In this document: positions 1 to 52,164 of the stretch, piece by piece
How the letters are laid out: each line of letters starts with the position of its first letter
Numbering within the stretch: position 1 is the stretch's first letter
IMG/VR virus record: IMGVR_UViG_3300040801_001975
Location: 1-52,164 of that record
Length of the DNA stretch: 52,164 bases
Direction: 5' to 3' (one strand)
From: a virus
Notes under the pieces: generated by a model
Database searches by the model: none
Told to the model about the DNA's origin: nothing
The model's input: the letters and a program-made list of their open reading frames with translations, nothing else
Translations under genes and position numbers: made by a program

Positions 1-51
1 CAAGTTGAAGAGGTAGTTGAGCAAGTTGAAGAGGTAGTTGAACAAGTTGAC
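1..51 (+). repeat. 21-bp in-frame tandem repeat
   Basis: Two nearly identical 21-bp units (differing in the last base) and the start of a third encode the repeated heptad QVEEVVE. The array may extend left of the window. It looks like a coding heptad repeat, not a regulatory iteron. Confidence 0.75.
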
Positions 52-201
52 ACCCCCGAGGTTCCTCTAAAGTCCAGTTTTAGGAAGCTCAAGAGGGATG
101 AGTTATACGATCTCGCAGTAGCACATGGTATTGATGTTCCAGAAGATGCTCCTAAGGGAGTAATCGTGGATATCTTGTGGCCTATTTTTTACGAGGAGTA
201 A
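1..201 (+). CDS. 3' end of an unknown acidic protein with a SAP/HeH-like tail
   Basis: The reading frame is open from the first base to TAA at 199-201, so the gene starts left of the window. The visible 66 residues begin with an acidic heptad repeat (QVEEVVE twice, then QV) encoded by a 21-bp tandem repeat, which suggests a coiled coil or linker. The last 45 residues include LKRDELYDLAVAHGIDVP, which resembles the short helix-extended-helix / SAP-type folds often found at the ends of phage structural or DNA-associated proteins. It lies 3 bp before the neck gene and supplies that gene's GAGGAG ribosome site. The fold call is weak and the function is unknown. Confidence 0.6.
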   Translation, partial: QVEEVVEQVEEVVEQVDTPEVPLKSSFRKLKRDELYDLAVAHGIDVPEDAPKGVIVDILWPIFYEE

Positions 202-204
202 TCC

Positions 205-927
205 ATGGTTGATGTTTGCAAATTCAACGAAGCTTATATCATAGACTGGATTCACAAAAAGCTAGGTGGACCAGCCGTATGTGTTGAGCTAGAAGAAACA
301 CAGCTAAAGCATATTATTGATGATGTTATGGAGCTTTTCCAAGAATATCGTCCTAAGGAGCTTTATATCGGTGGGCAGTACCAGCGGGGGTACCACTATA
401 TAACTGCCCCAGATGAAGCTATTGGGGTTCTAGATGTTGAATTTGTACGTCAAGATTACCAGTCTTACGAAAGTATTGAGGGGGCATTGTTATATGACCC
501 CTTCTACTTCCTTTCCGCTGGTGGAATTTCAGGTATTGATGTTCAAACTTACGATCTTGTTCGGCATTGGGTAGAGATTATCTCTAGAGAATTTGGTTCT
601 GAAGAGGGTTACATTCTTCTAGATGATGGAAACTTATTCTTACAGGTGCCCGGAACGTTTAGCGTGACAATCAAATGGGCTATGCCTTGGGTGGGTTTGT
701 GCGACCTTCATCGGCCTTATCAGCAGATTTTTCTGAAGTTGGCTCTTGCAAAGGCTATGGTTGTTTTGGGTAATATCCGAGGGAAGTTCTCTCAGGGTGT
801 GCCTGGAGCCGGAGGTATGGTTTCTTTAGATGCAGATTACTTGCGTCAAACAGGAGAAGCAGAAGAGAAAGCATATATTGATGAATTAAAACGCATCAGC
901 CCACATTTTATACCGAGTTTGGGATAA
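205..927 (+). CDS. neck protein, T4 gp13-like
   Basis: A 240-residue protein. The N-terminal helix WIHKKLGGPAVCVELEETQL followed by IDDVMELFQEYRP is the pattern I associate with the gp13-type neck proteins of T4-like phages, which close the filled head and connect it to the tail. The start at 205 follows GAGGAG, which overlaps the preceding stop. It is first in a packed neck cluster (next gene 4 bp away), ahead of the sheath and tube, matching the usual neck-then-tail order. The family call rests on the N-terminal pattern and the position; the C-terminal half (aromatic, beta-rich) is not distinctive. It could be another head-completion protein. Confidence 0.6.
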   Translation: MVDVCKFNEAYIIDWIHKKLGGPAVCVELEETQLKHIIDDVMELFQEYRPKELYIGGQYQRGYHYITAPDEAIGVLDVEFVRQDYQSYESIEGALLYDPFYFLSAGGISGIDVQTYDLVRHWVEIISREFGSEEGYILLDDGNLFLQVPGTFSVTIKWAMPWVGLCDLHRPYQQIFLKLALAKAMVVLGNIRGKFSQGVPGAGGMVSLDADYLRQTGEAEEKAYIDELKRISPHFIPSLG

Positions 928-931
928 CAAC

Positions 932-1438
932 ATGCCACTATTTACCTGTGAACAAGATCGTAAATTTTTGGAACGAATTAATGCAGAAATGTATCAATTG
1001 TACTTCCATAAAATTGACGTATTTAAACTTCATTTTAGAACAGAAACAAAAAATGATGTTTATCATGAAGATGTAAATAGGGATATCCCAAGTCAACCTA
1101 CATATCGGGTAGAAGCTTACTGCAATGTTGCAGATAACGGTATTGCTTCTTTGTATAAACAAGGTCAACAAATTGAGCGTCAGTTATGGTTATATTTTAG
1201 TAGAAAATTATTAGAAGATGTTCTTAGTAGTATGGGGTTAGATAAATACGGGGATGTTCCAACCGATGGTGACGTTGTTCGGCTCCAGGATACTCTTTGG
1301 GAGATTATAACTGTTGACCCTGAAGGGTTTCATATGAATGATCGCCGTTTCCCATTTGATTACCAGGCGAATATTGTGCCTTGGCAAAGATCGACTATTC
1401 CTAAAGATGAAACTTATGAAGAATTTAGGCGGTATTAA
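932..1438 (+). CDS. neck / head-closure protein, T4 gp14-like by position
   Basis: A 168-residue protein. The C-terminal half contains PTDGDVVRLQDTLWEI, the beta-rich pattern seen in phage head-closure and neck proteins that seal the connector. There is no signal peptide or membrane segment. The stop codon overlaps the next start (TAATG), so translation is probably coupled. Neighbours on both sides look like neck or tail-completion genes. By position and size it would play the role of T4 gp14, but I cannot show homology to gp14 from the sequence alone. Confidence 0.5.
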   Translation: MPLFTCEQDRKFLERINAEMYQLYFHKIDVFKLHFRTETKNDVYHEDVNRDIPSQPTYRVEAYCNVADNGIASLYKQGQQIERQLWLYFSRKLLEDVLSSMGLDKYGDVPTDGDVVRLQDTLWEIITVDPEGFHMNDRRFPFDYQANIVPWQRSTIPKDETYEEFRRY

Positions 1439-1995
1439 TGCCGTATAGTAAGAGTTTTTTATCTAAGGCTAGGAGCCTAATTCAAAAGGCGTTTAAAAAG
1501 GTTAGGATTAAACGAGAAAGCGATGAGAAGCCTTCTTTAGCAACTAGTCCACAGCTTATTTTAAACCCTAATAATGTAGGTTTATCTGGATTAGGACAGG
1601 ATCTTGCCCAAGAATTTGCAGATGATTTAAAGGCTATTATAGAGCGTCAAATGATTTCTTGGATGCCGCTAAGTGGTCCTTATAAAGCTTATAAAAGACG
1701 TATGGGTTTAGACCCCAGGATTCTAATTGCTACTGGGCGGTATGTAAACTCCATACAACCTATAGAGCAGCCTGATGGAACATGGTTAGTTTCTGTGCCT
1801 GAAGAGCCTCTTCGTCCAGGAAGTCGATATACTTTAAGAGACTTAGCTCGGTGGCTAGAGTTTGGAACACAAAAGATGCCTGCTAGACCACATTGGCGTC
1901 CTGCAAGAAATATTTGGCGTACTAAGATTTATCAAATGAAGAGGCGGTTGCATTTCAATATGGTTCAGGAGTTACGTAAGCGAGGATACCAATGA
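1438..1995 (+). CDS. HK97 gp10-like tail completion protein
   Basis: A 185-residue basic protein. The segment LARWLEFGTQKMPARPHWRPA is the typical core of HK97-gp10-like / virion-morphogenesis proteins ('LE.GT..mpARP..RPA'), which join tail to head or terminate the tail tube. The N-terminal 40 residues are rich in Lys and Arg. It starts within the previous stop (TAATG), and its own TGA overlaps the next ATG (ATGA). Family membership is fairly secure; whether it acts at the head or tail side of the joint is not visible. Confidence 0.65.
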   Translation: MPYSKSFLSKARSLIQKAFKKVRIKRESDEKPSLATSPQLILNPNNVGLSGLGQDLAQEFADDLKAIIERQMISWMPLSGPYKAYKRRMGLDPRILIATGRYVNSIQPIEQPDGTWLVSVPEEPLRPGSRYTLRDLARWLEFGTQKMPARPHWRPARNIWRTKIYQMKRRLHFNMVQELRKRGYQ

Positions 1996-2834
1996 GCGAC
2001 CAACATTATAGTCCTGTCCCCGGTTTCGAGGGAGAAACAAGGCCCATTTCTAATGAGCGGGTAGAGAACTATGATGTTATCTTTCGGCATGATCATGCTT
2101 TGATGAACTATTTTACTTTCTGGATGCCCTTCAGAGATAAAACAACAAAAAACATGCGTGAACAGCTTGTTCCTATGGTGTTTGCTACGCCACGAAGAGA
2201 ATGGTCGGAGAATGACTTCAACGCTAATGATGAAGAACGATACACCGCTATGACTTGGGAGGGAGAGTTTGAGCCTACTCAGTTAGAACGTATAGGGTAC
2301 CCCTCTATTGCTGTAACTAGGCTCGACATAAGTTTTGATCAAGTTCGTTGGACCTATGCTCCTTGGCGTAGACTGCTTTATTCTAATGACTTGAATTTAA
2401 TTATGGAGTCTAACTTTCCATTACCTTATAATTTTAGTTATCAATTTGATTTTTGGGTTCTAGAACAGGGACATTTAAACATCATGATGGAACAGTGGGC
2501 ACGTAAATTCCCTAGACCGACTCATTGGCTGGATGTTCAATATCCTCCGCCATGGGGCGTGCAAACAGTTCATATGCAAGGAACCCCGGTATTCTCAAAT
2601 ACCTCTATCTTAGAGGGTGGAGAGCAACAAAGAGAGCTTAGAGGTGTTGCTACTGTTAATGTCTTTGGGTGGATTCCTCTTCCTCCAAGATGGGTACGAA
2701 CAGTCCAGAAGGTAAGTCTTGATATGATTGATGATTTCTCACAAGAAATTCTTGAAACTTACGAGACTGAACGAGCCAGTAAACAGAAATTCTGGGAAAC
2801 TGGAGATAAAGAGCAGGTGTTAGTATGGAAGTAA
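1992..2834 (+). CDS. tail sheath stabiliser / tail completion candidate (gp15-like position)
   Basis: A 280-residue, aromatic-rich protein with repeated Tyr/Trp/Phe clusters and few Lys. It follows two neck genes and a gp10-like gene, where T4-like phages carry gp15, the protein that caps the tail tube and stabilises the sheath. Segments such as VATVNVFGWIPLPPRWVRTV fit the beta-rich terminator fold of that family, but no motif is diagnostic. It starts with an ATGA overlap and ends 10 bp inside the following gene, so it is translationally coupled on both sides. The role is inferred from position and composition. Confidence 0.45.
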   Translation: MSDQHYSPVPGFEGETRPISNERVENYDVIFRHDHALMNYFTFWMPFRDKTTKNMREQLVPMVFATPRREWSENDFNANDEERYTAMTWEGEFEPTQLERIGYPSIAVTRLDISFDQVRWTYAPWRRLLYSNDLNLIMESNFPLPYNFSYQFDFWVLEQGHLNIMMEQWARKFPRPTHWLDVQYPPPWGVQTVHMQGTPVFSNTSILEGGEQQRELRGVATVNVFGWIPLPPRWVRTVQKVSLDMIDDFSQEILETYETERASKQKFWETGDKEQVLVWK

Positions 2835-3829
2835 AAAGGGATAACACAGATAGAAGAACCCCCTCTGCCATTACAGTGGCTAAGAAACATGGGATTTCTT
2901 TATCTCGTCTCCGGAAGCAGCTTGCTATGGGAGCTAAGATCGAACGGGAGCATACTCATAGTGACTCCAAAGCAAGAGAGATTGCTCGTGATCATCTAGC
3001 TGAGATCCCAGACTACTACACTCGTTTAAAGAAGATGGAGAGGGAAGCAGGTGTAACTGAAGCGGTTAATACTAGAGCGCAATTAATGCATAAGTTGAGG
3101 AACATGAACCAAAGACCAATGTTTCCTAAGCAAAAGAACCGAAAAATACCCTATGTGCATCGTGCTACGGGATGGCAAGCATGGTTAGATATAACTCCGA
3201 ATGAACAATATAAATCTCAGAAGCATGATCCTTTAATGCGAGCCCTACTAGGGATTAAGAAGGCTAAAAAAAAGCAGAAAGAACCGCTTTTTTCCCCACA
3301 ACAAAAGTGGATACCTGAATCCTATATGGGTGACCCTTTTGAAAAGAAGCATCAAGAAAATAAACGTAGGTGGGGGAAAGATAAGAAAAAAGAAATCCAT
3401 CGGTTTAAAAAAGAGACTAAGCGTCCTGATGTAAAAGAAGCTTGGGTAGACCCTCTAGAAGTGTTACACAATGCTAATAGAGCGCGAATTCTTCAAGGAG
3501 CCAAAGAAGGAAAGTATTGGCTCTTACGGTCAGAAGGCATAGAAGAAGCTCGTAAACCTTTAAAATATAAATATTCTACAGTATATAAGGATGCTACTTC
3601 AGCGTCTTCTGGAGGCGGTATGCGAGAAGATGAACGCGAATATATTATTAGGCGAATTATGGAAACGACTACCACGGGAGCTATTGGTGGTTACCCTAAA
3701 CCCATGATGGGGGATCAGGGAGACCCAGCTTTTGGGGGTAGAAATCGGTTTACAAAGGAACAACTAGAGTTCGCAATTGCTAGATTATTAGGGGGAGGTA
3801 AGAAATCTCTCCACCCTAGGGTAATATAA
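2825..3829 (+). CDS. DUF5661-like basic protein
   Basis: A 334-residue, strongly basic protein. Residues about 20-75 match the DUF5661 pattern: a short helix (KHGISLSRLRKQLAMG) and IEREHT, then a conserved IARDHLAEIPDYYTRLKKME. That domain occurs in many phage and bacterial proteins and its activity is unknown to me. The rest is Lys/Arg-rich and low in hydrophobic residues, with GGG stretches near the C terminus, as expected of a nucleic-acid-associated or packaged protein. The start overlaps the previous gene by 10 bp. Its place among virion genes suggests it is carried in the particle. Confidence 0.6.
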   Translation: MEVKRDNTDRRTPSAITVAKKHGISLSRLRKQLAMGAKIEREHTHSDSKAREIARDHLAEIPDYYTRLKKMEREAGVTEAVNTRAQLMHKLRNMNQRPMFPKQKNRKIPYVHRATGWQAWLDITPNEQYKSQKHDPLMRALLGIKKAKKKQKEPLFSPQQKWIPESYMGDPFEKKHQENKRRWGKDKKKEIHRFKKETKRPDVKEAWVDPLEVLHNANRARILQGAKEGKYWLLRSEGIEEARKPLKYKYSTVYKDATSASSGGGMREDEREYIIRRIMETTTTGAIGGYPKPMMGDQGDPAFGGRNRFTKEQLEFAIARLLGGGKKSLHPRVI

Positions 3830-3861
3830 ATGATTTATTGTACGACTAATTGGAGGATCTG

Positions 3862-4215
3862 ATGGATCGCTACCGTATAATTGGCAAGACGCAGCAGATA
3901 ACTTCTATGTACTTAAAGGATAAGAAAACTAATATCCTTAAGCAGCATAGGATTATCCTCGGTAAGCAAGTAGAAGTGGACGAAGATGAACTGACTTTTC
4001 ATGTAGCTAGGTTGCTAGCCAAGAAGCAGATTCAGCTTTTGAAACTTGGAGAAAAGCCTGAAGTTGTCACTTCTTTAGACTTCTTTTCAAATGCTTCCGG
4101 AGAAAGTTCTTTTGTTACTGAACAGACTCCTGGTGTAGGAGTTATTGAAACGCAATCATTAGAGGCGGTATCCCCCACACGACGACGCCGGGGGAGAAAA
4201 AAGAAGAGTTTATAA
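3862..4215 (+). CDS. unknown small protein upstream of the sheath
   Basis: A 117-residue protein of no recognised family. I chose ATG 3862 over the in-frame TTG at 3850 because GGAGG (3852-3856) lies five bases upstream of the ATG and would otherwise be inside the gene. The N-terminal half (YRIIGKTQQITSMYLKDKKT) looks like a small beta domain. The C terminus is a basic tail (RRRRGRKKK) that could bind nucleic acid or a partner. Its position directly before the sheath gene suggests a neck or sheath accessory role, without proof. Confidence 0.6.
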   Translation: MDRYRIIGKTQQITSMYLKDKKTNILKQHRIILGKQVEVDEDELTFHVARLLAKKQIQLLKLGEKPEVVTSLDFFSNASGESSFVTEQTPGVGVIETQSLEAVSPTRRRRGRKKKSL

Positions 4216-4238
4216 GACCTTTTTAGGAGGATAAGATT

Positions 4239-6080
4239 ATGGCCGTTTATGTTTCCCCAGGTGTTTACGTTCGTGAAGTAGACCTATCACTGTATATTCC
4301 TGCACTGTCTACAACTATTGTAGGTATGGTTGGAACATCCAATAAGGGGCCGACTCAAGCACGTACCTATGTTACAAACCAACAGCAGTTTATTGATGTG
4401 TTTGGTGAGCCTGACCCCACTATTGGTTTTGAGACCTATGCAGCCCTTCAGTATCTGCGCCAAGGTCGCCAGCTTTGGTTCGTTCGTGTGACTGGACCGA
4501 GTGCCGCAGCCGCTGATCTAACGCTATTCTATGCAGAAGCCCAAACTCAGGAAACAGCGCACACTGGTCCTGACGGGGTACTTCTGACTTTTTCTAGCGC
4601 TGACGTTGATGGCGCTGTAATCGCCAATACTCCGATCCATCCGGGGTCTGTTCTGTTCACTGTAACTATTGGTGCTACAGAGTATGAAATCCCTGATGAT
4701 GGCGAGGGCGTGCTTACTCTGACAGACCCAGGACTCACAGGGACAGTTACAGGTACTGTTGATTATGACACTGGTGCTTGGACACTTACTTTCGTTGCTG
4801 GTGATGAACCAGATGATACTACTGATATTTTGGTAGACTACGCTATTCCTTCGGCTGCTTTTGTTGTTGAAGCTCTTAGCGCTGGTGAGTGGGGCAACAA
4901 CATTTCAGTCAATATTGAAGCAGGTACCCAGGGGTCTTCTTCTCGGGTGGTTGTTTTCTATGAAGGAAACGTTGTCGAGCGGTTTGACAGTGTAAACCTT
5001 GATGACACCAGCGAGCGGTTTATTGAAACTGTTATCAATGAGGCTTCAGATTTTATCACTGTTACACTGGCGGCTGGTTTAGCAGGGGGATCAACTGAGC
5101 TTCCTCTTGAGTTTATTACTCCAGAGCTTCTAACAGGTGGAACGACTGATGCTGCCAATATTACCCCAGCGGATATCATTGGTGAAGCTTGGGATACCGG
5201 GTTACAACAACCGACAGGTATGCAACTCTTTGCTTCCCCGGCTGCGGTAGACATTAACTTGCTTGCGGCTCCAGGGTGGTATGACATTGGTGTTGTTAAC
5301 GCCATGATCCAACTTTGTGAGGCTCGTGCGGATTGTATGGCAATTGTTGACCCGCCAAACGATCTAACTCCGCAAGAAGTTGTAGACTGGCACAATGGAC
5401 AGGGAGCTTGGGCAGGACAACATGCTGCTTTGAACAGTTCTTATGCAGCACTGTACTACCCGTGGGTTCGTGTGTATGACAACTATAATGCCAATTATGT
5501 GTATACCCCACCATCTGGGCACATCTTGGCCGTATATGCATATACCGACTACTCAACAGAAACTTGGTTCGCTCCGGCTGGTTTGACTCGTGGTCGTGTG
5601 ATCTCGGGTGTGGATGTAGCCTACGGACCAACTCCTGGCGAGATGGATCTGCTGTACGGTGATGGCAACGCTGTGAACCCAATTGCTCGGTTTACAAAGG
5701 ATGGCATCGTGGTTTGGGGACAACGTACCCTGCAACGTAAGCCAACCGCTCTTGACCGGGTTAACGTTCGACGGCTGATGTTGTATCTCCGCAAGGTACT
5801 GTCAACTTCTGTTCGTTACCTCGTTTTCGAGCCTAACGACGAGAAGACTTGGAATCTGTTTGGGCATCTTGTGGTGCCTTACCTTAACGAAGTTCGTCAA
5901 CGGCGTGGTCTGTATGACTTCCGGGTAAAGTGCGACGAAACTACCAACACCCCGGCAGTGATTGACCGTAATGAACTTCACGCCCAAATCTTCTTGAAGC
6001 CTGTTAAGGCGGCTGAGTTTATCCAGGTTGACCTGGTTATTACTTCAACGGGTGCGAACTTTGACGAAGTTCTCTACTAG
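4239..6080 (+). CDS. contractile tail sheath protein
   Basis: A 613-residue tail sheath protein, the subunit that contracts to drive the tube into the cell. The N terminus VSPGVYVREVDLS and the segments IVGMVGTSNKGPTQ and YAALQYLRQGRQLWFVRV are classic sheath signatures. The C-terminal part (RVNVRRLMLYLRKVLSTSVRYLVFEPND and PVKAAEFIQVDLVIT) is the conserved sheath core. Residues about 108-203 are an inserted beta-rich module (GPDGVLLTF ... IPDDGEGVL ... GTVDYDTGAWTLTF ... ILVDY) also found in three other proteins of this window; it probably decorates the outside of the sheath. A good GGAGG precedes the ATG. It is more GC-rich than the neck genes, as is common for abundant proteins. Confidence 0.93.
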   Translation: MAVYVSPGVYVREVDLSLYIPALSTTIVGMVGTSNKGPTQARTYVTNQQQFIDVFGEPDPTIGFETYAALQYLRQGRQLWFVRVTGPSAAAADLTLFYAEAQTQETAHTGPDGVLLTFSSADVDGAVIANTPIHPGSVLFTVTIGATEYEIPDDGEGVLTLTDPGLTGTVTGTVDYDTGAWTLTFVAGDEPDDTTDILVDYAIPSAAFVVEALSAGEWGNNISVNIEAGTQGSSSRVVVFYEGNVVERFDSVNLDDTSERFIETVINEASDFITVTLAAGLAGGSTELPLEFITPELLTGGTTDAANITPADIIGEAWDTGLQQPTGMQLFASPAAVDINLLAAPGWYDIGVVNAMIQLCEARADCMAIVDPPNDLTPQEVVDWHNGQGAWAGQHAALNSSYAALYYPWVRVYDNYNANYVYTPPSGHILAVYAYTDYSTETWFAPAGLTRGRVISGVDVAYGPTPGEMDLLYGDGNAVNPIARFTKDGIVVWGQRTLQRKPTALDRVNVRRLMLYLRKVLSTSVRYLVFEPNDEKTWNLFGHLVVPYLNEVRQRRGLYDFRVKCDETTNTPAVIDRNELHAQIFLKPVKAAEFIQVDLVITSTGANFDEVLY

Positions 6081-6089
6081 GCGGATTAA

Positions 6090-7400
6090 ATGGGTAAGTA
6101 TGTTAAAGATTGGCGGGAATTATCTCGGAAAAGTTACAAGCCTTTTCCGGTTAATACCCGCCCTATGGAGCCAGAAATTAAAGCTACTGCTGAAAAAGCC
6201 TATTTGAAAGCTTCCCCAGCGATCAAGAAAGCGCTTTTGAAGAAGTACTTAAAGCGGCGACAGGTAAAAGAATCTTTAGTTGAAATGAGGCTCCTCCCCA
6301 GAGACTACGCAAGGGTCCGAGCGGGGGAGCATCTTTCCCATCTAGAAAAATTTGCCTCAATGGGGAAAAACGTTGCACGTACAAGTAAACGAGACATCCG
6401 AGGACTTATAAAACAGCAAAAGATGCGTAGTGATGCCGATCCAAGAATGAGGGGAGCTAAGATTCTTGACAAATCCGGTCTCTATCACTATGTATCTTCA
6501 GACAAACAGAAGAAAGCAAAGTATTTTCTAGGTCGAGAACAACGGGCCAAACGGCTTCAAGCGGCTTATGCTAAAGACTTGAGCTATAAAATTGGAGCAG
6601 GAGCCCTCGGTGCCGCAGCTTTGAGTAAGGGGATGCGTGCGTTCTCTAATTGGCGAAACAAGGCGCGTAGGCCAATTTATCACCGGCAATATGACGTATA
6701 CCCAGAACATGGGTATGCTGCTGTAGGCATTCAACCGTATAACCAGCCATATTATGATGAGCCAATGCAGAGATCTGGGCCTCCAACACATGTTCGGGCA
6801 CAAATTGGTGGTGGAATTTATGAAGCTAAGGATTCTGCCCCACGACTTATAGTAAAGGCTCCTCGGTATAAAGCTCCGGCGGTAACTTACGCGGATATCA
6901 TGGCACATAAAAAAGCTCGAAGAAAATATCGTAGAAATAGACTAATTATTCGGGGAGCATCTACTGTAGGAGGAGCAGCCTACGGAGCATTAGTAGGTAA
7001 TATATACGGCCCCGCACTAGGGGGTCTGGCTCTAGCTAAAGCCGTAAGACCACTAACAAAGGTTCGACAAATCCCTGTTGTTAAAATAGATGCTACCCAA
7101 CCGGGGCGACCCAAGGTTACATTTGGCCCAGAACGAGAAACAAGACGGATACTAAACCCAGATAAGGTAATGCATATTGCCCGTAATCTGAGGACGTATT
7201 CCACTTACGGGGGTGCCGCTATTGGGGGCACACTAGGTTTCTCGGGCGCTCCAAGTTCTGAGATGGTAGGAGCCTCTAAAAAAGTATTAAAATATGCTAA
7301 ACAAGGGGAGAACTATCAAAGGAAAGAAGCGGAAGCGCGGGAAAAACATAAAAAAGAGTTAGCTCAATATGAACGACTTATGCAGAATTTATCTCAGTAG
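6090..7400 (+). CDS. basic Gly/Ala-rich protein, possible packaged and processed protein
   Basis: A 436-residue, very basic protein of unknown family between the sheath and tube genes. It alternates Lys/Arg-rich stretches with two Gly/Ala-rich hydrophobic segments (about residues 167-183 and 288-318, e.g. IGAGALGAAALSKG), with a third near 373-390. Two sequences fit the pattern hydrophobic-x-Glu used by phage prohead proteases: SLVE/M at about 65 and GIYE/A at about 245. The same signature and architecture recur in the 825-residue leftward protein at 48194-50671. That resemblance suggests an internal or ejected virion protein, but no function is demonstrated. Confidence 0.55.
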   Translation: MGKYVKDWRELSRKSYKPFPVNTRPMEPEIKATAEKAYLKASPAIKKALLKKYLKRRQVKESLVEMRLLPRDYARVRAGEHLSHLEKFASMGKNVARTSKRDIRGLIKQQKMRSDADPRMRGAKILDKSGLYHYVSSDKQKKAKYFLGREQRAKRLQAAYAKDLSYKIGAGALGAAALSKGMRAFSNWRNKARRPIYHRQYDVYPEHGYAAVGIQPYNQPYYDEPMQRSGPPTHVRAQIGGGIYEAKDSAPRLIVKAPRYKAPAVTYADIMAHKKARRKYRRNRLIIRGASTVGGAAYGALVGNIYGPALGGLALAKAVRPLTKVRQIPVVKIDATQPGRPKVTFGPERETRRILNPDKVMHIARNLRTYSTYGGAAIGGTLGFSGAPSSEMVGASKKVLKYAKQGENYQRKEAEAREKHKKELAQYERLMQNLSQ

Positions 7401-7440
7401 TAGACTTTATTTAAGGGATAGTTGATTTAGGAGGATTAAC

Positions 7441-7989
7441 ATGCCATTTTGGGAACCAATCGGATCTGATCTTTTGGGAGCTAAGCACATTGCTAACCCT
7501 GGTGGCGGGTACGAGCCGCAGAGAGGCCACAACTTCGAACTGTTGGTGTCGGTTCCCGGCGCAGGTGGCGAGGGTGCTGAAATCCTTCTGAGATCAGTAG
7601 AAACGTCTTTAGGTATTAGCCATAACAGTGAACCACTACCTTTGCCCTACATGAACGAAACAGTGTATATCGCTGGTCGTCCGTTGTACGCTCCTGGTCC
7701 CGTGGTTTACCGTGATTTTGTTAACATGGGTACATATTCTTATCTAGAGGGTTGGTATAACCTCGTGTATAACGCGATTACCTCTGAGATTGGATATGCT
7801 GCGGACTACAAGAGCATGGCAACATTGACTATGTATGATGTTAAAGGACAGTTTCAACGGTCTTGGGATATTATTGGTATCTGGCCGCAAGATCTGTCAC
7901 AAGAAGCACCATCACATGTTAATGGCGATATTATGCGGATCAATATTACGTTCCAATTTGACAAAGCAGTTGCACAATTTGCACAATAA
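7441..7989 (+). CDS. tail tube protein (gp19-like)
   Basis: A 182-residue protein with the size and order expected of the inner tail tube: after the sheath and before a chaperone and the tape measure. The segment FELLVSVPGAGGEG, a central region on 'pLPYMNETVYIAGRPLY', and the C-terminal MATLTMYDVKGQFQRSWDIIGIWPQDLS followed by INITFQFDKAV match the tube fold shared with T4 gp19 (a beta sandwich with a final 'W.....P......I..tF.fd' strand). A strong AGGAGG lies seven bases upstream. A hairpin-T-run follows the gene, as expected for a highly expressed tube transcript. Confidence 0.88.
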   Translation: MPFWEPIGSDLLGAKHIANPGGGYEPQRGHNFELLVSVPGAGGEGAEILLRSVETSLGISHNSEPLPLPYMNETVYIAGRPLYAPGPVVYRDFVNMGTYSYLEGWYNLVYNAITSEIGYAADYKSMATLTMYDVKGQFQRSWDIIGIWPQDLSQEAPSHVNGDIMRINITFQFDKAVAQFAQ

Positions 7990-7996
7990 TAATGTC

Positions 7997-8025
7997 TTGA
8001 CTTTTTACGAATATATCTCTATAAG
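7997..8025 (+). promoter_or_regulatory. sigma70-like promoter before the chaperone gene
   Basis: TTGACT at 7997-8002 and TATAAG at 8020-8025 are separated by 17 bp, with one mismatch to consensus in each box. The predicted start, near 8032, is the first base of the following hairpin. Transcription would read into the gene at 8105. Confidence 0.5.
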
Positions 8026-8031
8026 AACTTT

Positions 8032-8073
8032 CAGCCTGCCTTGTTCAACATATAAGAGGCAGGCTGTATTTTT
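8032..8073 (+). terminator. Rho-independent terminator after the tail tube gene
   Basis: CAGCCTGCC (8032-8040) pairs perfectly with GGCAGGCTG (8058-8066) across a 17-nt loop, followed by TATTTTT. It sits 43 bp after the tube stop. It overlaps the predicted start of a promoter just upstream, so it could alternatively be a 5' stabilising hairpin of the next transcript. Confidence 0.7.
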
Positions 8074-8104
8074 AAGGGAAATGAAGCTCAATTAGGAGGA
8101 AAAA

Positions 8105-9010
8105 ATGGGCGAATTTGATTTCTTAGAACCAATCCCGAAGACCACGGTTTCCGTGCGTCTTCCTTCCAGAGGTATCCTGTACCGTAAGGATTCCCCCGCT
8201 GGAAGTGGCAAAATTCATTTGTCTCCAATGACAATGGTTGAAGAAAGCTATTTCATGGACGACGAACTAACTTTTAGCGAAGCTTTCGATAAGATTCTTA
8301 AAAAGTGTGTTCAAGAAGAGCTTGATATTAACACTCTTTTGTCCGCAGACAAATTCTTTCTGTTTATGATGCTCCGAGCAATCACATATGGTCCAGAATA
8401 CACGTTTAGTTGGACATGTGGCTCTCAGAAACCTAACGGGGAAAACTGTAGACATAAGAATAGTAGTACAGTTAAAATCCCGGATGATTTTAAACTAAAG
8501 ATGCTAGCTGATGAAGATACTGAGCCCTTTAAAATTACACTACCAGATTGTCAGAGGGAAATTTCTTTCAAACTTCTTCGTGGGCATGATGAAGTATACA
8601 TTGACCGGTTCAGTAAGATGGAAGAGTCTAAAAAGCAAGAGGGAGTCACTCTTCCGAATAGGCTAGGTATCTTTCGTCTAGCTAGACACATCACGCACGT
8701 AGATGGCAAATCGGTTAAGGAAGCTCCTGAAAATATTCTTATGTCTTTCGTCGCTTCTTTTAGTGCAAAAGATAGACAGTATTTTCAGGATAAGATTGCT
8801 TATTACACCCCTGGTTTAGACACGGGCGTCAGCGTACTCTGTGAAAAGTGTGGCTCTGTGCAGAAATTGGATATGCCGTTTACGGCGGACTTTTTTCGCG
8901 CAGTCATTAACGAGGACGAGATCCCAGCAGTGGCAGATGAAGTTCGATCTGATGTATTACTTAGGGATGACCTACAGCGAAATAATGCGCCTGGATCTAG
9001 CCGAACTTAA
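8105..9010 (+). CDS. zinc-binding baseplate-hub / tail assembly chaperone-like protein
   Basis: A 301-residue protein lying between tube and tape measure, the usual place of tail assembly chaperones. It begins with a beta region containing VSVRLPSRGILY, like the LPSkG motif of gp26/gp51-type baseplate hub assembly proteins of T4-like phages. Four cysteines form a probable zinc site split across the chain: C105 and C115 (WTCGSQKPNGENC) and C246-x2-C249 (LCEKCGS). A strong AGGAGG precedes the start. The last 44-74 bases are overlapped in another frame by the next gene, an arrangement reminiscent of the overlapping G/GT chaperone pairs. The exact function is inferred. Confidence 0.6.
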   Translation: MGEFDFLEPIPKTTVSVRLPSRGILYRKDSPAGSGKIHLSPMTMVEESYFMDDELTFSEAFDKILKKCVQEELDINTLLSADKFFLFMMLRAITYGPEYTFSWTCGSQKPNGENCRHKNSSTVKIPDDFKLKMLADEDTEPFKITLPDCQREISFKLLRGHDEVYIDRFSKMEESKKQEGVTLPNRLGIFRLARHITHVDGKSVKEAPENILMSFVASFSAKDRQYFQDKIAYYTPGLDTGVSVLCEKCGSVQKLDMPFTADFFRAVINEDEIPAVADEVRSDVLLRDDLQRNNAPGSSRT

Positions 9011-9143
9011 TTGGTATTACTCAAAGCTTAGCCAGGTTAAAGAACAGGAAGCAGAAGTAGAAAAGATCAAGTTCGAAGCTAGTTTGATGGCAATGGGAGT
9101 TAATACTCGGCAAAAAGCTATGCAAGGGTTACCAACAAAGTAG
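8937..9143 (+). CDS. small overlapping gene, second member of the chaperone pair
   Basis: A 68-residue protein read in the +1 frame over the end of the preceding gene. Its sequence looks genuinely coding: MYYLGMTYSEIMRLDLAELN then a helical Lys/Glu-rich end, resembling the short C-terminal partner of phage tail assembly chaperones ('M...EI..L...EL.WY...L'). Three in-frame ATGs are possible (8937, 8952, 8967) and none has a strong ribosome site; the region is open further upstream (to 8841), so production by frameshifting from the upstream gene is also possible. A run ttt-ttt-c at 8891-8897 could be a slip site, but this is speculative. I give the longest plausible ATG start. Confidence 0.55.
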   Translation: MKFDLMYYLGMTYSEIMRLDLAELNWYYSKLSQVKEQEAEVEKIKFEASLMAMGVNTRQKAMQGLPTK

Positions 9144-9158
9144 ATATAGGTTATTGAG

Positions 9159-12131
9159 ATGACACCAGATTTAGACCAAACACTGTCTCTTAAGGCTACT
9201 TTGCAAGATCAAATTAGCCCTAGTTTGCAGAAAATCGAGCGGGGAGTCCAAGATACTCGTACCGCTTTAAATGAGCTTGTACAAACTGCTCAAAAAATCG
9301 AGCAGAATATGGGAAGCTCTGCTGAAGGAATGGCTAACCGAACAGGGCAGGCCACCAAAAGACTTCAGAATGACCTGGGAAAAACAGGTAGTGCTTTTAC
9401 TGAACTAGGGACTACTGCAACTGAAAATTCTGAAAAGATTGGGAATGCCCTTAAAGATGCTTTGTACACCCGTGATTCTTCTGCAAAACTTCGTGAATTG
9501 GACGACGGGTTAAAAGGGCTTAAATCTAGTTTAGAGGGAATGGCTAGTACTACTCGGCCAATGAATACTAAAGCCAGACGATTAGAAGCTATAGGCCAGG
9601 ATACGCTAAACAAGAAGGTCATCCCGGCTTTCCAAGAATTGCACGGAACATTAGATGACTTCCCCGATATCCTGCAAGAGATTAATACCTTAGAGAATCA
9701 GCGCATGTCCGGGATGCAGAGTTTTGGAGGCGTGCTTCAGGGTGTAAATGATCGTGTGTCTGGATTCGGGGAGGCAATCAGAGGGGTTCAGTTTGGTGTC
9801 CAAGACTTTGTTGCAGGACTTACGTCTGGGTATACTGCTATTCAAGGAATGCAGTTACGTAATTTACAAATAACTGCGGGGAGAACAAGGGGAGAAGGAG
9901 CATTTCAGCTTACTGAAGATACTGCTGCAATGATTAACCTTATAACTCGTGCTCCTAAAGGTATTTGGGAGAATGCTTACACCACTTTACTAGATATTTC
10001 AAAAGTTTCTACTGATGCTTATGGCGAACTAATAGACGATATGGTAAACCTTAGCAAAGCCACAGGATTGGCTACAGAGGAATTTGCCGGTTTATACGTC
10101 CAAATGGCTGAAATCGGTCAATTAAAAGGAGATAAGTGGGTAGATTTAAGTGAAAAGATTAGTTATTTTGCTACTACTTCTCGTGCTAGTATTGAAGATT
10201 TAGCCAATATTTTAAAGCAAGCAGCCGTTGACATGACTCGTTTTAGTCGGGAGTCTAGGTCGGCTTACGCGAATGCTTCTTTAGCTAATGCCGCAATGTC
10301 GGCTGATCTGGGGTTAGGCGCAGAAAAGGCCCAAGAAATTTATGAAAATATTCTAAATAACCCCGATGTCGCTTCTAGACTACAGGGTATTGTTGGCGGG
10401 GCTGTTAATGTCTTTGACGCGGCCATGCGCCCAGAAATGCACCAAGAACTTATGGCCCAGGTTTACGAGGGGGCAGCACGCCAAGCAGAACGTTTTAATG
10501 CTAGAACGTACATGGGGCGGTATTCTTTTAACCAAGTATTTGCTGGAACAGGTGTGGATGCAGATACTGCTCTTCGGGTTCAGAATTTTATGGAGGAAAA
10601 TAACTTAACCGGCCCAGGACAATTGTCTGCTTATATGCGAAAAAATTATGCCGTTCCTGAAGGAAAACGTGACGAACAATTTGATCGGTTAGTAAGCATT
10701 CTTAGAGGAACTGCTCCAGAACAGTTTGAGCAAGCTCAAAGTTTCATGGAAGCTGCTGGAATGGAAATCGGCAAACACCAAATGAAAGCTCTGGAGAGTT
10801 TCTTAGCGCCCGGTTTAGACTGGGCACAAAAAACAGCTTTAACCCTATACGATATGAATAAGGCAGCTAAAGAACATTATGCTAGATTTGCAGCATATAT
10901 GTTGCTCGGCCAAAATTTTATGACCTTGATCAGGAATACACTTGGTAGACTACCTATTATTGGGGGAATTTTAGACAAAGCGGGGTTAAACACTGCTTTA
11001 GGAGGTTTAGTGGGGGCTATAGGCGCAGCCTATGGTATTCATAAAGTTACTTCTGGGGCGGAAGAAGCAAGAAGGCAAGAAAGAAAATCTCCTGCTTCAA
11101 TGACATTTGAAGATTTAAGAGAACGTGGACATAAGCTTGCTCCTTTTGAAGGCACTGCTATTTTATCAGAAAATATTGCAGGTATAGAAAAATTGGCTGA
11201 GTATGGAAAACAACGAGGATTACCCGAAGCGGCAAAGAATGAACGACTAGCTGAACAACTACGCGAGATCCGAGATACGTTTGTTGAGCTTGAGTCTAAG
11301 CGAGATGTTGAATTTCAACAAAGAATGCGAGCATTTGAGGCGGCTAAAGAATCTGCTGCGACTGAGGAAGAAAGAGCCTCAATTCAAAAAAGTGCCCGAG
11401 AGTATGTAGATGCCCGTATTCAAGCACACCAAGAATTTTATCGTCGCCAAGAAACATCTTTACAAGCAATTGATGACTTAGAGAAAAGGATGAAAACACC
11501 ACCAAATGCAATTGTCTTGGAGAATATGGCTAAGACTGTTTGGACATTTGCAAAAGCTACTTTTGGGTACCAAAAAGAAAAACTTGCTGCTGATGCAAGT
11601 ATTGCTGAAAAGGTGGGTAAAGTAGCAGGAGAATATATTAATTTCAAATATGGTGACGAGTTTGCGCTATTGAAGGTAGGGGCAAAAGCATTGGCTAATG
11701 TTGCTGTTGACCAGATTATGGGTCCAGGGTGGTGGAGAAATTTTAGGAAGGCTGGTGAGGTAACAGATAAGTTACGAGAAGATGTTATGGCTCAGGAAGC
11801 TCCTTTAAGTGAGAAACAAAAGTATCTCAATCGTTTAGACCAAGTAGAAGCCGGAGAGTTACCATTGATTGACCCCAATGGAGCATTTTTGAATGCTGCT
11901 GCGTTGAACATGGGGTCGAAATCTTATGATGAAACTATATCTAAAGCTAGCGTGGAACAGGTTGCTATTTTAGGCCGAATTGATGCTTGGTTAGAGCAGA
12001 TTTATAAAACAGGAACGAGTGAAGGAAGCGGGTTGAGTGCTAAAGATATTTTTACTGTTAAACCGTTAAGAGATTTCTGGTTTGGTGATCCTGACGCCGA
12101 CCGAGCAAAACAGGGAAGAAGTGGCCCTTAA
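9159..12131 (+). CDS. tape measure protein
   Basis: A 990-residue protein, placed after the chaperone pair as tape measures are. The first 220 residues are Gln/Lys/Glu/Thr-rich helix typical of coiled coils (SLQKIERGVQDTRTALNELV and later similar segments). Residues about 600-640 contain hydrophobic Gly/Ala-rich stretches (LGRLPIIGGILDKAGL, then LGGLVGAIGAAYG) that could insert into the host membrane during DNA injection. The C-terminal half is again helical and charged. At about 1.5 angstrom per residue this predicts a tail near 150 nm. No lysozyme or peptidase motif is evident. Confidence 0.85.
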   Translation: MTPDLDQTLSLKATLQDQISPSLQKIERGVQDTRTALNELVQTAQKIEQNMGSSAEGMANRTGQATKRLQNDLGKTGSAFTELGTTATENSEKIGNALKDALYTRDSSAKLRELDDGLKGLKSSLEGMASTTRPMNTKARRLEAIGQDTLNKKVIPAFQELHGTLDDFPDILQEINTLENQRMSGMQSFGGVLQGVNDRVSGFGEAIRGVQFGVQDFVAGLTSGYTAIQGMQLRNLQITAGRTRGEGAFQLTEDTAAMINLITRAPKGIWENAYTTLLDISKVSTDAYGELIDDMVNLSKATGLATEEFAGLYVQMAEIGQLKGDKWVDLSEKISYFATTSRASIEDLANILKQAAVDMTRFSRESRSAYANASLANAAMSADLGLGAEKAQEIYENILNNPDVASRLQGIVGGAVNVFDAAMRPEMHQELMAQVYEGAARQAERFNARTYMGRYSFNQVFAGTGVDADTALRVQNFMEENNLTGPGQLSAYMRKNYAVPEGKRDEQFDRLVSILRGTAPEQFEQAQSFMEAAGMEIGKHQMKALESFLAPGLDWAQKTALTLYDMNKAAKEHYARFAAYMLLGQNFMTLIRNTLGRLPIIGGILDKAGLNTALGGLVGAIGAAYGIHKVTSGAEEARRQERKSPASMTFEDLRERGHKLAPFEGTAILSENIAGIEKLAEYGKQRGLPEAAKNERLAEQLREIRDTFVELESKRDVEFQQRMRAFEAAKESAATEEERASIQKSAREYVDARIQAHQEFYRRQETSLQAIDDLEKRMKTPPNAIVLENMAKTVWTFAKATFGYQKEKLAADASIAEKVGKVAGEYINFKYGDEFALLKVGAKALANVAVDQIMGPGWWRNFRKAGEVTDKLREDVMAQEAPLSEKQKYLNRLDQVEAGELPLIDPNGAFLNAAALNMGSKSYDETISKASVEQVAILGRIDAWLEQIYKTGTSEGSGLSAKDIFTVKPLRDFWFGDPDADRAKQGRSGP

Positions 12132-12153
12132 ACTTTAGAAAAGGTAAAAAATT

Positions 12154-12843
12154 ATGCCGTATACAGGTAGAGAATCTATTGCAAAGTTTTTGTCCCCCGA
12201 GGCATATTGTTTTCTTCTTGATGTTGACGAGGGAACAAATAATCGTCTTGAATTTCAGTTAATGCCAGAGAATATTTCTGAGTCAAAAGCAGCAATATAT
12301 AATGAAATTCCCATTATAGGCAGAAGTTTACCATTACTCGGCTATGCTGGGTCAACATCTAGGCAGGTTTCTTTGAGTATAAATTTTGCTGCGATAAACA
12401 AGCCTGGATCAGGGAAGTATGACGTTTTTTGGGTCCAAAATCGTGTTCGTTGGTTAGAGTCTAAAGTGTACCCCGTGTACCGAGGTGGGTTTACTTTCCC
12501 CCCGCACAGATTATTATTAATCCTTGGTCAGGCTATTCGAATGCAGGCGGTTATGGTTTCTTGTACTACAAGTTGGTTAGGACCATGGGATGCTATGATA
12601 GAAAATGAAAATAATGCTGGACAAGTTTATCCTTTTCGGGCATCCATAGACTGCCAGTTCCAAGAGTATGGGTTAAATAACGGCGCTTCAGGACACCCGC
12701 ATGGGCACTATGATGCTATTTCTGGTAGGAATCAGGCGGATGCTGATTCTGGGGCAGAATCTTATATTGACATACCCATAGCTGCCCAAGCAGAAACTAC
12801 CGTTCCTGATTTTGTGCAACAACGAAGAGATTTAGGGCTTTAA
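12154..12843 (+). CDS. baseplate-tube adaptor protein (gp48/gp54-like by position)
   Basis: A 229-residue protein. The N-terminal pattern FQLMPENISESKAAIYNEIP followed by IIGRSLPLLGYAGSTSRQVS is typical of baseplate proteins next to LysM-like proteins ('f.l.P..i..s..a.y..i.iiGRs.p...y'), which cap or initiate the tail tube. A His cluster (GHPHGHYD, about residue 178) near the C terminus is unexplained. It lies 22 bp after the tape measure and 9 bp before the LysM-like gene, so it belongs to the hub block. The assignment is by pattern and gene order. Confidence 0.55.
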   Translation: MPYTGRESIAKFLSPEAYCFLLDVDEGTNNRLEFQLMPENISESKAAIYNEIPIIGRSLPLLGYAGSTSRQVSLSINFAAINKPGSGKYDVFWVQNRVRWLESKVYPVYRGGFTFPPHRLLLILGQAIRMQAVMVSCTTSWLGPWDAMIENENNAGQVYPFRASIDCQFQEYGLNNGASGHPHGHYDAISGRNQADADSGAESYIDIPIAAQAETTVPDFVQQRRDLGL

Positions 12844-12852
12844 GGAGTTGAT

Positions 12853-13215
12853 ATGCCAGTCACCAAAACACTTTTAACGCCATTGCGTAAATCGCAGATT
12901 CCTCAACGGAATTTGAATATTCCTGGTAGGTATAGAAAATCTTGGTATTACCAGGATAGTAATTCTAGGTATTTTTTGGGGTCTTTTCCCACAGAAACTC
13001 TTCCTCCAGACGACACAGATCAATTCTATGCTTTACAGCTTGGAGATGTTGGTCGTCCAGATCTTATTTCTTACAAGTTTTATGGAACTCCCGTTTTCTA
13101 CTGGATACTCCTTTGGATAAACGGAATTTTAGACCCATTTGAAGGAATGTACCCAGGAATGCTATTACGAATTCCTACAAGATTTAGATTGTCTGAGTAC
13201 GATATTCCTGGTTAG
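12853..13215 (+). CDS. baseplate wedge protein with LysM-like domain (gp53-like)
   Basis: A 120-residue protein. Its C-terminal half, GDVGRPDLISYKFYGTPVFY then WILLWINGILDPFEGMYPGM and LLRIPT, is the LysM-like motif characteristic of T4 gp53 and related baseplate wedge proteins ('gDrPdlIsy..YGt...ywii...N.i.dpf....G..lrIP'). In T4, gp53 links wedge units together around the hub. An upstream AAGGAG precedes the ATG. It is followed 8 bp later by the hub gene. Confidence 0.8.
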   Translation: MPVTKTLLTPLRKSQIPQRNLNIPGRYRKSWYYQDSNSRYFLGSFPTETLPPDDTDQFYALQLGDVGRPDLISYKFYGTPVFYWILLWINGILDPFEGMYPGMLLRIPTRFRLSEYDIPG

Positions 13216-13223
13216 AAGGTAAA

Positions 13224-14816
13224 ATGGCAACTTCAAATCGTCCAACAATGCACCAGACGTATATTCCTTTTGTGGAGATGTACATTAATGGTGTAGACAT
13301 TCTACGCGGTCGTGATGGGAAACCTAGAACGCTTATCTCTTTTACTCATGACATTTATGTAGGTACGGGGGGGTTTTGGACTCTAGAGGTTTTTGACCCA
13401 GATTACATTTCTATTGAAGAGTTTTTAGTGTCTACAGTGACGAATGTTACAGATATAGGTGAAAAGGCACATGGGGAAGCCACGGTTGGTAAAGACCAAG
13501 AATTTACTAATATTTCTGCGGCAACATTCAGATACGGTTATGTAGGCCATTCCGTAGAAGAGGCTGTGCTTCTTGGGAGTGGGGATGGGGAAACGGGGGG
13601 GTATTTTTTCGGTAGTGTCCACTTCTATATCCCACGATTTGAAACTAATGGTACATATTTAACTATTCGTGGTGATTCTGCGGGGACTAGAATTAGACAG
13701 AGGCCCATAATTTATAACAATTATACGGGAATGACTATTCTTGAAATTTTTGACACCGTGTGTAAACAACAAGAGTGGAAACTAGTCTTGTCTGGTGGGT
13801 TAGAATTTGCTGATTTGGAAAAAGCATTTAAAAAAGATGTTCCTGGAGTATTTGGGACAACAGATGACTCATCAATGCACACGGAAGTAGAACCGCCGCA
13901 GTATAGTAAACGGGAAAATGAAGACGCTTTAGATTTTTTAAACCGTTTATGTTTGTACGCTCGAACGGAGGGAACAGATTTTAATAACGTCAACTGCCGG
14001 TTGGAATACCGGGCAACAAAAAAATCGGATAATACGGCGGGGGGAATTCAAGGTTATCTACATCTAAGTGCAGAGACATACAAAAAAGATCCTATTCGCA
14101 GTTACACCTATATGCGAGATCCTACGTCAGACGTTATATCCTATTCACCTAATATTCAAGCTTTTGTCCCTGCTTTAATTGGGGCGTCTGGTATGGTTTT
14201 CAAAATGGACAGCGTTCGCAAGGGAGAATTAGGTTTATATACTTTAGATGAAATTAACCGAGAGAAAAAGACCTTTTTGTCCGAAAGAGCAGGTGGTCCT
14301 GCGCTTACTACTTTTAGTCAAAGTGAATCGGTAAAACCAAAAGGGAGAGATCACACCCCTGGCGTAGATAAACCTGAGGGTGTTGGTGCGGGTAAAAATC
14401 GTTTGGCAGGAGAAAAAACTCCGGACCAAGATGAAGAGTTAATGGGCATGACTGTTTCTATTTCAGACGACCAAAAGGGAGACCTCCAGGTACTAAATTT
14501 TTGGTTAGCCGCACAACAAATGGTTAATCGTGCTAGTTTGGTAATTTTTGGTGACCCTTCTGAAGATTTAGTGCCCGGAGAAATTGTTTGGATAGCTGTT
14601 TATGTTCCCACACCTGAAGGAGAAATGAAGCTGCATTGGACCTCTAATTATTGGTATATTGTTGGGGTTAATCATGAGATTCGTGGGGGACAAATGCTCA
14701 CTAATTTGGAATTAACTCGTCAAGGTATCGAACTTGGTGGCGTAGAGTCAGACGCAGCTTCTGCTGCCCCAGCGAAAAAAACACCCCCAGGAAAACAAAG
14801 ATCTGTCGGAGCATAG
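13224..14816 (+). CDS. baseplate hub protein, gp27/gpD-like
   Basis: A 530-residue hub protein that should form the trimeric ring to which the spike is attached. The N-terminal domain (LISFTHDIYVGTGGFWTLEV then FDPDYISIEEFL) and the middle segment MTILEIFDTVCKQQEWKLVL resemble gp27/gpD-type hubs, where a similar helix starts the tube-like second domain. The C-terminal part, DLVPGEIVWIAVYVPTPEGE and YWYIVGVNHEIRGGQMLTNL, is the usual last beta domain ('...pG..v.i......W.i..V.H.i..g...t.leL'). The next gene begins 1 bp after the stop and encodes the matching OB-fold spike, which supports the call. Confidence 0.8.
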   Translation: MATSNRPTMHQTYIPFVEMYINGVDILRGRDGKPRTLISFTHDIYVGTGGFWTLEVFDPDYISIEEFLVSTVTNVTDIGEKAHGEATVGKDQEFTNISAATFRYGYVGHSVEEAVLLGSGDGETGGYFFGSVHFYIPRFETNGTYLTIRGDSAGTRIRQRPIIYNNYTGMTILEIFDTVCKQQEWKLVLSGGLEFADLEKAFKKDVPGVFGTTDDSSMHTEVEPPQYSKRENEDALDFLNRLCLYARTEGTDFNNVNCRLEYRATKKSDNTAGGIQGYLHLSAETYKKDPIRSYTYMRDPTSDVISYSPNIQAFVPALIGASGMVFKMDSVRKGELGLYTLDEINREKKTFLSERAGGPALTTFSQSESVKPKGRDHTPGVDKPEGVGAGKNRLAGEKTPDQDEELMGMTVSISDDQKGDLQVLNFWLAAQQMVNRASLVIFGDPSEDLVPGEIVWIAVYVPTPEGEMKLHWTSNYWYIVGVNHEIRGGQMLTNLELTRQGIELGGVESDAASAAPAKKTPPGKQRSVGA

Positions 14817-14817
14817 T

Positions 14818-16092
14818 ATGGGGTCTATTAAGAATTATGAAAAAAGGGCACCAATGCATTTGGCGATGGATTGGCGAGAGGGGAAAGGTGTCCATGCTAG
14901 AGATAAAACAGCTATTTACCGTGGAGTTGTTGAATATAACCGAGACCCAGATCATAGAGGTAGAGTAAAAGTCCGTGTAGCAGAATATGGTCCCGAGTTT
15001 AGCCAACAAGATCCTTCAAAACCCCGTTGCCCAACACTATCCCTTCCTTGGGCGATTCCACTTTTTAACCAATGTGCTGGTATGGGGTTTGGCGCATTTA
15101 CTGTGCCTGCTGTGGGTTCTCGTGTGTATGTTATGTATGAACGTGGGCATCCTGAACAACCCGTTTATTTTGGCGGGTGGTTTGCTAATACCGTGCGCCA
15201 AAAAAGGTATGGAGTAACAGGTACAACATTAGAGCCTCCTAAGAAGGAGTTTGAAGAGCAACCAGGGTATGGGGAAAATGGGTTACTTGGTGGGGAGTAT
15301 ATGTATCCGCCGCGACCTACGGAGTATCAAGGACATTGGTATGAAGAACAGGGGCCTGAAATCCCTTTAGAACTCGTGGATATGGTAGACCATACTCCTG
15401 ACACTCAAATGTATTTTAAAACGCTCAAAGGGGCCTCCTTACTCGTTAGAGAGCGAGATGAAGTAGAAGAGATGGTTCTTACAGACCGTCTTGGGGCTGA
15501 GCTTCGGTTTGAGTCGAATACTCCACTTTTAGAAAATGGTGTTCTTCGTCGTGGTAGGGTTTCAGCTACACAACATGAGCCTATGAGCCTGGATAACCTT
15601 GCACATTTTACTCATCACGTTGCGTTATTTAACGCTGTTCGTTCTGGACTAGAAATTAACACTGGGACTATTGGGGATGATAATTCTATTAAGCTAGACA
15701 TCCACCCGGAACAGAGTCAAAAGAAGAATACCGAATTATTGCCTACTCGGGCAGCTTTAGAAATTGATCCTGGAGAAGATCGCATACAGATTTTATACCG
15801 AGAGGATGATGTGGATCTTGGATATATTACTTTTGACCGAATAGCGAGACGACTTACTATTGTAGGTATGGAGGCTATGTCAATTTCTTCTACCGAAGAA
15901 GTAGATATTCGTGCGCCTAAGATTAAACTTACTGGTAATATAGACATAGATGGCGAAGTTAGTTACTTTGGGAATCAAAAGAGTTCTTTTATAGAAGCAG
16001 ATATAACTCCTTGTGGGGTACCTTTTAGAAATTATACCCCCTGCGATACAAGATCTAATATTTGGCGGGGCACAAGGGGGTATAAAAGATAA
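14818..16092 (+). CDS. baseplate central spike, gp5/VgrG-like OB-fold protein
   Basis: A 424-residue spike protein. Residues about 40-125 form the gp5 N-terminal OB-fold: YRGVVEYNRDPDHRGRVKVR, later LPWAIPLFNQ and VPAVGSRVYVMYERGHPEQP VYFGGW in two parts, all standard for gp5, gpV and VgrG. There is no lysozyme domain (no E-D-T catalytic pattern), unlike T4 gp5. The C-terminal 120 residues are beta-rich with short repeats (IDIRAPKIKLTG, NIDIDGEV), the beginning of a beta-prism. Two Cys near the end (CGVPF, PCDTR) are notable. It ends with its TAA overlapping the next ATG (TAATG), linking it with the beta-helix protein. Confidence 0.85.
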   Translation: MGSIKNYEKRAPMHLAMDWREGKGVHARDKTAIYRGVVEYNRDPDHRGRVKVRVAEYGPEFSQQDPSKPRCPTLSLPWAIPLFNQCAGMGFGAFTVPAVGSRVYVMYERGHPEQPVYFGGWFANTVRQKRYGVTGTTLEPPKKEFEEQPGYGENGLLGGEYMYPPRPTEYQGHWYEEQGPEIPLELVDMVDHTPDTQMYFKTLKGASLLVRERDEVEEMVLTDRLGAELRFESNTPLLENGVLRRGRVSATQHEPMSLDNLAHFTHHVALFNAVRSGLEINTGTIGDDNSIKLDIHPEQSQKKNTELLPTRAALEIDPGEDRIQILYREDDVDLGYITFDRIARRLTIVGMEAMSISSTEEVDIRAPKIKLTGNIDIDGEVSYFGNQKSSFIEADITPCGVPFRNYTPCDTRSNIWRGTRGYKR

Positions 16093-19000
16093 TGTCTAAA
16101 GCAACAATTAAAGGCGATATTAAAACGCTTTATGCTTACTATAGGTTATCTGATTTCGAGATGACCAATATTTCTCTAGTAGACAAAACCTTAAATGAAA
16201 CTGTAGCATTTGAAGGCCATATGAACTGGTCTTTTAACCGCTGTATCTTCGATGCCCCTTTTTCTTTTGGAGTGGAAGGAGATCGACTAGAGGGAGATTT
16301 ACGGGGAAACCCTGATGAAGAACCATTCCCTCCATATGGTTCAAATGGTGTTGTTTTTGATGGGTGTATTTTTAATACAAATTTTAATATAGAAGATAAT
16401 TGTGTGGTTTTATTAAAAGACTGTAAATTTAATAATTCTGACCCAGTTATTTTCAAAAAAAATACCCGAGTAGAGTTTATCGGTTGTGAATTTTTTGGTC
16501 CAGTTGAACTTGATTATTTTTGTGAAGTTAAATTTAGAGACTGCTCTTTTGATGGTCTCGAATACGCAATTAATGCCAAAAATCATTGTAAACTTTTTCT
16601 TGACGAAACTACGGCTACAGGAATTAGTAATTATTTCCTTTCGGTGGAAAACGATTGTCATGTAGATGTATCTTCCCAAGAAGCAGCTAGTTATGAAACA
16701 AGTAGTAATTCTGTGTTTAAGGGGAAGGATCATTGTACAATTAGGCTGTACGGGTTAGGAACCGTAAAGAGTGATGTTGGACCCACTTTATCTGTAGACG
16801 AGGATTCTAAGCTCGAAGTAAGAGAAGTAGAGTTAATCCAATCTTCTCAAGGACATGCTGTATCTGTCACTGACAATAGTGAAGGCTATTTCAAAGAAAT
16901 ACCTAAAGTTGAGTCAACACAAGGAGATGCTTTTTATGCTAATAAAAGCGTTTTAAGATTTCGTAGTGTTGAAGAGATTACTTCTGTTCAAAAGCACGCT
17001 ATTGAAGCTTTTGATTCTACAGTATATGGTATGGATTTGGGTACCTTAAATAGTGTCCAAACCTCGGCTATTTATGGCTATTTTTCTAGTTTTAATCTAG
17101 CCAAGGGAGACGTAATTCTTTCTAATACTAGTGAGGCTATTAGTCTTAATGAAGAGAGTAATTCTACTATCCGAGATTTTGCAAGAATTGAAGGGACAAC
17201 TACAGGAATTATTTTAACTAATAGTGCTCAGTTATTTGTACAAAGAATCACGGATGCTATTCAGGGAGTATCCGATTATGGTTGCAGCCTCGTAAAAGGT
17301 ATTTTACGGGTGGCTGATTGCCCTCTAATAGAGGGGGCTAAAACTGCTATTAAAAGCTCTGGAGACTCCCGAGTTCAGACTAAAAATGTTACTTTAATTG
17401 AAGGAAAAGAAGAAGCTGGGGTACATCTTGAAGACACGGTTTATGACATCCAAACTTCTACAGATATCATTGGGCTTGAAACCGGGTGTTATCTAGGAAA
17501 TTGTAGGGGGGTTATAACAGACGTTGACCTTATTTTAGGAGATGAGGCTAACGGCTTTGTTATAGATAGTGTCTCAGGACCGACTGAAATTACCCGAGTA
17601 AAGCGGATTGAATGCCAAGCTCAGGGAGCACGCATTATTACCGGGGATAATGGTCAGGTGCAGATAAATGAGGTAGAAGAAATCCTATCCCATTTTGGTA
17701 ATGCTGTTGAAATAGATGTTGGAGAAAATAGCTCCCTTGACCTTTACGATGTAGAAAAAATCACCTCAGTTGAGCAAGCAGGCATCGTTGGGGCTGTTAC
17801 TGGTAGGTTTACACTTACTAAATCTGAGCATATTAGTAGCCAAAATAACCAGATTGTTGTTATAACAGGAGATGGCATCAACTCTTTTGTCCGGTTTAGT
17901 GATATAGCTTTATGTAGTACTGTTGATAGCCCAGAATCTCCTTTCTTTGTGTCTACAGTTAGTACGATTGAGCTTGAAAGAATTGCTGAAATTAAAACAA
18001 TTACTACAGAAGCTAGTGTGGTAGAGCTTCAGGGGATCGGTGTTGACTATGGAAGCATCAAGGTTCTCAATTGCGCTAAGGTTTCTGCCGAAGAATGTAG
18101 TAATGTTGTATTTACACATAACGCTCTATTGACAGATATAGTAGGCACAGATGAAGAGTGCCAAATTCTAGGGAAAACTGTTAAATTCGCGGGGTTGTCT
18201 GCTAAAGACACGAATTTGTACGTTAGTAATTACGATAAAATATCCGTTGAAGAAGAAGGACACGCTATTGATCTAGAGGTTCTAAATGCCCGTGGTGTTG
18301 AAATGCGGGTGTACGCTATCCGAGAAATTATAGGTGCAGCCGATGGTATCCACTATGAAGGCAGTGGAACGTTAAAGCTAACAGAGTTACCTAAAATAGA
18401 AGGTGGGTCTAATGACACCAATGTCGTTTATCTCTTCGGCACACCTTTTACGACTGTCGAAATGCATAGCATCGCAACAGTTACAGGTAAAGGAAAATTC
18501 GTAGCTAAAAATACCGTGGGCAAATTTTATGGTTGCGTAATAAATGCCCCGGTAACTCAAGAAGGATCTCGCTTAGAGTTTTATAACACGCCCGTTACTC
18601 TTAATGGGGCAGATAATAACTTCACGGCGGATAGTACATCATCTGTGTACTTCTTTAACTCTGCTGTTGCTGGAGGAAGATTAGACGTTGCTGGAACTGT
18701 AACCGGAGACGTGTCTTCGTTCCCTCAAGGAAAAATCGCTGGTGCCGCACTTTTGAATAGTTGTGCCATCACTGATTACTGGGAAATTAACGGGGCTATT
18801 ATTGCTAATAGTGTTGAAACCAGTAACATTCTAAATATTACTGGGGGCATTGGAACCGCCGCCTTGTTAAATGGTTATAAGGCTACTGGGTCAGAGGGGG
18901 TAGAGATCGGGGATTTCTGTGGCGTAATCCTAAACAGTGCCGAGTTTGCAGACGGAGCTATTGCTGTTAATAACACCGCAGCGTTAATCGCAAATAGTTT

Positions 19001-19769
19001 GACGGCGGCTGCTTCAAGAATTAATGGTCTTGGGCAGGTTGGGATTTTGCTAAATAGATTTGAAATAGACGACTTCGAGCTATTTACAAGTTCCGGGGTT
19101 ATTATGAACGCTGGCAGTATTACACAGGCTGTTTCTATTACTGCTGCAAATGCGCTTCTTTTCAACAAAGTCTCGTGTGCAAGTAACTTTATTTGCACCT
19201 CTGGGAACAATTCATTGCTATTCAATCTCGTGAATATGGGTATCTTACAGGCATCTTCTTCAACCATTTTAGCTGCTAATCTACAGGCTTCTCAATTAGC
19301 TGTAGCTAGTAATGGGGCTGTGAACCTCTCAGGAGGGTCCATCGGAGCGGCAATTAGTATCCCGAGTGCTGTAAGCTTCCTGTCCGTAGGAGCCAGCATT
19401 CCCGGTTTAACAGGCCAAGGAAACGCTCTTGTGGTAACTACAGGGTCTGTAGCTGAACCAGCTAACGCAGGGATTGTTATTCGTGGTTCTGGTAGTTCTG
19501 CCCAGGTGTATATTAAAACACCACAAACATCCGAGCTATTTGGGAATCTTAACACTGGGATTCTTAGACGAGCGACTAGTGGAAAAATCATTGATGATTC
19601 TACAGATATTACCCATTCTGCTTCTGGAGATATTTATCAGGATGCTGGTGGGGATATTATTAGAAATGCTGACGGGGATATTGTTGATATCGCTACAAAT
19701 CTGGATCGTCAAGGTAGTGGAACGATTACGGACACTGCTTCTGCAATTGTTCACGTTCCGCCAGTATAA
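16092..19769 (+). CDS. very long beta-helix protein with octad-repeat tail, needle/spike candidate
   Basis: A 1225-residue protein almost entirely of short alternating hydrophobic strands and Asn/Cys/Asp turns (e.g. VVFDGCIFN, VLLKDCKFN, VEFIGCEFF, VKFRDCSFD), the look of a right-handed parallel beta-helix. The last ~65 residues change to eight-residue units (SGDIYQDA, GGDIIRNA, DGDIVDIA, then looser TNLDRQGS, GTITDTAS) with a glycine near the start and a hydrophobic two places on, like the intertwined needle of T4 gp5 C-terminal domain. It ends HVPPV. The start overlaps the spike stop (TAATG). Its place directly after the lysozyme-less OB-fold spike suggests it is the needle or a spike-associated fibre. 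It could instead be a host-binding tailspike. Confidence 0.7.
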   Translation: MSKATIKGDIKTLYAYYRLSDFEMTNISLVDKTLNETVAFEGHMNWSFNRCIFDAPFSFGVEGDRLEGDLRGNPDEEPFPPYGSNGVVFDGCIFNTNFNIEDNCVVLLKDCKFNNSDPVIFKKNTRVEFIGCEFFGPVELDYFCEVKFRDCSFDGLEYAINAKNHCKLFLDETTATGISNYFLSVENDCHVDVSSQEAASYETSSNSVFKGKDHCTIRLYGLGTVKSDVGPTLSVDEDSKLEVREVELIQSSQGHAVSVTDNSEGYFKEIPKVESTQGDAFYANKSVLRFRSVEEITSVQKHAIEAFDSTVYGMDLGTLNSVQTSAIYGYFSSFNLAKGDVILSNTSEAISLNEESNSTIRDFARIEGTTTGIILTNSAQLFVQRITDAIQGVSDYGCSLVKGILRVADCPLIEGAKTAIKSSGDSRVQTKNVTLIEGKEEAGVHLEDTVYDIQTSTDIIGLETGCYLGNCRGVITDVDLILGDEANGFVIDSVSGPTEITRVKRIECQAQGARIITGDNGQVQINEVEEILSHFGNAVEIDVGENSSLDLYDVEKITSVEQAGIVGAVTGRFTLTKSEHISSQNNQIVVITGDGINSFVRFSDIALCSTVDSPESPFFVSTVSTIELERIAEIKTITTEASVVELQGIGVDYGSIKVLNCAKVSAEECSNVVFTHNALLTDIVGTDEECQILGKTVKFAGLSAKDTNLYVSNYDKISVEEEGHAIDLEVLNARGVEMRVYAIREIIGAADGIHYEGSGTLKLTELPKIEGGSNDTNVVYLFGTPFTTVEMHSIATVTGKGKFVAKNTVGKFYGCVINAPVTQEGSRLEFYNTPVTLNGADNNFTADSTSSVYFFNSAVAGGRLDVAGTVTGDVSSFPQGKIAGAALLNSCAITDYWEINGAIIANSVETSNILNITGGIGTAALLNGYKATGSEGVEIGDFCGVILNSAEFADGAIAVNNTAALIANSLTAAASRINGLGQVGILLNRFEIDDFELFTSSGVIMNAGSITQAVSITAANALLFNKVSCASNFICTSGNNSLLFNLVNMGILQASSSTILAANLQASQLAVASNGAVNLSGGSIGAAISIPSAVSFLSVGASIPGLTGQGNALVVTTGSVAEPANAGIVIRGSGSSAQVYIKTPQTSELFGNLNTGILRRATSGKIIDDSTDITHSASGDIYQDAGGDIIRNADGDIVDIATNLDRQGSGTITDTASAIVHVPPV

Positions 19770-19778
19770 GAGTGACTT

Positions 19779-20447
19779 ATGTACGAGTATAGAATGCAAT
19801 TACCAAATTTGAACATCGGGATGTACTCTCCCCGGTTTGCTCGTCCTCGGCAACTTGAACGGGTTAACGAGCTTACTGTAGATACTAGCCCACTTTCTAG
19901 GCCAGAGGGGCTTTATGTCCCCCAAAGTCCTAACCAGATTGCTGGGGCTGTATGGGTGTCTGCTGTTTTGAACACGTACCATATAAAGAATGCTGCCATC
20001 GAGTTTTTAACTCAAAATGAACAGGATTTTTTTACATATGAAAGATCCCCTAAGGATCTCTACTCCACTGTAGAGATTTTCAACAGAAAAGCAGCTCCGT
20101 ATAGTTGGAGTTACTCGTTGACTAGAGTTAACTCTTGGGTAGATTTGTTACTCGCTCTTGTTGAGGGGTGTACTGTTATGGTTGGCGGGTCTGTGTATGA
20201 AAGTTTTTATAAGGCCGAAATCAGCGGTATCGTCCCTATGCCAAAGCCTGGAGAGGCTTTATTAGGTGGTCAAATTATTAACATGATCTCATTTGACCAG
20301 AAGGAAGATACGGGCCAAGCGATAGGAAATATGGGCAGAGACGTTGGGAGAAGAGGGCTTTTTACTTATCGAGGATCGTATTTACGCAATTTGCAGATTT
20401 GTGGAGACTTTTTTGTGTTAGTGCCGAGGTATGAACATGCCAATTGA
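19779..20447 (+). CDS. catalytically degenerate papain-like (C1) fold protein in the baseplate block
   Basis: A 222-residue protein. The C-terminal half lines up with phage papain-like C1 peptidases: LALVEGCTVMVGGSVYESF, GIVPMPKPGEALLGGQ, then SFDQ, GNMGRDVGRRGLFTY and YLRN. In active members these read 'laegyPVvfGi.vYesF', 'GivPmPkpgE.llGGHa', 'GYdd', 'NSWG..WG..GyF' and 'Yl'. Here the catalytic His is Gln165, and the Cys region (SPNQIAGAVWVSAV, residues 50-63) has no Cys; only the Asn (N184) remains. I infer a structural protein built on a dead protease fold. It overlaps the gp25 gene by 17 bp. No strong ribosome site; ATG 19794 is an alternative start. Confidence 0.6.
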   Translation: MYEYRMQLPNLNIGMYSPRFARPRQLERVNELTVDTSPLSRPEGLYVPQSPNQIAGAVWVSAVLNTYHIKNAAIEFLTQNEQDFFTYERSPKDLYSTVEIFNRKAAPYSWSYSLTRVNSWVDLLLALVEGCTVMVGGSVYESFYKAEISGIVPMPKPGEALLGGQIINMISFDQKEDTGQAIGNMGRDVGRRGLFTYRGSYLRNLQICGDFFVLVPRYEHAN

Positions 20448-20964
20448 TGCTATAACCCGCCAAAAGTTGATCGTCCAACAGACGGTTGCAACTAATTTGT
20501 TAGAGATTATTGGTAATGGTATTGACTTTCCATTCCGTTATACGGTAGACCAAAAAATTGGCACAATTCAAGAGTCTAACGCAGGAGAGCGGATTAAAGA
20601 TTCTATCCATTTGATTCTGGCTACAAGAATAGGTGAACGTCCATTTAACCCTGAATATGGAAGCCGGTTGCCCGAGCTTGTTTTTGAGCCTATGGATGAC
20701 GCGCTTAAAGAACTTTTACGTTACTATACTGTAGATGCTTTATCTCGTTGGGAAAAAAGGATCGAAATTCAACAAGTAAATTTGGAGGACCACTTTAGCG
20801 GTGATCCAAACACAATTGGTATTTCAATCTATTACACTATTCGTAATTCGCATATACGGGGCAGTTATGTTTACCCCTTCACTCTTGGGGGTATGAACAC
20901 GGAGAATCAGTATACAGGTTCTGAGTCTGGCCGAATGCTCTCTAAAGCAGAGGTAAGGACATAG
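20431..20964 (+). CDS. baseplate wedge protein gp25/gpW-like
   Basis: A 177-residue member of the GPW/gp25 family, the wedge protein that helps trigger sheath contraction. GIDFPFRYTVDQKIGTI then ERIKDSIHLILATRIGERPF and NPEYGSRLPELVFEPMDD are the family hallmarks (a '...i...i...l.T..GeR...p.fGs.l..l.f...d' core). The start overlaps the preceding gene; ATG 20437 is possible as well. It ends 3 bp before the gp6-like gene, the usual gp25-gp6 pair. Confidence 0.9.
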   Translation: MNMPIDAITRQKLIVQQTVATNLLEIIGNGIDFPFRYTVDQKIGTIQESNAGERIKDSIHLILATRIGERPFNPEYGSRLPELVFEPMDDALKELLRYYTVDALSRWEKRIEIQQVNLEDHFSGDPNTIGISIYYTIRNSHIRGSYVYPFTLGGMNTENQYTGSESGRMLSKAEVRT

Positions 20965-20967
20965 ATT

Positions 20968-22521
20968 ATGGCGATTGTTAAGTATAAAACAGACTATTTC
21001 CTGAAGGATTATGCGACTATTCGTGAAGAGATGATTGAACGGTTGCCTATTATTTCTGAAGGAAAACTTACAGATTTAAACGAGTCCTCTATTTCGGTCA
21101 CTCTTGTAGAAGTTTTTGCTGCTATTGCGGATATGCTTGGTTTCTATTTAGACTCGAATGCTTTAGAAGCTTTTCTCCCAACCGTAAGGCAACCTGAAAA
21201 TGTGTATCGACTTGTGGAGCTTATTGGTTACCGTATCAGAGAAGTTACTTCTGCCCAGGCAAGGGTTCAGTTCACTTTAGGGCAGGCTTTGAGTGAAGAG
21301 GTTTTTATCCCACAAGGGACTGAAATTGGGACAGTAGTTAGCGGTGGTCTTGCAAATTCTACTGTTTTTAGAACAATTGAAAAAACTACTATTCCCATAG
21401 GTGACACCCAAAGTGAATTAGTTAGGGCTATTCAAGGAGTTCCTGCGATTGAATATTTTGTAGGTGAGGGTACTTCGGGGCAGTATAGTGAACTTAGTCA
21501 GACAAGTATAGATATTAGTACGATAGTTGTTCGTTCTGGGGATGTTTTATGGGAACAACAAGATAGTTTTTTATATAGCGAGTCTGAAGATAGACATTAT
21601 GTAGTTAAAGTTGATTACCTTGGAATTGTTCGTGTCTATTATGGTGATGGTAAATATGGTCAAGTGCCTAGAGTAGGCGAACAGCTTACAATTGAATATT
21701 TGATATCTTCTGGTGCAGCAGGGAATGTTGGGGCGAATTCTCTTCGAGTAATTTCATCAAATATTAAAACTGTAGATACTAATACTATTATTTCTAATAT
21801 TAGCGTAAATAACCCTGATGCGGCTGCTGGTGGGAGTAGTAAGCAGTCTCTTGAACAGGTAAAAACCAACGCTCCCGGTTCTCTTTCTGCCTTGTACAGA
21901 CCACTTACGAAGTATGATTACAACGCCCTTATTGCTCGCCTCGGAGGAATTGCTCATGTCAACGTTTGGGGAGAGCAAGAAGAAAACCCTCCCTCTTACG
22001 AAAATATGAATTGGGCGAATATTTGTCTTGTTCCAACTGGGGGAGGTCTTCCTTCACAGAATCTCATGGAACAGGTTAAAAATTATCTTCTAGAGTATCA
22101 ACCTATTACGGTTAGGGTTCGGTTTATAGACCCCGAGTACATTTATATTAATGTCCCTATTGATATTTATGTCCTCCCAGGGTATTCACAGTCTGATGAA
22201 AGAATCTGGGTAGTGGATGAAGTCCGTACATTTTTTGAACTAGGAAATGTTCGATTCGGACAGGATCTTAGAACGTCTACTTTTTACAAAATAGCGATGA
22301 CTTCAGATCGAATTAGTTATGCTTTTGTTGGAGACCTTGGTACTTATGACACTGATAGTGGGATCGTCACTCCTGTAGGCCAAGAAATCATCCTTCAAAA
22401 ATGGCAGATTCCTGTCTTGTACAACGCTACAGTAAGAACGTTTGAAGCTAGCGAGCTTCCAATCCCAGACCTATATCCTGATGAAGATGTAGATAATGTT
22501 ATCTGGGACACTGATGGTTAA
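20968..22521 (+). CDS. baseplate wedge protein gp6/J-like
   Basis: A 517-residue baseplate J / gp6-like protein. The N-terminal helix region (YATIREEMIERLPIISEG, then SVTLVEVFAAIADMLGFYLD and LVELIGYRIREVTSAQA) is diagnostic for the family. The middle is a beta domain (VYYGDGKYGQVPRVGEQLTI, GAAGNVGANSLRVI), and the C-terminal part carries the usual PVRV-type sandwich. In T4, gp6 dimers join wedges into the ring around the hub. It follows gp25 by 3 bp. Confidence 0.9.
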   Translation: MAIVKYKTDYFLKDYATIREEMIERLPIISEGKLTDLNESSISVTLVEVFAAIADMLGFYLDSNALEAFLPTVRQPENVYRLVELIGYRIREVTSAQARVQFTLGQALSEEVFIPQGTEIGTVVSGGLANSTVFRTIEKTTIPIGDTQSELVRAIQGVPAIEYFVGEGTSGQYSELSQTSIDISTIVVRSGDVLWEQQDSFLYSESEDRHYVVKVDYLGIVRVYYGDGKYGQVPRVGEQLTIEYLISSGAAGNVGANSLRVISSNIKTVDTNTIISNISVNNPDAAAGGSSKQSLEQVKTNAPGSLSALYRPLTKYDYNALIARLGGIAHVNVWGEQEENPPSYENMNWANICLVPTGGGLPSQNLMEQVKNYLLEYQPITVRVRFIDPEYIYINVPIDIYVLPGYSQSDERIWVVDEVRTFFELGNVRFGQDLRTSTFYKIAMTSDRISYAFVGDLGTYDTDSGIVTPVGQEIILQKWQIPVLYNATVRTFEASELPIPDLYPDEDVDNVIWDTDG

Positions 22522-22531
22522 GGAGTAAATA

Positions 22532-23782
22532 ATGGCTTTCCCTGTTATTGGTTCAACTACGGTTTGGGAAAATTGGAACAACTTTGGTGCCGGAGCCTGG
22601 AATATGTGGTTCATGGCTCCATATGGTTCATGGTGTTACTCTGCTTTTGTGAAATCGGATGTAACGTATTTCAAAAAGATTAACATCGGAACTAGTGATG
22701 CCAACTATGAGATCTCAGATTGGGATTTTGGGATTGTAACCCCTTCCCCGGCTGATGTGTTTTCAGCCGAACAGGATGACGGTTTCCCAAATGGTTCTAT
22801 GGGTCTTGGTTGTATTCGTGGGGCTACTCCAAAGCTATACCTCGGGGGTAGAGTATCTACTGTTCCTACTATTGCAGACGCCATAATCCATCGGTTTCTT
22901 GTAGACGATGGGTTTATCCAAGAAGATCTTAACAGCCTAACTCCCATGCTGGGAGGCGTGGTTCTTTCTGTTAACCAGCTTTGTGGTATTGAAGTTGACC
23001 AAGGAAACGCTGTTTATCTCATTACGAACAACAACAGCGGATCACTGTTTACTCTAATGCGCTATGATTATGCTTATTTTGATGGTGGGGCTCATAATCC
23101 TACACATTTTGTAAATATGACTCCGCAATTTCTTGAAAATACTACAGCTTCTAAAATTAGGGGGATTGGTCGTTCTAGTGACGGGCATATCCTTGTGTTT
23201 GCTAACACAGGACTTACAACTACTGAAACCAGGGTATTTAAGTTTGATAAAGATAACCTAGACTATTTAGGACAGACAATCTGGTCCCCAAATATATCTA
23301 CTGCTACCTGGGCGTATATGATACAGCACGCAGATGTTTTCCTCCATTTTCAGGGTTTGGACAAAACCAGTTTGTATGATTGGAAGACGGCGGTTTACTA
23401 CGACCGTGCTACAGGAATCCCGGATGAAAATAAGAGTAACTTTATCATCGAAGATAACCTTACTACTTTTGGATCAGATACGGCAATAGAATTGATGTAT
23501 GAAGCTCGGGATGCTTTTAATATTCGTGTTCCAGGAGCCAACACAAAGTTTGTAATTGATGGTGAAGACCCTGAGGCTGAAAATACTTGGACAGATCGTG
23601 TAGGAGGCATTCAGGCAACCCCTGGTGCTACTTTCTTTGACGGTAATGGGATTCCATTAGCTATCCAAACAATCGTTCCTACAGATGTTCTAGGTGTTGC
23701 TAAAGCTTATTATAAACCGATGCGCTCAGGTACTGGTACAGCCCGAGACGCTATTAACGTATTCTGCCCTTCGGATAACTAA
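22532..23782 (+). CDS. unknown aromatic-rich tail protein
   Basis: A 416-residue protein with no recognised family. The N terminus is unusually rich in Trp and aromatic residues (VWENWNNFGAGAWNMWFMAP). The middle has repeated strand-turn-strand patterns (AVYLITNNNSGSLFTLMRYD, HILVFANTGLTTTETRVFKF) that could be blades of a beta-propeller, though no repeat is clean. It starts after AAGGAG, and its TAA overlaps the next ATG (TAATG). Position between gp6-like and tail-protein-I-like genes suggests a peripheral baseplate part. Confidence 0.6.
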   Translation: MAFPVIGSTTVWENWNNFGAGAWNMWFMAPYGSWCYSAFVKSDVTYFKKINIGTSDANYEISDWDFGIVTPSPADVFSAEQDDGFPNGSMGLGCIRGATPKLYLGGRVSTVPTIADAIIHRFLVDDGFIQEDLNSLTPMLGGVVLSVNQLCGIEVDQGNAVYLITNNNSGSLFTLMRYDYAYFDGGAHNPTHFVNMTPQFLENTTASKIRGIGRSSDGHILVFANTGLTTTETRVFKFDKDNLDYLGQTIWSPNISTATWAYMIQHADVFLHFQGLDKTSLYDWKTAVYYDRATGIPDENKSNFIIEDNLTTFGSDTAIELMYEARDAFNIRVPGANTKFVIDGEDPEAENTWTDRVGGIQATPGATFFDGNGIPLAIQTIVPTDVLGVAKAYYKPMRSGTGTARDAINVFCPSDN

Positions 23783-26331
23783 TGGCTTTTTGGTGGGAAC
23801 CTCTTCCAGGCATTAAATTCTACGTAGATGAAAACTACGTGGATGAGAATGATGTCAGTTATGGTCTGCTGTATGCAGAAGAGGGGAAACCTTTATACAA
23901 TGCGAACTACAGCATTGGTCCTGTTTATGCTAAAGAGGTTGCTTCTGCTCGTGGTGTGATAAACATCATTGATGACCAGATCACCCTTCAGAATACAGTG
24001 TACCTGTACCCCCCAATGTTCCTGCAAGGGAACGTCTCTCTTATTCGACCATATGAGGTTGCCCAAGATCAGGGGTACATCTGGATTGAGTTAATCACTC
24101 AGACATATTTCCAAAATACTCTTCACCAGTACATTCCTTCTGAGTACTGGAGATTGGACGCCCTTCCAACTACTGAGGGTGGTGGTGGGGGAGCTTTAGA
24201 CGAGTTCACACAGGTTTTTGCAATAACTTTGGATGAAATTAAGCAAGCAGTTGATGACTTTACTAAGATCTTCGACATTGAGCATTGTCCACCAAATTAT
24301 CTTCCGATTATTGCTAAGATGATTAACTACCCGTTAGAAGCTACAGATACAACGGCGGAACAAAGAAGACAGCTTCGTTCAGCTATTGACTGGTATAAGT
24401 CAAAGGGTAGTCGTAGAGCGTTTAGAGCTATCTTGTATGCCTTTGGTTTTTATACGGAAATGGTTCCTTTATGGACAGAGCATACAGAAGAATCCAGCAT
24501 CCCTGATGAGGATGGAGAACCTCAAACAAATCTATACGAAAGATTTTATGAAACCATTCCAGGAATCGCTAGAGGGAATGACCCCCCAAATGATTACCCG
24601 TTGTTAGTAGAAAATGGGGGGACGTGGTTCCGTAGCCCACACTATGGGATTAAGCTTCTAGGTATCGTTCAAGATAGACACGTAACGATTAACTGGGGAA
24701 TGCTAACTCCAGGAGAAGTGCCGTTAAAAGATGAAGTTGTGTCTACAGAACCTAACGGAATTCTGGACACATTTTCTGGACAACTAGACTATCTGCCGGT
24801 TATTCCAGGTTCCGTAACCATGGATACGTATGTTGTTGGACTACCTGTTGTTATTACTGACGACGGTGCCGGGGTATTAACTGGGGTGGATATCTATGGT
24901 GACCCAATCACGGGGACAATTGACTATGTAACGGGAGAATGGACACTCTCGTTCACCACTGCTCCTACAACTAGTACCATAATCTGTGACTATACCTATG
25001 ATTTCATGGAGTATGTAGACGAAGTTGGGTATCATAGAGCATGGTACAACCGGGTAGACCAGTTGACTTCGGCGGGAGCATTACTCCAGTATTACTTCCC
25101 TATTGAAGCATTCAATTACCTATATCGAAGGATAGAGTTCCTTCGTCCGGTATTCGTGGTGTTGGAATGGCTCTCTTTGGCAATTGAAATGCAGGAACAT
25201 TATGATGTCCCTGAAGGGTCCAACCCTGTTTTGATTGTTAACCCTGTCCGAAAAGATAAGGGATGGTATCTAGGATACTGCGACCAAGACGATATTACCT
25301 ACACTCGGTTAGATCCACGTCTTTTAGGGGAGAGTATGCTTACTTTGGACTCTCCTCTTACCTTCCCTGTGCCGGGGATGACCTATATTACCGATGAAAT
25401 CGTAGGGACATATGACCCGGTTAGTGAAACGATCTCGACGGCCCCAGATGGAATTGAGCTTAACTTCTCTGGTCAGCTTGACTACCCGGTATTCGCAGGA
25501 GCGATAGAGATGACGGCCACTGTAGGTGGCTCCCCAGAAACAATCGTTGATGATGGTGTGGGTAATCTATCTGGAACAGGGATTACCGGCACAATCCAAT
25601 ACAACACCGGGGAGTGGACATTAGTCTTCACAATAGCACCGACAGGGACTATTGAAGGTGTTTACCGTAGAACTCTTGTAGAAGGAGAACTTCTAAACTC
25701 TTGGATTTTCCCGAATGGAGTGACGCTAACTTTTATTATTGGCGGGTCACCGTATGACCTTACGGATGATGGTGAGGGTGTTTTAAACCGCAATAACCAA
25801 GAAGTTACAGGGCTTATTGACTACCTTACTGGGAAGTGGACTGTAACTTTTGATGCAACTCTAATCCCTGATGATGGGTCATTCATTGTTGTAGACTACT
25901 TTTTTGCAGATGACATCCCACCAACAGACCGTTCTGGGGCACTTCCTAGAGGCTCTACAGAGCTTCCTTTCCCCCACCTACGTGATCCCCAAGAGGGGTA
26001 TTGTCACCCACCAGAAGATCTTCTAGTGACGGTTGGGGCTATTCTTCCCGATCCGTACCAATTACCCCTAACTCGGGATGGTTTAAATCTCTACCCACCA
26101 GCGGGTCCAGTGCCTTATATTGACCATGCAGATTTCCCTTCCCGTGGGTTTACTGACTTATTAGGAAACCCAAGACATGCAAACACATTTACCCGAGAAT
26201 TTGGGTATTCGGATCGCCCGCTATCTTTATTGAGAGTAGAGGTTAATCCGGTTCCTGCCGCAGAAAACTGGGAAAACCAAAGCGAACCGTGGGAAACCTG
26301 GATTGGTCCATGGGAGAACATAGGAGATTAG
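23782..26331 (+). CDS. tail protein I-like baseplate/fibre-connector protein with three added beta modules
   Basis: An 849-residue protein. Residues about 140-225 carry the tail-protein-I pattern: helices (DEFTQVFAITLDEIKQAVDD), CPPNYLPIIAKMINYPL, RRQLRSAIDWYKSKGSRRAF and AILYAFGFY, as in P2 gpI, which links baseplate to fibres. Three copies of the window's recurring beta module follow, at about 322-406, 553-629 and 636-709 (each with DDGxGxL, a G-T-I-x-Y-x-T-G-x-W-T-L core and a final D-Y or V-Y). These probably project outward. The remainder is unassigned. TAATG overlap at the start; the next gene begins 1 bp after the stop. Confidence 0.75.
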   Translation: MAFWWEPLPGIKFYVDENYVDENDVSYGLLYAEEGKPLYNANYSIGPVYAKEVASARGVINIIDDQITLQNTVYLYPPMFLQGNVSLIRPYEVAQDQGYIWIELITQTYFQNTLHQYIPSEYWRLDALPTTEGGGGGALDEFTQVFAITLDEIKQAVDDFTKIFDIEHCPPNYLPIIAKMINYPLEATDTTAEQRRQLRSAIDWYKSKGSRRAFRAILYAFGFYTEMVPLWTEHTEESSIPDEDGEPQTNLYERFYETIPGIARGNDPPNDYPLLVENGGTWFRSPHYGIKLLGIVQDRHVTINWGMLTPGEVPLKDEVVSTEPNGILDTFSGQLDYLPVIPGSVTMDTYVVGLPVVITDDGAGVLTGVDIYGDPITGTIDYVTGEWTLSFTTAPTTSTIICDYTYDFMEYVDEVGYHRAWYNRVDQLTSAGALLQYYFPIEAFNYLYRRIEFLRPVFVVLEWLSLAIEMQEHYDVPEGSNPVLIVNPVRKDKGWYLGYCDQDDITYTRLDPRLLGESMLTLDSPLTFPVPGMTYITDEIVGTYDPVSETISTAPDGIELNFSGQLDYPVFAGAIEMTATVGGSPETIVDDGVGNLSGTGITGTIQYNTGEWTLVFTIAPTGTIEGVYRRTLVEGELLNSWIFPNGVTLTFIIGGSPYDLTDDGEGVLNRNNQEVTGLIDYLTGKWTVTFDATLIPDDGSFIVVDYFFADDIPPTDRSGALPRGSTELPFPHLRDPQEGYCHPPEDLLVTVGAILPDPYQLPLTRDGLNLYPPAGPVPYIDHADFPSRGFTDLLGNPRHANTFTREFGYSDRPLSLLRVEVNPVPAAENWENQSEPWETWIGPWENIGD

Positions 26332-26332
26332 T

Positions 26333-28303
26333 ATGGCTTTTACTCTCAAAGACCCTAAAGATACATATCTTGCCATCCTAAATATTGGGGATGCAAATGA
26401 TTCTTTACAAGCTATAGCTACAAAAGTAGTTAGAGACGCAGCGGGATTGGCTTCCTTACTGGAACTTAGCCAGTCTGTGGTCGCTTTTACAGGAATTATG
26501 ACCGCCAATGTAGCAAATGGCATGGTTTTTGACCCTGGGGTGAGCATTACTGCGGACAGTTTAGTCACAGACGGTCTGCTAGACAAGACAGATAATGATG
26601 TTGGAGTCTTTTTTACCGCTGGGAATCCAGAAGGAGCTTTATCCGCAGGAATAGGATCTATAGCTCTTAGACGAGATGGTTCTTCGGGAGCGACAGCGTA
26701 TGTAAAAGAGAGTGGTGTAGGGAACACGGGGTGGACACCTTTCGATCTATACTCTACTTTCCTTGATCTCCTAGACACCCCCGCAGTTTATACCGCAGGA
26801 AAATGGCTTAAGGTTAACGGAGCCGGGACTGCCCTAGAACTTACTGACCCCCCAACCGTTGCTTTGGGGTTATTTACAGATTTAAGTGATACTCCACCTA
26901 GCTATGCTGGTTTTGGGGGTAAAGTAGTTAAGGTAGACGTTGCAGAGGCTGGGTTAACTTTTGGTGATCCGCCAGCATCTACTTTTTTGGATCTAACGGA
27001 TACCCCAGGTGCATATACCCCGGATAAGCTGCTCAAGGTGAACGCTGGGGGCACAGCTATTGAATTTGGTGACCCTCCAGCCGGAACATTTATCGACCAC
27101 CCGGACACTCCAGCCTCATATGTTGGTTCGGCAGGGTACAGAGTAAAGGTTAACGGTACACCAGATGCCCTAACTTTTGTAGCAGATACCTTTCTAAACC
27201 TATCTGATACACCAGGGGTGTACGCTGCAAACCAGTGGGTGAAAGTAAACGCAGGAGGAACAGCACTTGAATTTGTTTCTTCTCCAGCTATCTCTTTTGT
27301 AGGACTGACAGACACCCCGGCTAGTTATGTGGGTGCTGCTGGAGCTTTTGTAGCAGTTAACGCTTCAGCCGATGGTCTTGCATTTATCGGTTCTGGGGCT
27401 AACCAAGGCGAAATCATGTACTTTAATGGTACCGCTTGGACTGCTCTTGCTGTAGGAACGGCTGGGCAAGTTCTGACTACAAATGGTGCAGCCGCGAATC
27501 CGTCATGGGAAGATACTGCGGGTACCTTTGTTGGTCTAACAGATACTCCTGCTGATTACACAGGAGTCGCAGGATACCGTCTACGAGTAAATAGCACCCC
27601 GGATGGTGTGGAATTTATAGACGACAGTTTCCTAACTTTGAATGACACTCCAGCGGCTTATCCGGCAGATTCTGCTTTTGGTTTTGCCCATGTGAACGCT
27701 ACAGAAGATGGCCTTGAATTTCCGGGTAATCCATTATACGAGGCGGCTATGTATGCTCCGTTTACTCCTATAGGAATTATGGCGTACATTGATGCCGATA
27801 GTGGAATATGGGCACCTATTCCTCCCCCTCCTCCTGCGGGAGATCCGCCACCAAGAATGTATCTTATGATGGACCCCTCTAATGATCCTAATACAATTCC
27901 TGGTGGCCCAGGAATTATAGGGGGTTTCCCATTCTGGGATATAATTACAATTTATGTTGGAGAGGTTCAAGGCAACTTCATTGGTGGAGTAGCCGATTAT
28001 ACGCTGCCTTATGCTCTAAACGCAGTTGATCCATTTAGTGCAGAGCTACAATACATGTCCTTAGTAGACATGCTCGTGTCCACTGATTTCGTCCCGGCTG
28101 CCCCAACAGACGGTCAAGCACTAATATACACGATAGCAAACGGTGTTGAGTGGGGAACGGCTGGTGGTGGCGGTGGAGCTAAATATTATGACACTGTTCA
28201 GGAACCTGTGACAAACGGGAACCCTGTAACCCCGGAAATCTTATTTGATTCATCTGGGGATGTAATTATGATCGCAACAACGACAGAATATACGACTCAT
28301 TAA
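26333..28303 (+). CDS. tail fibre protein with eight DTP repeats
   Basis: A 656-residue fibre-type protein. Residues about 143-464 contain eight imperfect units of 29-40 residues with the pattern F-x-x-L-x-D-T-P-x-x-Y ... K-V-N-x-x-x-x-x-L-x-F, a repeat I recognise from other phage tail fibres. The N-terminal 140 residues should be the attachment domain. After the repeats comes a proline-rich hinge (APIPPPPPAGDPPP, about residue 492) and a C-terminal part ending VIMIATTTEYTTH. No endosialidase or chaperone domain is evident. It follows the gpI-like gene directly, the normal place for a fibre. Confidence 0.75.
   Translation: MAFTLKDPKDTYLAILNIGDANDSLQAIATKVVRDAAGLASLLELSQSVVAFTGIMTANVANGMVFDPGVSITADSLVTDGLLDKTDNDVGVFFTAGNPEGALSAGIGSIALRRDGSSGATAYVKESGVGNTGWTPFDLYSTFLDLLDTPAVYTAGKWLKVNGAGTALELTDPPTVALGLFTDLSDTPPSYAGFGGKVVKVDVAEAGLTFGDPPASTFLDLTDTPGAYTPDKLLKVNAGGTAIEFGDPPAGTFIDHPDTPASYVGSAGYRVKVNGTPDALTFVADTFLNLSDTPGVYAANQWVKVNAGGTALEFVSSPAISFVGLTDTPASYVGAAGAFVAVNASADGLAFIGSGANQGEIMYFNGTAWTALAVGTAGQVLTTNGAAANPSWEDTAGTFVGLTDTPADYTGVAGYRLRVNSTPDGVEFIDDSFLTLNDTPAAYPADSAFGFAHVNATEDGLEFPGNPLYEAAMYAPFTPIGIMAYIDADSGIWAPIPPPPPAGDPPPRMYLMMDPSNDPNTIPGGPGIIGGFPFWDIITIYVGEVQGNFIGGVADYTLPYALNAVDPFSAELQYMSLVDMLVSTDFVPAAPTDGQALIYTIANGVEWGTAGGGGGAKYYDTVQEPVTNGNPVTPEILFDSSGDVIMIATTTEYTTH
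26759..27724 (+). repeat. eight in-frame fibre repeats
   Basis: Eight units encoding the DTP-x-x-Y / VN pattern, spaced 87-120 bp apart and diverged at the DNA level, so they are old protein repeats and not a fresh tandem duplication. Confidence 0.7.
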
Positions 28304-28319
28304 ATAGAGGAGAATTAAG

Positions 28320-29186
28320 ATGGCTAGACATCCAGATTTAACAGATGCGGAACTCCACGTACCTGCGTATGTACAGTCCAGTGATCCTGGTGCTGTTGGA
28401 GCGGGGATAGGATGGATTGATACGTCTTTAGGGACCGGGGCTTGGGTATGGAAAATCCGGAACGCAGGAGATACGGATTGGGAAGAAATTGCTGCGGGTA
28501 GTGTTACCGGGCCACCTGCGCCTTCTTTGGGTATCCCTAATTATGATGGTCGTGGGGATGGTAGTTTTGGGTTAGTGTGCCCACAAGTAAGGGTGATCAA
28601 CTATGAACCGTCTACCACTTCTTTTACAGGGAATATTGTAAACTCAGAACCAGATGGGCTTATCTCCACCTTTAGTGACTCTGACCCAACTGGAGCAGGA
28701 TTTCTTGCCCTTCCAGGAACTGTTGTTTTCCATGCTACTTTAACGGATGACACTAATATTACAATCCTAGATGATGGTGAAGGAAATCTATCCAACCCAA
28801 CATACAACGTAACCGGAACTATGAGTTATGATGGGGCTTTTTGGAATCTCACCTTTAATGGCTTAGTCCCTAAAACGGGGACAGATATTACTGTTGATGG
28901 TGAAGCACTTTTTGGTACTCCTACTGCTTCTATTTCTGTTTTTGATTGCATCAAAGCTATACATGGAGGATCAGGCGATTTTAGTTACACTATTAGTGAT
29001 GCAGGTAGTGGTTATGGACCCAATTCAGACCTTGACCCCACACTGGCAATAATTACGTATACTTGTGGGATAGATACACCTCAGTTGTACCTAATAGATA
29101 TTAATGTGTTTGATAATATTTTAGGGGTGACCGCCTATGGTCAACTACAGCTTGTACTACAAGACATTAATGGTCTGTGCCCGTAA
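28320..29186 (+). CDS. fibre-associated protein carrying one shared beta module
   Basis: A 288-residue protein of unknown family. The first 60 residues (e.g. SSDPGAVGAGIGWIDTSLGT, then WKIRNAG) are a short domain common in virion proteins ('dP..vgaG..WiDts......kvRn'). Residues about 109-198 are a copy of the recurring beta module: SEPDGLISTF, ILDDGEGNLSN, VTGTMSYDGAFWNLTF, TDITVDG. The last 90 residues are another beta domain. A GAGGAG precedes the ATG. Placed between two fibre-type genes, it is probably part of the fibre or its base. Confidence 0.6.
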   Translation: MARHPDLTDAELHVPAYVQSSDPGAVGAGIGWIDTSLGTGAWVWKIRNAGDTDWEEIAAGSVTGPPAPSLGIPNYDGRGDGSFGLVCPQVRVINYEPSTTSFTGNIVNSEPDGLISTFSDSDPTGAGFLALPGTVVFHATLTDDTNITILDDGEGNLSNPTYNVTGTMSYDGAFWNLTFNGLVPKTGTDITVDGEALFGTPTASISVFDCIKAIHGGSGDFSYTISDAGSGYGPNSDLDPTLAIITYTCGIDTPQLYLIDINVFDNILGVTAYGQLQLVLQDINGLCP

Positions 29187-29200
29187 TTTTGGAGGGTTAA

Positions 29201-29749
29201 ATGGATTTATATGATCACATTATGGTTCCTGAGGGATTTTTCCAGCTTCATGTTTACGATGCTCCAAGTGGAAAACTTGTAGACTATGTCGAGGGGCACA
29301 ATATTGTTGTAAATGATGGTCGTGAAGCTTTAGCTAGGCTACTAGGGAACCATGATCCTATTTTGAACCCTCCACCATCTGGGGTAACTAGCTGGTATGT
29401 GGACACGTTGTCTTTTGGAGACGGAGGACATGACCCCGATAATATTGGTGACCAAACAATTATGACCCCCGTATTAGTAACAGATACTGATCTATACGGG
29501 ACCAAACATATCAGTAGGCCAGTGACAGTTAGCTGGCCGTCATATCGTAAGGTTGTTTTTGAAGCCACCGTAGAATCAACTGAAGGGAACCATCCTTCTC
29601 CCCCAGCAGTTAACGAGTACTCTGAAGCTGGGCTGTTCTATGGGGATACTCCAGGAACAAGTACGGTTATGTTTGCTCATAAGTCGTTTGGTTACGTAGT
29701 TAAAAACGAAACTATCCGATTGGTGGCAACGTGGACCTTCACCTTCTAG
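29201..29749 (+). CDS. virion-associated fibre/baseplate protein, unknown function
   Basis: A 182-residue protein. The pattern 'vegHNIVVNDGREALARLL' at residues 31-50, a central TLSFGDGGHDP, and a late PAVNEYSEAGLFYG then VVKNETIRLVATWTFTF match a family of small phage tail proteins ('..Nlv...g...la.lL....i..i.fGdG...' and 'sE.GLf......k....l...W.f.f'). I cannot name its activity. A TTGGAGG lies eight bases upstream of the ATG. The next gene overlaps its end by 19 bp. Confidence 0.6.
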   Translation: MDLYDHIMVPEGFFQLHVYDAPSGKLVDYVEGHNIVVNDGREALARLLGNHDPILNPPPSGVTSWYVDTLSFGDGGHDPDNIGDQTIMTPVLVTDTDLYGTKHISRPVTVSWPSYRKVVFEATVESTEGNHPSPPAVNEYSEAGLFYGDTPGTSTVMFAHKSFGYVVKNETIRLVATWTFTF

Positions 29750-32223
29750 TCGAGGCGCGAAAGCGGTCTACCCGACAGAGGGAAAATCAACGTGCAAGAC
29801 AACAACATCTTGGACGAGAAACTAAAACTGTAGGTTCGCTTGGTTGGCGTAGACGAGTTGTGTACATCATGCGAGATTTACACATGCCAACCAATCAACA
29901 GCGGTTAGCCATGTCTATTCTAAACGAGTTAGAGAAGAAGCATGGGGCTGAGTATCTCAACACACAACCGACAGACGCACTTACTAACACTCTTAAAGCT
30001 TTTAAGTTAGACTTTCAGAGAGCAGAAAGAGTTGTTTCCCCCCATCATGTCCGCCCAGGAGTTTCTGGAGTGTATCGTTCTGGGGGGAGATTAACTCAAC
30101 GGTCTAGTTTAGAGCGAAAAGGGGTTCTTGATCCGAGTAAGCCACCGAGCAGTGAGCAACTTCGGATGAATATTGCCCATATTCGAACTAGCTCAATGAA
30201 AAGGCATGAGTTAGCTACTCATCCACATCCAGATGTTCAAAGGCTATACCAAGCTATCAATCCACATAAAGAAAAAATGCGGAAAGATACTGCCGTTGTA
30301 TGGACATCGGATGATAAACCCTTTTATATCTTTGGGAGGATCACAAAACCTGTTCATAGAACCTCTATGGGTAAGGATTACAACATTCTATTTCCTCGGG
30401 CATATGACTACCGAGGAGGGAAAAGAACGATCCCTCTAAACCGTTTGGATGACTATGGGCGGTGGACAAAGTGGTATAACGTAATGCGTTCTAAGGATTT
30501 GTTCAAACTTACTAGATCGCATGAAGCTAAACCGATAGTTTTAAAAGGTAACTTTGACACAGTCATTAGAAAAGCACAAGAAATTGCTTGGGATGAAGCT
30601 AAAGATTTCTACAACACCTACCAAGATTACAAAAAATCCAAAGCAGCCGTGGAAGCCCTAAGAAAGATGTACCGATTGCCGACTGGAGAGCATAAACAAA
30701 TGCCCCCAGAGCATAAGAAAGTACACGATATTGCTTGGGGTGTTTGGCAAGCCGCAGAGGACAAGCTAAAAGGAATAACGCCTAATCATTTAAAAGGCGA
30801 AGCAGCGGAAGAACACCGTAAAAGACTATCCCGCTTAGGGGATAGCTATACATGGTACTTATGGCTTTTAGCCGCAGAAAATCAGTATGGTGTTCGCCTT
30901 CCCGAACGGCAAAAATTGCCCGAGAATGCAAAGTACCCGCATGTTATAAACCCCGTTCAACCGCAACCACAGCATTGGACTATTCAGCCTACAGGTAGAG
31001 AAGAGATCCCACGCTGGGAAGCCGATGTCCTTAGAGGGATTGGATTCTCTCCGGCTGATTTTCGTTCTTTTGAGGTGGCCCTACAGAAATCCGGATATAA
31101 ACTAGGTTACCAAGGGAACAAAGCTATTACACATCTTTGGGTGCCCTTAACTGGAGAACTCATTAACCAATATGGGTTAGATGTTTCTCCTCCAGATATA
31201 AGTGATTATGTCAAAGATGCTAATAAACAACATTCGACTGACTATGTTGTTGGTCGGACTGGTAACAAGGTTGATGTACAACATGATCTACCTATCCCCC
31301 AATATAAATTTAACGGGGGAAATCCAAGGCGAGAATTTTCTTTAATTCCTGCTATTGACTACCTTAGATACTTTGACTCGCCTAAACATGGTGGAGCTAG
31401 ATTAGTTCACGGCCAGCGTTTCTTTGAAGAGCCCCCTAAACGATCCAGAACAAAAGCAGATGATGCTAGTCGTTATAGTGGGATGTCTCGGAAAACGCGA
31501 GAACGAAGTCAAAGTTACCAAATGCGAAAGTATGGTAGATCAGGAATTAGCCCTCGATTTGCATACGATATGGAACGAGTTCGAGCAGATAGAGAAAAAA
31601 TTGCTCGTGAAATCGCTGATAGGATGCTTCAACAACCTATAAAGGATGCTCGTGCCGCAGTTAGCATACGTAGTAAGATCCTTCAAAGACAGAATCTTTC
31701 TACAATTTTACCTGGAAGACGAGATGTTACACACATTTGGCGTGCTCCAGAAAGAACACGAGGCTTTATTCATAGTAAATCAGGTATGTGGGAACTACCC
31801 ACTACCGGCCCGGTAATGAAAACAAAAAGGCATCCTGTTACTGGGCAACTTATGAGAGTTCGCAGACAGCCGATACGGAAACGATACGTTATAAGAAGCA
31901 CGGGTTTCCGCCCTGCCAAAAAACCAGTTCCGGTTACTAAATATGAATTTCATGCTGTTCCAAGACAAGCAATCGCTCCCACTTGGGAGGAGTACTGGGA
32001 GAGCATAATTTCTAGACCAAGGAACGTAACCATTGATGGTGAGACATACACAACGGCGGATGTAGAAAGACATAAGAATGATTATAAACGAGAATACGAT
32101 CAACGATTACGTGCCTTTATTAGAAAAGCCCATTCTAAGGGATTTATTGTTATTGATGGGACCGATGATCGCTATGAGTTAACTCTCGAAGGGAACACGA
32201 TTACTCGGGTAGAGCGCCCTTAA
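29731..32223 (+). CDS. large basic protein of unknown function
   Basis: An 830-residue, Lys/Arg-rich protein with no recognised domain. The start given is GTG 29731, overlapping the upstream gene by 19 bp; ATG 29869 is an alternative that drops a very basic N-terminal segment. The middle has Trp/Tyr-rich helical stretches (DYGRWTKWYNVMRSKDLFKL, AWGVWQAAEDKLKG), and residues about 710-750 are again highly basic. It lacks membrane segments and signal peptide. With the basic proteins at 2825, 6090 and 48194 it forms a set of large, basic, unrecognised proteins, possibly packaged with DNA. Confidence 0.5.
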   Translation: MDLHLLVEARKRSTRQRENQRARQQHLGRETKTVGSLGWRRRVVYIMRDLHMPTNQQRLAMSILNELEKKHGAEYLNTQPTDALTNTLKAFKLDFQRAERVVSPHHVRPGVSGVYRSGGRLTQRSSLERKGVLDPSKPPSSEQLRMNIAHIRTSSMKRHELATHPHPDVQRLYQAINPHKEKMRKDTAVVWTSDDKPFYIFGRITKPVHRTSMGKDYNILFPRAYDYRGGKRTIPLNRLDDYGRWTKWYNVMRSKDLFKLTRSHEAKPIVLKGNFDTVIRKAQEIAWDEAKDFYNTYQDYKKSKAAVEALRKMYRLPTGEHKQMPPEHKKVHDIAWGVWQAAEDKLKGITPNHLKGEAAEEHRKRLSRLGDSYTWYLWLLAAENQYGVRLPERQKLPENAKYPHVINPVQPQPQHWTIQPTGREEIPRWEADVLRGIGFSPADFRSFEVALQKSGYKLGYQGNKAITHLWVPLTGELINQYGLDVSPPDISDYVKDANKQHSTDYVVGRTGNKVDVQHDLPIPQYKFNGGNPRREFSLIPAIDYLRYFDSPKHGGARLVHGQRFFEEPPKRSRTKADDASRYSGMSRKTRERSQSYQMRKYGRSGISPRFAYDMERVRADREKIAREIADRMLQQPIKDARAAVSIRSKILQRQNLSTILPGRRDVTHIWRAPERTRGFIHSKSGMWELPTTGPVMKTKRHPVTGQLMRVRRQPIRKRYVIRSTGFRPAKKPVPVTKYEFHAVPRQAIAPTWEEYWESIISRPRNVTIDGETYTTADVERHKNDYKREYDQRLRAFIRKAHSKGFIVIDGTDDRYELTLEGNTITRVERP

Positions 32224-32241
32224 GACGACGAGGAGAACTAA

Positions 32242-35200
32242 ATGCCTAATATTTATGAACCAGTGATCAATGTACTTGGTTATGGTACTGTTGGCCCTAG
32301 TGGTGGACCAGGAACTGTAGAGCTTTTTGTAGCCACAGACATTTATAGGTACGATATTGATAATCGTCCTTTAGAACATCTGGTTGACAATGATGCAGCT
32401 ATTAAAGCGGCTACAGATGCTCTTGTTGGGGAAATTAGAGACGCTCATTTTGGTCGTCTATGGCCGGATGGGGTGGCCGATTATGACCACAACACCCTGG
32501 ATACTCGTCTTGATAATATGGACGATTTCCTACAAGAGTTCTTCGAAGTTAGAAATGTTCAGTACTCTTCATTTATCCAGTTTTCTAACTTCTTAAAGGA
32601 ACGATTCACCAGTGGGTTCATGAACGGCCCGTTCCCGGATAAATTTATCCGGTCTAACTACTCTATGGAGAACAACGAAATGATGCCTTCTCCATTTGGT
32701 GGTTTTTATGTCCCAGAAAGAGCACAAACAGTACGTGATACAGATACCCCAGATGAAGATACTATTCGGTTGCTGGGGATTGAAACTCGTATTGAACAGG
32801 ATGGTACTAGTTGGAAGGGTAAACGTAAGCCTTTGTACGCCCACGTAAATGGGTTCATTGTTCCTATGCTTAACGAAGCCGGAGGAACAAAGGACGCCTT
32901 AGAAACCATTGATGGTCGTAGAGCAAACGGAACCTGGGGTCCAATCCACATTAACTTCCCTACCGCTCCGAGCACAGGACATCGGTTTGACTTCGCTTTC
33001 TTAGAGGTTTGGCAGAAAGAAGTTATTGTAGGTAGTGACTGGTTCTACCCATATGGTTCTCGTGACTGGTCTGAGTGGGGCAAGGAAACCTTAGCAGTTA
33101 CTGCGGGTGGTGCTACCCATTATGAGGGTCAAATTGACGACCGTAGAGACATGGTCACAAAAGACGAAACAGGCTGGGAATTCTACATCATCCTTCTTGA
33201 TGACCCCAATGATCCCATTGATTGGACACTCCGAGATGGTGAGGGTAACGGTCTTGGTGGACTGGTACCTAATACTTTGGGCGATCCTTGGGGTTATAAC
33301 ATTTCAGGAACGGTTGATCCAAATACACTAGAGTGGTCACTAGACTTTACGGGGGTTGTCCCCCCAGATGGAAAGTACATTGTTGTTTCTCTGAGAACAA
33401 AAGGATTTGAAAACCCAGATAGAGATAACGTTCGTGGGACCATCAGTTTCTTGCCGAATGGTAACTATCTACAGATTCAGCATCGTATTCGTGTGGTTCC
33501 TGGGGTAGACTATGAGAGTTACCCAGAGTGGTTCCAAGATCCTAAAGTGTTAGGTCGCGGACCAAAGGACGCCCCCGTATCTAACTACTTCTACCGGAAT
33601 TCTTTGAATGACTTCCATGACGGCTCAATGTACCATGCTGGTAATGGAAATAGTGCGTCTAAGGTTGCTCTGGGAACACTAGATGGGTATATCTACGCCA
33701 TTCCTATTTGTGTGTGGTCTCGGTATAACTCTGGTCCTTGGACTATCTTAAACCAAAACGGTGGCGTAGACCGCCCAGACGGCGGACATTTCAATAGTAT
33801 TTCGGATAAACAGTTGATCGACCTCCGTCCAGTTATCTTGGCTGAGCGATACAACTTAGAAGCCGCCGCAGAGAATACGCTAGATCGTATTCTCCGTGGG
33901 GAACATCATTCTATTTTCGCTGAAGGCATGACTGACTATGCAGACACAGATACCTGGGTAGGTAATGGTTCTTGGGGAGTAGAGGTACCTGAGCTTTGGC
34001 GAGTACTTCCTAAAGCAGGGACAGGTTTAACCTCGGGGATAAACACTGTTAGAGATATTGGTCTTGCAGATAGTAATGACCCAACCGATGTTGGGCCTTG
34101 GCCGCTACCTATTTATGCTGCACCTATTGCTTTCCATGATGGTATCCGGCAAATCTTCTCTCCACAAGAAGAAGTACAGCAGGTTCCGATTCATATTGAA
34201 GATGTTAGTACCTCAACAAACGCTCTTCCAGATGAGTTGGTTACATACAACAACGTAACCAAAACTATTACTATCAGTACAGAAAGTGCTGATGTTTCAG
34301 GTGCATACTTATCGGCTCTTGGAGGAGTAGAACGAGTTATTAAGGGGGCAATTGTCAATGATAGTTACCCAAGACTGTTTTGGCGTGGTAGCCGTCAGCC
34401 GGTTATCTTAAGTACCCTTTGGCAGGGATTGGGGACTCGTACTGCTACCGCAGTTATTGATGACACAGCCGCTTCTTTTGTTCCTAATGGTGAAATTGAT
34501 GGTTTTGTAGATCTTCTTTACCCCGAGTCTACTGGTATTGCTCGTCCTCTAAAGCAAGTGGACTATGTAGAAGTTAAAGACGGCGCTCAAACGTACAAAA
34601 CGCTGGTCAAAGGAAACGATGATGGTTCTCCAGACTCTAGCGACATTGTAAAATGGAAGCTTGACAACGGGTTAGAACCAGGATTCCAGCTTCCAAGTGG
34701 TGCTTGCTCTAGCCCGGATAACCTGTTTATTTATGTTTGTGATAGCGCGAATAATCGGGTAGTAAAACTGAATGCTTCAACTTTAGCTCAGGTAGCCCAA
34801 TGGCCTACCCCAGTTAATTACCCTGTACCTTCAGTGTTTAACCTTTCACTTCATCTGAAGTACCCTGTAGATGTAGCAGTACATGAAACATCCCCAGGTG
34901 TTTGGGATGTATACGTAGCAGACCGTGAAGACCATAGGATTGTTAAACTGAACCAGGACTTGAATGGTTATTTGGGAGCGTTTGGTACCTCGGGCATCCT
35001 GACAAACGATCCTTTTGACACTGGGGCATTAAACTCTCCTGAAGGTGTCACTGTAGACAGTTCGGGAAACGTTTTTATAGCTGATACTGGGTTATACCGG
35101 TTGATTAAGCTTAACTCTGGGCTGACTTATGTTACCCAGCTTGGGGATGGTGTTAGTAACGCCAGCCAAAATCAGTTCGTCAACCCCACAGGTTTGGATG

Positions 35201-37476
35201 TGGGTAACGTTGGTGGTGATGACTATGTCTATGTAACTGACCGGGATCGGTTAGTCCAAGTAGACGCTACTAATATGACCACGTATAACGTTATCGGGTC
35301 TGGTAATTCCGAGGCAATGAACCGTTTCTTCCGGCCACTGAGCAACTCTTTCTTTGGCTTTGCTGAGGATGCTGCGGGGAACAAGTTTGCTTCAAACTGC
35401 GACCGAGGAGTTCTCTACAAGTTTGATGCTTCTTGGAATGTTATTGCTTCTTGGGGTGAGGATGGAGTTAAAGCTTGGGACGATACCCACCTATCTCACC
35501 CATTAGACTTAGAATATGACGAAGAAGCAGGGCTTATTTATGTTGCAGACGCCAACCATTCTACTCCAATTGATGACCATTGGAGAGCAACAAATAATAC
35601 TAGAGTAGGTATTTGGAGAGCTTCTGACCTCCATTTCTATGGTTGGCTAGACATGGTCCCCTTCCTCCCTGCAACAGCAATTAACCGATTCACTATTGGT
35701 TTGGCTATCGTGCAGGATGCGGGGCTTAATGGCAAGCTGTACGTAAGCTGTGGTTCGAATATTATAAAATTTGCCCTCCCAATTCCTGCACTACGTAGTG
35801 AAGCCGTAGATGCTCAGAACGGTGTCGGTGGGGCTACTCCTTGGACAGTGGACTGGGTACTTACTCCAAGTACCCCAGGGTTCTTAAAGAGCACTGGAGA
35901 CTGGTTCCAGCATGTTAGAGACCTTACAGTTACATCTGCTGGGGATATTCTTCTAGCGGGTGACCCAATCCGAGGAGAGGTTGTAAAAATTGACCCGACG
36001 ACAAACCCTCCAACATTCATTGACCGACTAGTTGTGGGGCGTAATACTCCGCCAGATGCAGGTAATGATCGTTACTCTGCTCCATTTGGACAAGTACTAA
36101 ATGCTGGTGAAACTCTCCTATTCACTGGTGGGGGTAAATGGAATGATGGAGCAGTACCTAACTGCCTGGATAAGTCATTTATCCGTGTAATAGACTTTGT
36201 TTCTACCCCGATGACTATCGTTGGTGGGTATTTTGATAATGAACACTGGGTGGAGGGTGTCTCTGCGGATACAGCATCCAGAGCTACTACCGTGTTTAAC
36301 ATGAAGCCAGATAAAGATGGCAATATGTGGATGTTGCTCGACTCAGACACATTGCTATATGAGCAGCCGTTCACTCCTTCCGCAGGAGATATTTCTGCAA
36401 ACTTTATTTACTCTGTTAGTGAAATCCCGGTAACCATCGACCTTGGACTAGCAATTCCTTGGTTGAATGCTCGGGCAGTTCATTTTAAGAACAACATTAT
36501 TTATGTTACTGACGTGGCAGCCAATACCGTTACTGCTTTCGATGCTACGAGCTTGATGGTACTTGGGCAGGTTGGTAGTCCTGCAATGGTTAACCGAGGT
36601 ATGGCTTCTACCGCAGGCCCCTCTGGTGTTGCGGTTATTGGAAACCGTATATACGTCGTAGATACATATAACAACCGGGTGCTCACAAGCTACAGACACT
36701 TTCCTTATGTTGAACGAGGAACTGGAAGAGTGCAGTTCCTTATCGCTCCTCCAGATACAGCTATGACCACATTCCAAGCCCGGTATACGCCATACCAAGG
36801 TAAGTGGGACAAGTTGGCTCGGGTAGGCCCTGTGTATGGACGTAACTTTGTAACGGATAACAACCTAATTTATGTCACTACTATGGGTAGAGGGACACCT
36901 ACACGGGTATCCCCGGATAGTGGATTGAGCTTCTATTCAAACATGATCCAAAGAATTCCTTGCCCAATTGATGTCCCAGAGAAGTCTCCTCGGGTTACAG
37001 ACGAGTATCTTTTTGCCCCAGAGCTTCTTCCGATTACAGACGTTGGTGCAACTCCTTTCTTGCGGCTTCCAGTATTGAATAGATATCCTTCTTCTGCCCA
37101 AGAAATGCAGCCTCTGTATGGTGGTGGATCTCGCTTTGATTTTACTAGGTTCTTCTTCCTGCAAGGACCAGGACGAGGCTGGGCTGTTGATGAGTCTGGA
37201 GCACCTACGAATACTCCTCCAAGCTGGACACCAAGAGGGTACTATGGAAATGGTGTATTCCCTGGCTTTGATACCATGATGACTTTCCCATTACAGTCAA
37301 TTTCTATCCCAAGAATCCTATTCTCTTCTATGGTGGTAGAGCTTGAAGGTGAGGGATACTTACTGATCTACTCTTGCTATCGTTCAGCAGCCGGGAACGT
37401 TATAAATGATGGTTCCCCAATCGCTGTAGATGTCTTTAAACTTTTTGGTAACCCAGGAATTAAAACGAGGTATTAA
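32242..37476 (+). CDS. 1744-residue NHL-propeller baseplate or fibre protein
   Basis: The largest protein here. The N-terminal ~300 residues (YRYDIDNRPLEHLVDNDAAI and the nearby YVPERAQTVRDTDTPDED) resemble large baseplate/fibre-base proteins of other myoviruses. A divergent copy of the recurring beta module occupies about 310-387 (RDGEGN, ISGTVDPNTLEWSLDF). From about 820 to 1490 run NHL-type propeller repeats: YVCDSANNRVVKLNASTL, YVADREDHRIVKLNQDL, FIADTGLYRLIKLNSGL, YVVDTYNNRVL, each preceded by an 'sPegv.v' segment. NHL propellers bind proteins, RNA or glycans; here a host-surface role is inferred. The C-terminal 250 residues are unassigned. GAGGAG precedes the ATG. Confidence 0.65.
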   Translation: MPNIYEPVINVLGYGTVGPSGGPGTVELFVATDIYRYDIDNRPLEHLVDNDAAIKAATDALVGEIRDAHFGRLWPDGVADYDHNTLDTRLDNMDDFLQEFFEVRNVQYSSFIQFSNFLKERFTSGFMNGPFPDKFIRSNYSMENNEMMPSPFGGFYVPERAQTVRDTDTPDEDTIRLLGIETRIEQDGTSWKGKRKPLYAHVNGFIVPMLNEAGGTKDALETIDGRRANGTWGPIHINFPTAPSTGHRFDFAFLEVWQKEVIVGSDWFYPYGSRDWSEWGKETLAVTAGGATHYEGQIDDRRDMVTKDETGWEFYIILLDDPNDPIDWTLRDGEGNGLGGLVPNTLGDPWGYNISGTVDPNTLEWSLDFTGVVPPDGKYIVVSLRTKGFENPDRDNVRGTISFLPNGNYLQIQHRIRVVPGVDYESYPEWFQDPKVLGRGPKDAPVSNYFYRNSLNDFHDGSMYHAGNGNSASKVALGTLDGYIYAIPICVWSRYNSGPWTILNQNGGVDRPDGGHFNSISDKQLIDLRPVILAERYNLEAAAENTLDRILRGEHHSIFAEGMTDYADTDTWVGNGSWGVEVPELWRVLPKAGTGLTSGINTVRDIGLADSNDPTDVGPWPLPIYAAPIAFHDGIRQIFSPQEEVQQVPIHIEDVSTSTNALPDELVTYNNVTKTITISTESADVSGAYLSALGGVERVIKGAIVNDSYPRLFWRGSRQPVILSTLWQGLGTRTATAVIDDTAASFVPNGEIDGFVDLLYPESTGIARPLKQVDYVEVKDGAQTYKTLVKGNDDGSPDSSDIVKWKLDNGLEPGFQLPSGACSSPDNLFIYVCDSANNRVVKLNASTLAQVAQWPTPVNYPVPSVFNLSLHLKYPVDVAVHETSPGVWDVYVADREDHRIVKLNQDLNGYLGAFGTSGILTNDPFDTGALNSPEGVTVDSSGNVFIADTGLYRLIKLNSGLTYVTQLGDGVSNASQNQFVNPTGLDVGNVGGDDYVYVTDRDRLVQVDATNMTTYNVIGSGNSEAMNRFFRPLSNSFFGFAEDAAGNKFASNCDRGVLYKFDASWNVIASWGEDGVKAWDDTHLSHPLDLEYDEEAGLIYVADANHSTPIDDHWRATNNTRVGIWRASDLHFYGWLDMVPFLPATAINRFTIGLAIVQDAGLNGKLYVSCGSNIIKFALPIPALRSEAVDAQNGVGGATPWTVDWVLTPSTPGFLKSTGDWFQHVRDLTVTSAGDILLAGDPIRGEVVKIDPTTNPPTFIDRLVVGRNTPPDAGNDRYSAPFGQVLNAGETLLFTGGGKWNDGAVPNCLDKSFIRVIDFVSTPMTIVGGYFDNEHWVEGVSADTASRATTVFNMKPDKDGNMWMLLDSDTLLYEQPFTPSAGDISANFIYSVSEIPVTIDLGLAIPWLNARAVHFKNNIIYVTDVAANTVTAFDATSLMVLGQVGSPAMVNRGMASTAGPSGVAVIGNRIYVVDTYNNRVLTSYRHFPYVERGTGRVQFLIAPPDTAMTTFQARYTPYQGKWDKLARVGPVYGRNFVTDNNLIYVTTMGRGTPTRVSPDSGLSFYSNMIQRIPCPIDVPEKSPRVTDEYLFAPELLPITDVGATPFLRLPVLNRYPSSAQEMQPLYGGGSRFDFTRFFFLQGPGRGWAVDESGAPTNTPPSWTPRGYYGNGVFPGFDTMMTFPLQSISIPRILFSSMVVELEGEGYLLIYSCYRSAAGNVINDGSPIAVDVFKLFGNPGIKTRY

Positions 37477-37477
37477 T

Positions 37478-38362
37478 ATGCCCTATGCTATTTTTTCAAA
37501 ACGGACACGGATTATTAACCGAATCGTTAATGATCTAACTAGTCTTCTTCCAAGTGAGTCTATGATTGAAGTAGATGATGAGATCAACTACCCTCGGTTA
37601 ACAAAATCGCTTATCCAAGGGCAAAATATTAACACTTTAGGCTGGCCTCTCTTCGTAGAAGATGGTTACTCTGTTGTAATGCCTACTTATGTTGACCGGG
37701 TTACAGATGTTGATGGGCGTCCCTTCACAGTTAAAAACCGACCCGTTTTTGTCCAACCACAATTTCCTGGGGGTGGGGGACAAAAGACAATGTTTGTAGA
37801 CATTAACTTTATTAGCCATCCTTTTGGTTGGACCGCAGAAGAACTTGCTCAGGTTAAATACCAATCGGTGCTTTCCCAAAACCATCCTTTTGAAGTAGTA
37901 ATTGGGGAAGAGTGGATTGATAATGCCCATATTGATGTTGGGAGTTCTTCTGGTTTCTTCCTAAGCGAAGGACAGCTTTGGTTAGCCCCAGCCGCAGAAC
38001 TTATTACCAAGTATTTCTCTTTCCGTGTTGATTCTAACTTGGATGTTGCGGTCGCAAATGCTAATAACGTGGGGCAAAATACTTATATCTTTGACACCTA
38101 CTTCTTGAATATCTCGCCAGATATCCCAACCGGAGTTAAGGTTGACTGGAGTGGTGTTGCATTTGGTTCCGGAGACCCAGGTACAGATCCAGGGTGGAAC
38201 CCCGCAAAAATAGATGAAGAGACTCCAACCACAAACGTTGGAGACACTATTGCAACACCACTGAGATCTATTAGACTTCGATTTAGAAATCGTACAAGTT
38301 CAGTACTTTCATTAGAAAACTACGTGCTATTCCTACGTAGTCGTAATTACAGGCTTAAGTAA
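37478..38362 (+). CDS. unknown structural protein after the NHL protein
   Basis: A 294-residue protein. I chose ATG 37478, 1 bp after the previous stop and eight bases after ACGAGG; an upstream in-frame extension to 37430 lies inside the previous gene and is not convincing. The sequence is mostly beta, with a Pro/Gly-rich loop (QPQFPGGGGQK) and a C-terminal IRLRFRNRTSSVLSLENYVL typical of the last domain of fibre-base proteins. It resembles no family I can name. Context places it in the peripheral baseplate/fibre block. Confidence 0.6.
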   Translation: MPYAIFSKRTRIINRIVNDLTSLLPSESMIEVDDEINYPRLTKSLIQGQNINTLGWPLFVEDGYSVVMPTYVDRVTDVDGRPFTVKNRPVFVQPQFPGGGGQKTMFVDINFISHPFGWTAEELAQVKYQSVLSQNHPFEVVIGEEWIDNAHIDVGSSSGFFLSEGQLWLAPAAELITKYFSFRVDSNLDVAVANANNVGQNTYIFDTYFLNISPDIPTGVKVDWSGVAFGSGDPGTDPGWNPAKIDEETPTTNVGDTIATPLRSIRLRFRNRTSSVLSLENYVLFLRSRNYRLK

Positions 38363-38371
38363 GGGGGAGAT

Positions 38372-38773
38372 ATGGCATTTACTGCTATTTCAAATGCAAT
38401 TCCTAAAGCAAGAAACCAGTGGAACCCTAATCGACGTGGGGGACCAAACGAGCAAGAAGGAGATGAGGAAGGTGGGGGTCTAGGGCCTAAGTGGGTACCT
38501 AAACCTGAAAAAAAGAAATCTCATTGTACTGATGGGTATGAGAGAGTTCGTGTTCCGCTACCGTGGGGTGGGTATGGGTGGACTTGCGAGAAAATTAAAT
38601 CTGGAGCATCTGCTGCTCATAATGCGATGGTCAAGCAAGTTACTGGTGTGCGACAAATAACTCCGGTTTCTGGTGCTGATTTGCAGGATCGGAAATCGTC
38701 TTCGAAACTAGCAACAAAAAGCTATACTAAGATCAACCGGGTTAGAAATGATCTTAATGAAGATATTTACTAG
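38372..38773 (+). CDS. small basic protein of unknown function
   Basis: A 133-residue protein. The N-terminal 50 residues are low complexity (RRGGPNEQEGDEEGGG) and likely disordered. The middle has SHCTDGYERVRVPLPWGGYG and WTCEKI, two Cys in a compact Gly/Trp-rich segment that may form a small disulphide- or metal-held fold. A GGGGGAG ribosome site precedes the ATG. It lies at the end of the structural block just before the lysis genes. Confidence 0.55.
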   Translation: MAFTAISNAIPKARNQWNPNRRGGPNEQEGDEEGGGLGPKWVPKPEKKKSHCTDGYERVRVPLPWGGYGWTCEKIKSGASAAHNAMVKQVTGVRQITPVSGADLQDRKSSSKLATKSYTKINRVRNDLNEDIY

Positions 38774-38781
38774 GATTAATC

Positions 38782-38934
38782 ATGTCTACTCGTGAAGAAG
38801 TTCTAGAAGACGTTATGCAGAAGATTGCAGAAGAGCATGGAGTTGAAACCATGGCTCTTGATTGGGCGATTGTAAATCGACTCTGGGAAATGGAAGACTC
38901 TTCTGTGGAAGAGTTAGAAGAAAAAGATAAATAA
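38782..38934 (+). CDS. 50-residue acidic protein
   Basis: A short frame beginning ATG TCT ACT CGT and ending TAA 38932-38934. The product is helical and very acidic, ending VEELEEKDK. Evidence that it is real: it fills the gap between two genes, starts 8 bp after the previous stop, follows TAGGA, and has the window's normal codon use. The function is unknown. Confidence 0.55.
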   Translation: MSTREEVLEDVMQKIAEEHGVETMALDWAIVNRLWEMEDSSVEELEEKDK

Positions 38935-38973
38935 GATACTTTGGTTGTAAATACACTTATATAGGAGGTTACA

Positions 38974-39507
38974 ATGCCAAGATGGTCACACGTAATAGTT
39001 CACCATTCTTTTACCGGAGACAGCACGCTTCCTGATACGGTTGCCATTAAGAGATTCCACACGAGTTACCGTGAAGGCGGTAATATTATAACTGAAGAAG
39101 AATTTTTTAAAAAGCAAGAAGAAGGTGTCCCTGGGCTCGTTCGTCCTTGGAGGGATATTGGGTACCACTGGTTGCTGGAAACGCTATCAGACGGCGATCC
39201 TTGGCTTATTCAAGGCCGGTCTATGATGATGCATGGGGCGCACTGTAAAGAGCAGGGGATGAACCGTCGAGGGATTGGTTTGTGCATTGTAGGAAATTTT
39301 GATGAAGCACCACCACCCGAGAAAATTTTTGAAAAGGCGGCAGACGTGGTGGCTTGGCTTTGTCGCATGTACCGAATTCCGATAGAGAATGTTCATGGGC
39401 ATAGAGAATTTGCTACGTACAAAAGCTGCCCCGGAGAAAAATTTGACTTAGATTACTTCCGGGAAAGAGTAACAGATTATCTGTCTATTTGGTCTCCAGG
39501 GGGGTAG
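38974..39507 (+). CDS. endolysin, N-acetylmuramoyl-L-alanine amidase (Amidase_2/PGRP type)
   Basis: A 177-residue zinc amidase that cleaves the bond between MurNAc and the L-Ala of the stem peptide, releasing the phage at lysis. The visible ligands and motifs are: VHHS at residues 9-12 (first zinc His), DIGYHWL with Tyr64, RGIGLCIVGNF at 99-109, and HGHREFATYKSCPG at 141-154, where His143, Lys150 and Cys152 correspond to His122, Lys128 and Cys130 of T7 lysozyme. No signal peptide, SAR segment or cell-wall-binding domain is present, so export depends on the holin that follows immediately. AGGAGG precedes the ATG. Confidence 0.92.
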   Translation: MPRWSHVIVHHSFTGDSTLPDTVAIKRFHTSYREGGNIITEEEFFKKQEEGVPGLVRPWRDIGYHWLLETLSDGDPWLIQGRSMMMHGAHCKEQGMNRRGIGLCIVGNFDEAPPPEKIFEKAADVVAWLCRMYRIPIENVHGHREFATYKSCPGEKFDLDYFRERVTDYLSIWSPGG

Positions 39508-39810
39508 ATGGAAGTCCTTATTATACTCCAGGGGTTAGTAGACCATATTTCGATCCAACATGTACTGGTGTTGAATCTTATTGGTTGGGGTATAAAAGGA
39601 GTTATGCACCACAAAGGTTTAGAGGATTGGACGGATATTATCCCTATAATTCTTGGAGTATTAGGAGTACTTTTAGCTTTTGTAGACCCAATTAAATACC
39701 CCGGTAATTATATTATTTTTGGGTTGGCAAATGCTGGATTAGCATGGCTATTTCATAGAGTTATTAAAGATGGTAGTACTATTATTAAACAGGCAGTTAA
39801 GAAAAAATAG
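39508..39810 (+). CDS. holin
   Basis: A 100-residue membrane protein directly after the endolysin (ATG follows its TAG with no gap). Two transmembrane segments are clear, IIPIILGVLGVLLAF (about 44-58) and YIIFGLANAGLAWLF (about 68-82), with a charged C terminus ending KQAVKKK. The N-terminal 35 residues are amphipathic. The size, the KGLEDW-IIPIILG start and the NAGLAWLFHRVIKDG end resemble small two-TM holins of the Hol44-like kind. It would form the hole that lets the amidase reach the wall. Confidence 0.75.
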   Translation: MEVLIILQGLVDHISIQHVLVLNLIGWGIKGVMHHKGLEDWTDIIPIILGVLGVLLAFVDPIKYPGNYIIFGLANAGLAWLFHRVIKDGSTIIKQAVKKK

Positions 39811-40353
39811 ATGTTTAATACTGGCGTTTCCAAGTTTGAGTTGGCCTTAATGATCCCAGGGCTACGGAAACGATTGAAAATTGCTCTAAAAGATGGTACC
39901 CTTGATGTTGCTCGTGGATTGGATGTTGCGACATGGCTGTTATGGAAATTTCATAAAGCGTCGAATAAGCAATATGAAGAATTATTTTTAACCCTAAGTT
40001 GTGCCTTTAACAGCACAGCGAACTTGATTGATCATAAGGAGGAAAAGATGAAGTTCGAACTTGGTATTACTGTTGGTGAAATCACGGCTATGCTTCCGGC
40101 TATTCTGAGTGAAGCGTGGATGCATTATTCTGATGACAAGAGAATCTCTGTAGATGAGGGGATTCTTCTTGTTGCAACAATCCTAGAGCAAATGGCCGAT
40201 GCTGCGGATGATGACATGGTGGTCGATTTCTTCGAGGCTCAAGCTGCGGCACTTGCAGCCCTGGCTCCTTTCTTTGTGGAAGAGGCAGGAGAAGAGGATG
40301 AGAATGATGACGATGGTGGCGAGGAAGAGCCGCCAACTGACCCCCCAGTATAA
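39811..40353 (+). CDS. dual-start gene in the lysis cluster, unknown function
   Basis: A 180-residue frame beginning at ATG 39811, which touches the holin stop (TAGATG) and lacks a strong ribosome site, so it depends on coupling. An in-frame internal ATG at 40048 has a perfect AAGGAGG (40036-40042) five bases upstream and would give a 101-residue product, MKFELGITVGEITAMLPAIL onward. Both forms share an Ala-rich helical part and a long acidic tail (EEDENDDDGGEEEPP). No transmembrane segment is certain. The tail and place suggest a lysis regulator or structural adaptor; neither is shown. It is followed by a terminator that ends the late block. Confidence 0.55.
   Translation: MFNTGVSKFELALMIPGLRKRLKIALKDGTLDVARGLDVATWLLWKFHKASNKQYEELFLTLSCAFNSTANLIDHKEEKMKFELGITVGEITAMLPAILSEAWMHYSDDKRISVDEGILLVATILEQMADAADDDMVVDFFEAQAAALAALAPFFVEEAGEEDENDDDGGEEEPPTDPPV
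40036..40050 (+). promoter_or_regulatory. internal ribosome binding site and start
   Basis: AAGGAGG at 40036-40042, five bases before an in-frame ATG (40048-40050), is the best Shine-Dalgarno in the lysis block although it lies inside a longer frame. It would produce a second, shorter protein, or be the only real start. Confidence 0.65.
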
Positions 40354-40376
40354 GAGACCTTTTTATGGGCTAAAAC

Positions 40377-40406
40377 AAGCCCCAGGTAACCTGGGGCTTT
40401 ATTTCT
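40377..40406 (+). terminator. Rho-independent terminator ending the late genes
   Basis: AAGCCCCAGG (40377-40386) pairs with CCTGGGGCTT (40390-40399) over a three-base TAA loop, followed by TATTTCT. It lies 24 bp after the last lysis-cluster gene. A very stable hairpin with a modest T-run. Confidence 0.85.
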
Positions 40407-40439
40407 ACCTATTTTACTTTGCGCGAAATGGAGGATTAG

Positions 40440-40472
40440 ATGGACATATTACAGTTGGGGTGTAGATTATGA
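40440..40472 (+). CDS. ten-codon leader peptide upstream of the metallophosphoesterase
   Basis: ATG 40440 follows GGAGG (40430-40434) and reads M-D-I-L-Q-L-G-C-R-L before TGA 40470-40472. That stop overlaps the next gene's start as ATGA (40469-40472). The phosphoesterase has only a weak ribosome site of its own, so this mini-gene may load ribosomes onto it. It could be chance. Confidence 0.4.
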   Translation: MDILQLGCRL

Positions 40473-41671
40473 GTACTAAACCCCGTCAAATGGTACACAC
40501 AAAAAGAACAGAAACCGGCATCGAAGTATCCTGTGAGCCGATTATTCATGACAACATCGAAGCTACTTGGGTAGACAACAGTGGTATTAGGCATATTGGA
40601 TTTGCTACTGAGGAAGAACTTCGAGCAGTTGCTAATGTCCCAGATGAGTATCTCTGTGTTGCTTTTAAACCCAATAGCTGGCCGGTTCAACAGAAAGATT
40701 CTGAACCATTTGTAGCCCATCAATCTAAAGCAACTTTTGTTCCCCCGAAACCGGGGAAGTTTGTTATAGAAAATCTTTTGGCAGAATTAGAAAAGAAATC
40801 TCCTAAAGTCCCGTATAAACATGCTCCTAAAAAGAAACAAAAACAACGTAGGATGCTCGAAATTTCTATTATGGACCCTCACGTTGGTTTGGAATGTTTT
40901 AGCCCTGGAGCGGACTTAGATTATAATTTAGAAATCGCCCGAAATTTGTATCTGTATGCTATCCATGAACTACTCGCGTTAGGGCTACAGTATGAAGGCA
41001 TAGAAGAGATTCTGTTCCCTATCGGGAATGATTTTCTTCATGCTGAGCCTATTGTTATGTCTAAAGGAATTGGACATGGTACGGCAGGAGGTACAGCACA
41101 GCCCGAAATGATTGCATGGCATCATGTATACATGGAAGGGGAGAAAATGCTCCGAGAAGCTATCATGCTCCTTAGGGAGATTGCCCCAGTCCATGTGTTA
41201 GAAATCCCAGGGAATCACGATAGGTACTCTGCCTTTACTTTAGCCCGAGTAATGAACGCATATTTTCATAATGATGAAAACGTTACTGTTGACTGTGACC
41301 CCAGCCCTTATAAGTTCAAGAGGTATGGGGTAAATCTTATTGGGTTTGAACATGGTCATAGCGTGGCACAGATACGGCTTGCTGCACTTATGGCAAATGA
41401 ATGCCCTAAAGATTGGGCTGAAACAGAGTACCGCGAATGGCACTTAGGTGATCAGCACAGAAAAGGATCAGCTAAGCCTTCTGTTCTTGAAGAGCAAGGA
41501 GTCTCCGTTGAGTTTCTCCCCTCATTAACTGCGCCAAATGAGTGGCACCGTATTAAGAGCTTTAACTGGCAGAAGCGTGGAGCAATGGCATGGGTATGGG
41601 ATCACACGGCTGGTCCTCTTGCCCGGTTACAGGTAAACATTGACCGTAAGACAGGTTTACCTTATTCTTAA
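40469..41671 (+). CDS. calcineurin-like metallophosphoesterase
   Basis: A 400-residue protein. The last two thirds carry the two-metal phosphoesterase motifs in order: D136-x-H138 (MDPHVGLE), GND at 186-188, GNHD at 248-251 (IPGNHDRYS), a GH pair in FEHGHS, and a late LGDQHRKG. The first 125 residues are a separate region of unknown role ending in a basic linker (KKKQKQRR). Such enzymes hydrolyse phosphodiesters or phosphomonoesters; the substrate here could be DNA ends, nucleotides or RNA. Known relatives include nucleases of the SbcD/Mre11 type and phage phosphatases, but I cannot choose. It starts the DNA-metabolism block after the terminator. Confidence 0.82.
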   Translation: MSTKPRQMVHTKRTETGIEVSCEPIIHDNIEATWVDNSGIRHIGFATEEELRAVANVPDEYLCVAFKPNSWPVQQKDSEPFVAHQSKATFVPPKPGKFVIENLLAELEKKSPKVPYKHAPKKKQKQRRMLEISIMDPHVGLECFSPGADLDYNLEIARNLYLYAIHELLALGLQYEGIEEILFPIGNDFLHAEPIVMSKGIGHGTAGGTAQPEMIAWHHVYMEGEKMLREAIMLLREIAPVHVLEIPGNHDRYSAFTLARVMNAYFHNDENVTVDCDPSPYKFKRYGVNLIGFEHGHSVAQIRLAALMANECPKDWAETEYREWHLGDQHRKGSAKPSVLEEQGVSVEFLPSLTAPNEWHRIKSFNWQKRGAMAWVWDHTAGPLARLQVNIDRKTGLPYS

Positions 41672-41684
41672 TAATAATTTGTAG

Positions 41685-41690
41685 TATAAT
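41685..41690 (+). promoter_or_regulatory. -10-like TATAAT before the membrane protein gene
   Basis: A perfect TATAAT in a very AT-rich stretch, 18 bp before ATG 41709 and just upstream of its CCGGAGG. No good -35 is visible at 16-18 bp spacing (TTATTC at 41662-41667 is poor), so this is a tentative promoter. Confidence 0.35.
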
Positions 41691-41708
41691 ACTCTTCCGG
41701 AGGTATTA

Positions 41709-42134
41709 ATGACAGAGTTTTTTGCTGCGGTAGTCAATAACTACTGGGCGGGATTATTTGTCTTGGCAATAGTTTCTTTTATTCAAAATATGGCTTTTAC
41801 AGCCGTTTCACGGAGTCGAAATAGCGCAGATATCTGGTTTCACTTTAAGTGTGCCCTACTTAGTAATGGTATCTGGTTAACCTGTTACATGTTCATTATG
41901 AAACAACTTTGGCCCGTTTTTGACGCTGGAGAAATCTGGCGTTTCTTTCCTTTAGCCTTTGTGTATGTAATCTCTACTGCCTTTGGTAGTGTTTACATGA
42001 TGCACCTTGCTTTGAAGAATGAGACAGGCAAGAAAAAAGTTGGGGCACAATTAAAGGATGAAACAGCGAGTCGATTGGACGCCCTGGAAAGTAAAGTAGC
42101 TCAACTGGGGGCGAATTTAACTGGATTGAATTAA
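41709..42134 (+). CDS. membrane protein with three transmembrane helices and a coiled-coil tail
   Basis: A 141-residue protein. Three hydrophobic helices are visible: about 12-33 (WAGLFVLAIVSFIQNMAF), 48-66 (CALLSNGIWLTCYMFIM) and 78-100 (FFPLAFVYVISTAFGSVYMM). The last 35 residues (DETASRLDALESKVAQLGAN) are a short coiled coil. It could be a second holin-like or membrane-anchoring protein; its position outside the lysis block, in front of replication genes, argues for another role. GGAGG precedes the start. Confidence 0.6.
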   Translation: MTEFFAAVVNNYWAGLFVLAIVSFIQNMAFTAVSRSRNSADIWFHFKCALLSNGIWLTCYMFIMKQLWPVFDAGEIWRFFPLAFVYVISTAFGSVYMMHLALKNETGKKKVGAQLKDETASRLDALESKVAQLGANLTGLN

Positions 42135-42149
42135 AACTAGGAGGTAATC

Positions 42150-42455
42150 ATGCCAGTTCCCGTAGTGTCAGTTTTGAGTTTTGTGTGGTCTTACGTTATC
42201 CCCGTACTTAAGGATGGGATGGCTATTATTAATAAGGGAACCTACAAGTATATTAAAAACCGGGTAGACGACGCAGATGTTCTACCGTTGTCCGGGTTTG
42301 AAAAGCGGACTAAGGTATACGGGGATACAATTGAATGGTTGAAGAATCAGAATGTAGACCCTAGCCTCTATTCTTCTGCATTTGTATACCTGCTGATTGA
42401 AATTGCTGTGGCTAACCTTAAGAAGCAACAGAAGAAGCTTATTAAGAACTCATAG
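42150..42455 (+). CDS. small protein of unknown function
   Basis: A 101-residue protein with a hydrophobic start (VPVVSVLSFVWSYVIPVL) that may be a membrane or amphipathic helix, then a basic central part and a basic C terminus (LKKQQKKLIKNS). A good AGGAGG lies five bases upstream of the start. It may be a partner of the preceding membrane protein. No family is recognised. Confidence 0.55.
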   Translation: MPVPVVSVLSFVWSYVIPVLKDGMAIINKGTYKYIKNRVDDADVLPLSGFEKRTKVYGDTIEWLKNQNVDPSLYSSAFVYLLIEIAVANLKKQQKKLIKNS

Positions 42456-42488
42456 ATAGTGTCTTGATTTATTATATTGGAGGCGTTA

Positions 42489-42779
42489 ATGAATACTGCT
42501 GATTTGCGAGAGTATATCTATCAAAAGTCTATGGAGCACTTTAAGATCCCGTTTACAAGGCAGGAGACACATCTTCTGATAGATCTGTTTATCGAGGGGA
42601 TTACAGAGGGTCTCGTAGAAGACGGTAAAGTAGGTCTCAGAGAGTTTGGAAAGCTGGAACTTGTCTCTCGAAAAGGGAGAACCTACAAAGTCCGTGGAAC
42701 CGAAGTCACCGTTCCTGATCGTAAGACGGTAGTCTTTAAGCCAGGATCAAAGCTATTCAAACGGATTAAAACTAAGTAA
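42489..42779 (+). CDS. HU/IHF-like DNA-binding protein
   Basis: A 96-residue protein of the HU/IHF fold: two N-terminal helices (LREYIYQKSMEHFKIPFTRQ, ETHLLIDLFIEGITEGL), then VGLREFGKLELVSRKGR and VTVPDRKTVVFKPGSKLFKR, matching 'v.l.gFG.f.v..R..R.....G....iP....v.FkpGk.lk..v'. Start at ATG 42489 is set by GGAGG; the in-frame TTG at 42477 would swallow that site. The beta-arm reads RTYKVRGTEV, lacking the 'NP' whose proline intercalates into DNA in HU/IHF, so bending may differ. It likely compacts or remodels phage DNA. Confidence 0.82.
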   Translation: MNTADLREYIYQKSMEHFKIPFTRQETHLLIDLFIEGITEGLVEDGKVGLREFGKLELVSRKGRTYKVRGTEVTVPDRKTVVFKPGSKLFKRIKTK

Positions 42780-42783
42780 AGGG

Positions 42784-42811
42784 TTGACAACAGAGAAAAG
42801 TCTGTTATATT
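42784..42811 (+). promoter_or_regulatory. sigma70-like promoter for a small RNA
   Basis: Perfect TTGACA (42784-42789) and TATATT (42806-42811) with 16 bp between, starting 5 bp after the HU-like stop. The predicted start near 42818 gives a transcript that stops at the terminator ending at 42900. Confidence 0.65.
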
Positions 42812-42817
42812 TATAGC

Positions 42818-42900
42818 TGTGGAAGGCGGTGGTTACCTTCCATCAAATCTCCAGGGCAGGCACCGGACCTTTACTCCTTTCATCCGGTGCCTGTTTTTTT
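42818..42900 (+). ncRNA. candidate ~80-nt small RNA
   Basis: Bounded by a TTGACA/TATATT promoter and a strong terminator, with no obvious short coding frame of its own. Predicted fold: a 5' hairpin GGAAGG (42821-42826) with CCTTCC (42836-42841), a linker, and the terminator hairpin. The terminator loop (42868-42882) contains CTCCTTT (42874-42880), the exact complement of the AAAGGAG ribosome sites at 45769-45775 and 51668-51674. A role as antisense regulator of translation is inferred; it may equally be an attenuated leader for the UvsW genes. Confidence 0.45.
42857..42900 (+). terminator. strong Rho-independent terminator
   Basis: CAGGCACCGGA (42857-42867) pairs perfectly with TCCGGTGCCTG (42883-42893) around a 15-nt loop, followed by seven T. 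It ends transcripts from the HU-like gene and from the promoter at 42784. Confidence 0.9.
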
Positions 42901-42904
42901 ATGC

Positions 42905-42933
42905 TTGACAAACTTGTTGGTTGCATATACACT
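42905..42933 (+). promoter_or_regulatory. promoter giving a nearly leaderless transcript for the UvsW N-domain gene
   Basis: TTGACA (42905-42910), 17 bp, then TACACT (42928-42933). The expected start falls on the A of ATG 42940, so the mRNA would have little or no leader. TATACA at 42926-42931 (15-bp spacing) is an alternative -10. Confidence 0.5.
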
Positions 42934-42939
42934 GTCCTT

Positions 42940-43515
42940 ATGAAGTTAGGAAGAGACGACGACGGTAAATTAGTTAGCAAGCCCCGGTTGCCTGCGCCGC
43001 TACACAAGGCGTACAAGGCCGGAGATACCGTTCGTATTGAGGTACGACGGGACAAGTGTAAGTTCCTCACCCCATATCCCAGCCAAGTATACAGTGCCCT
43101 TTCTGTTCCAGTACCAGGGTATTTGTTCACTCCTTCTTATAAGAATAAGATGTGGGATGGAAGACACAAGTTTATCACCAAGGCAGGATACTTCCCTGTT
43201 GGGTTACTCCCCGTGATATGTGCTATTCTAACTACGGGAAATAACCCTCTAATTGACGAGGATAAAGATGACTATAAAGTGCTTGCAAATCCCGTTCAAA
43301 AAGTGTCCATAGCTCTCACAGATGAGGTTAAAAAACACTTTCATCCGAGTCTAGTCTATTACTATATTAGTGATGTGAATATCCTTCAATATCTCAACCC
43401 TGAAAACGGGGAGTTTATCTACCCAACAAAGATATTGCTTGGGTGGAAAGAGGTACGAGAAGTAAATCCCCTAGCACGTCAAATTCTTGACCTTGCAAAA
43501 TCCCTTCGAAAGTAG
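42940..43515 (+). CDS. stand-alone N-terminal domain of a UvsW-like helicase
   Basis: A 191-residue protein. VPVPGYLFTPSYKNKMWDGR followed by HKFITKAGYFPVGLLP (residues 56-91) matches the N-terminal domain of T4 UvsW, where the corresponding stretch reads like 'F...GYrFnPrfr.gnWDGri.Ll....lpfGLv'. The ATP-binding helicase domains are missing; they are in the next gene, 215 bp away. In UvsW this N-terminal domain binds DNA. ATG 42940 is chosen because the upstream promoter would start there; ATG 42901 and GTG 42829 are in frame, but overlap the promoter or terminator. I infer that the two gene products assemble into one enzyme. Confidence 0.75.
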   Translation: MKLGRDDDGKLVSKPRLPAPLHKAYKAGDTVRIEVRRDKCKFLTPYPSQVYSALSVPVPGYLFTPSYKNKMWDGRHKFITKAGYFPVGLLPVICAILTTGNNPLIDEDKDDYKVLANPVQKVSIALTDEVKKHFHPSLVYYYISDVNILQYLNPENGEFIYPTKILLGWKEVREVNPLARQILDLAKSLRK

Positions 43516-43518
43516 ACA

Positions 43519-43555
43519 GTCCGAAACGCGCCAGCGGCGCGATGCGGACCTTTTT
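43519..43555 (+). terminator. terminator after the UvsW N-domain gene
   Basis: GTCCG (43519-43523) pairs with CGGAC (43545-43549) and, inside a 3x3 internal loop, CGCGCC (43527-43532) pairs with GGCGCG (43536-43541) over an AGC loop; CTTTTT follows. It lies 3 bp after the stop codon. Confidence 0.75.
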
Positions 43556-43559
43556 GTGA

Positions 43560-43581
43560 GGATTCCCCTTAAGGGGAATCC
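43560..43581. repeat. 22-bp perfect palindrome
   Basis: GGATTCCCCTT is followed immediately by its exact reverse complement. As DNA it is a perfect two-fold site that could bind a dimeric protein; as RNA it would form a hairpin only by sacrificing the centre. Confidence 0.8.
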
Positions 43582-43610
43582 GAATGAAAAGAGGATAAAG
43601 GAGGGGGGAG

Positions 43611-43631
43611 CTATATAGTATTATTATATAG
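43611..43631. repeat. AT-rich inverted repeat in the UvsW spacer
   Basis: CTATATA (43611-43617) and TATATAG (43625-43631) flank seven bases, GTATTAT. Easily melted and could be a protein site or RNA hairpin; function unknown. Confidence 0.55.
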
Positions 43632-43682
43632 TTGTCCTGAGGGGGGAACCATTAAGGATGAAAAACACTACTTCTTGGGGGG

Positions 43683-43711
43683 TTGACAACCTCTCCCAGC
43701 GATGGTATCTT
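43683..43711 (+). promoter_or_regulatory. sigma70-like promoter for the UvsW helicase gene
   Basis: TTGACA (43683-43688) and TATCTT (43706-43711) at 17-bp spacing, giving a leader of about 13 bases with GGAGGG before ATG 43731. The -35 sits in a GGTTG-A-CAACC symmetry that could let a repressor cover it. Confidence 0.6.
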
Positions 43712-43730
43712 AATCCACCCTGGAGGGTTC

Positions 43731-45035
43731 ATGACGAAGGCTATAAAGCTCCAAATTACAAGCTGGCAGCAAATAGCTGATCACTTTTCTGGCCTCCAGC
43801 CTATTGCAGATTTAGAATCCCAAAACAAAATTGAGTTTCGTAACTATCAAGCTTTAGCAGTACTTGCAGTTCTCTTTTCCAATTTTAGAGGAGTAGTTCG
43901 TGCTGCCACAGGGAGTGGTAAAACTCTAATTTCGGCAGCTATTTGTGGGGCTATGCTTCCTCAGAAAACATTGGTTATGATTCACGGTAGAGAGCTTGTA
44001 GCTCAAACGTACCGGGAGTTTTGTCGGTTTTTGGGTGAAGAGAACGTGGGGCTTATTACATCCGACGAGTTTAAGCCAGGAAACGTAACTATTGCATCTA
44101 TTGATACTTTTGGGTTCTACATGGGCGAACTCCCGACCAAGAAAACTACAGGGGTTCCTATCATGTCCCCTGAAAAGTTTGGGGCTCTACAACAGAAATT
44201 TTATGCCTATCTTGAAGCTGTTGATATGCTTGTCTTTGATGAGGTACACCATGGTTCTGCTGATACATGGCAAACGATAGGCAAGAATTCAAAGGCTTTT
44301 TATCGTGTGGGGCTAAGTGGTACCCCGTTGAAGAACGATGAACTGTCGGACATGCTGATGATGTCTCTTGTAGGACCAGTTATCTTTGACCTTAGTGCGC
44401 CCTGGTTACAAGATCAGGGCTACTTGGCTCAAGCAAAATTAATCGTAAAAAAACTTGATTTCACGTCCCCTACAAACCGTACAATGAAATGGCAAGATGC
44501 ACGTAAAAAATTACTCGTTGAAAATTATGAAAGAACCGTCCACATTGCAAACGATATTTCTGAAGCAGTCAAAAATGATAAAACTCGTTTACTTGTTTTA
44601 ACAGGAAACTCCGTAGACTTAGCTGAAAGTTTAGCAAAAGAAGTAGAAGCATTAACTCGTCCACTAACTCGTCAACTTAGAAAGTCCCCGTTTACTTTGA
44701 TAACCGGGAAGATGTCTTCTAAAAAAGTTTCAAAAGCTTTTTCTGATCTACGTTCTGGTAAACTACGCTGTGTGATTACTACTAAGCTAGCCGATGAAGG
44801 AATTGATGTGCCCGATATAAATCTTCTTTATCTAGTAGGGGGTGGAAAAGCTTATGTTTCCACCGTCCAACGGATTGGAAGAGGGCTTAGAGTTAAAGAA
44901 GATGGCACGGAGCTTGTGGTAGTTGACTACTTTACCGAGGGAAATAAGTACCTCGAAAAGCATGACAGACAGCGTTTGAAGACGTATGAGGAGGAAGACT
45001 TCTTCCGGGAAGTGGTGGTACAAGATGCTCCATGA
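43731..45035 (+). CDS. uvsW: UvsW-like superfamily 2 DNA helicase, core domains
   Basis: A 434-residue SF2 helicase. Motifs: Q-motif-like region FRNYQALAVLAVLF, Walker A AATGSGKT at 58-65, motif II DEVH at 170-173, motif III-like GLSGTP at about 194-199, and the C-terminal ITTKLADEGIDVPDINLLYL and QRIGRGLR (from about 380). T4 UvsW, the closest functional match, unwinds branched DNA and R-loops and helps switch replication from origin- to recombination-dependent initiation. The N-terminal UvsW domain is absent and encoded by the preceding gene. Start ATG 43731 follows GGAGGG; the in-frame GTG or TTG starts near 43683 overlap the promoter. Confidence 0.85.
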   Translation: MTKAIKLQITSWQQIADHFSGLQPIADLESQNKIEFRNYQALAVLAVLFSNFRGVVRAATGSGKTLISAAICGAMLPQKTLVMIHGRELVAQTYREFCRFLGEENVGLITSDEFKPGNVTIASIDTFGFYMGELPTKKTTGVPIMSPEKFGALQQKFYAYLEAVDMLVFDEVHHGSADTWQTIGKNSKAFYRVGLSGTPLKNDELSDMLMMSLVGPVIFDLSAPWLQDQGYLAQAKLIVKKLDFTSPTNRTMKWQDARKKLLVENYERTVHIANDISEAVKNDKTRLLVLTGNSVDLAESLAKEVEALTRPLTRQLRKSPFTLITGKMSSKKVSKAFSDLRSGKLRCVITTKLADEGIDVPDINLLYLVGGGKAYVSTVQRIGRGLRVKEDGTELVVVDYFTEGNKYLEKHDRQRLKTYEEEDFFREVVVQDAP

Positions 45036-45753
45036 TTATGATAGTTCGGAGCTTGTACCCGTGTATGCACAGGAAGATGATTGTTATAGGTATTGTCTTG
45101 ATTTAACAGAGATTAGAGTTCAGCGGTTAGTACTAACCTATGTTGATTATGTAGAGCAGAGATACGGTATCGTGAATATTGGAAGAACAACGTATCGTTC
45201 CGATAAAAGAGGAAAAAGTCTTCGTACCATGCGAAAGACCGAAACCCTTGTTAAAATTGTTGATAGTTTAAAAGGTAAAGATCCCGCCCACTTCATATCT
45301 TTTGTATTCGAGATATGGGAGGGGCGGGATCATTATGATCTTTTCCTAAAAAAGGATCGTGTTTGGTCTGGGGTGGCATATCCTTCTTGGCAGTATATTC
45401 TTAAAAACTGGCATGAGCTTGTGCAGGCGTTCTTAAACGTCCCAAATTACCAGCCTAAAGGATTCGTCCCGGCTGATGTTATTGACGATAGATGGCGTGC
45501 GGCTATTGAAGGTCGTGTTAGTCGTTGGTGTGCCGAGCATGACAGTACTGTGGAGCAGTACTGGCTTGAGCCTAAACATTGGTTCCCTCCGTATCTTACT
45601 TTCCAGGAGATACCTTTCGCTCAGAGTTTGTGGGATAATAGGGAGGTGGTCGAGAAGAAGATGGGTTCTTCTTTAGAAGATCTCCAGTACTTTTTATTCG
45701 ACCTTCATCAGGAGCCTGTTAATTTACCTATTTCTAGGATGGAAGACATATAA
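45025..45753 (+). CDS. unknown protein between two helicase genes
   Basis: A 242-residue acidic, aromatic-rich protein (many Tyr/Trp, e.g. YPSQ-type and RAAIEGRVSRWCAEHDSTVE). ATG 45025 overlaps the end of the UvsW gene by 11 bp; ATG 44986 is in frame but would overlap by 50 bp. No motif of a known family is visible. Position between UvsW and the replicative helicase would suit a helicase loader or replication accessory protein, but this is inference from location only. Confidence 0.6.
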   Translation: MLHDYDSSELVPVYAQEDDCYRYCLDLTEIRVQRLVLTYVDYVEQRYGIVNIGRTTYRSDKRGKSLRTMRKTETLVKIVDSLKGKDPAHFISFVFEIWEGRDHYDLFLKKDRVWSGVAYPSWQYILKNWHELVQAFLNVPNYQPKGFVPADVIDDRWRAAIEGRVSRWCAEHDSTVEQYWLEPKHWFPPYLTFQEIPFAQSLWDNREVVEKKMGSSLEDLQYFLFDLHQEPVNLPISRMEDI

Positions 45754-45780
45754 CCACGGATAACTTGTAAAGGAGATCAA

Positions 45781-47166
45781 GTGCCAAATAATCTAGAAAC
45801 CTTTTCAGCAGAATTCAAAAGAGATTGCCTAGCTTTTCTACTTCGAGATCAGCTTGCAGCTAAGACAGTGTTAGCCAACCTTCCCATAGACTTCTTTGAA
45901 TACGATCCCGAGTACCATGTCATCTTTGTTGCTTTTCGAGAGTTTATGACTAAGTACAAGGCTCGTCCTTCTAGACACGAGCTTGCTGACTACATAACCG
46001 ACTATGCAACCGCGCAGTCTATTGACCCAGAAGAGATAAAAGCGGTAGTCAAAGCTCTAGAAGAGGTATGGGACTGGGATAAGTTTAGCCCTACGTATGT
46101 TAAAGAAAAGCTCTACGATGCTGTTACTGCTCACCATGTTCTCCAGGTTGCTCGACAAATCGACCAATATGTTGACGATGGGGACTACGATGGCCTAGTC
46201 AAGGCTATGTCTGATGCTCGCTTCACGGGCAAAGAGCAAACACCTTTCGTTGAATACTGGCAAGATGTTCCAGATCGTGTTGAACGGGTTAGAAAGAACA
46301 AGGTACAGCATATCCCTACTGGTATGGCCTTATTGGACGAGCAGATCAATGGTGGTCTCCCCAGAGGTAGTATTGCTATGTTGATGGGCGGTTCTGGCTT
46401 TGGTAAGTCTGCGTTGCTTGGTCAGTTTGCCTTGAACGCTTCGCTTCATGGGTACACTACAGCGTATCTCACCTTAGAGCTATCAGCAGATAGTCTAATG
46501 ATGAGGTTTGACTCTTCAAACTCCGGGATTCCACTTAAAGATATCCCGGTGGCAAATAGGAACCGGTTGAAGAAGAGCTTGGCAGAGGTTTACCATGCTG
46601 TAAAGCCGAAACCGGCTCCATTTTATGTACAGTACTACCCAACCAAGTCTATTAGTATCAGTCACATTGAGGGCTTCATCCAGCGTTTGAGAGAAGAGCG
46701 TGGAATCACTCTGGATCTTCTGGTTGTGGATTACTTTGACCTTCTGCGTATGGAAGGTACTTATGCAAAGAAGTATGAAGCTCTTGAGGAAAATGTAGAG
46801 ATCCTTCGGGGGTTGGGCGGTCAGTATAACATGGCTATCTGGACCGCTTCACAGGTGAACCGGAGTGGAATTGGTAAAGAAGATGTAGATATGGAAGACA
46901 TTGCCAGTGGTTTTGGGAAGGTCTTCCCTCTTGATCTTATGCTCGGTATCTCTGCTACCAAGCAGGAACGAATTCAAAAAGTTATGCGGTTGACTACCTT
47001 GAAATCCCGGCTTGGTCCTGTGGGAGAAATGCTCTTTGTAGAACCTGACTTTGAGCGGATGCAGTTTAATGTTCTAACTCAGGCTGAAGCTAAGGCTAAG
47101 GGGTTGTACAAGGCAGAAAGGAAGAAGGGGACCAAGTCAAGCTTTATGGGGAAGCAAGGACCATAA
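45781..47166 (+). CDS. replicative DNA helicase, DnaB/gp41-like
   Basis: A 461-residue DnaB-type helicase that drives the fork. The N-terminal 150 residues are the helical collar domain (FKRDCLAFLLRDQLAAKTVL, RPSRHELADYI). The RecA-like domain has TGMALLDEQINGGLPRGSIA, Walker A GGSGFGKS at 203-210, LTLELSADSLMMRF, a Walker-B-like LLVVDYFDLLR (from about 313), and WTASQVNRSGIG. The start is GTG at 45781, five bases after AAAGGAG; no upstream ATG fits. The primase gene follows 1 bp after the stop, the classic helicase-primase pairing of T4 gp41/gp61. Confidence 0.9.
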   Translation: MPNNLETFSAEFKRDCLAFLLRDQLAAKTVLANLPIDFFEYDPEYHVIFVAFREFMTKYKARPSRHELADYITDYATAQSIDPEEIKAVVKALEEVWDWDKFSPTYVKEKLYDAVTAHHVLQVARQIDQYVDDGDYDGLVKAMSDARFTGKEQTPFVEYWQDVPDRVERVRKNKVQHIPTGMALLDEQINGGLPRGSIAMLMGGSGFGKSALLGQFALNASLHGYTTAYLTLELSADSLMMRFDSSNSGIPLKDIPVANRNRLKKSLAEVYHAVKPKPAPFYVQYYPTKSISISHIEGFIQRLREERGITLDLLVVDYFDLLRMEGTYAKKYEALEENVEILRGLGGQYNMAIWTASQVNRSGIGKEDVDMEDIASGFGKVFPLDLMLGISATKQERIQKVMRLTTLKSRLGPVGEMLFVEPDFERMQFNVLTQAEAKAKGLYKAERKKGTKSSFMGKQGP

Positions 47167-47167
47167 T

Positions 47168-48193
47168 ATGGCTCGGGCAACTAAACCGGAAAAAGTTATC
47201 CGTTTATTGGATAAGGTTTGGCCGGGTCACCCAGTGGAAAAGCAGGGGCAAGAACATATGGTTGTCTGCCCCTTTTGTGGTACAGAGAAAAACAAGTGTG
47301 CTGTAAATCCAGAAAAGGGCGTTTTTCAGTGCTGGGTATGCCAAGAGCGTGGTCCTATTTTAAAGCTCTTAACGCATTTATATAAGCTCAAGGTTATTAG
47401 TAGGCTGGATATAGAGGCAGTTAAACCGGGCTCACAGGTAAAGCTGTCTGACGTTATTAAAGTTATCAGCCCAGTAAAAAAGGCTGACAAGGTTTTGTGG
47501 ACGCCTACTGTCCCCTGCGTGTTTCCTCCTAAGACATATGCGTTGGAGTGGTTTACCCCTCACAAGCTTGCTGAGGAGAAAATGCACCACCATGTTCTTG
47601 ATTACTTGTACGGTAGAGGGTTAACTGAAGATGATATCACTCGTTACCGGCTACATTTTTGTTTTAATATTGGCTCCCCATACCACGGGCATGTGTTCAT
47701 TCCTGCGTTAGGGGTGCATGGCCGACAGGTAGTCTACTGGACCACCCGGTCTACGCTTCCGAATCCCCAACCCAAGAGCCTACATGCTGGGAAGAAGTAC
47801 TCCCGCTATTCTGCGAAAAATGTCGTTTTTAATGAGCATTTGATTGCAGGTACAACAGTTGCCTTGTGTGAGGGGCCATTTGACGCCTTTTCTATCATGG
47901 GAGTAGTGAACATGCCTGCCATTCCTCTTTTGGGGAAGCAGTTCCATGCATATCATAAAGATATTTTGCTCGATAAGGGCATTAAACGGGTCTACGTTTG
48001 CTTGGACCCCGATGCCAAGGACGCCCAGGCCAAGATAACCCGCTCGCTCGTTAGAGTGGGCATAGAGCCGTTTTATGTGGATTTACAAGAGGGTGACCCG
48101 AATGATATTTCCCCAGAAAAATTATACGCAGCCTTTAAACAAGCTGCGTATAAAATGGATGACCCTCTTGGAGATCTGTGTAAGAAATTCTAG
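47168..48193 (+). CDS. DNA primase with zinc finger and TOPRIM domain (gp61-like)
   Basis: A 341-residue primase making RNA primers for lagging-strand synthesis. The N-terminal zinc-binding domain has C34-P-F-C37 (VVCPFCGTEKNKC) and C55-W-V-C58 (FQCWVCQERG). The TOPRIM domain shows ALCEGPFDAFSIMG (catalytic Glu, about 238) and VYVCLDPDAKDAQ (the D-x-D pair). Both are standard for phage and bacterial primases. It starts 1 bp after the helicase stop. Its TAG abuts the TTA that is the reversed stop of the next gene, so the two genes converge with no gap and no visible terminator. Confidence 0.9.
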   Translation: MARATKPEKVIRLLDKVWPGHPVEKQGQEHMVVCPFCGTEKNKCAVNPEKGVFQCWVCQERGPILKLLTHLYKLKVISRLDIEAVKPGSQVKLSDVIKVISPVKKADKVLWTPTVPCVFPPKTYALEWFTPHKLAEEKMHHHVLDYLYGRGLTEDDITRYRLHFCFNIGSPYHGHVFIPALGVHGRQVVYWTTRSTLPNPQPKSLHAGKKYSRYSAKNVVFNEHLIAGTTVALCEGPFDAFSIMGVVNMPAIPLLGKQFHAYHKDILLDKGIKRVYVCLDPDAKDAQAKITRSLVRVGIEPFYVDLQEGDPNDISPEKLYAAFKQAAYKMDDPLGDLCKKF

Positions 48194-50671
48194 TTACCAA
48201 TCCCTGCCCTCTGCACTATTCCAACGGTAATCCCACTCACGTTGTTCAGCAGGAGTAAGCTTTAGTTTTTTTCTTTCTTTTCTGGCTTTTGCGATCTTGT
48301 CTAGTAAAGCGGCGTATTCTGGATCTTTAGTTCCAGTTTTTCTTTCATCGGCTTCTTTAACCATTTTTGGAGCTTGCCACCAAGGGGCGCTGTAGTCTAC
48401 CCTTTTCCCGGTGAATTTTTGAACGGGTTTTGTGGCAAGGTCTGCAATGACTCTAGTGGTTTTAGTTAACGGCTTAACATGGATATCTTTAACGAGTTCC
48501 CCCGTGTCTAAATATCCCATTTCGTTTAGCCCCTCTTGACGTAGTTGACGTAGAGAGTATCGTAGATCTTGTTCCGCTGCTTTGCGTGCGTCAATGTAGT
48601 TTACATACGCTGCATGTTTGTTATATTTGGCCCTTGCTCGATTAGCTTTCTTTGCATGAAGTTTTCGTCGGGCTTTTCGGCTCCTTCTATTCCATAACCA
48701 TTTAGCCGCTAGTGCTCCGGATATAGCACCTCCGCCAAGAAGAGCGAGTTGTACAGGGTTCATTTCTTCAAGAGATTCATTGGTTTCGTTGCCGTGAATA
48801 TCTCCTCGTTTGTATTTGCTCGCTTTTTTGTGCTTGGCGTATTGTTTGCCCTTTTGGAGAACGGCGTCAATATAAGCGTTTCGTTGATAGTGGTACCAAT
48901 CCTTAGCGTTCTTTATGCGGTTGATTTCAAAGGGAGAACGTGCTGCGGGAGCTACATCCTCTTCGATTCCGCCCAGCTTCCTCTCTAAAAGATTGGCTGT
49001 GGGTTCATGGCAGCTTGCCCAACGGTGTCCTCTATCAATCCGGTTAAGTCTCCGGTTTTGCTTGGCAATTTTCTTTTGACGGCGGTAACTACCCCGTTCA
49101 ATTCGTTGTCCAACTCGATTACCAACAGCAGTTCCTACTTGCTGAGCACCAGCAGTAGCGGCTGCTTTACCAGCTTCTTTATAAACTGCTTTGGCTGTAT
49201 CACTTTTTAACGCGCCAGCGGCCACAGAAGCCCATCCTTCATAGACAGTATCGGCTGCGGAGGAGATAATATCTTCTGTTCTTCTCTTTCGGCTTAGAAG
49301 TTTAGAAACCCCCGTAGTTGCTAGAGCACTTCCGGTTTCTTTGGCAACAAATTTTCCTGCTTTTCTACCCATGGGACTTTTTGCAAGGGAAACGGCTCCT
49401 CGTGCAATAGCGGGTAATGCTCTGGCGGCAGCGGCAACAAGGGGTGCCCATTCGTAGATGTTATCAGCGGTATTGTTGATAATGTCTTCAGTTTTCATAT
49501 TTGTCCTCGCCCTGTTTCTTCTTTGTGCCCATGCATCTTTGTAGGTTTGTTTAGCATCTCGCCATATTTTTTCTCTCTCGGGTTGATACTTTTTCCAGTT
49601 TGTTCTGAACTCGTTGGTGATATCACCAATAGTTTGTGCATGACGGCGGATATCGCCACCATATTTGTACCCGAGATATCCTGCACCAGCTAGAGCAGCC
49701 AGTCCAAGGGCTTTCTTTATAATCCCCTCATAAATAAAGTTAGCGGAGTCCTCAATAAGGTTATCAACGGCCATAATATCGGCGTTTTGTTGCTTTTTCT
49801 TTGTGTTGGTTTGGTTTACGGCTCGGGCTTGAAATTTGTTTGCTCCAAGCCCAGCAACATTCACTTTGTCCTGAGCCATGCCTCGGAGAATAGAAACATG
49901 TGCATGGAAGGGCTTGTGAGCAGCAAGGTTTTGGTGCCCCTTTTGGGCTATTCTTCTGGAAAGTGGCGAGTGTTCTGTAGCCCCTGGAACTTCGCTGGCT
50001 CCTTCATAGAATTGGTAGCCTGCTCTTCTACGTCTATAGGCTTCTGCGTTTCTGCGAGTTTCTTCAGCGTAGTTTGGATCACGCATTTTGAGTTTATGAG
50101 CAAGCCAATGGGAGCCTACGTCAGCAGCAGCTTTGGAAGCGATACCACCAAGGATACCAACACCAGCAGTGATGTAGGGATGTGCTTTAGCAAATTTTCG
50201 GACGTGTGTTCCAATGATTTGTTGGTTTCCCGCATAGAAATCTAGTGCTTTTTGTGCTTTGGGGCCATATTTTGTAATGATTTCTTTACCTTTTTGGGTT
50301 TTCATTATCGCGGGTTTGACATACTGAGCAAAGTTTTCTGCTTTACTCTGAGTGAAGATGTTCTTTGCGGTCTTTTTTGCCGTGTCGTAGTTTTCTTTCC
50401 ACCCCTCTGAAAGACCCTCTGATCGTAGTCTTCTGGCCCTTATTTTGGCATATTTTCTTTCCCTGTTTTCAATATCGCGTAAAACAAGGCTATCTTTTAT
50501 GCGTGCTACTTTAGGAGCCATATACTGGTGTACAAAATACCCCTCAGCCCCTAGAGCATAGGGGGCATATTTATCTGTAAGCTCATCCCTCTTGGCTTTT
50601 CGTAGGGCTTTTCTGATCCTTTTAGCCATTTCAGGGTCATTAAGGTTAACTTTGTATCCTTCGTGAAGCAT
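48194..50671 (-). CDS. 825-residue basic protein, candidate packaged polyprotein
   Basis: The only leftward gene. Start codon complement at 50669-50671 follows AGGAG. The protein is very basic with several Gly/Ala-rich hydrophobic stretches (ALGLAALAGAGYLGYKYGG at 321-339, LALLGGGAISGALAAKW at 642-658). Seven places fit hydrophobic-x-Glu with a small, Met or Trp residue next: GLSE/G 89, QFYE/G 223, FIYE/G 315, NIYE/W 407, TVYE/G 478, SLEE/M 636, GLNE/M 717. Sites 315, 407 and 478 share a repeat (EDS-, EDII-, EDII- then AD/AN and [IV]YE) followed by Ala/Gly hydrophobic helices and then basic sequence. This is the pattern of a precursor cut by a prohead protease (T4 gp21 favours L/I-x-E). The function and the protease are not shown in this window. 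Confidence 0.6.
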   Translation of the reverse strand: MLHEGYKVNLNDPEMAKRIRKALRKAKRDELTDKYAPYALGAEGYFVHQYMAPKVARIKDSLVLRDIENRERKYAKIRARRLRSEGLSEGWKENYDTAKKTAKNIFTQSKAENFAQYVKPAIMKTQKGKEIITKYGPKAQKALDFYAGNQQIIGTHVRKFAKAHPYITAGVGILGGIASKAAADVGSHWLAHKLKMRDPNYAEETRRNAEAYRRRRAGYQFYEGASEVPGATEHSPLSRRIAQKGHQNLAAHKPFHAHVSILRGMAQDKVNVAGLGANKFQARAVNQTNTKKKQQNADIMAVDNLIEDSANFIYEGIIKKALGLAALAGAGYLGYKYGGDIRRHAQTIGDITNEFRTNWKKYQPEREKIWRDAKQTYKDAWAQRRNRARTNMKTEDIINNTADNIYEWAPLVAAAARALPAIARGAVSLAKSPMGRKAGKFVAKETGSALATTGVSKLLSRKRRTEDIISSAADTVYEGWASVAAGALKSDTAKAVYKEAGKAAATAGAQQVGTAVGNRVGQRIERGSYRRQKKIAKQNRRLNRIDRGHRWASCHEPTANLLERKLGGIEEDVAPAARSPFEINRIKNAKDWYHYQRNAYIDAVLQKGKQYAKHKKASKYKRGDIHGNETNESLEEMNPVQLALLGGGAISGALAAKWLWNRRSRKARRKLHAKKANRARAKYNKHAAYVNYIDARKAAEQDLRYSLRQLRQEGLNEMGYLDTGELVKDIHVKPLTKTTRVIADLATKPVQKFTGKRVDYSAPWWQAPKMVKEADERKTGTKDPEYAALLDKIAKARKERKKLKLTPAEQREWDYRWNSAEGRDW

Positions 50672-50785
50672 AGACAGACTCCTATTCCCCCTAATAAAGT
50701 CAGATAATAAAGGATATCTTTCGGGAATGTAGTTAAATTTTTTCCCAAAAGGCTTTCTGGGAATCCCAATAGCACTTTTGGGGCT

Positions 50786-50800
50786 ATTATTAGTAATAAT
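50786..50800. promoter_or_regulatory. 15-bp dyad, operator-like
   Basis: ATTATTA, G, TAATAAT: a perfect odd-centred dyad about 115 bp upstream of the leftward start. The symmetry is what a dimeric repressor would need, but there is no other support. Confidence 0.4.
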
Positions 50801-50839
50801 TAAAATTGTTCTGGGAAATTAGGAGACCGGTCCTTTAGG

Positions 50840-50863
50840 CCCCCCTTACCCGCCCCTTACCCC
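50840..50863 (-). other. G-quadruplex motif on the minus strand
   Basis: On the + strand the run is C6-TTA-C3-G-C4-TTA-C4, so the minus strand has four G-runs of 4, 4, 3 and 6 with loops TAA, C, TAA. This meets the usual G3+N1-7 rule. It would be at the 5' end of a leftward transcript if the promoter is upstream. Confidence 0.6.
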
Positions 50864-50948
50864 GTTGGGGGATATAGTTTCGGATATCCTGCAAAAACGC
50901 CGAGATTCAGTCTCAAAAAAATTGTAAATTATTGAAAACATTGAAGAT

Positions 50949-50977
50949 TTGACAAATCCCAAATTCGAGGCCATTAT
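50949..50977 (+). promoter_or_regulatory. sigma70-like promoter for the GC-rich right-hand genes
   Basis: TTGACA (50949-50954), 17 bp, CATTAT (50972-50977). The predicted start near 50984 is 3 bases before the first helix of the structured leader described next. Confidence 0.5.
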
Positions 50978-50983
50978 GGATTC

Positions 50984-51210
50984 ATGGACGAGGTGCGTCC
51001 GCGCCTCGCGCAGCAGAGCCGAAGGCTCTGCCCCGGAGTACCGCGAGGGGTTCTCTGTGTAGTGGTGCCAGCTTGTGGGAGACCTCGTCTCGTCGTCTGT
51101 CCAACGTTCCCCCCATAAATGCACTTTTGGTGCCCCTGGTGCGTCCACGCTTGCGTGGACGCTGGGGGGCAGATTCGTCAACGGCTCGAAGAACGCCCAT
51201 GGAGGTTTGT
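50984..51210 (+). ncRNA. structured leader RNA
   Basis: A 5' region with nested perfect helices: GACGAGGT (50987-50994) with ACCTCGTC (51082-51089); CCTCGCG (51004-51010) with CGCGAGG (51042-51048); GCAGAGCC (51013-51020) with GGCTCTGC (51024-51031) over a GAA loop. A separate hairpin GCGTCCACG (51141-51149) / CGTGGACGC (51154-51162) has a CTTG tetraloop and an outer TGCCCC (51131-51136) / GGGGCA (51166-51171). No T-run follows, so they are not terminators. It precedes the gene at 51211 and may be its riboregulator or a distinct RNA. Structure by eye; function unknown. Confidence 0.5.
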
Positions 51211-51567
51211 ATGTCTGGTAAGTTCATGACCTTCAATTCCGGTTGCGGCATCTACCTTGTCCTCCCCAACGGTTACTCGCTTTCGGTGACTTGGATGGAG
51301 GGCACCCACAGTTCGAACTATGACGAGCACATCGACCTTGGTGCCCTCAATGCCGAGGACAAGTGCCGCCAGGACGCCCAGAACGCCTACACCGCTGCCC
51401 TGGCTGCGTTCGGGGAGAAGGGTGCCGAGACCGTCGAGATCCTGATGCGGAACGCCCAGGGTGAGGCGGTGGACATGGACGGCTATACGGACGTGGACCC
51501 TGAGGGCTACTGCACCGTGGCGAAGTTCGCTGCCATGCTCGTTTGGGCGCTCTCGCAGACCGAGTAG
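51211..51567 (+). CDS. small GC-rich unknown gene
   Basis: A 118-residue acidic protein. SGCGIYLVLPNGYSLSVTW at about 9-27 resembles small phage proteins of unknown function with a 'ngytlSVqw' beginning followed by N-Y. The rest is Ala/Glu-rich and ends in a helix (VAKFAAMLVWALSQTE). Start ATG 51211 lies five bases after GGAGG; ATG 51199 is in frame but contains the ribosome site. Codons nearly all end in G or C, unlike the genes to its left, suggesting a different origin. Confidence 0.6.
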   Translation: MSGKFMTFNSGCGIYLVLPNGYSLSVTWMEGTHSSNYDEHIDLGALNAEDKCRQDAQNAYTAALAAFGEKGAETVEILMRNAQGEAVDMDGYTDVDPEGYCTVAKFAAMLVWALSQTE

Positions 51568-51577
51568 TAGCACTGAG

Positions 51578-51625
51578 ACGATACTTCCCAGTGCCCTTTA
51601 CGGGGAGGGCACTGCATAGTGTCGT
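51578..51625 (+). other. stem-loop between the two GC-rich genes
   Basis: ACGATACT (51578-51585) with AGTGTCGT (51618-51625), one G-U, then a 3x3 internal loop (TCC/CAT), then CAGTGCCCT (51589-51597) with AGGGCACTG (51606-51614) over TTACGGGG. No T-run. A processing site or mRNA stabiliser is possible. Confidence 0.55.
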
Positions 51626-51650
51626 CATGGTGCGATTATCAACCTGAACC

Positions 51651-51665
51651 GGGGGATGTTCCCCC
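51651..51665 (+). other. small hairpin just before a ribosome site
   Basis: GGGGGA (51651-51656) pairs with TCCCCC (51660-51665) over TGT. The AAAGGAG for the next gene begins 3 bases later, so the hairpin leaves the site exposed and could guard the 5' side of the mRNA. Confidence 0.55.
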
Positions 51666-51680
51666 AGAAAGGAGCCTTAA

Positions 51681-52040
51681 ATGGCTTCCCGTAACTTCAA
51701 CCTGTTCGCCCGTCTGTATGTGGACCGCAAGACCGCCGAGGGCGCGGTGTACACGAAGGAACTCATGTCCCTCCGTGTGAGCGAGGGTTGGACCCACATC
51801 CCCCTCGTGGCCGAGGCCCTCTCGAAGCTGGTCGAGGGTGGTCGGGTGGACCTGCCGGTTCACTCCGAGGACTTCGACCTCTTCATCGAGGCCATCAAGG
51901 CCGAGCGGAAGAAGGTCCGCAACGTGGTGGCCCAGGACGCCATCGACGCTCTGCTGAAGAGGGCCTACCAGATGCGGAAGTACCGCAGCAAGGCCCTCCG
52001 CAACTCGGTGATCGAGTTGGCCGCTTGGCCCGCCAGCTAA
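51681..52040 (+). CDS. small GC-rich unknown gene with many charged helices
   Basis: A 119-residue protein, mostly helical and Lys/Arg/Glu-rich (FIEAIKAERKKVRNVVAQDA, LLKRAYQMRKYRSKALRNSV). It begins MASRNFNLFARLYVDRKT and has no recognised domain. AAAGGAG (51668-51674) lies six bases before the ATG. GC-rich codon use as in the neighbour. The downstream bases stay open in two other frames, but without a start there. Confidence 0.6.
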   Translation: MASRNFNLFARLYVDRKTAEGAVYTKELMSLRVSEGWTHIPLVAEALSKLVEGGRVDLPVHSEDFDLFIEAIKAERKKVRNVVAQDAIDALLKRAYQMRKYRSKALRNSVIELAAWPAS

Positions 52041-52164
52041 GGCGAAGAACTACAAACTGAAGCTGCAAGTCAGCATCCGGGCCGCTCGCAAGAGCGGCTC
52101 TCTGGAGTGCTCCCGAAAGGGAGCATTGCAGAGAGCTACTAGGCCGTATAAGGCCGGAAAGGAG
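52041..52164 (+). other. right-end region with two GNRA-capped hairpins
   Basis: GCCGCTC (52081-52087) / GAGCGGC (52092-52098) with a GCAA tetraloop, next to TGCTCCC (52108-52114) / GGGAGCA (52119-52125) with a GAAA tetraloop. The second is enclosed by GCTCTCTG (52097-52104) and CAGAGAGC (52129-52136), across a 3x3 internal loop (GAG/TTG); the outer helix competes for the last two bases of the first hairpin. The window ends in GGAAAGGAG, a ribosome site for a gene beyond the edge. Confidence 0.6.

Follow-up and report, generated by a model that had tools for sequence, protein, structure and literature searches.

What would a phage do with a very basic protein of 825 residues whose gene lies on the opposite strand, directly behind a primase gene, and what are the acidic segments repeated inside it? 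The window in which this question arises (the whole stretch of DNA analyzed here, 52,164 bases) comes from an uncultured phage with a contractile tail (G000). Along this 52-kb fragment, neck genes, a sheath gene (4239), a tube gene (7441), baseplate and tail genes, and an amidase-like ORF are followed by genes for an exonuclease, a helicase, a DnaB-type helicase, and a primase (47168-48193), the names amidase, primase, and DnaB-type being our own reading of the sequences. Judging by its sheath and, in relatives, by the capsid protein, the phage is a member of the T4 superfamily, with the Thornevirus SP15 group as its nearest named phages (<60% identity). As an aside on its structural genes, a short repeated segment with the pattern G-x-I-x-Y-x-x-G-x-W-T-L-x-F is present in the sheath (4239-6080), in three copies in a large tail protein (23782-26331), and, by eye, in the capsid proteins of two relatives (G004 and G005); on sequence grounds, it is an inserted domain common to different virion proteins.

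The gene itself appears genuine. Its ORF opens with an ATG about 8 bases downstream of an AGGAG-type ribosome site, and a spurious ORF is ruled out by a position and strand that are kept in six genomes. Just upstream of its start codon (50900-52164), the GC content rises from about 0.45 to 0.60; a chimeric contig end past about 50.9 kb was considered and rejected, since a similar rise follows the gene in all six genomes and thus marks a conserved compositional border. Searches for relatedness returned little: no significant domain in Pfam and PHROG searches of the protein, no Pfam domain in two of its orthologs, no homolog in scans of viral contigs, named phages, PHROGs, and Pfam, and no ortholog in bacterial genomes. 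An AlphaFold model holds isolated helices only (mean pLDDT 41) and is thus unfit for a fold search.

An earlier note on this DNA had described a highly basic chain carrying seven [LIVF]-x-E sites with G, M, or W in the next position, three of which close a repeated acidic segment ending in (I/V)YE, with a Gly/Ala helix and then basic residues behind each, and had read it as a packaged precursor of small, basic, membrane-active peptides. Most of this description holds: the net charge is +76, the three acidic segments are found (table 1), and behind each there is indeed a helix rich in Ala and Gly, then basic residues. The site pattern also stands, with a count of eight instead of seven (E4, E89, E223, E315, E407, E478, E636, and E717), as MLHE/G at the N-terminus adds one. 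The helices, on the other hand, are only moderately hydrophobic, and the best 19-residue hydropathy windows (1.21-1.42) stay under the usual transmembrane threshold of 1.6, which lends little weight to the idea of membrane-active peptides; two relatives reach 1.61 and 1.76, and it is possible that the helices behind the tags insert into membranes after ejection.

Table 1. Positions in the window of the candidate precursor, its tags and candidate sites, and comparable tags in other basic proteins (a slash marks the candidate cut)
Feature	Position	Strand	Remark
Candidate internal-head precursor, 825 aa, net +76	48194..50671	-	Helical, no recognized domain
LHE/G (E4), N-terminal eighth site	50660..50668	-	Unconserved
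Candidate site LSE/G (E89)	50405..50413	-	No clear conservation; basic surroundings
Candidate site FYE/G (E223)	50003..50011	-	No clear conservation; basic surroundings
TNT anchor, residues 288-290	49802..49810	-	TN[TV] in 6/6 orthologs, 10-22 residues ahead of site 1
Tag 1 AVDNLIEDSANFIYE/G, residues 301-315	49727..49771	-	All six orthologs keep I313 and E315
Helix after tag 1 (residues 316-337), Gly/Ala-rich and weakly hydrophobic	49661..49726	-	Best 19-residue Kyte-Doolittle mean 1.21
Tag 2 KTEDIINNTADNIYE/WAPL, residues 393-407	49451..49495	-	Counterparts IYE/IAPV (G004), VNE/WAPL (G003)
Ala-rich helix after tag 2, residues 408-432	49376..49450	-	Most hydrophobic stretch of the protein, 1.42
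Tag 3 RTEDIISSAADTVYE/G, residues 464-478	49238..49282	-	Counterparts MYE/G (G004), IGE/GW (G003)
Candidate site SLEE/M (E636), then Gly-rich helix and Arg/Lys tail	48764..48808	-	Weak G001 counterpart, p ~0.007
Candidate site GLNE/M (E717)	48521..48532	-	No clear conservation
Acidic segment MREDEREYIIRRIME/T (E280), basic protein 2825-3829	3620..3664	+	Hydrophobic-x-E in every aligned ortholog
SLVE/M (E65), basic protein 6090-7400	6282..6284	+	ALVE/M in closest relatives G009 and L001
GIYE/A (E245), basic protein 6090-7400	6822..6824	+	Module end; 4/9 orthologs stop shortly after
N-terminal tag MDLHLLVE/A, 830-aa basic protein (29731-32223, net +60)	29731..29754	+	M1, L6, E8, A9 invariant in five aligned

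Are these motifs more than the by-product of a biased composition? Shuffles of the protein (n = 3,000) yielded a mean of 0.89 sites of the form [LIVF]-x-E-[GMW] and never reached eight, a comparison that is partly post hoc, the G/M/W set at P1' having been picked after looking at the data. The T4 motif [LI]-x-E, which is free of such a choice, shows no enrichment in the protein (9 against 5.7 by shuffling, p = 0.11), so that conservation becomes the deciding evidence for the sites. For the narrower [IVFM][YF]E there is an enrichment, with 4 sites against 0.38 (p < 0.001). Two of the three acidic segments make up the best-scoring internal repeat in the chain (16-mer BLOSUM score 52), and a clear acidic tag is confined to the three segments ending in (I/V)YE.

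In the same place behind the primase, the window and five related phage genomes all have a minus-strand gene for a basic protein. It abuts the primase gene in the window, overlaps the primase 3' end by a few bases in G001, G002, G004, and G005 (ORFs of 432-714 aa), and is separated from it in G003, where a 181-aa basic ORF stands between the primase and a 551-aa basic ORF. Lengths (432-825 aa) and sequences drift fast, and BLAST finds a significant match between the window and G004 (5e-11), the remaining pairs being weak. Looking through primase or DnaB-type neighbors added nothing to these genomes except one near-copy of G002. The orthologs being few and very divergent, their alignment is uncertain away from a TN[TV] anchor; within at most 36 residues of that anchor, I[YFA]E occurs in all six orthologs, for which the product of background frequencies is 2e-7. 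The six-way alignment holds seven invariant residues (M1, P165, A257, T288, I313, E315, and R464), two of which, I313 and E315, occupy P3 and P1 at the first of the (I/V)YE sites; besides E315, none of the 49 Glu of the protein is invariant, and none is kept in at least five of the six aligned orthologs. At site 2, which is not cleanly aligned in every ortholog, the local alignment beats all 300 shuffles for G003 and G002, and the Glu of site 3 is kept in at least four of the six aligned rows. When a matrix was built from the tags of the window and G004 only, the held-out tags of G003, G002, and G001 scored 11.1, 8.1, and 7.6 and ranked among its higher matches, at the anchored place; other proteins reach similar scores, so the matrix counts as support, not as proof.

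The hydrophobic-x-E sites thus appear conserved as one would expect of substrates of a gp21-like protease for site 1 in all six orthologs, for site 2 in most, and for site 3 in part, the other five showing no clear conservation. This evolutionary support seems real for about three of the eight sites; the earlier proposal of a multi-site precursor survives in that reduced form, and the lack of conservation that would speak against it affects the other five. A general test on conserved Glu columns of basic proteins found no preference for a hydrophobic P3 (6 of 24), so the case rests on these particular sites.

If such sites are cut, a protease has to be supplied. In the window, which is a fragment beginning after the capsid gene, there is no protease gene; its relatives are virus contigs reached through the sheath. 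Peptidase_S77, the gp21-like family, is present in 9 of the 16 relatives tested, all above the curated cut-off, and in these nine its gene stands just upstream of a Gp23-type capsid gene. In G004, the S77 domain (PF03420, 3.6e-19) forms the N-terminal part of a 543-aa ORF that matches the T4 gp21 structure (PDB 5jbl) and, for the greater part, PHROG 207 (head maturation protease), the next gene encoding the Gp23-type capsid protein. Stretches with the His and Ser motifs (GELDHP and GISSRGSGS) are kept in all seven aligned proteases. L001, the closest relative (about 75% DNA identity to the left end of the window), has in order the end of the protease ORF, the capsid gene, and the gene with which the window begins, so that a protease gene left of the window, where the earlier note had suggested looking for one, is what the relatives display. 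As for its suggestion that capsid processing sites share the motif, the capsid N-termini of these phages carry conserved LAE/[GS] and LVE/[ST], which agree in motif class and are candidate cuts only. Two side observations concern the protease itself. First, the prohead protease shares its ORF of about 490-545 aa with an acidic scaffold-like tail, in G004 (L042, 12591-14222) as in the rest of the nine relatives that encode it, when gp21 and gp22 are separate in T4. Second, no S77 protease was detected in L017 (G013, 163,716 bases), which has a related sheath and may use a more diverged protease.

The presence of the protease in relatives bears on a reading in which the 825-aa product is an internal head protein that stays uncut, its acidic segments serving only as core docking motifs and its conserved Glu serving binding. 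There is precedent in SPN3US, which has 42 uncleaved head proteins, and in processing that varies among relatives (PMC10052503, PMC5694885), and P1' at the ortholog sites is variable (G, F, A, K, D), whereas N-terminal tags often have Ala there. That P3 and P1 are exactly conserved while P2 is free nevertheless resembles protease specificity, and together with the protease found in relatives it leaves this reading markedly improbable in our view.

Could the protein instead have nothing to do with the head? Its neighbors are a primase, a DnaB-type helicase, and another helicase, with no head genes among them, which we counted against a head precursor; it lies on the opposite strand, and the T4 late promoter TATAAATA occurs at chance, giving no late-promoter signal for the gene. 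A basic DNA-binding or host-takeover product made with the neighboring replication genes, its motif matches otherwise caused, would fit these facts. We give this reading a very slim chance, because the same type of tag is shared with basic proteins whose genes stand among the tail genes or between those for sheath and tube. In the family encoded between sheath and tube (6090-7400 in the window), where GIYE/A and SLVE/M had already been pointed out and are indeed present, L-x-E is found at most N-termini, with G, A, V, or R behind it, and a later acidic segment of REELIE type (GIYE/A in the window) marks the end of a module; five of the nine orthologs go on past it with another basic module, which in four of those five ends in a further acidic segment. 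The hydrophobic-x-E of the acidic segment in the 2825-3829 family is followed by T or D in every ortholog, and L-x-E-A stands at the N-terminus of the 830-aa protein family in six sequences. More generally, 10 of 63 basic proteins have a hydrophobic-x-E-[AG] tag at the N-terminus where 2.4 are expected, and other proteins show no excess (27 of 490 against 33 expected). Several acidic tags like those of the 825-aa protein are among the strongest internal repeats in the basic proteins of this phage group.

Some of these proteins have features of their own. The 2825-3829 protein of the window begins with a DUF5661 domain (E = 5e-17) that is absent from several orthologs, and its conserved acidic segment lies toward the C-terminus. 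G002 (L065) encodes two basic proteins with three and four acidic tags ending in hydrophobic-x-E (106077-107945 and 108560-111238); the tags are near-identical within each protein, those of the former reading EELL...FL[ND]E. Both carry an HExxH metallopeptidase-like motif and one also has DUF5661.

Strongly basic and bearing repeated acidic tags, each closed by a protease-type motif, the 825-aa protein is probably packed in the young head and cut there into several DNA-binding pieces. In our proposal, to which we assign a probability of about 0.6, the product of the 825-aa gene would be an internal-head (core) precursor of a T4-superfamily myovirus, in which the acidic helical tags ending in (I/V)YE act as in-line capsid-targeting sequences. 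Tags and basic body together would recruit the chain to the core of the prohead, around the acidic protease-scaffold protein. Once the shell is complete, the gp21-like protease would cleave behind [I/V/M]-x-E, with three or so positions (E315, E407, and E478) as the likeliest cuts. Cuts at the three tags would give pieces of 35.6, 10.7, 7.3, and 39.5 kDa, all with a computed pI of at least 9.8; all predicted pieces have a pI of at least 9.5, save a 4-residue N-terminal one. Such basic helical pieces, which we infer to bind DNA, would be retained on the packaged genome and may leave with it.

The same cuts could also serve an assembly protein of core or scaffold type, which would build or size the head while its pieces are degraded or leave, with no cargo to eject. 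We hold this to be unlikely: T4 core proteins are largely acidic, when the 825-aa protein is strongly basic, like the T4 internal proteins that stay with the DNA, and an acidic scaffold-like tail is already present on the protease of these phages. In its favor, the rapid drift in sequence and length (432-825 aa) suits a core filler, and T4 offers a precedent in gp22, gp67, and gp68, each cleaved into several fragments, most of which leave the head (PMC9026906). Within the internal-head precursor that we prefer, a more far-reaching version is tentative and somewhat doubtful, namely a true packaged polyprotein whose repeated in-line capsid-targeting tags yield several separate basic internal proteins after cutting, new cargo being built by adding modules behind a tag, with several other basic proteins of relatives (e.g., G002 106077-107945) alike.

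Among known systems, the closest named phages by sheath and capsid belong to the Thornevirus SP15 group (Bacillus phage SP-15, Listeria phage LIS04); LIS04 has, as in the relatives studied here, an ORF of similar length for a T4-type prohead protease before its capsid gene. No match to the 825-aa protein was found in the named-phage collection, this group included, and, unlike the window, the group has no extra ORF annotated between sheath and tube. Polyvalent proteins are likewise multi-part, proposed to be packed in the head, and in some cases processed, but they are chains of recognizable enzyme domains, none of which is detected in the 825-aa protein (Iyer et al. 2017, PMC5512222). The inner-body and ejection proteins of phiKZ and SPN3US are cut after a short x-x-E, with several cuts per protein, although their motif is S/A-x-E, their protease is of family S80, and mostly long N-terminal propeptides are removed. 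With gp22, gp67, and gp68 of T4, an assembly core whose pieces mostly leave the head, the protein would share several gp21-type cuts in one chain, and it differs from them in being very basic.

The nearest parallel in T4 lies with IPI, IPII, IPIII, and Alt: the IPs are basic, a criterion for the mature internal proteins that the 825-aa protein satisfies with its net charge; a gp21-like protease is available (here in relatives); and a short tag ends in hydrophobic-x-E, although no sequence similarity to the four was seen. In T4, gp21 cleaves after L/I-x-E, and propeptides of 10-19 residues target the internal proteins to the core before being removed (PMC9026906). Such an N-terminal propeptide ending in L/I-x-E is absent from the 825-aa protein, which has only an unconserved LHE at residues 2-4; the 830-aa protein at 29731, with its 8-residue N-terminal tag, comes nearer to it. 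Multiple cuts per protein have precedents in T4 core proteins and SPN3US propeptides (PMC9026906, PMC10052503). Whereas every protein that T4 delivers is fused to a single short head-targeting tag at its N-terminus (Alt having a C-terminal cut as well), the 825-aa chain has several tags in its interior, so that we are probably dealing with a multi-tag variation on the known T4 internal-protein theme in which multiple in-line tags are the unusual element. A phage group that strings several tags on one chain would display a modular assembly and diversification of head cargo, and such chains would give a simple sequence rule for spotting unknown injected proteins in uncultured phages.
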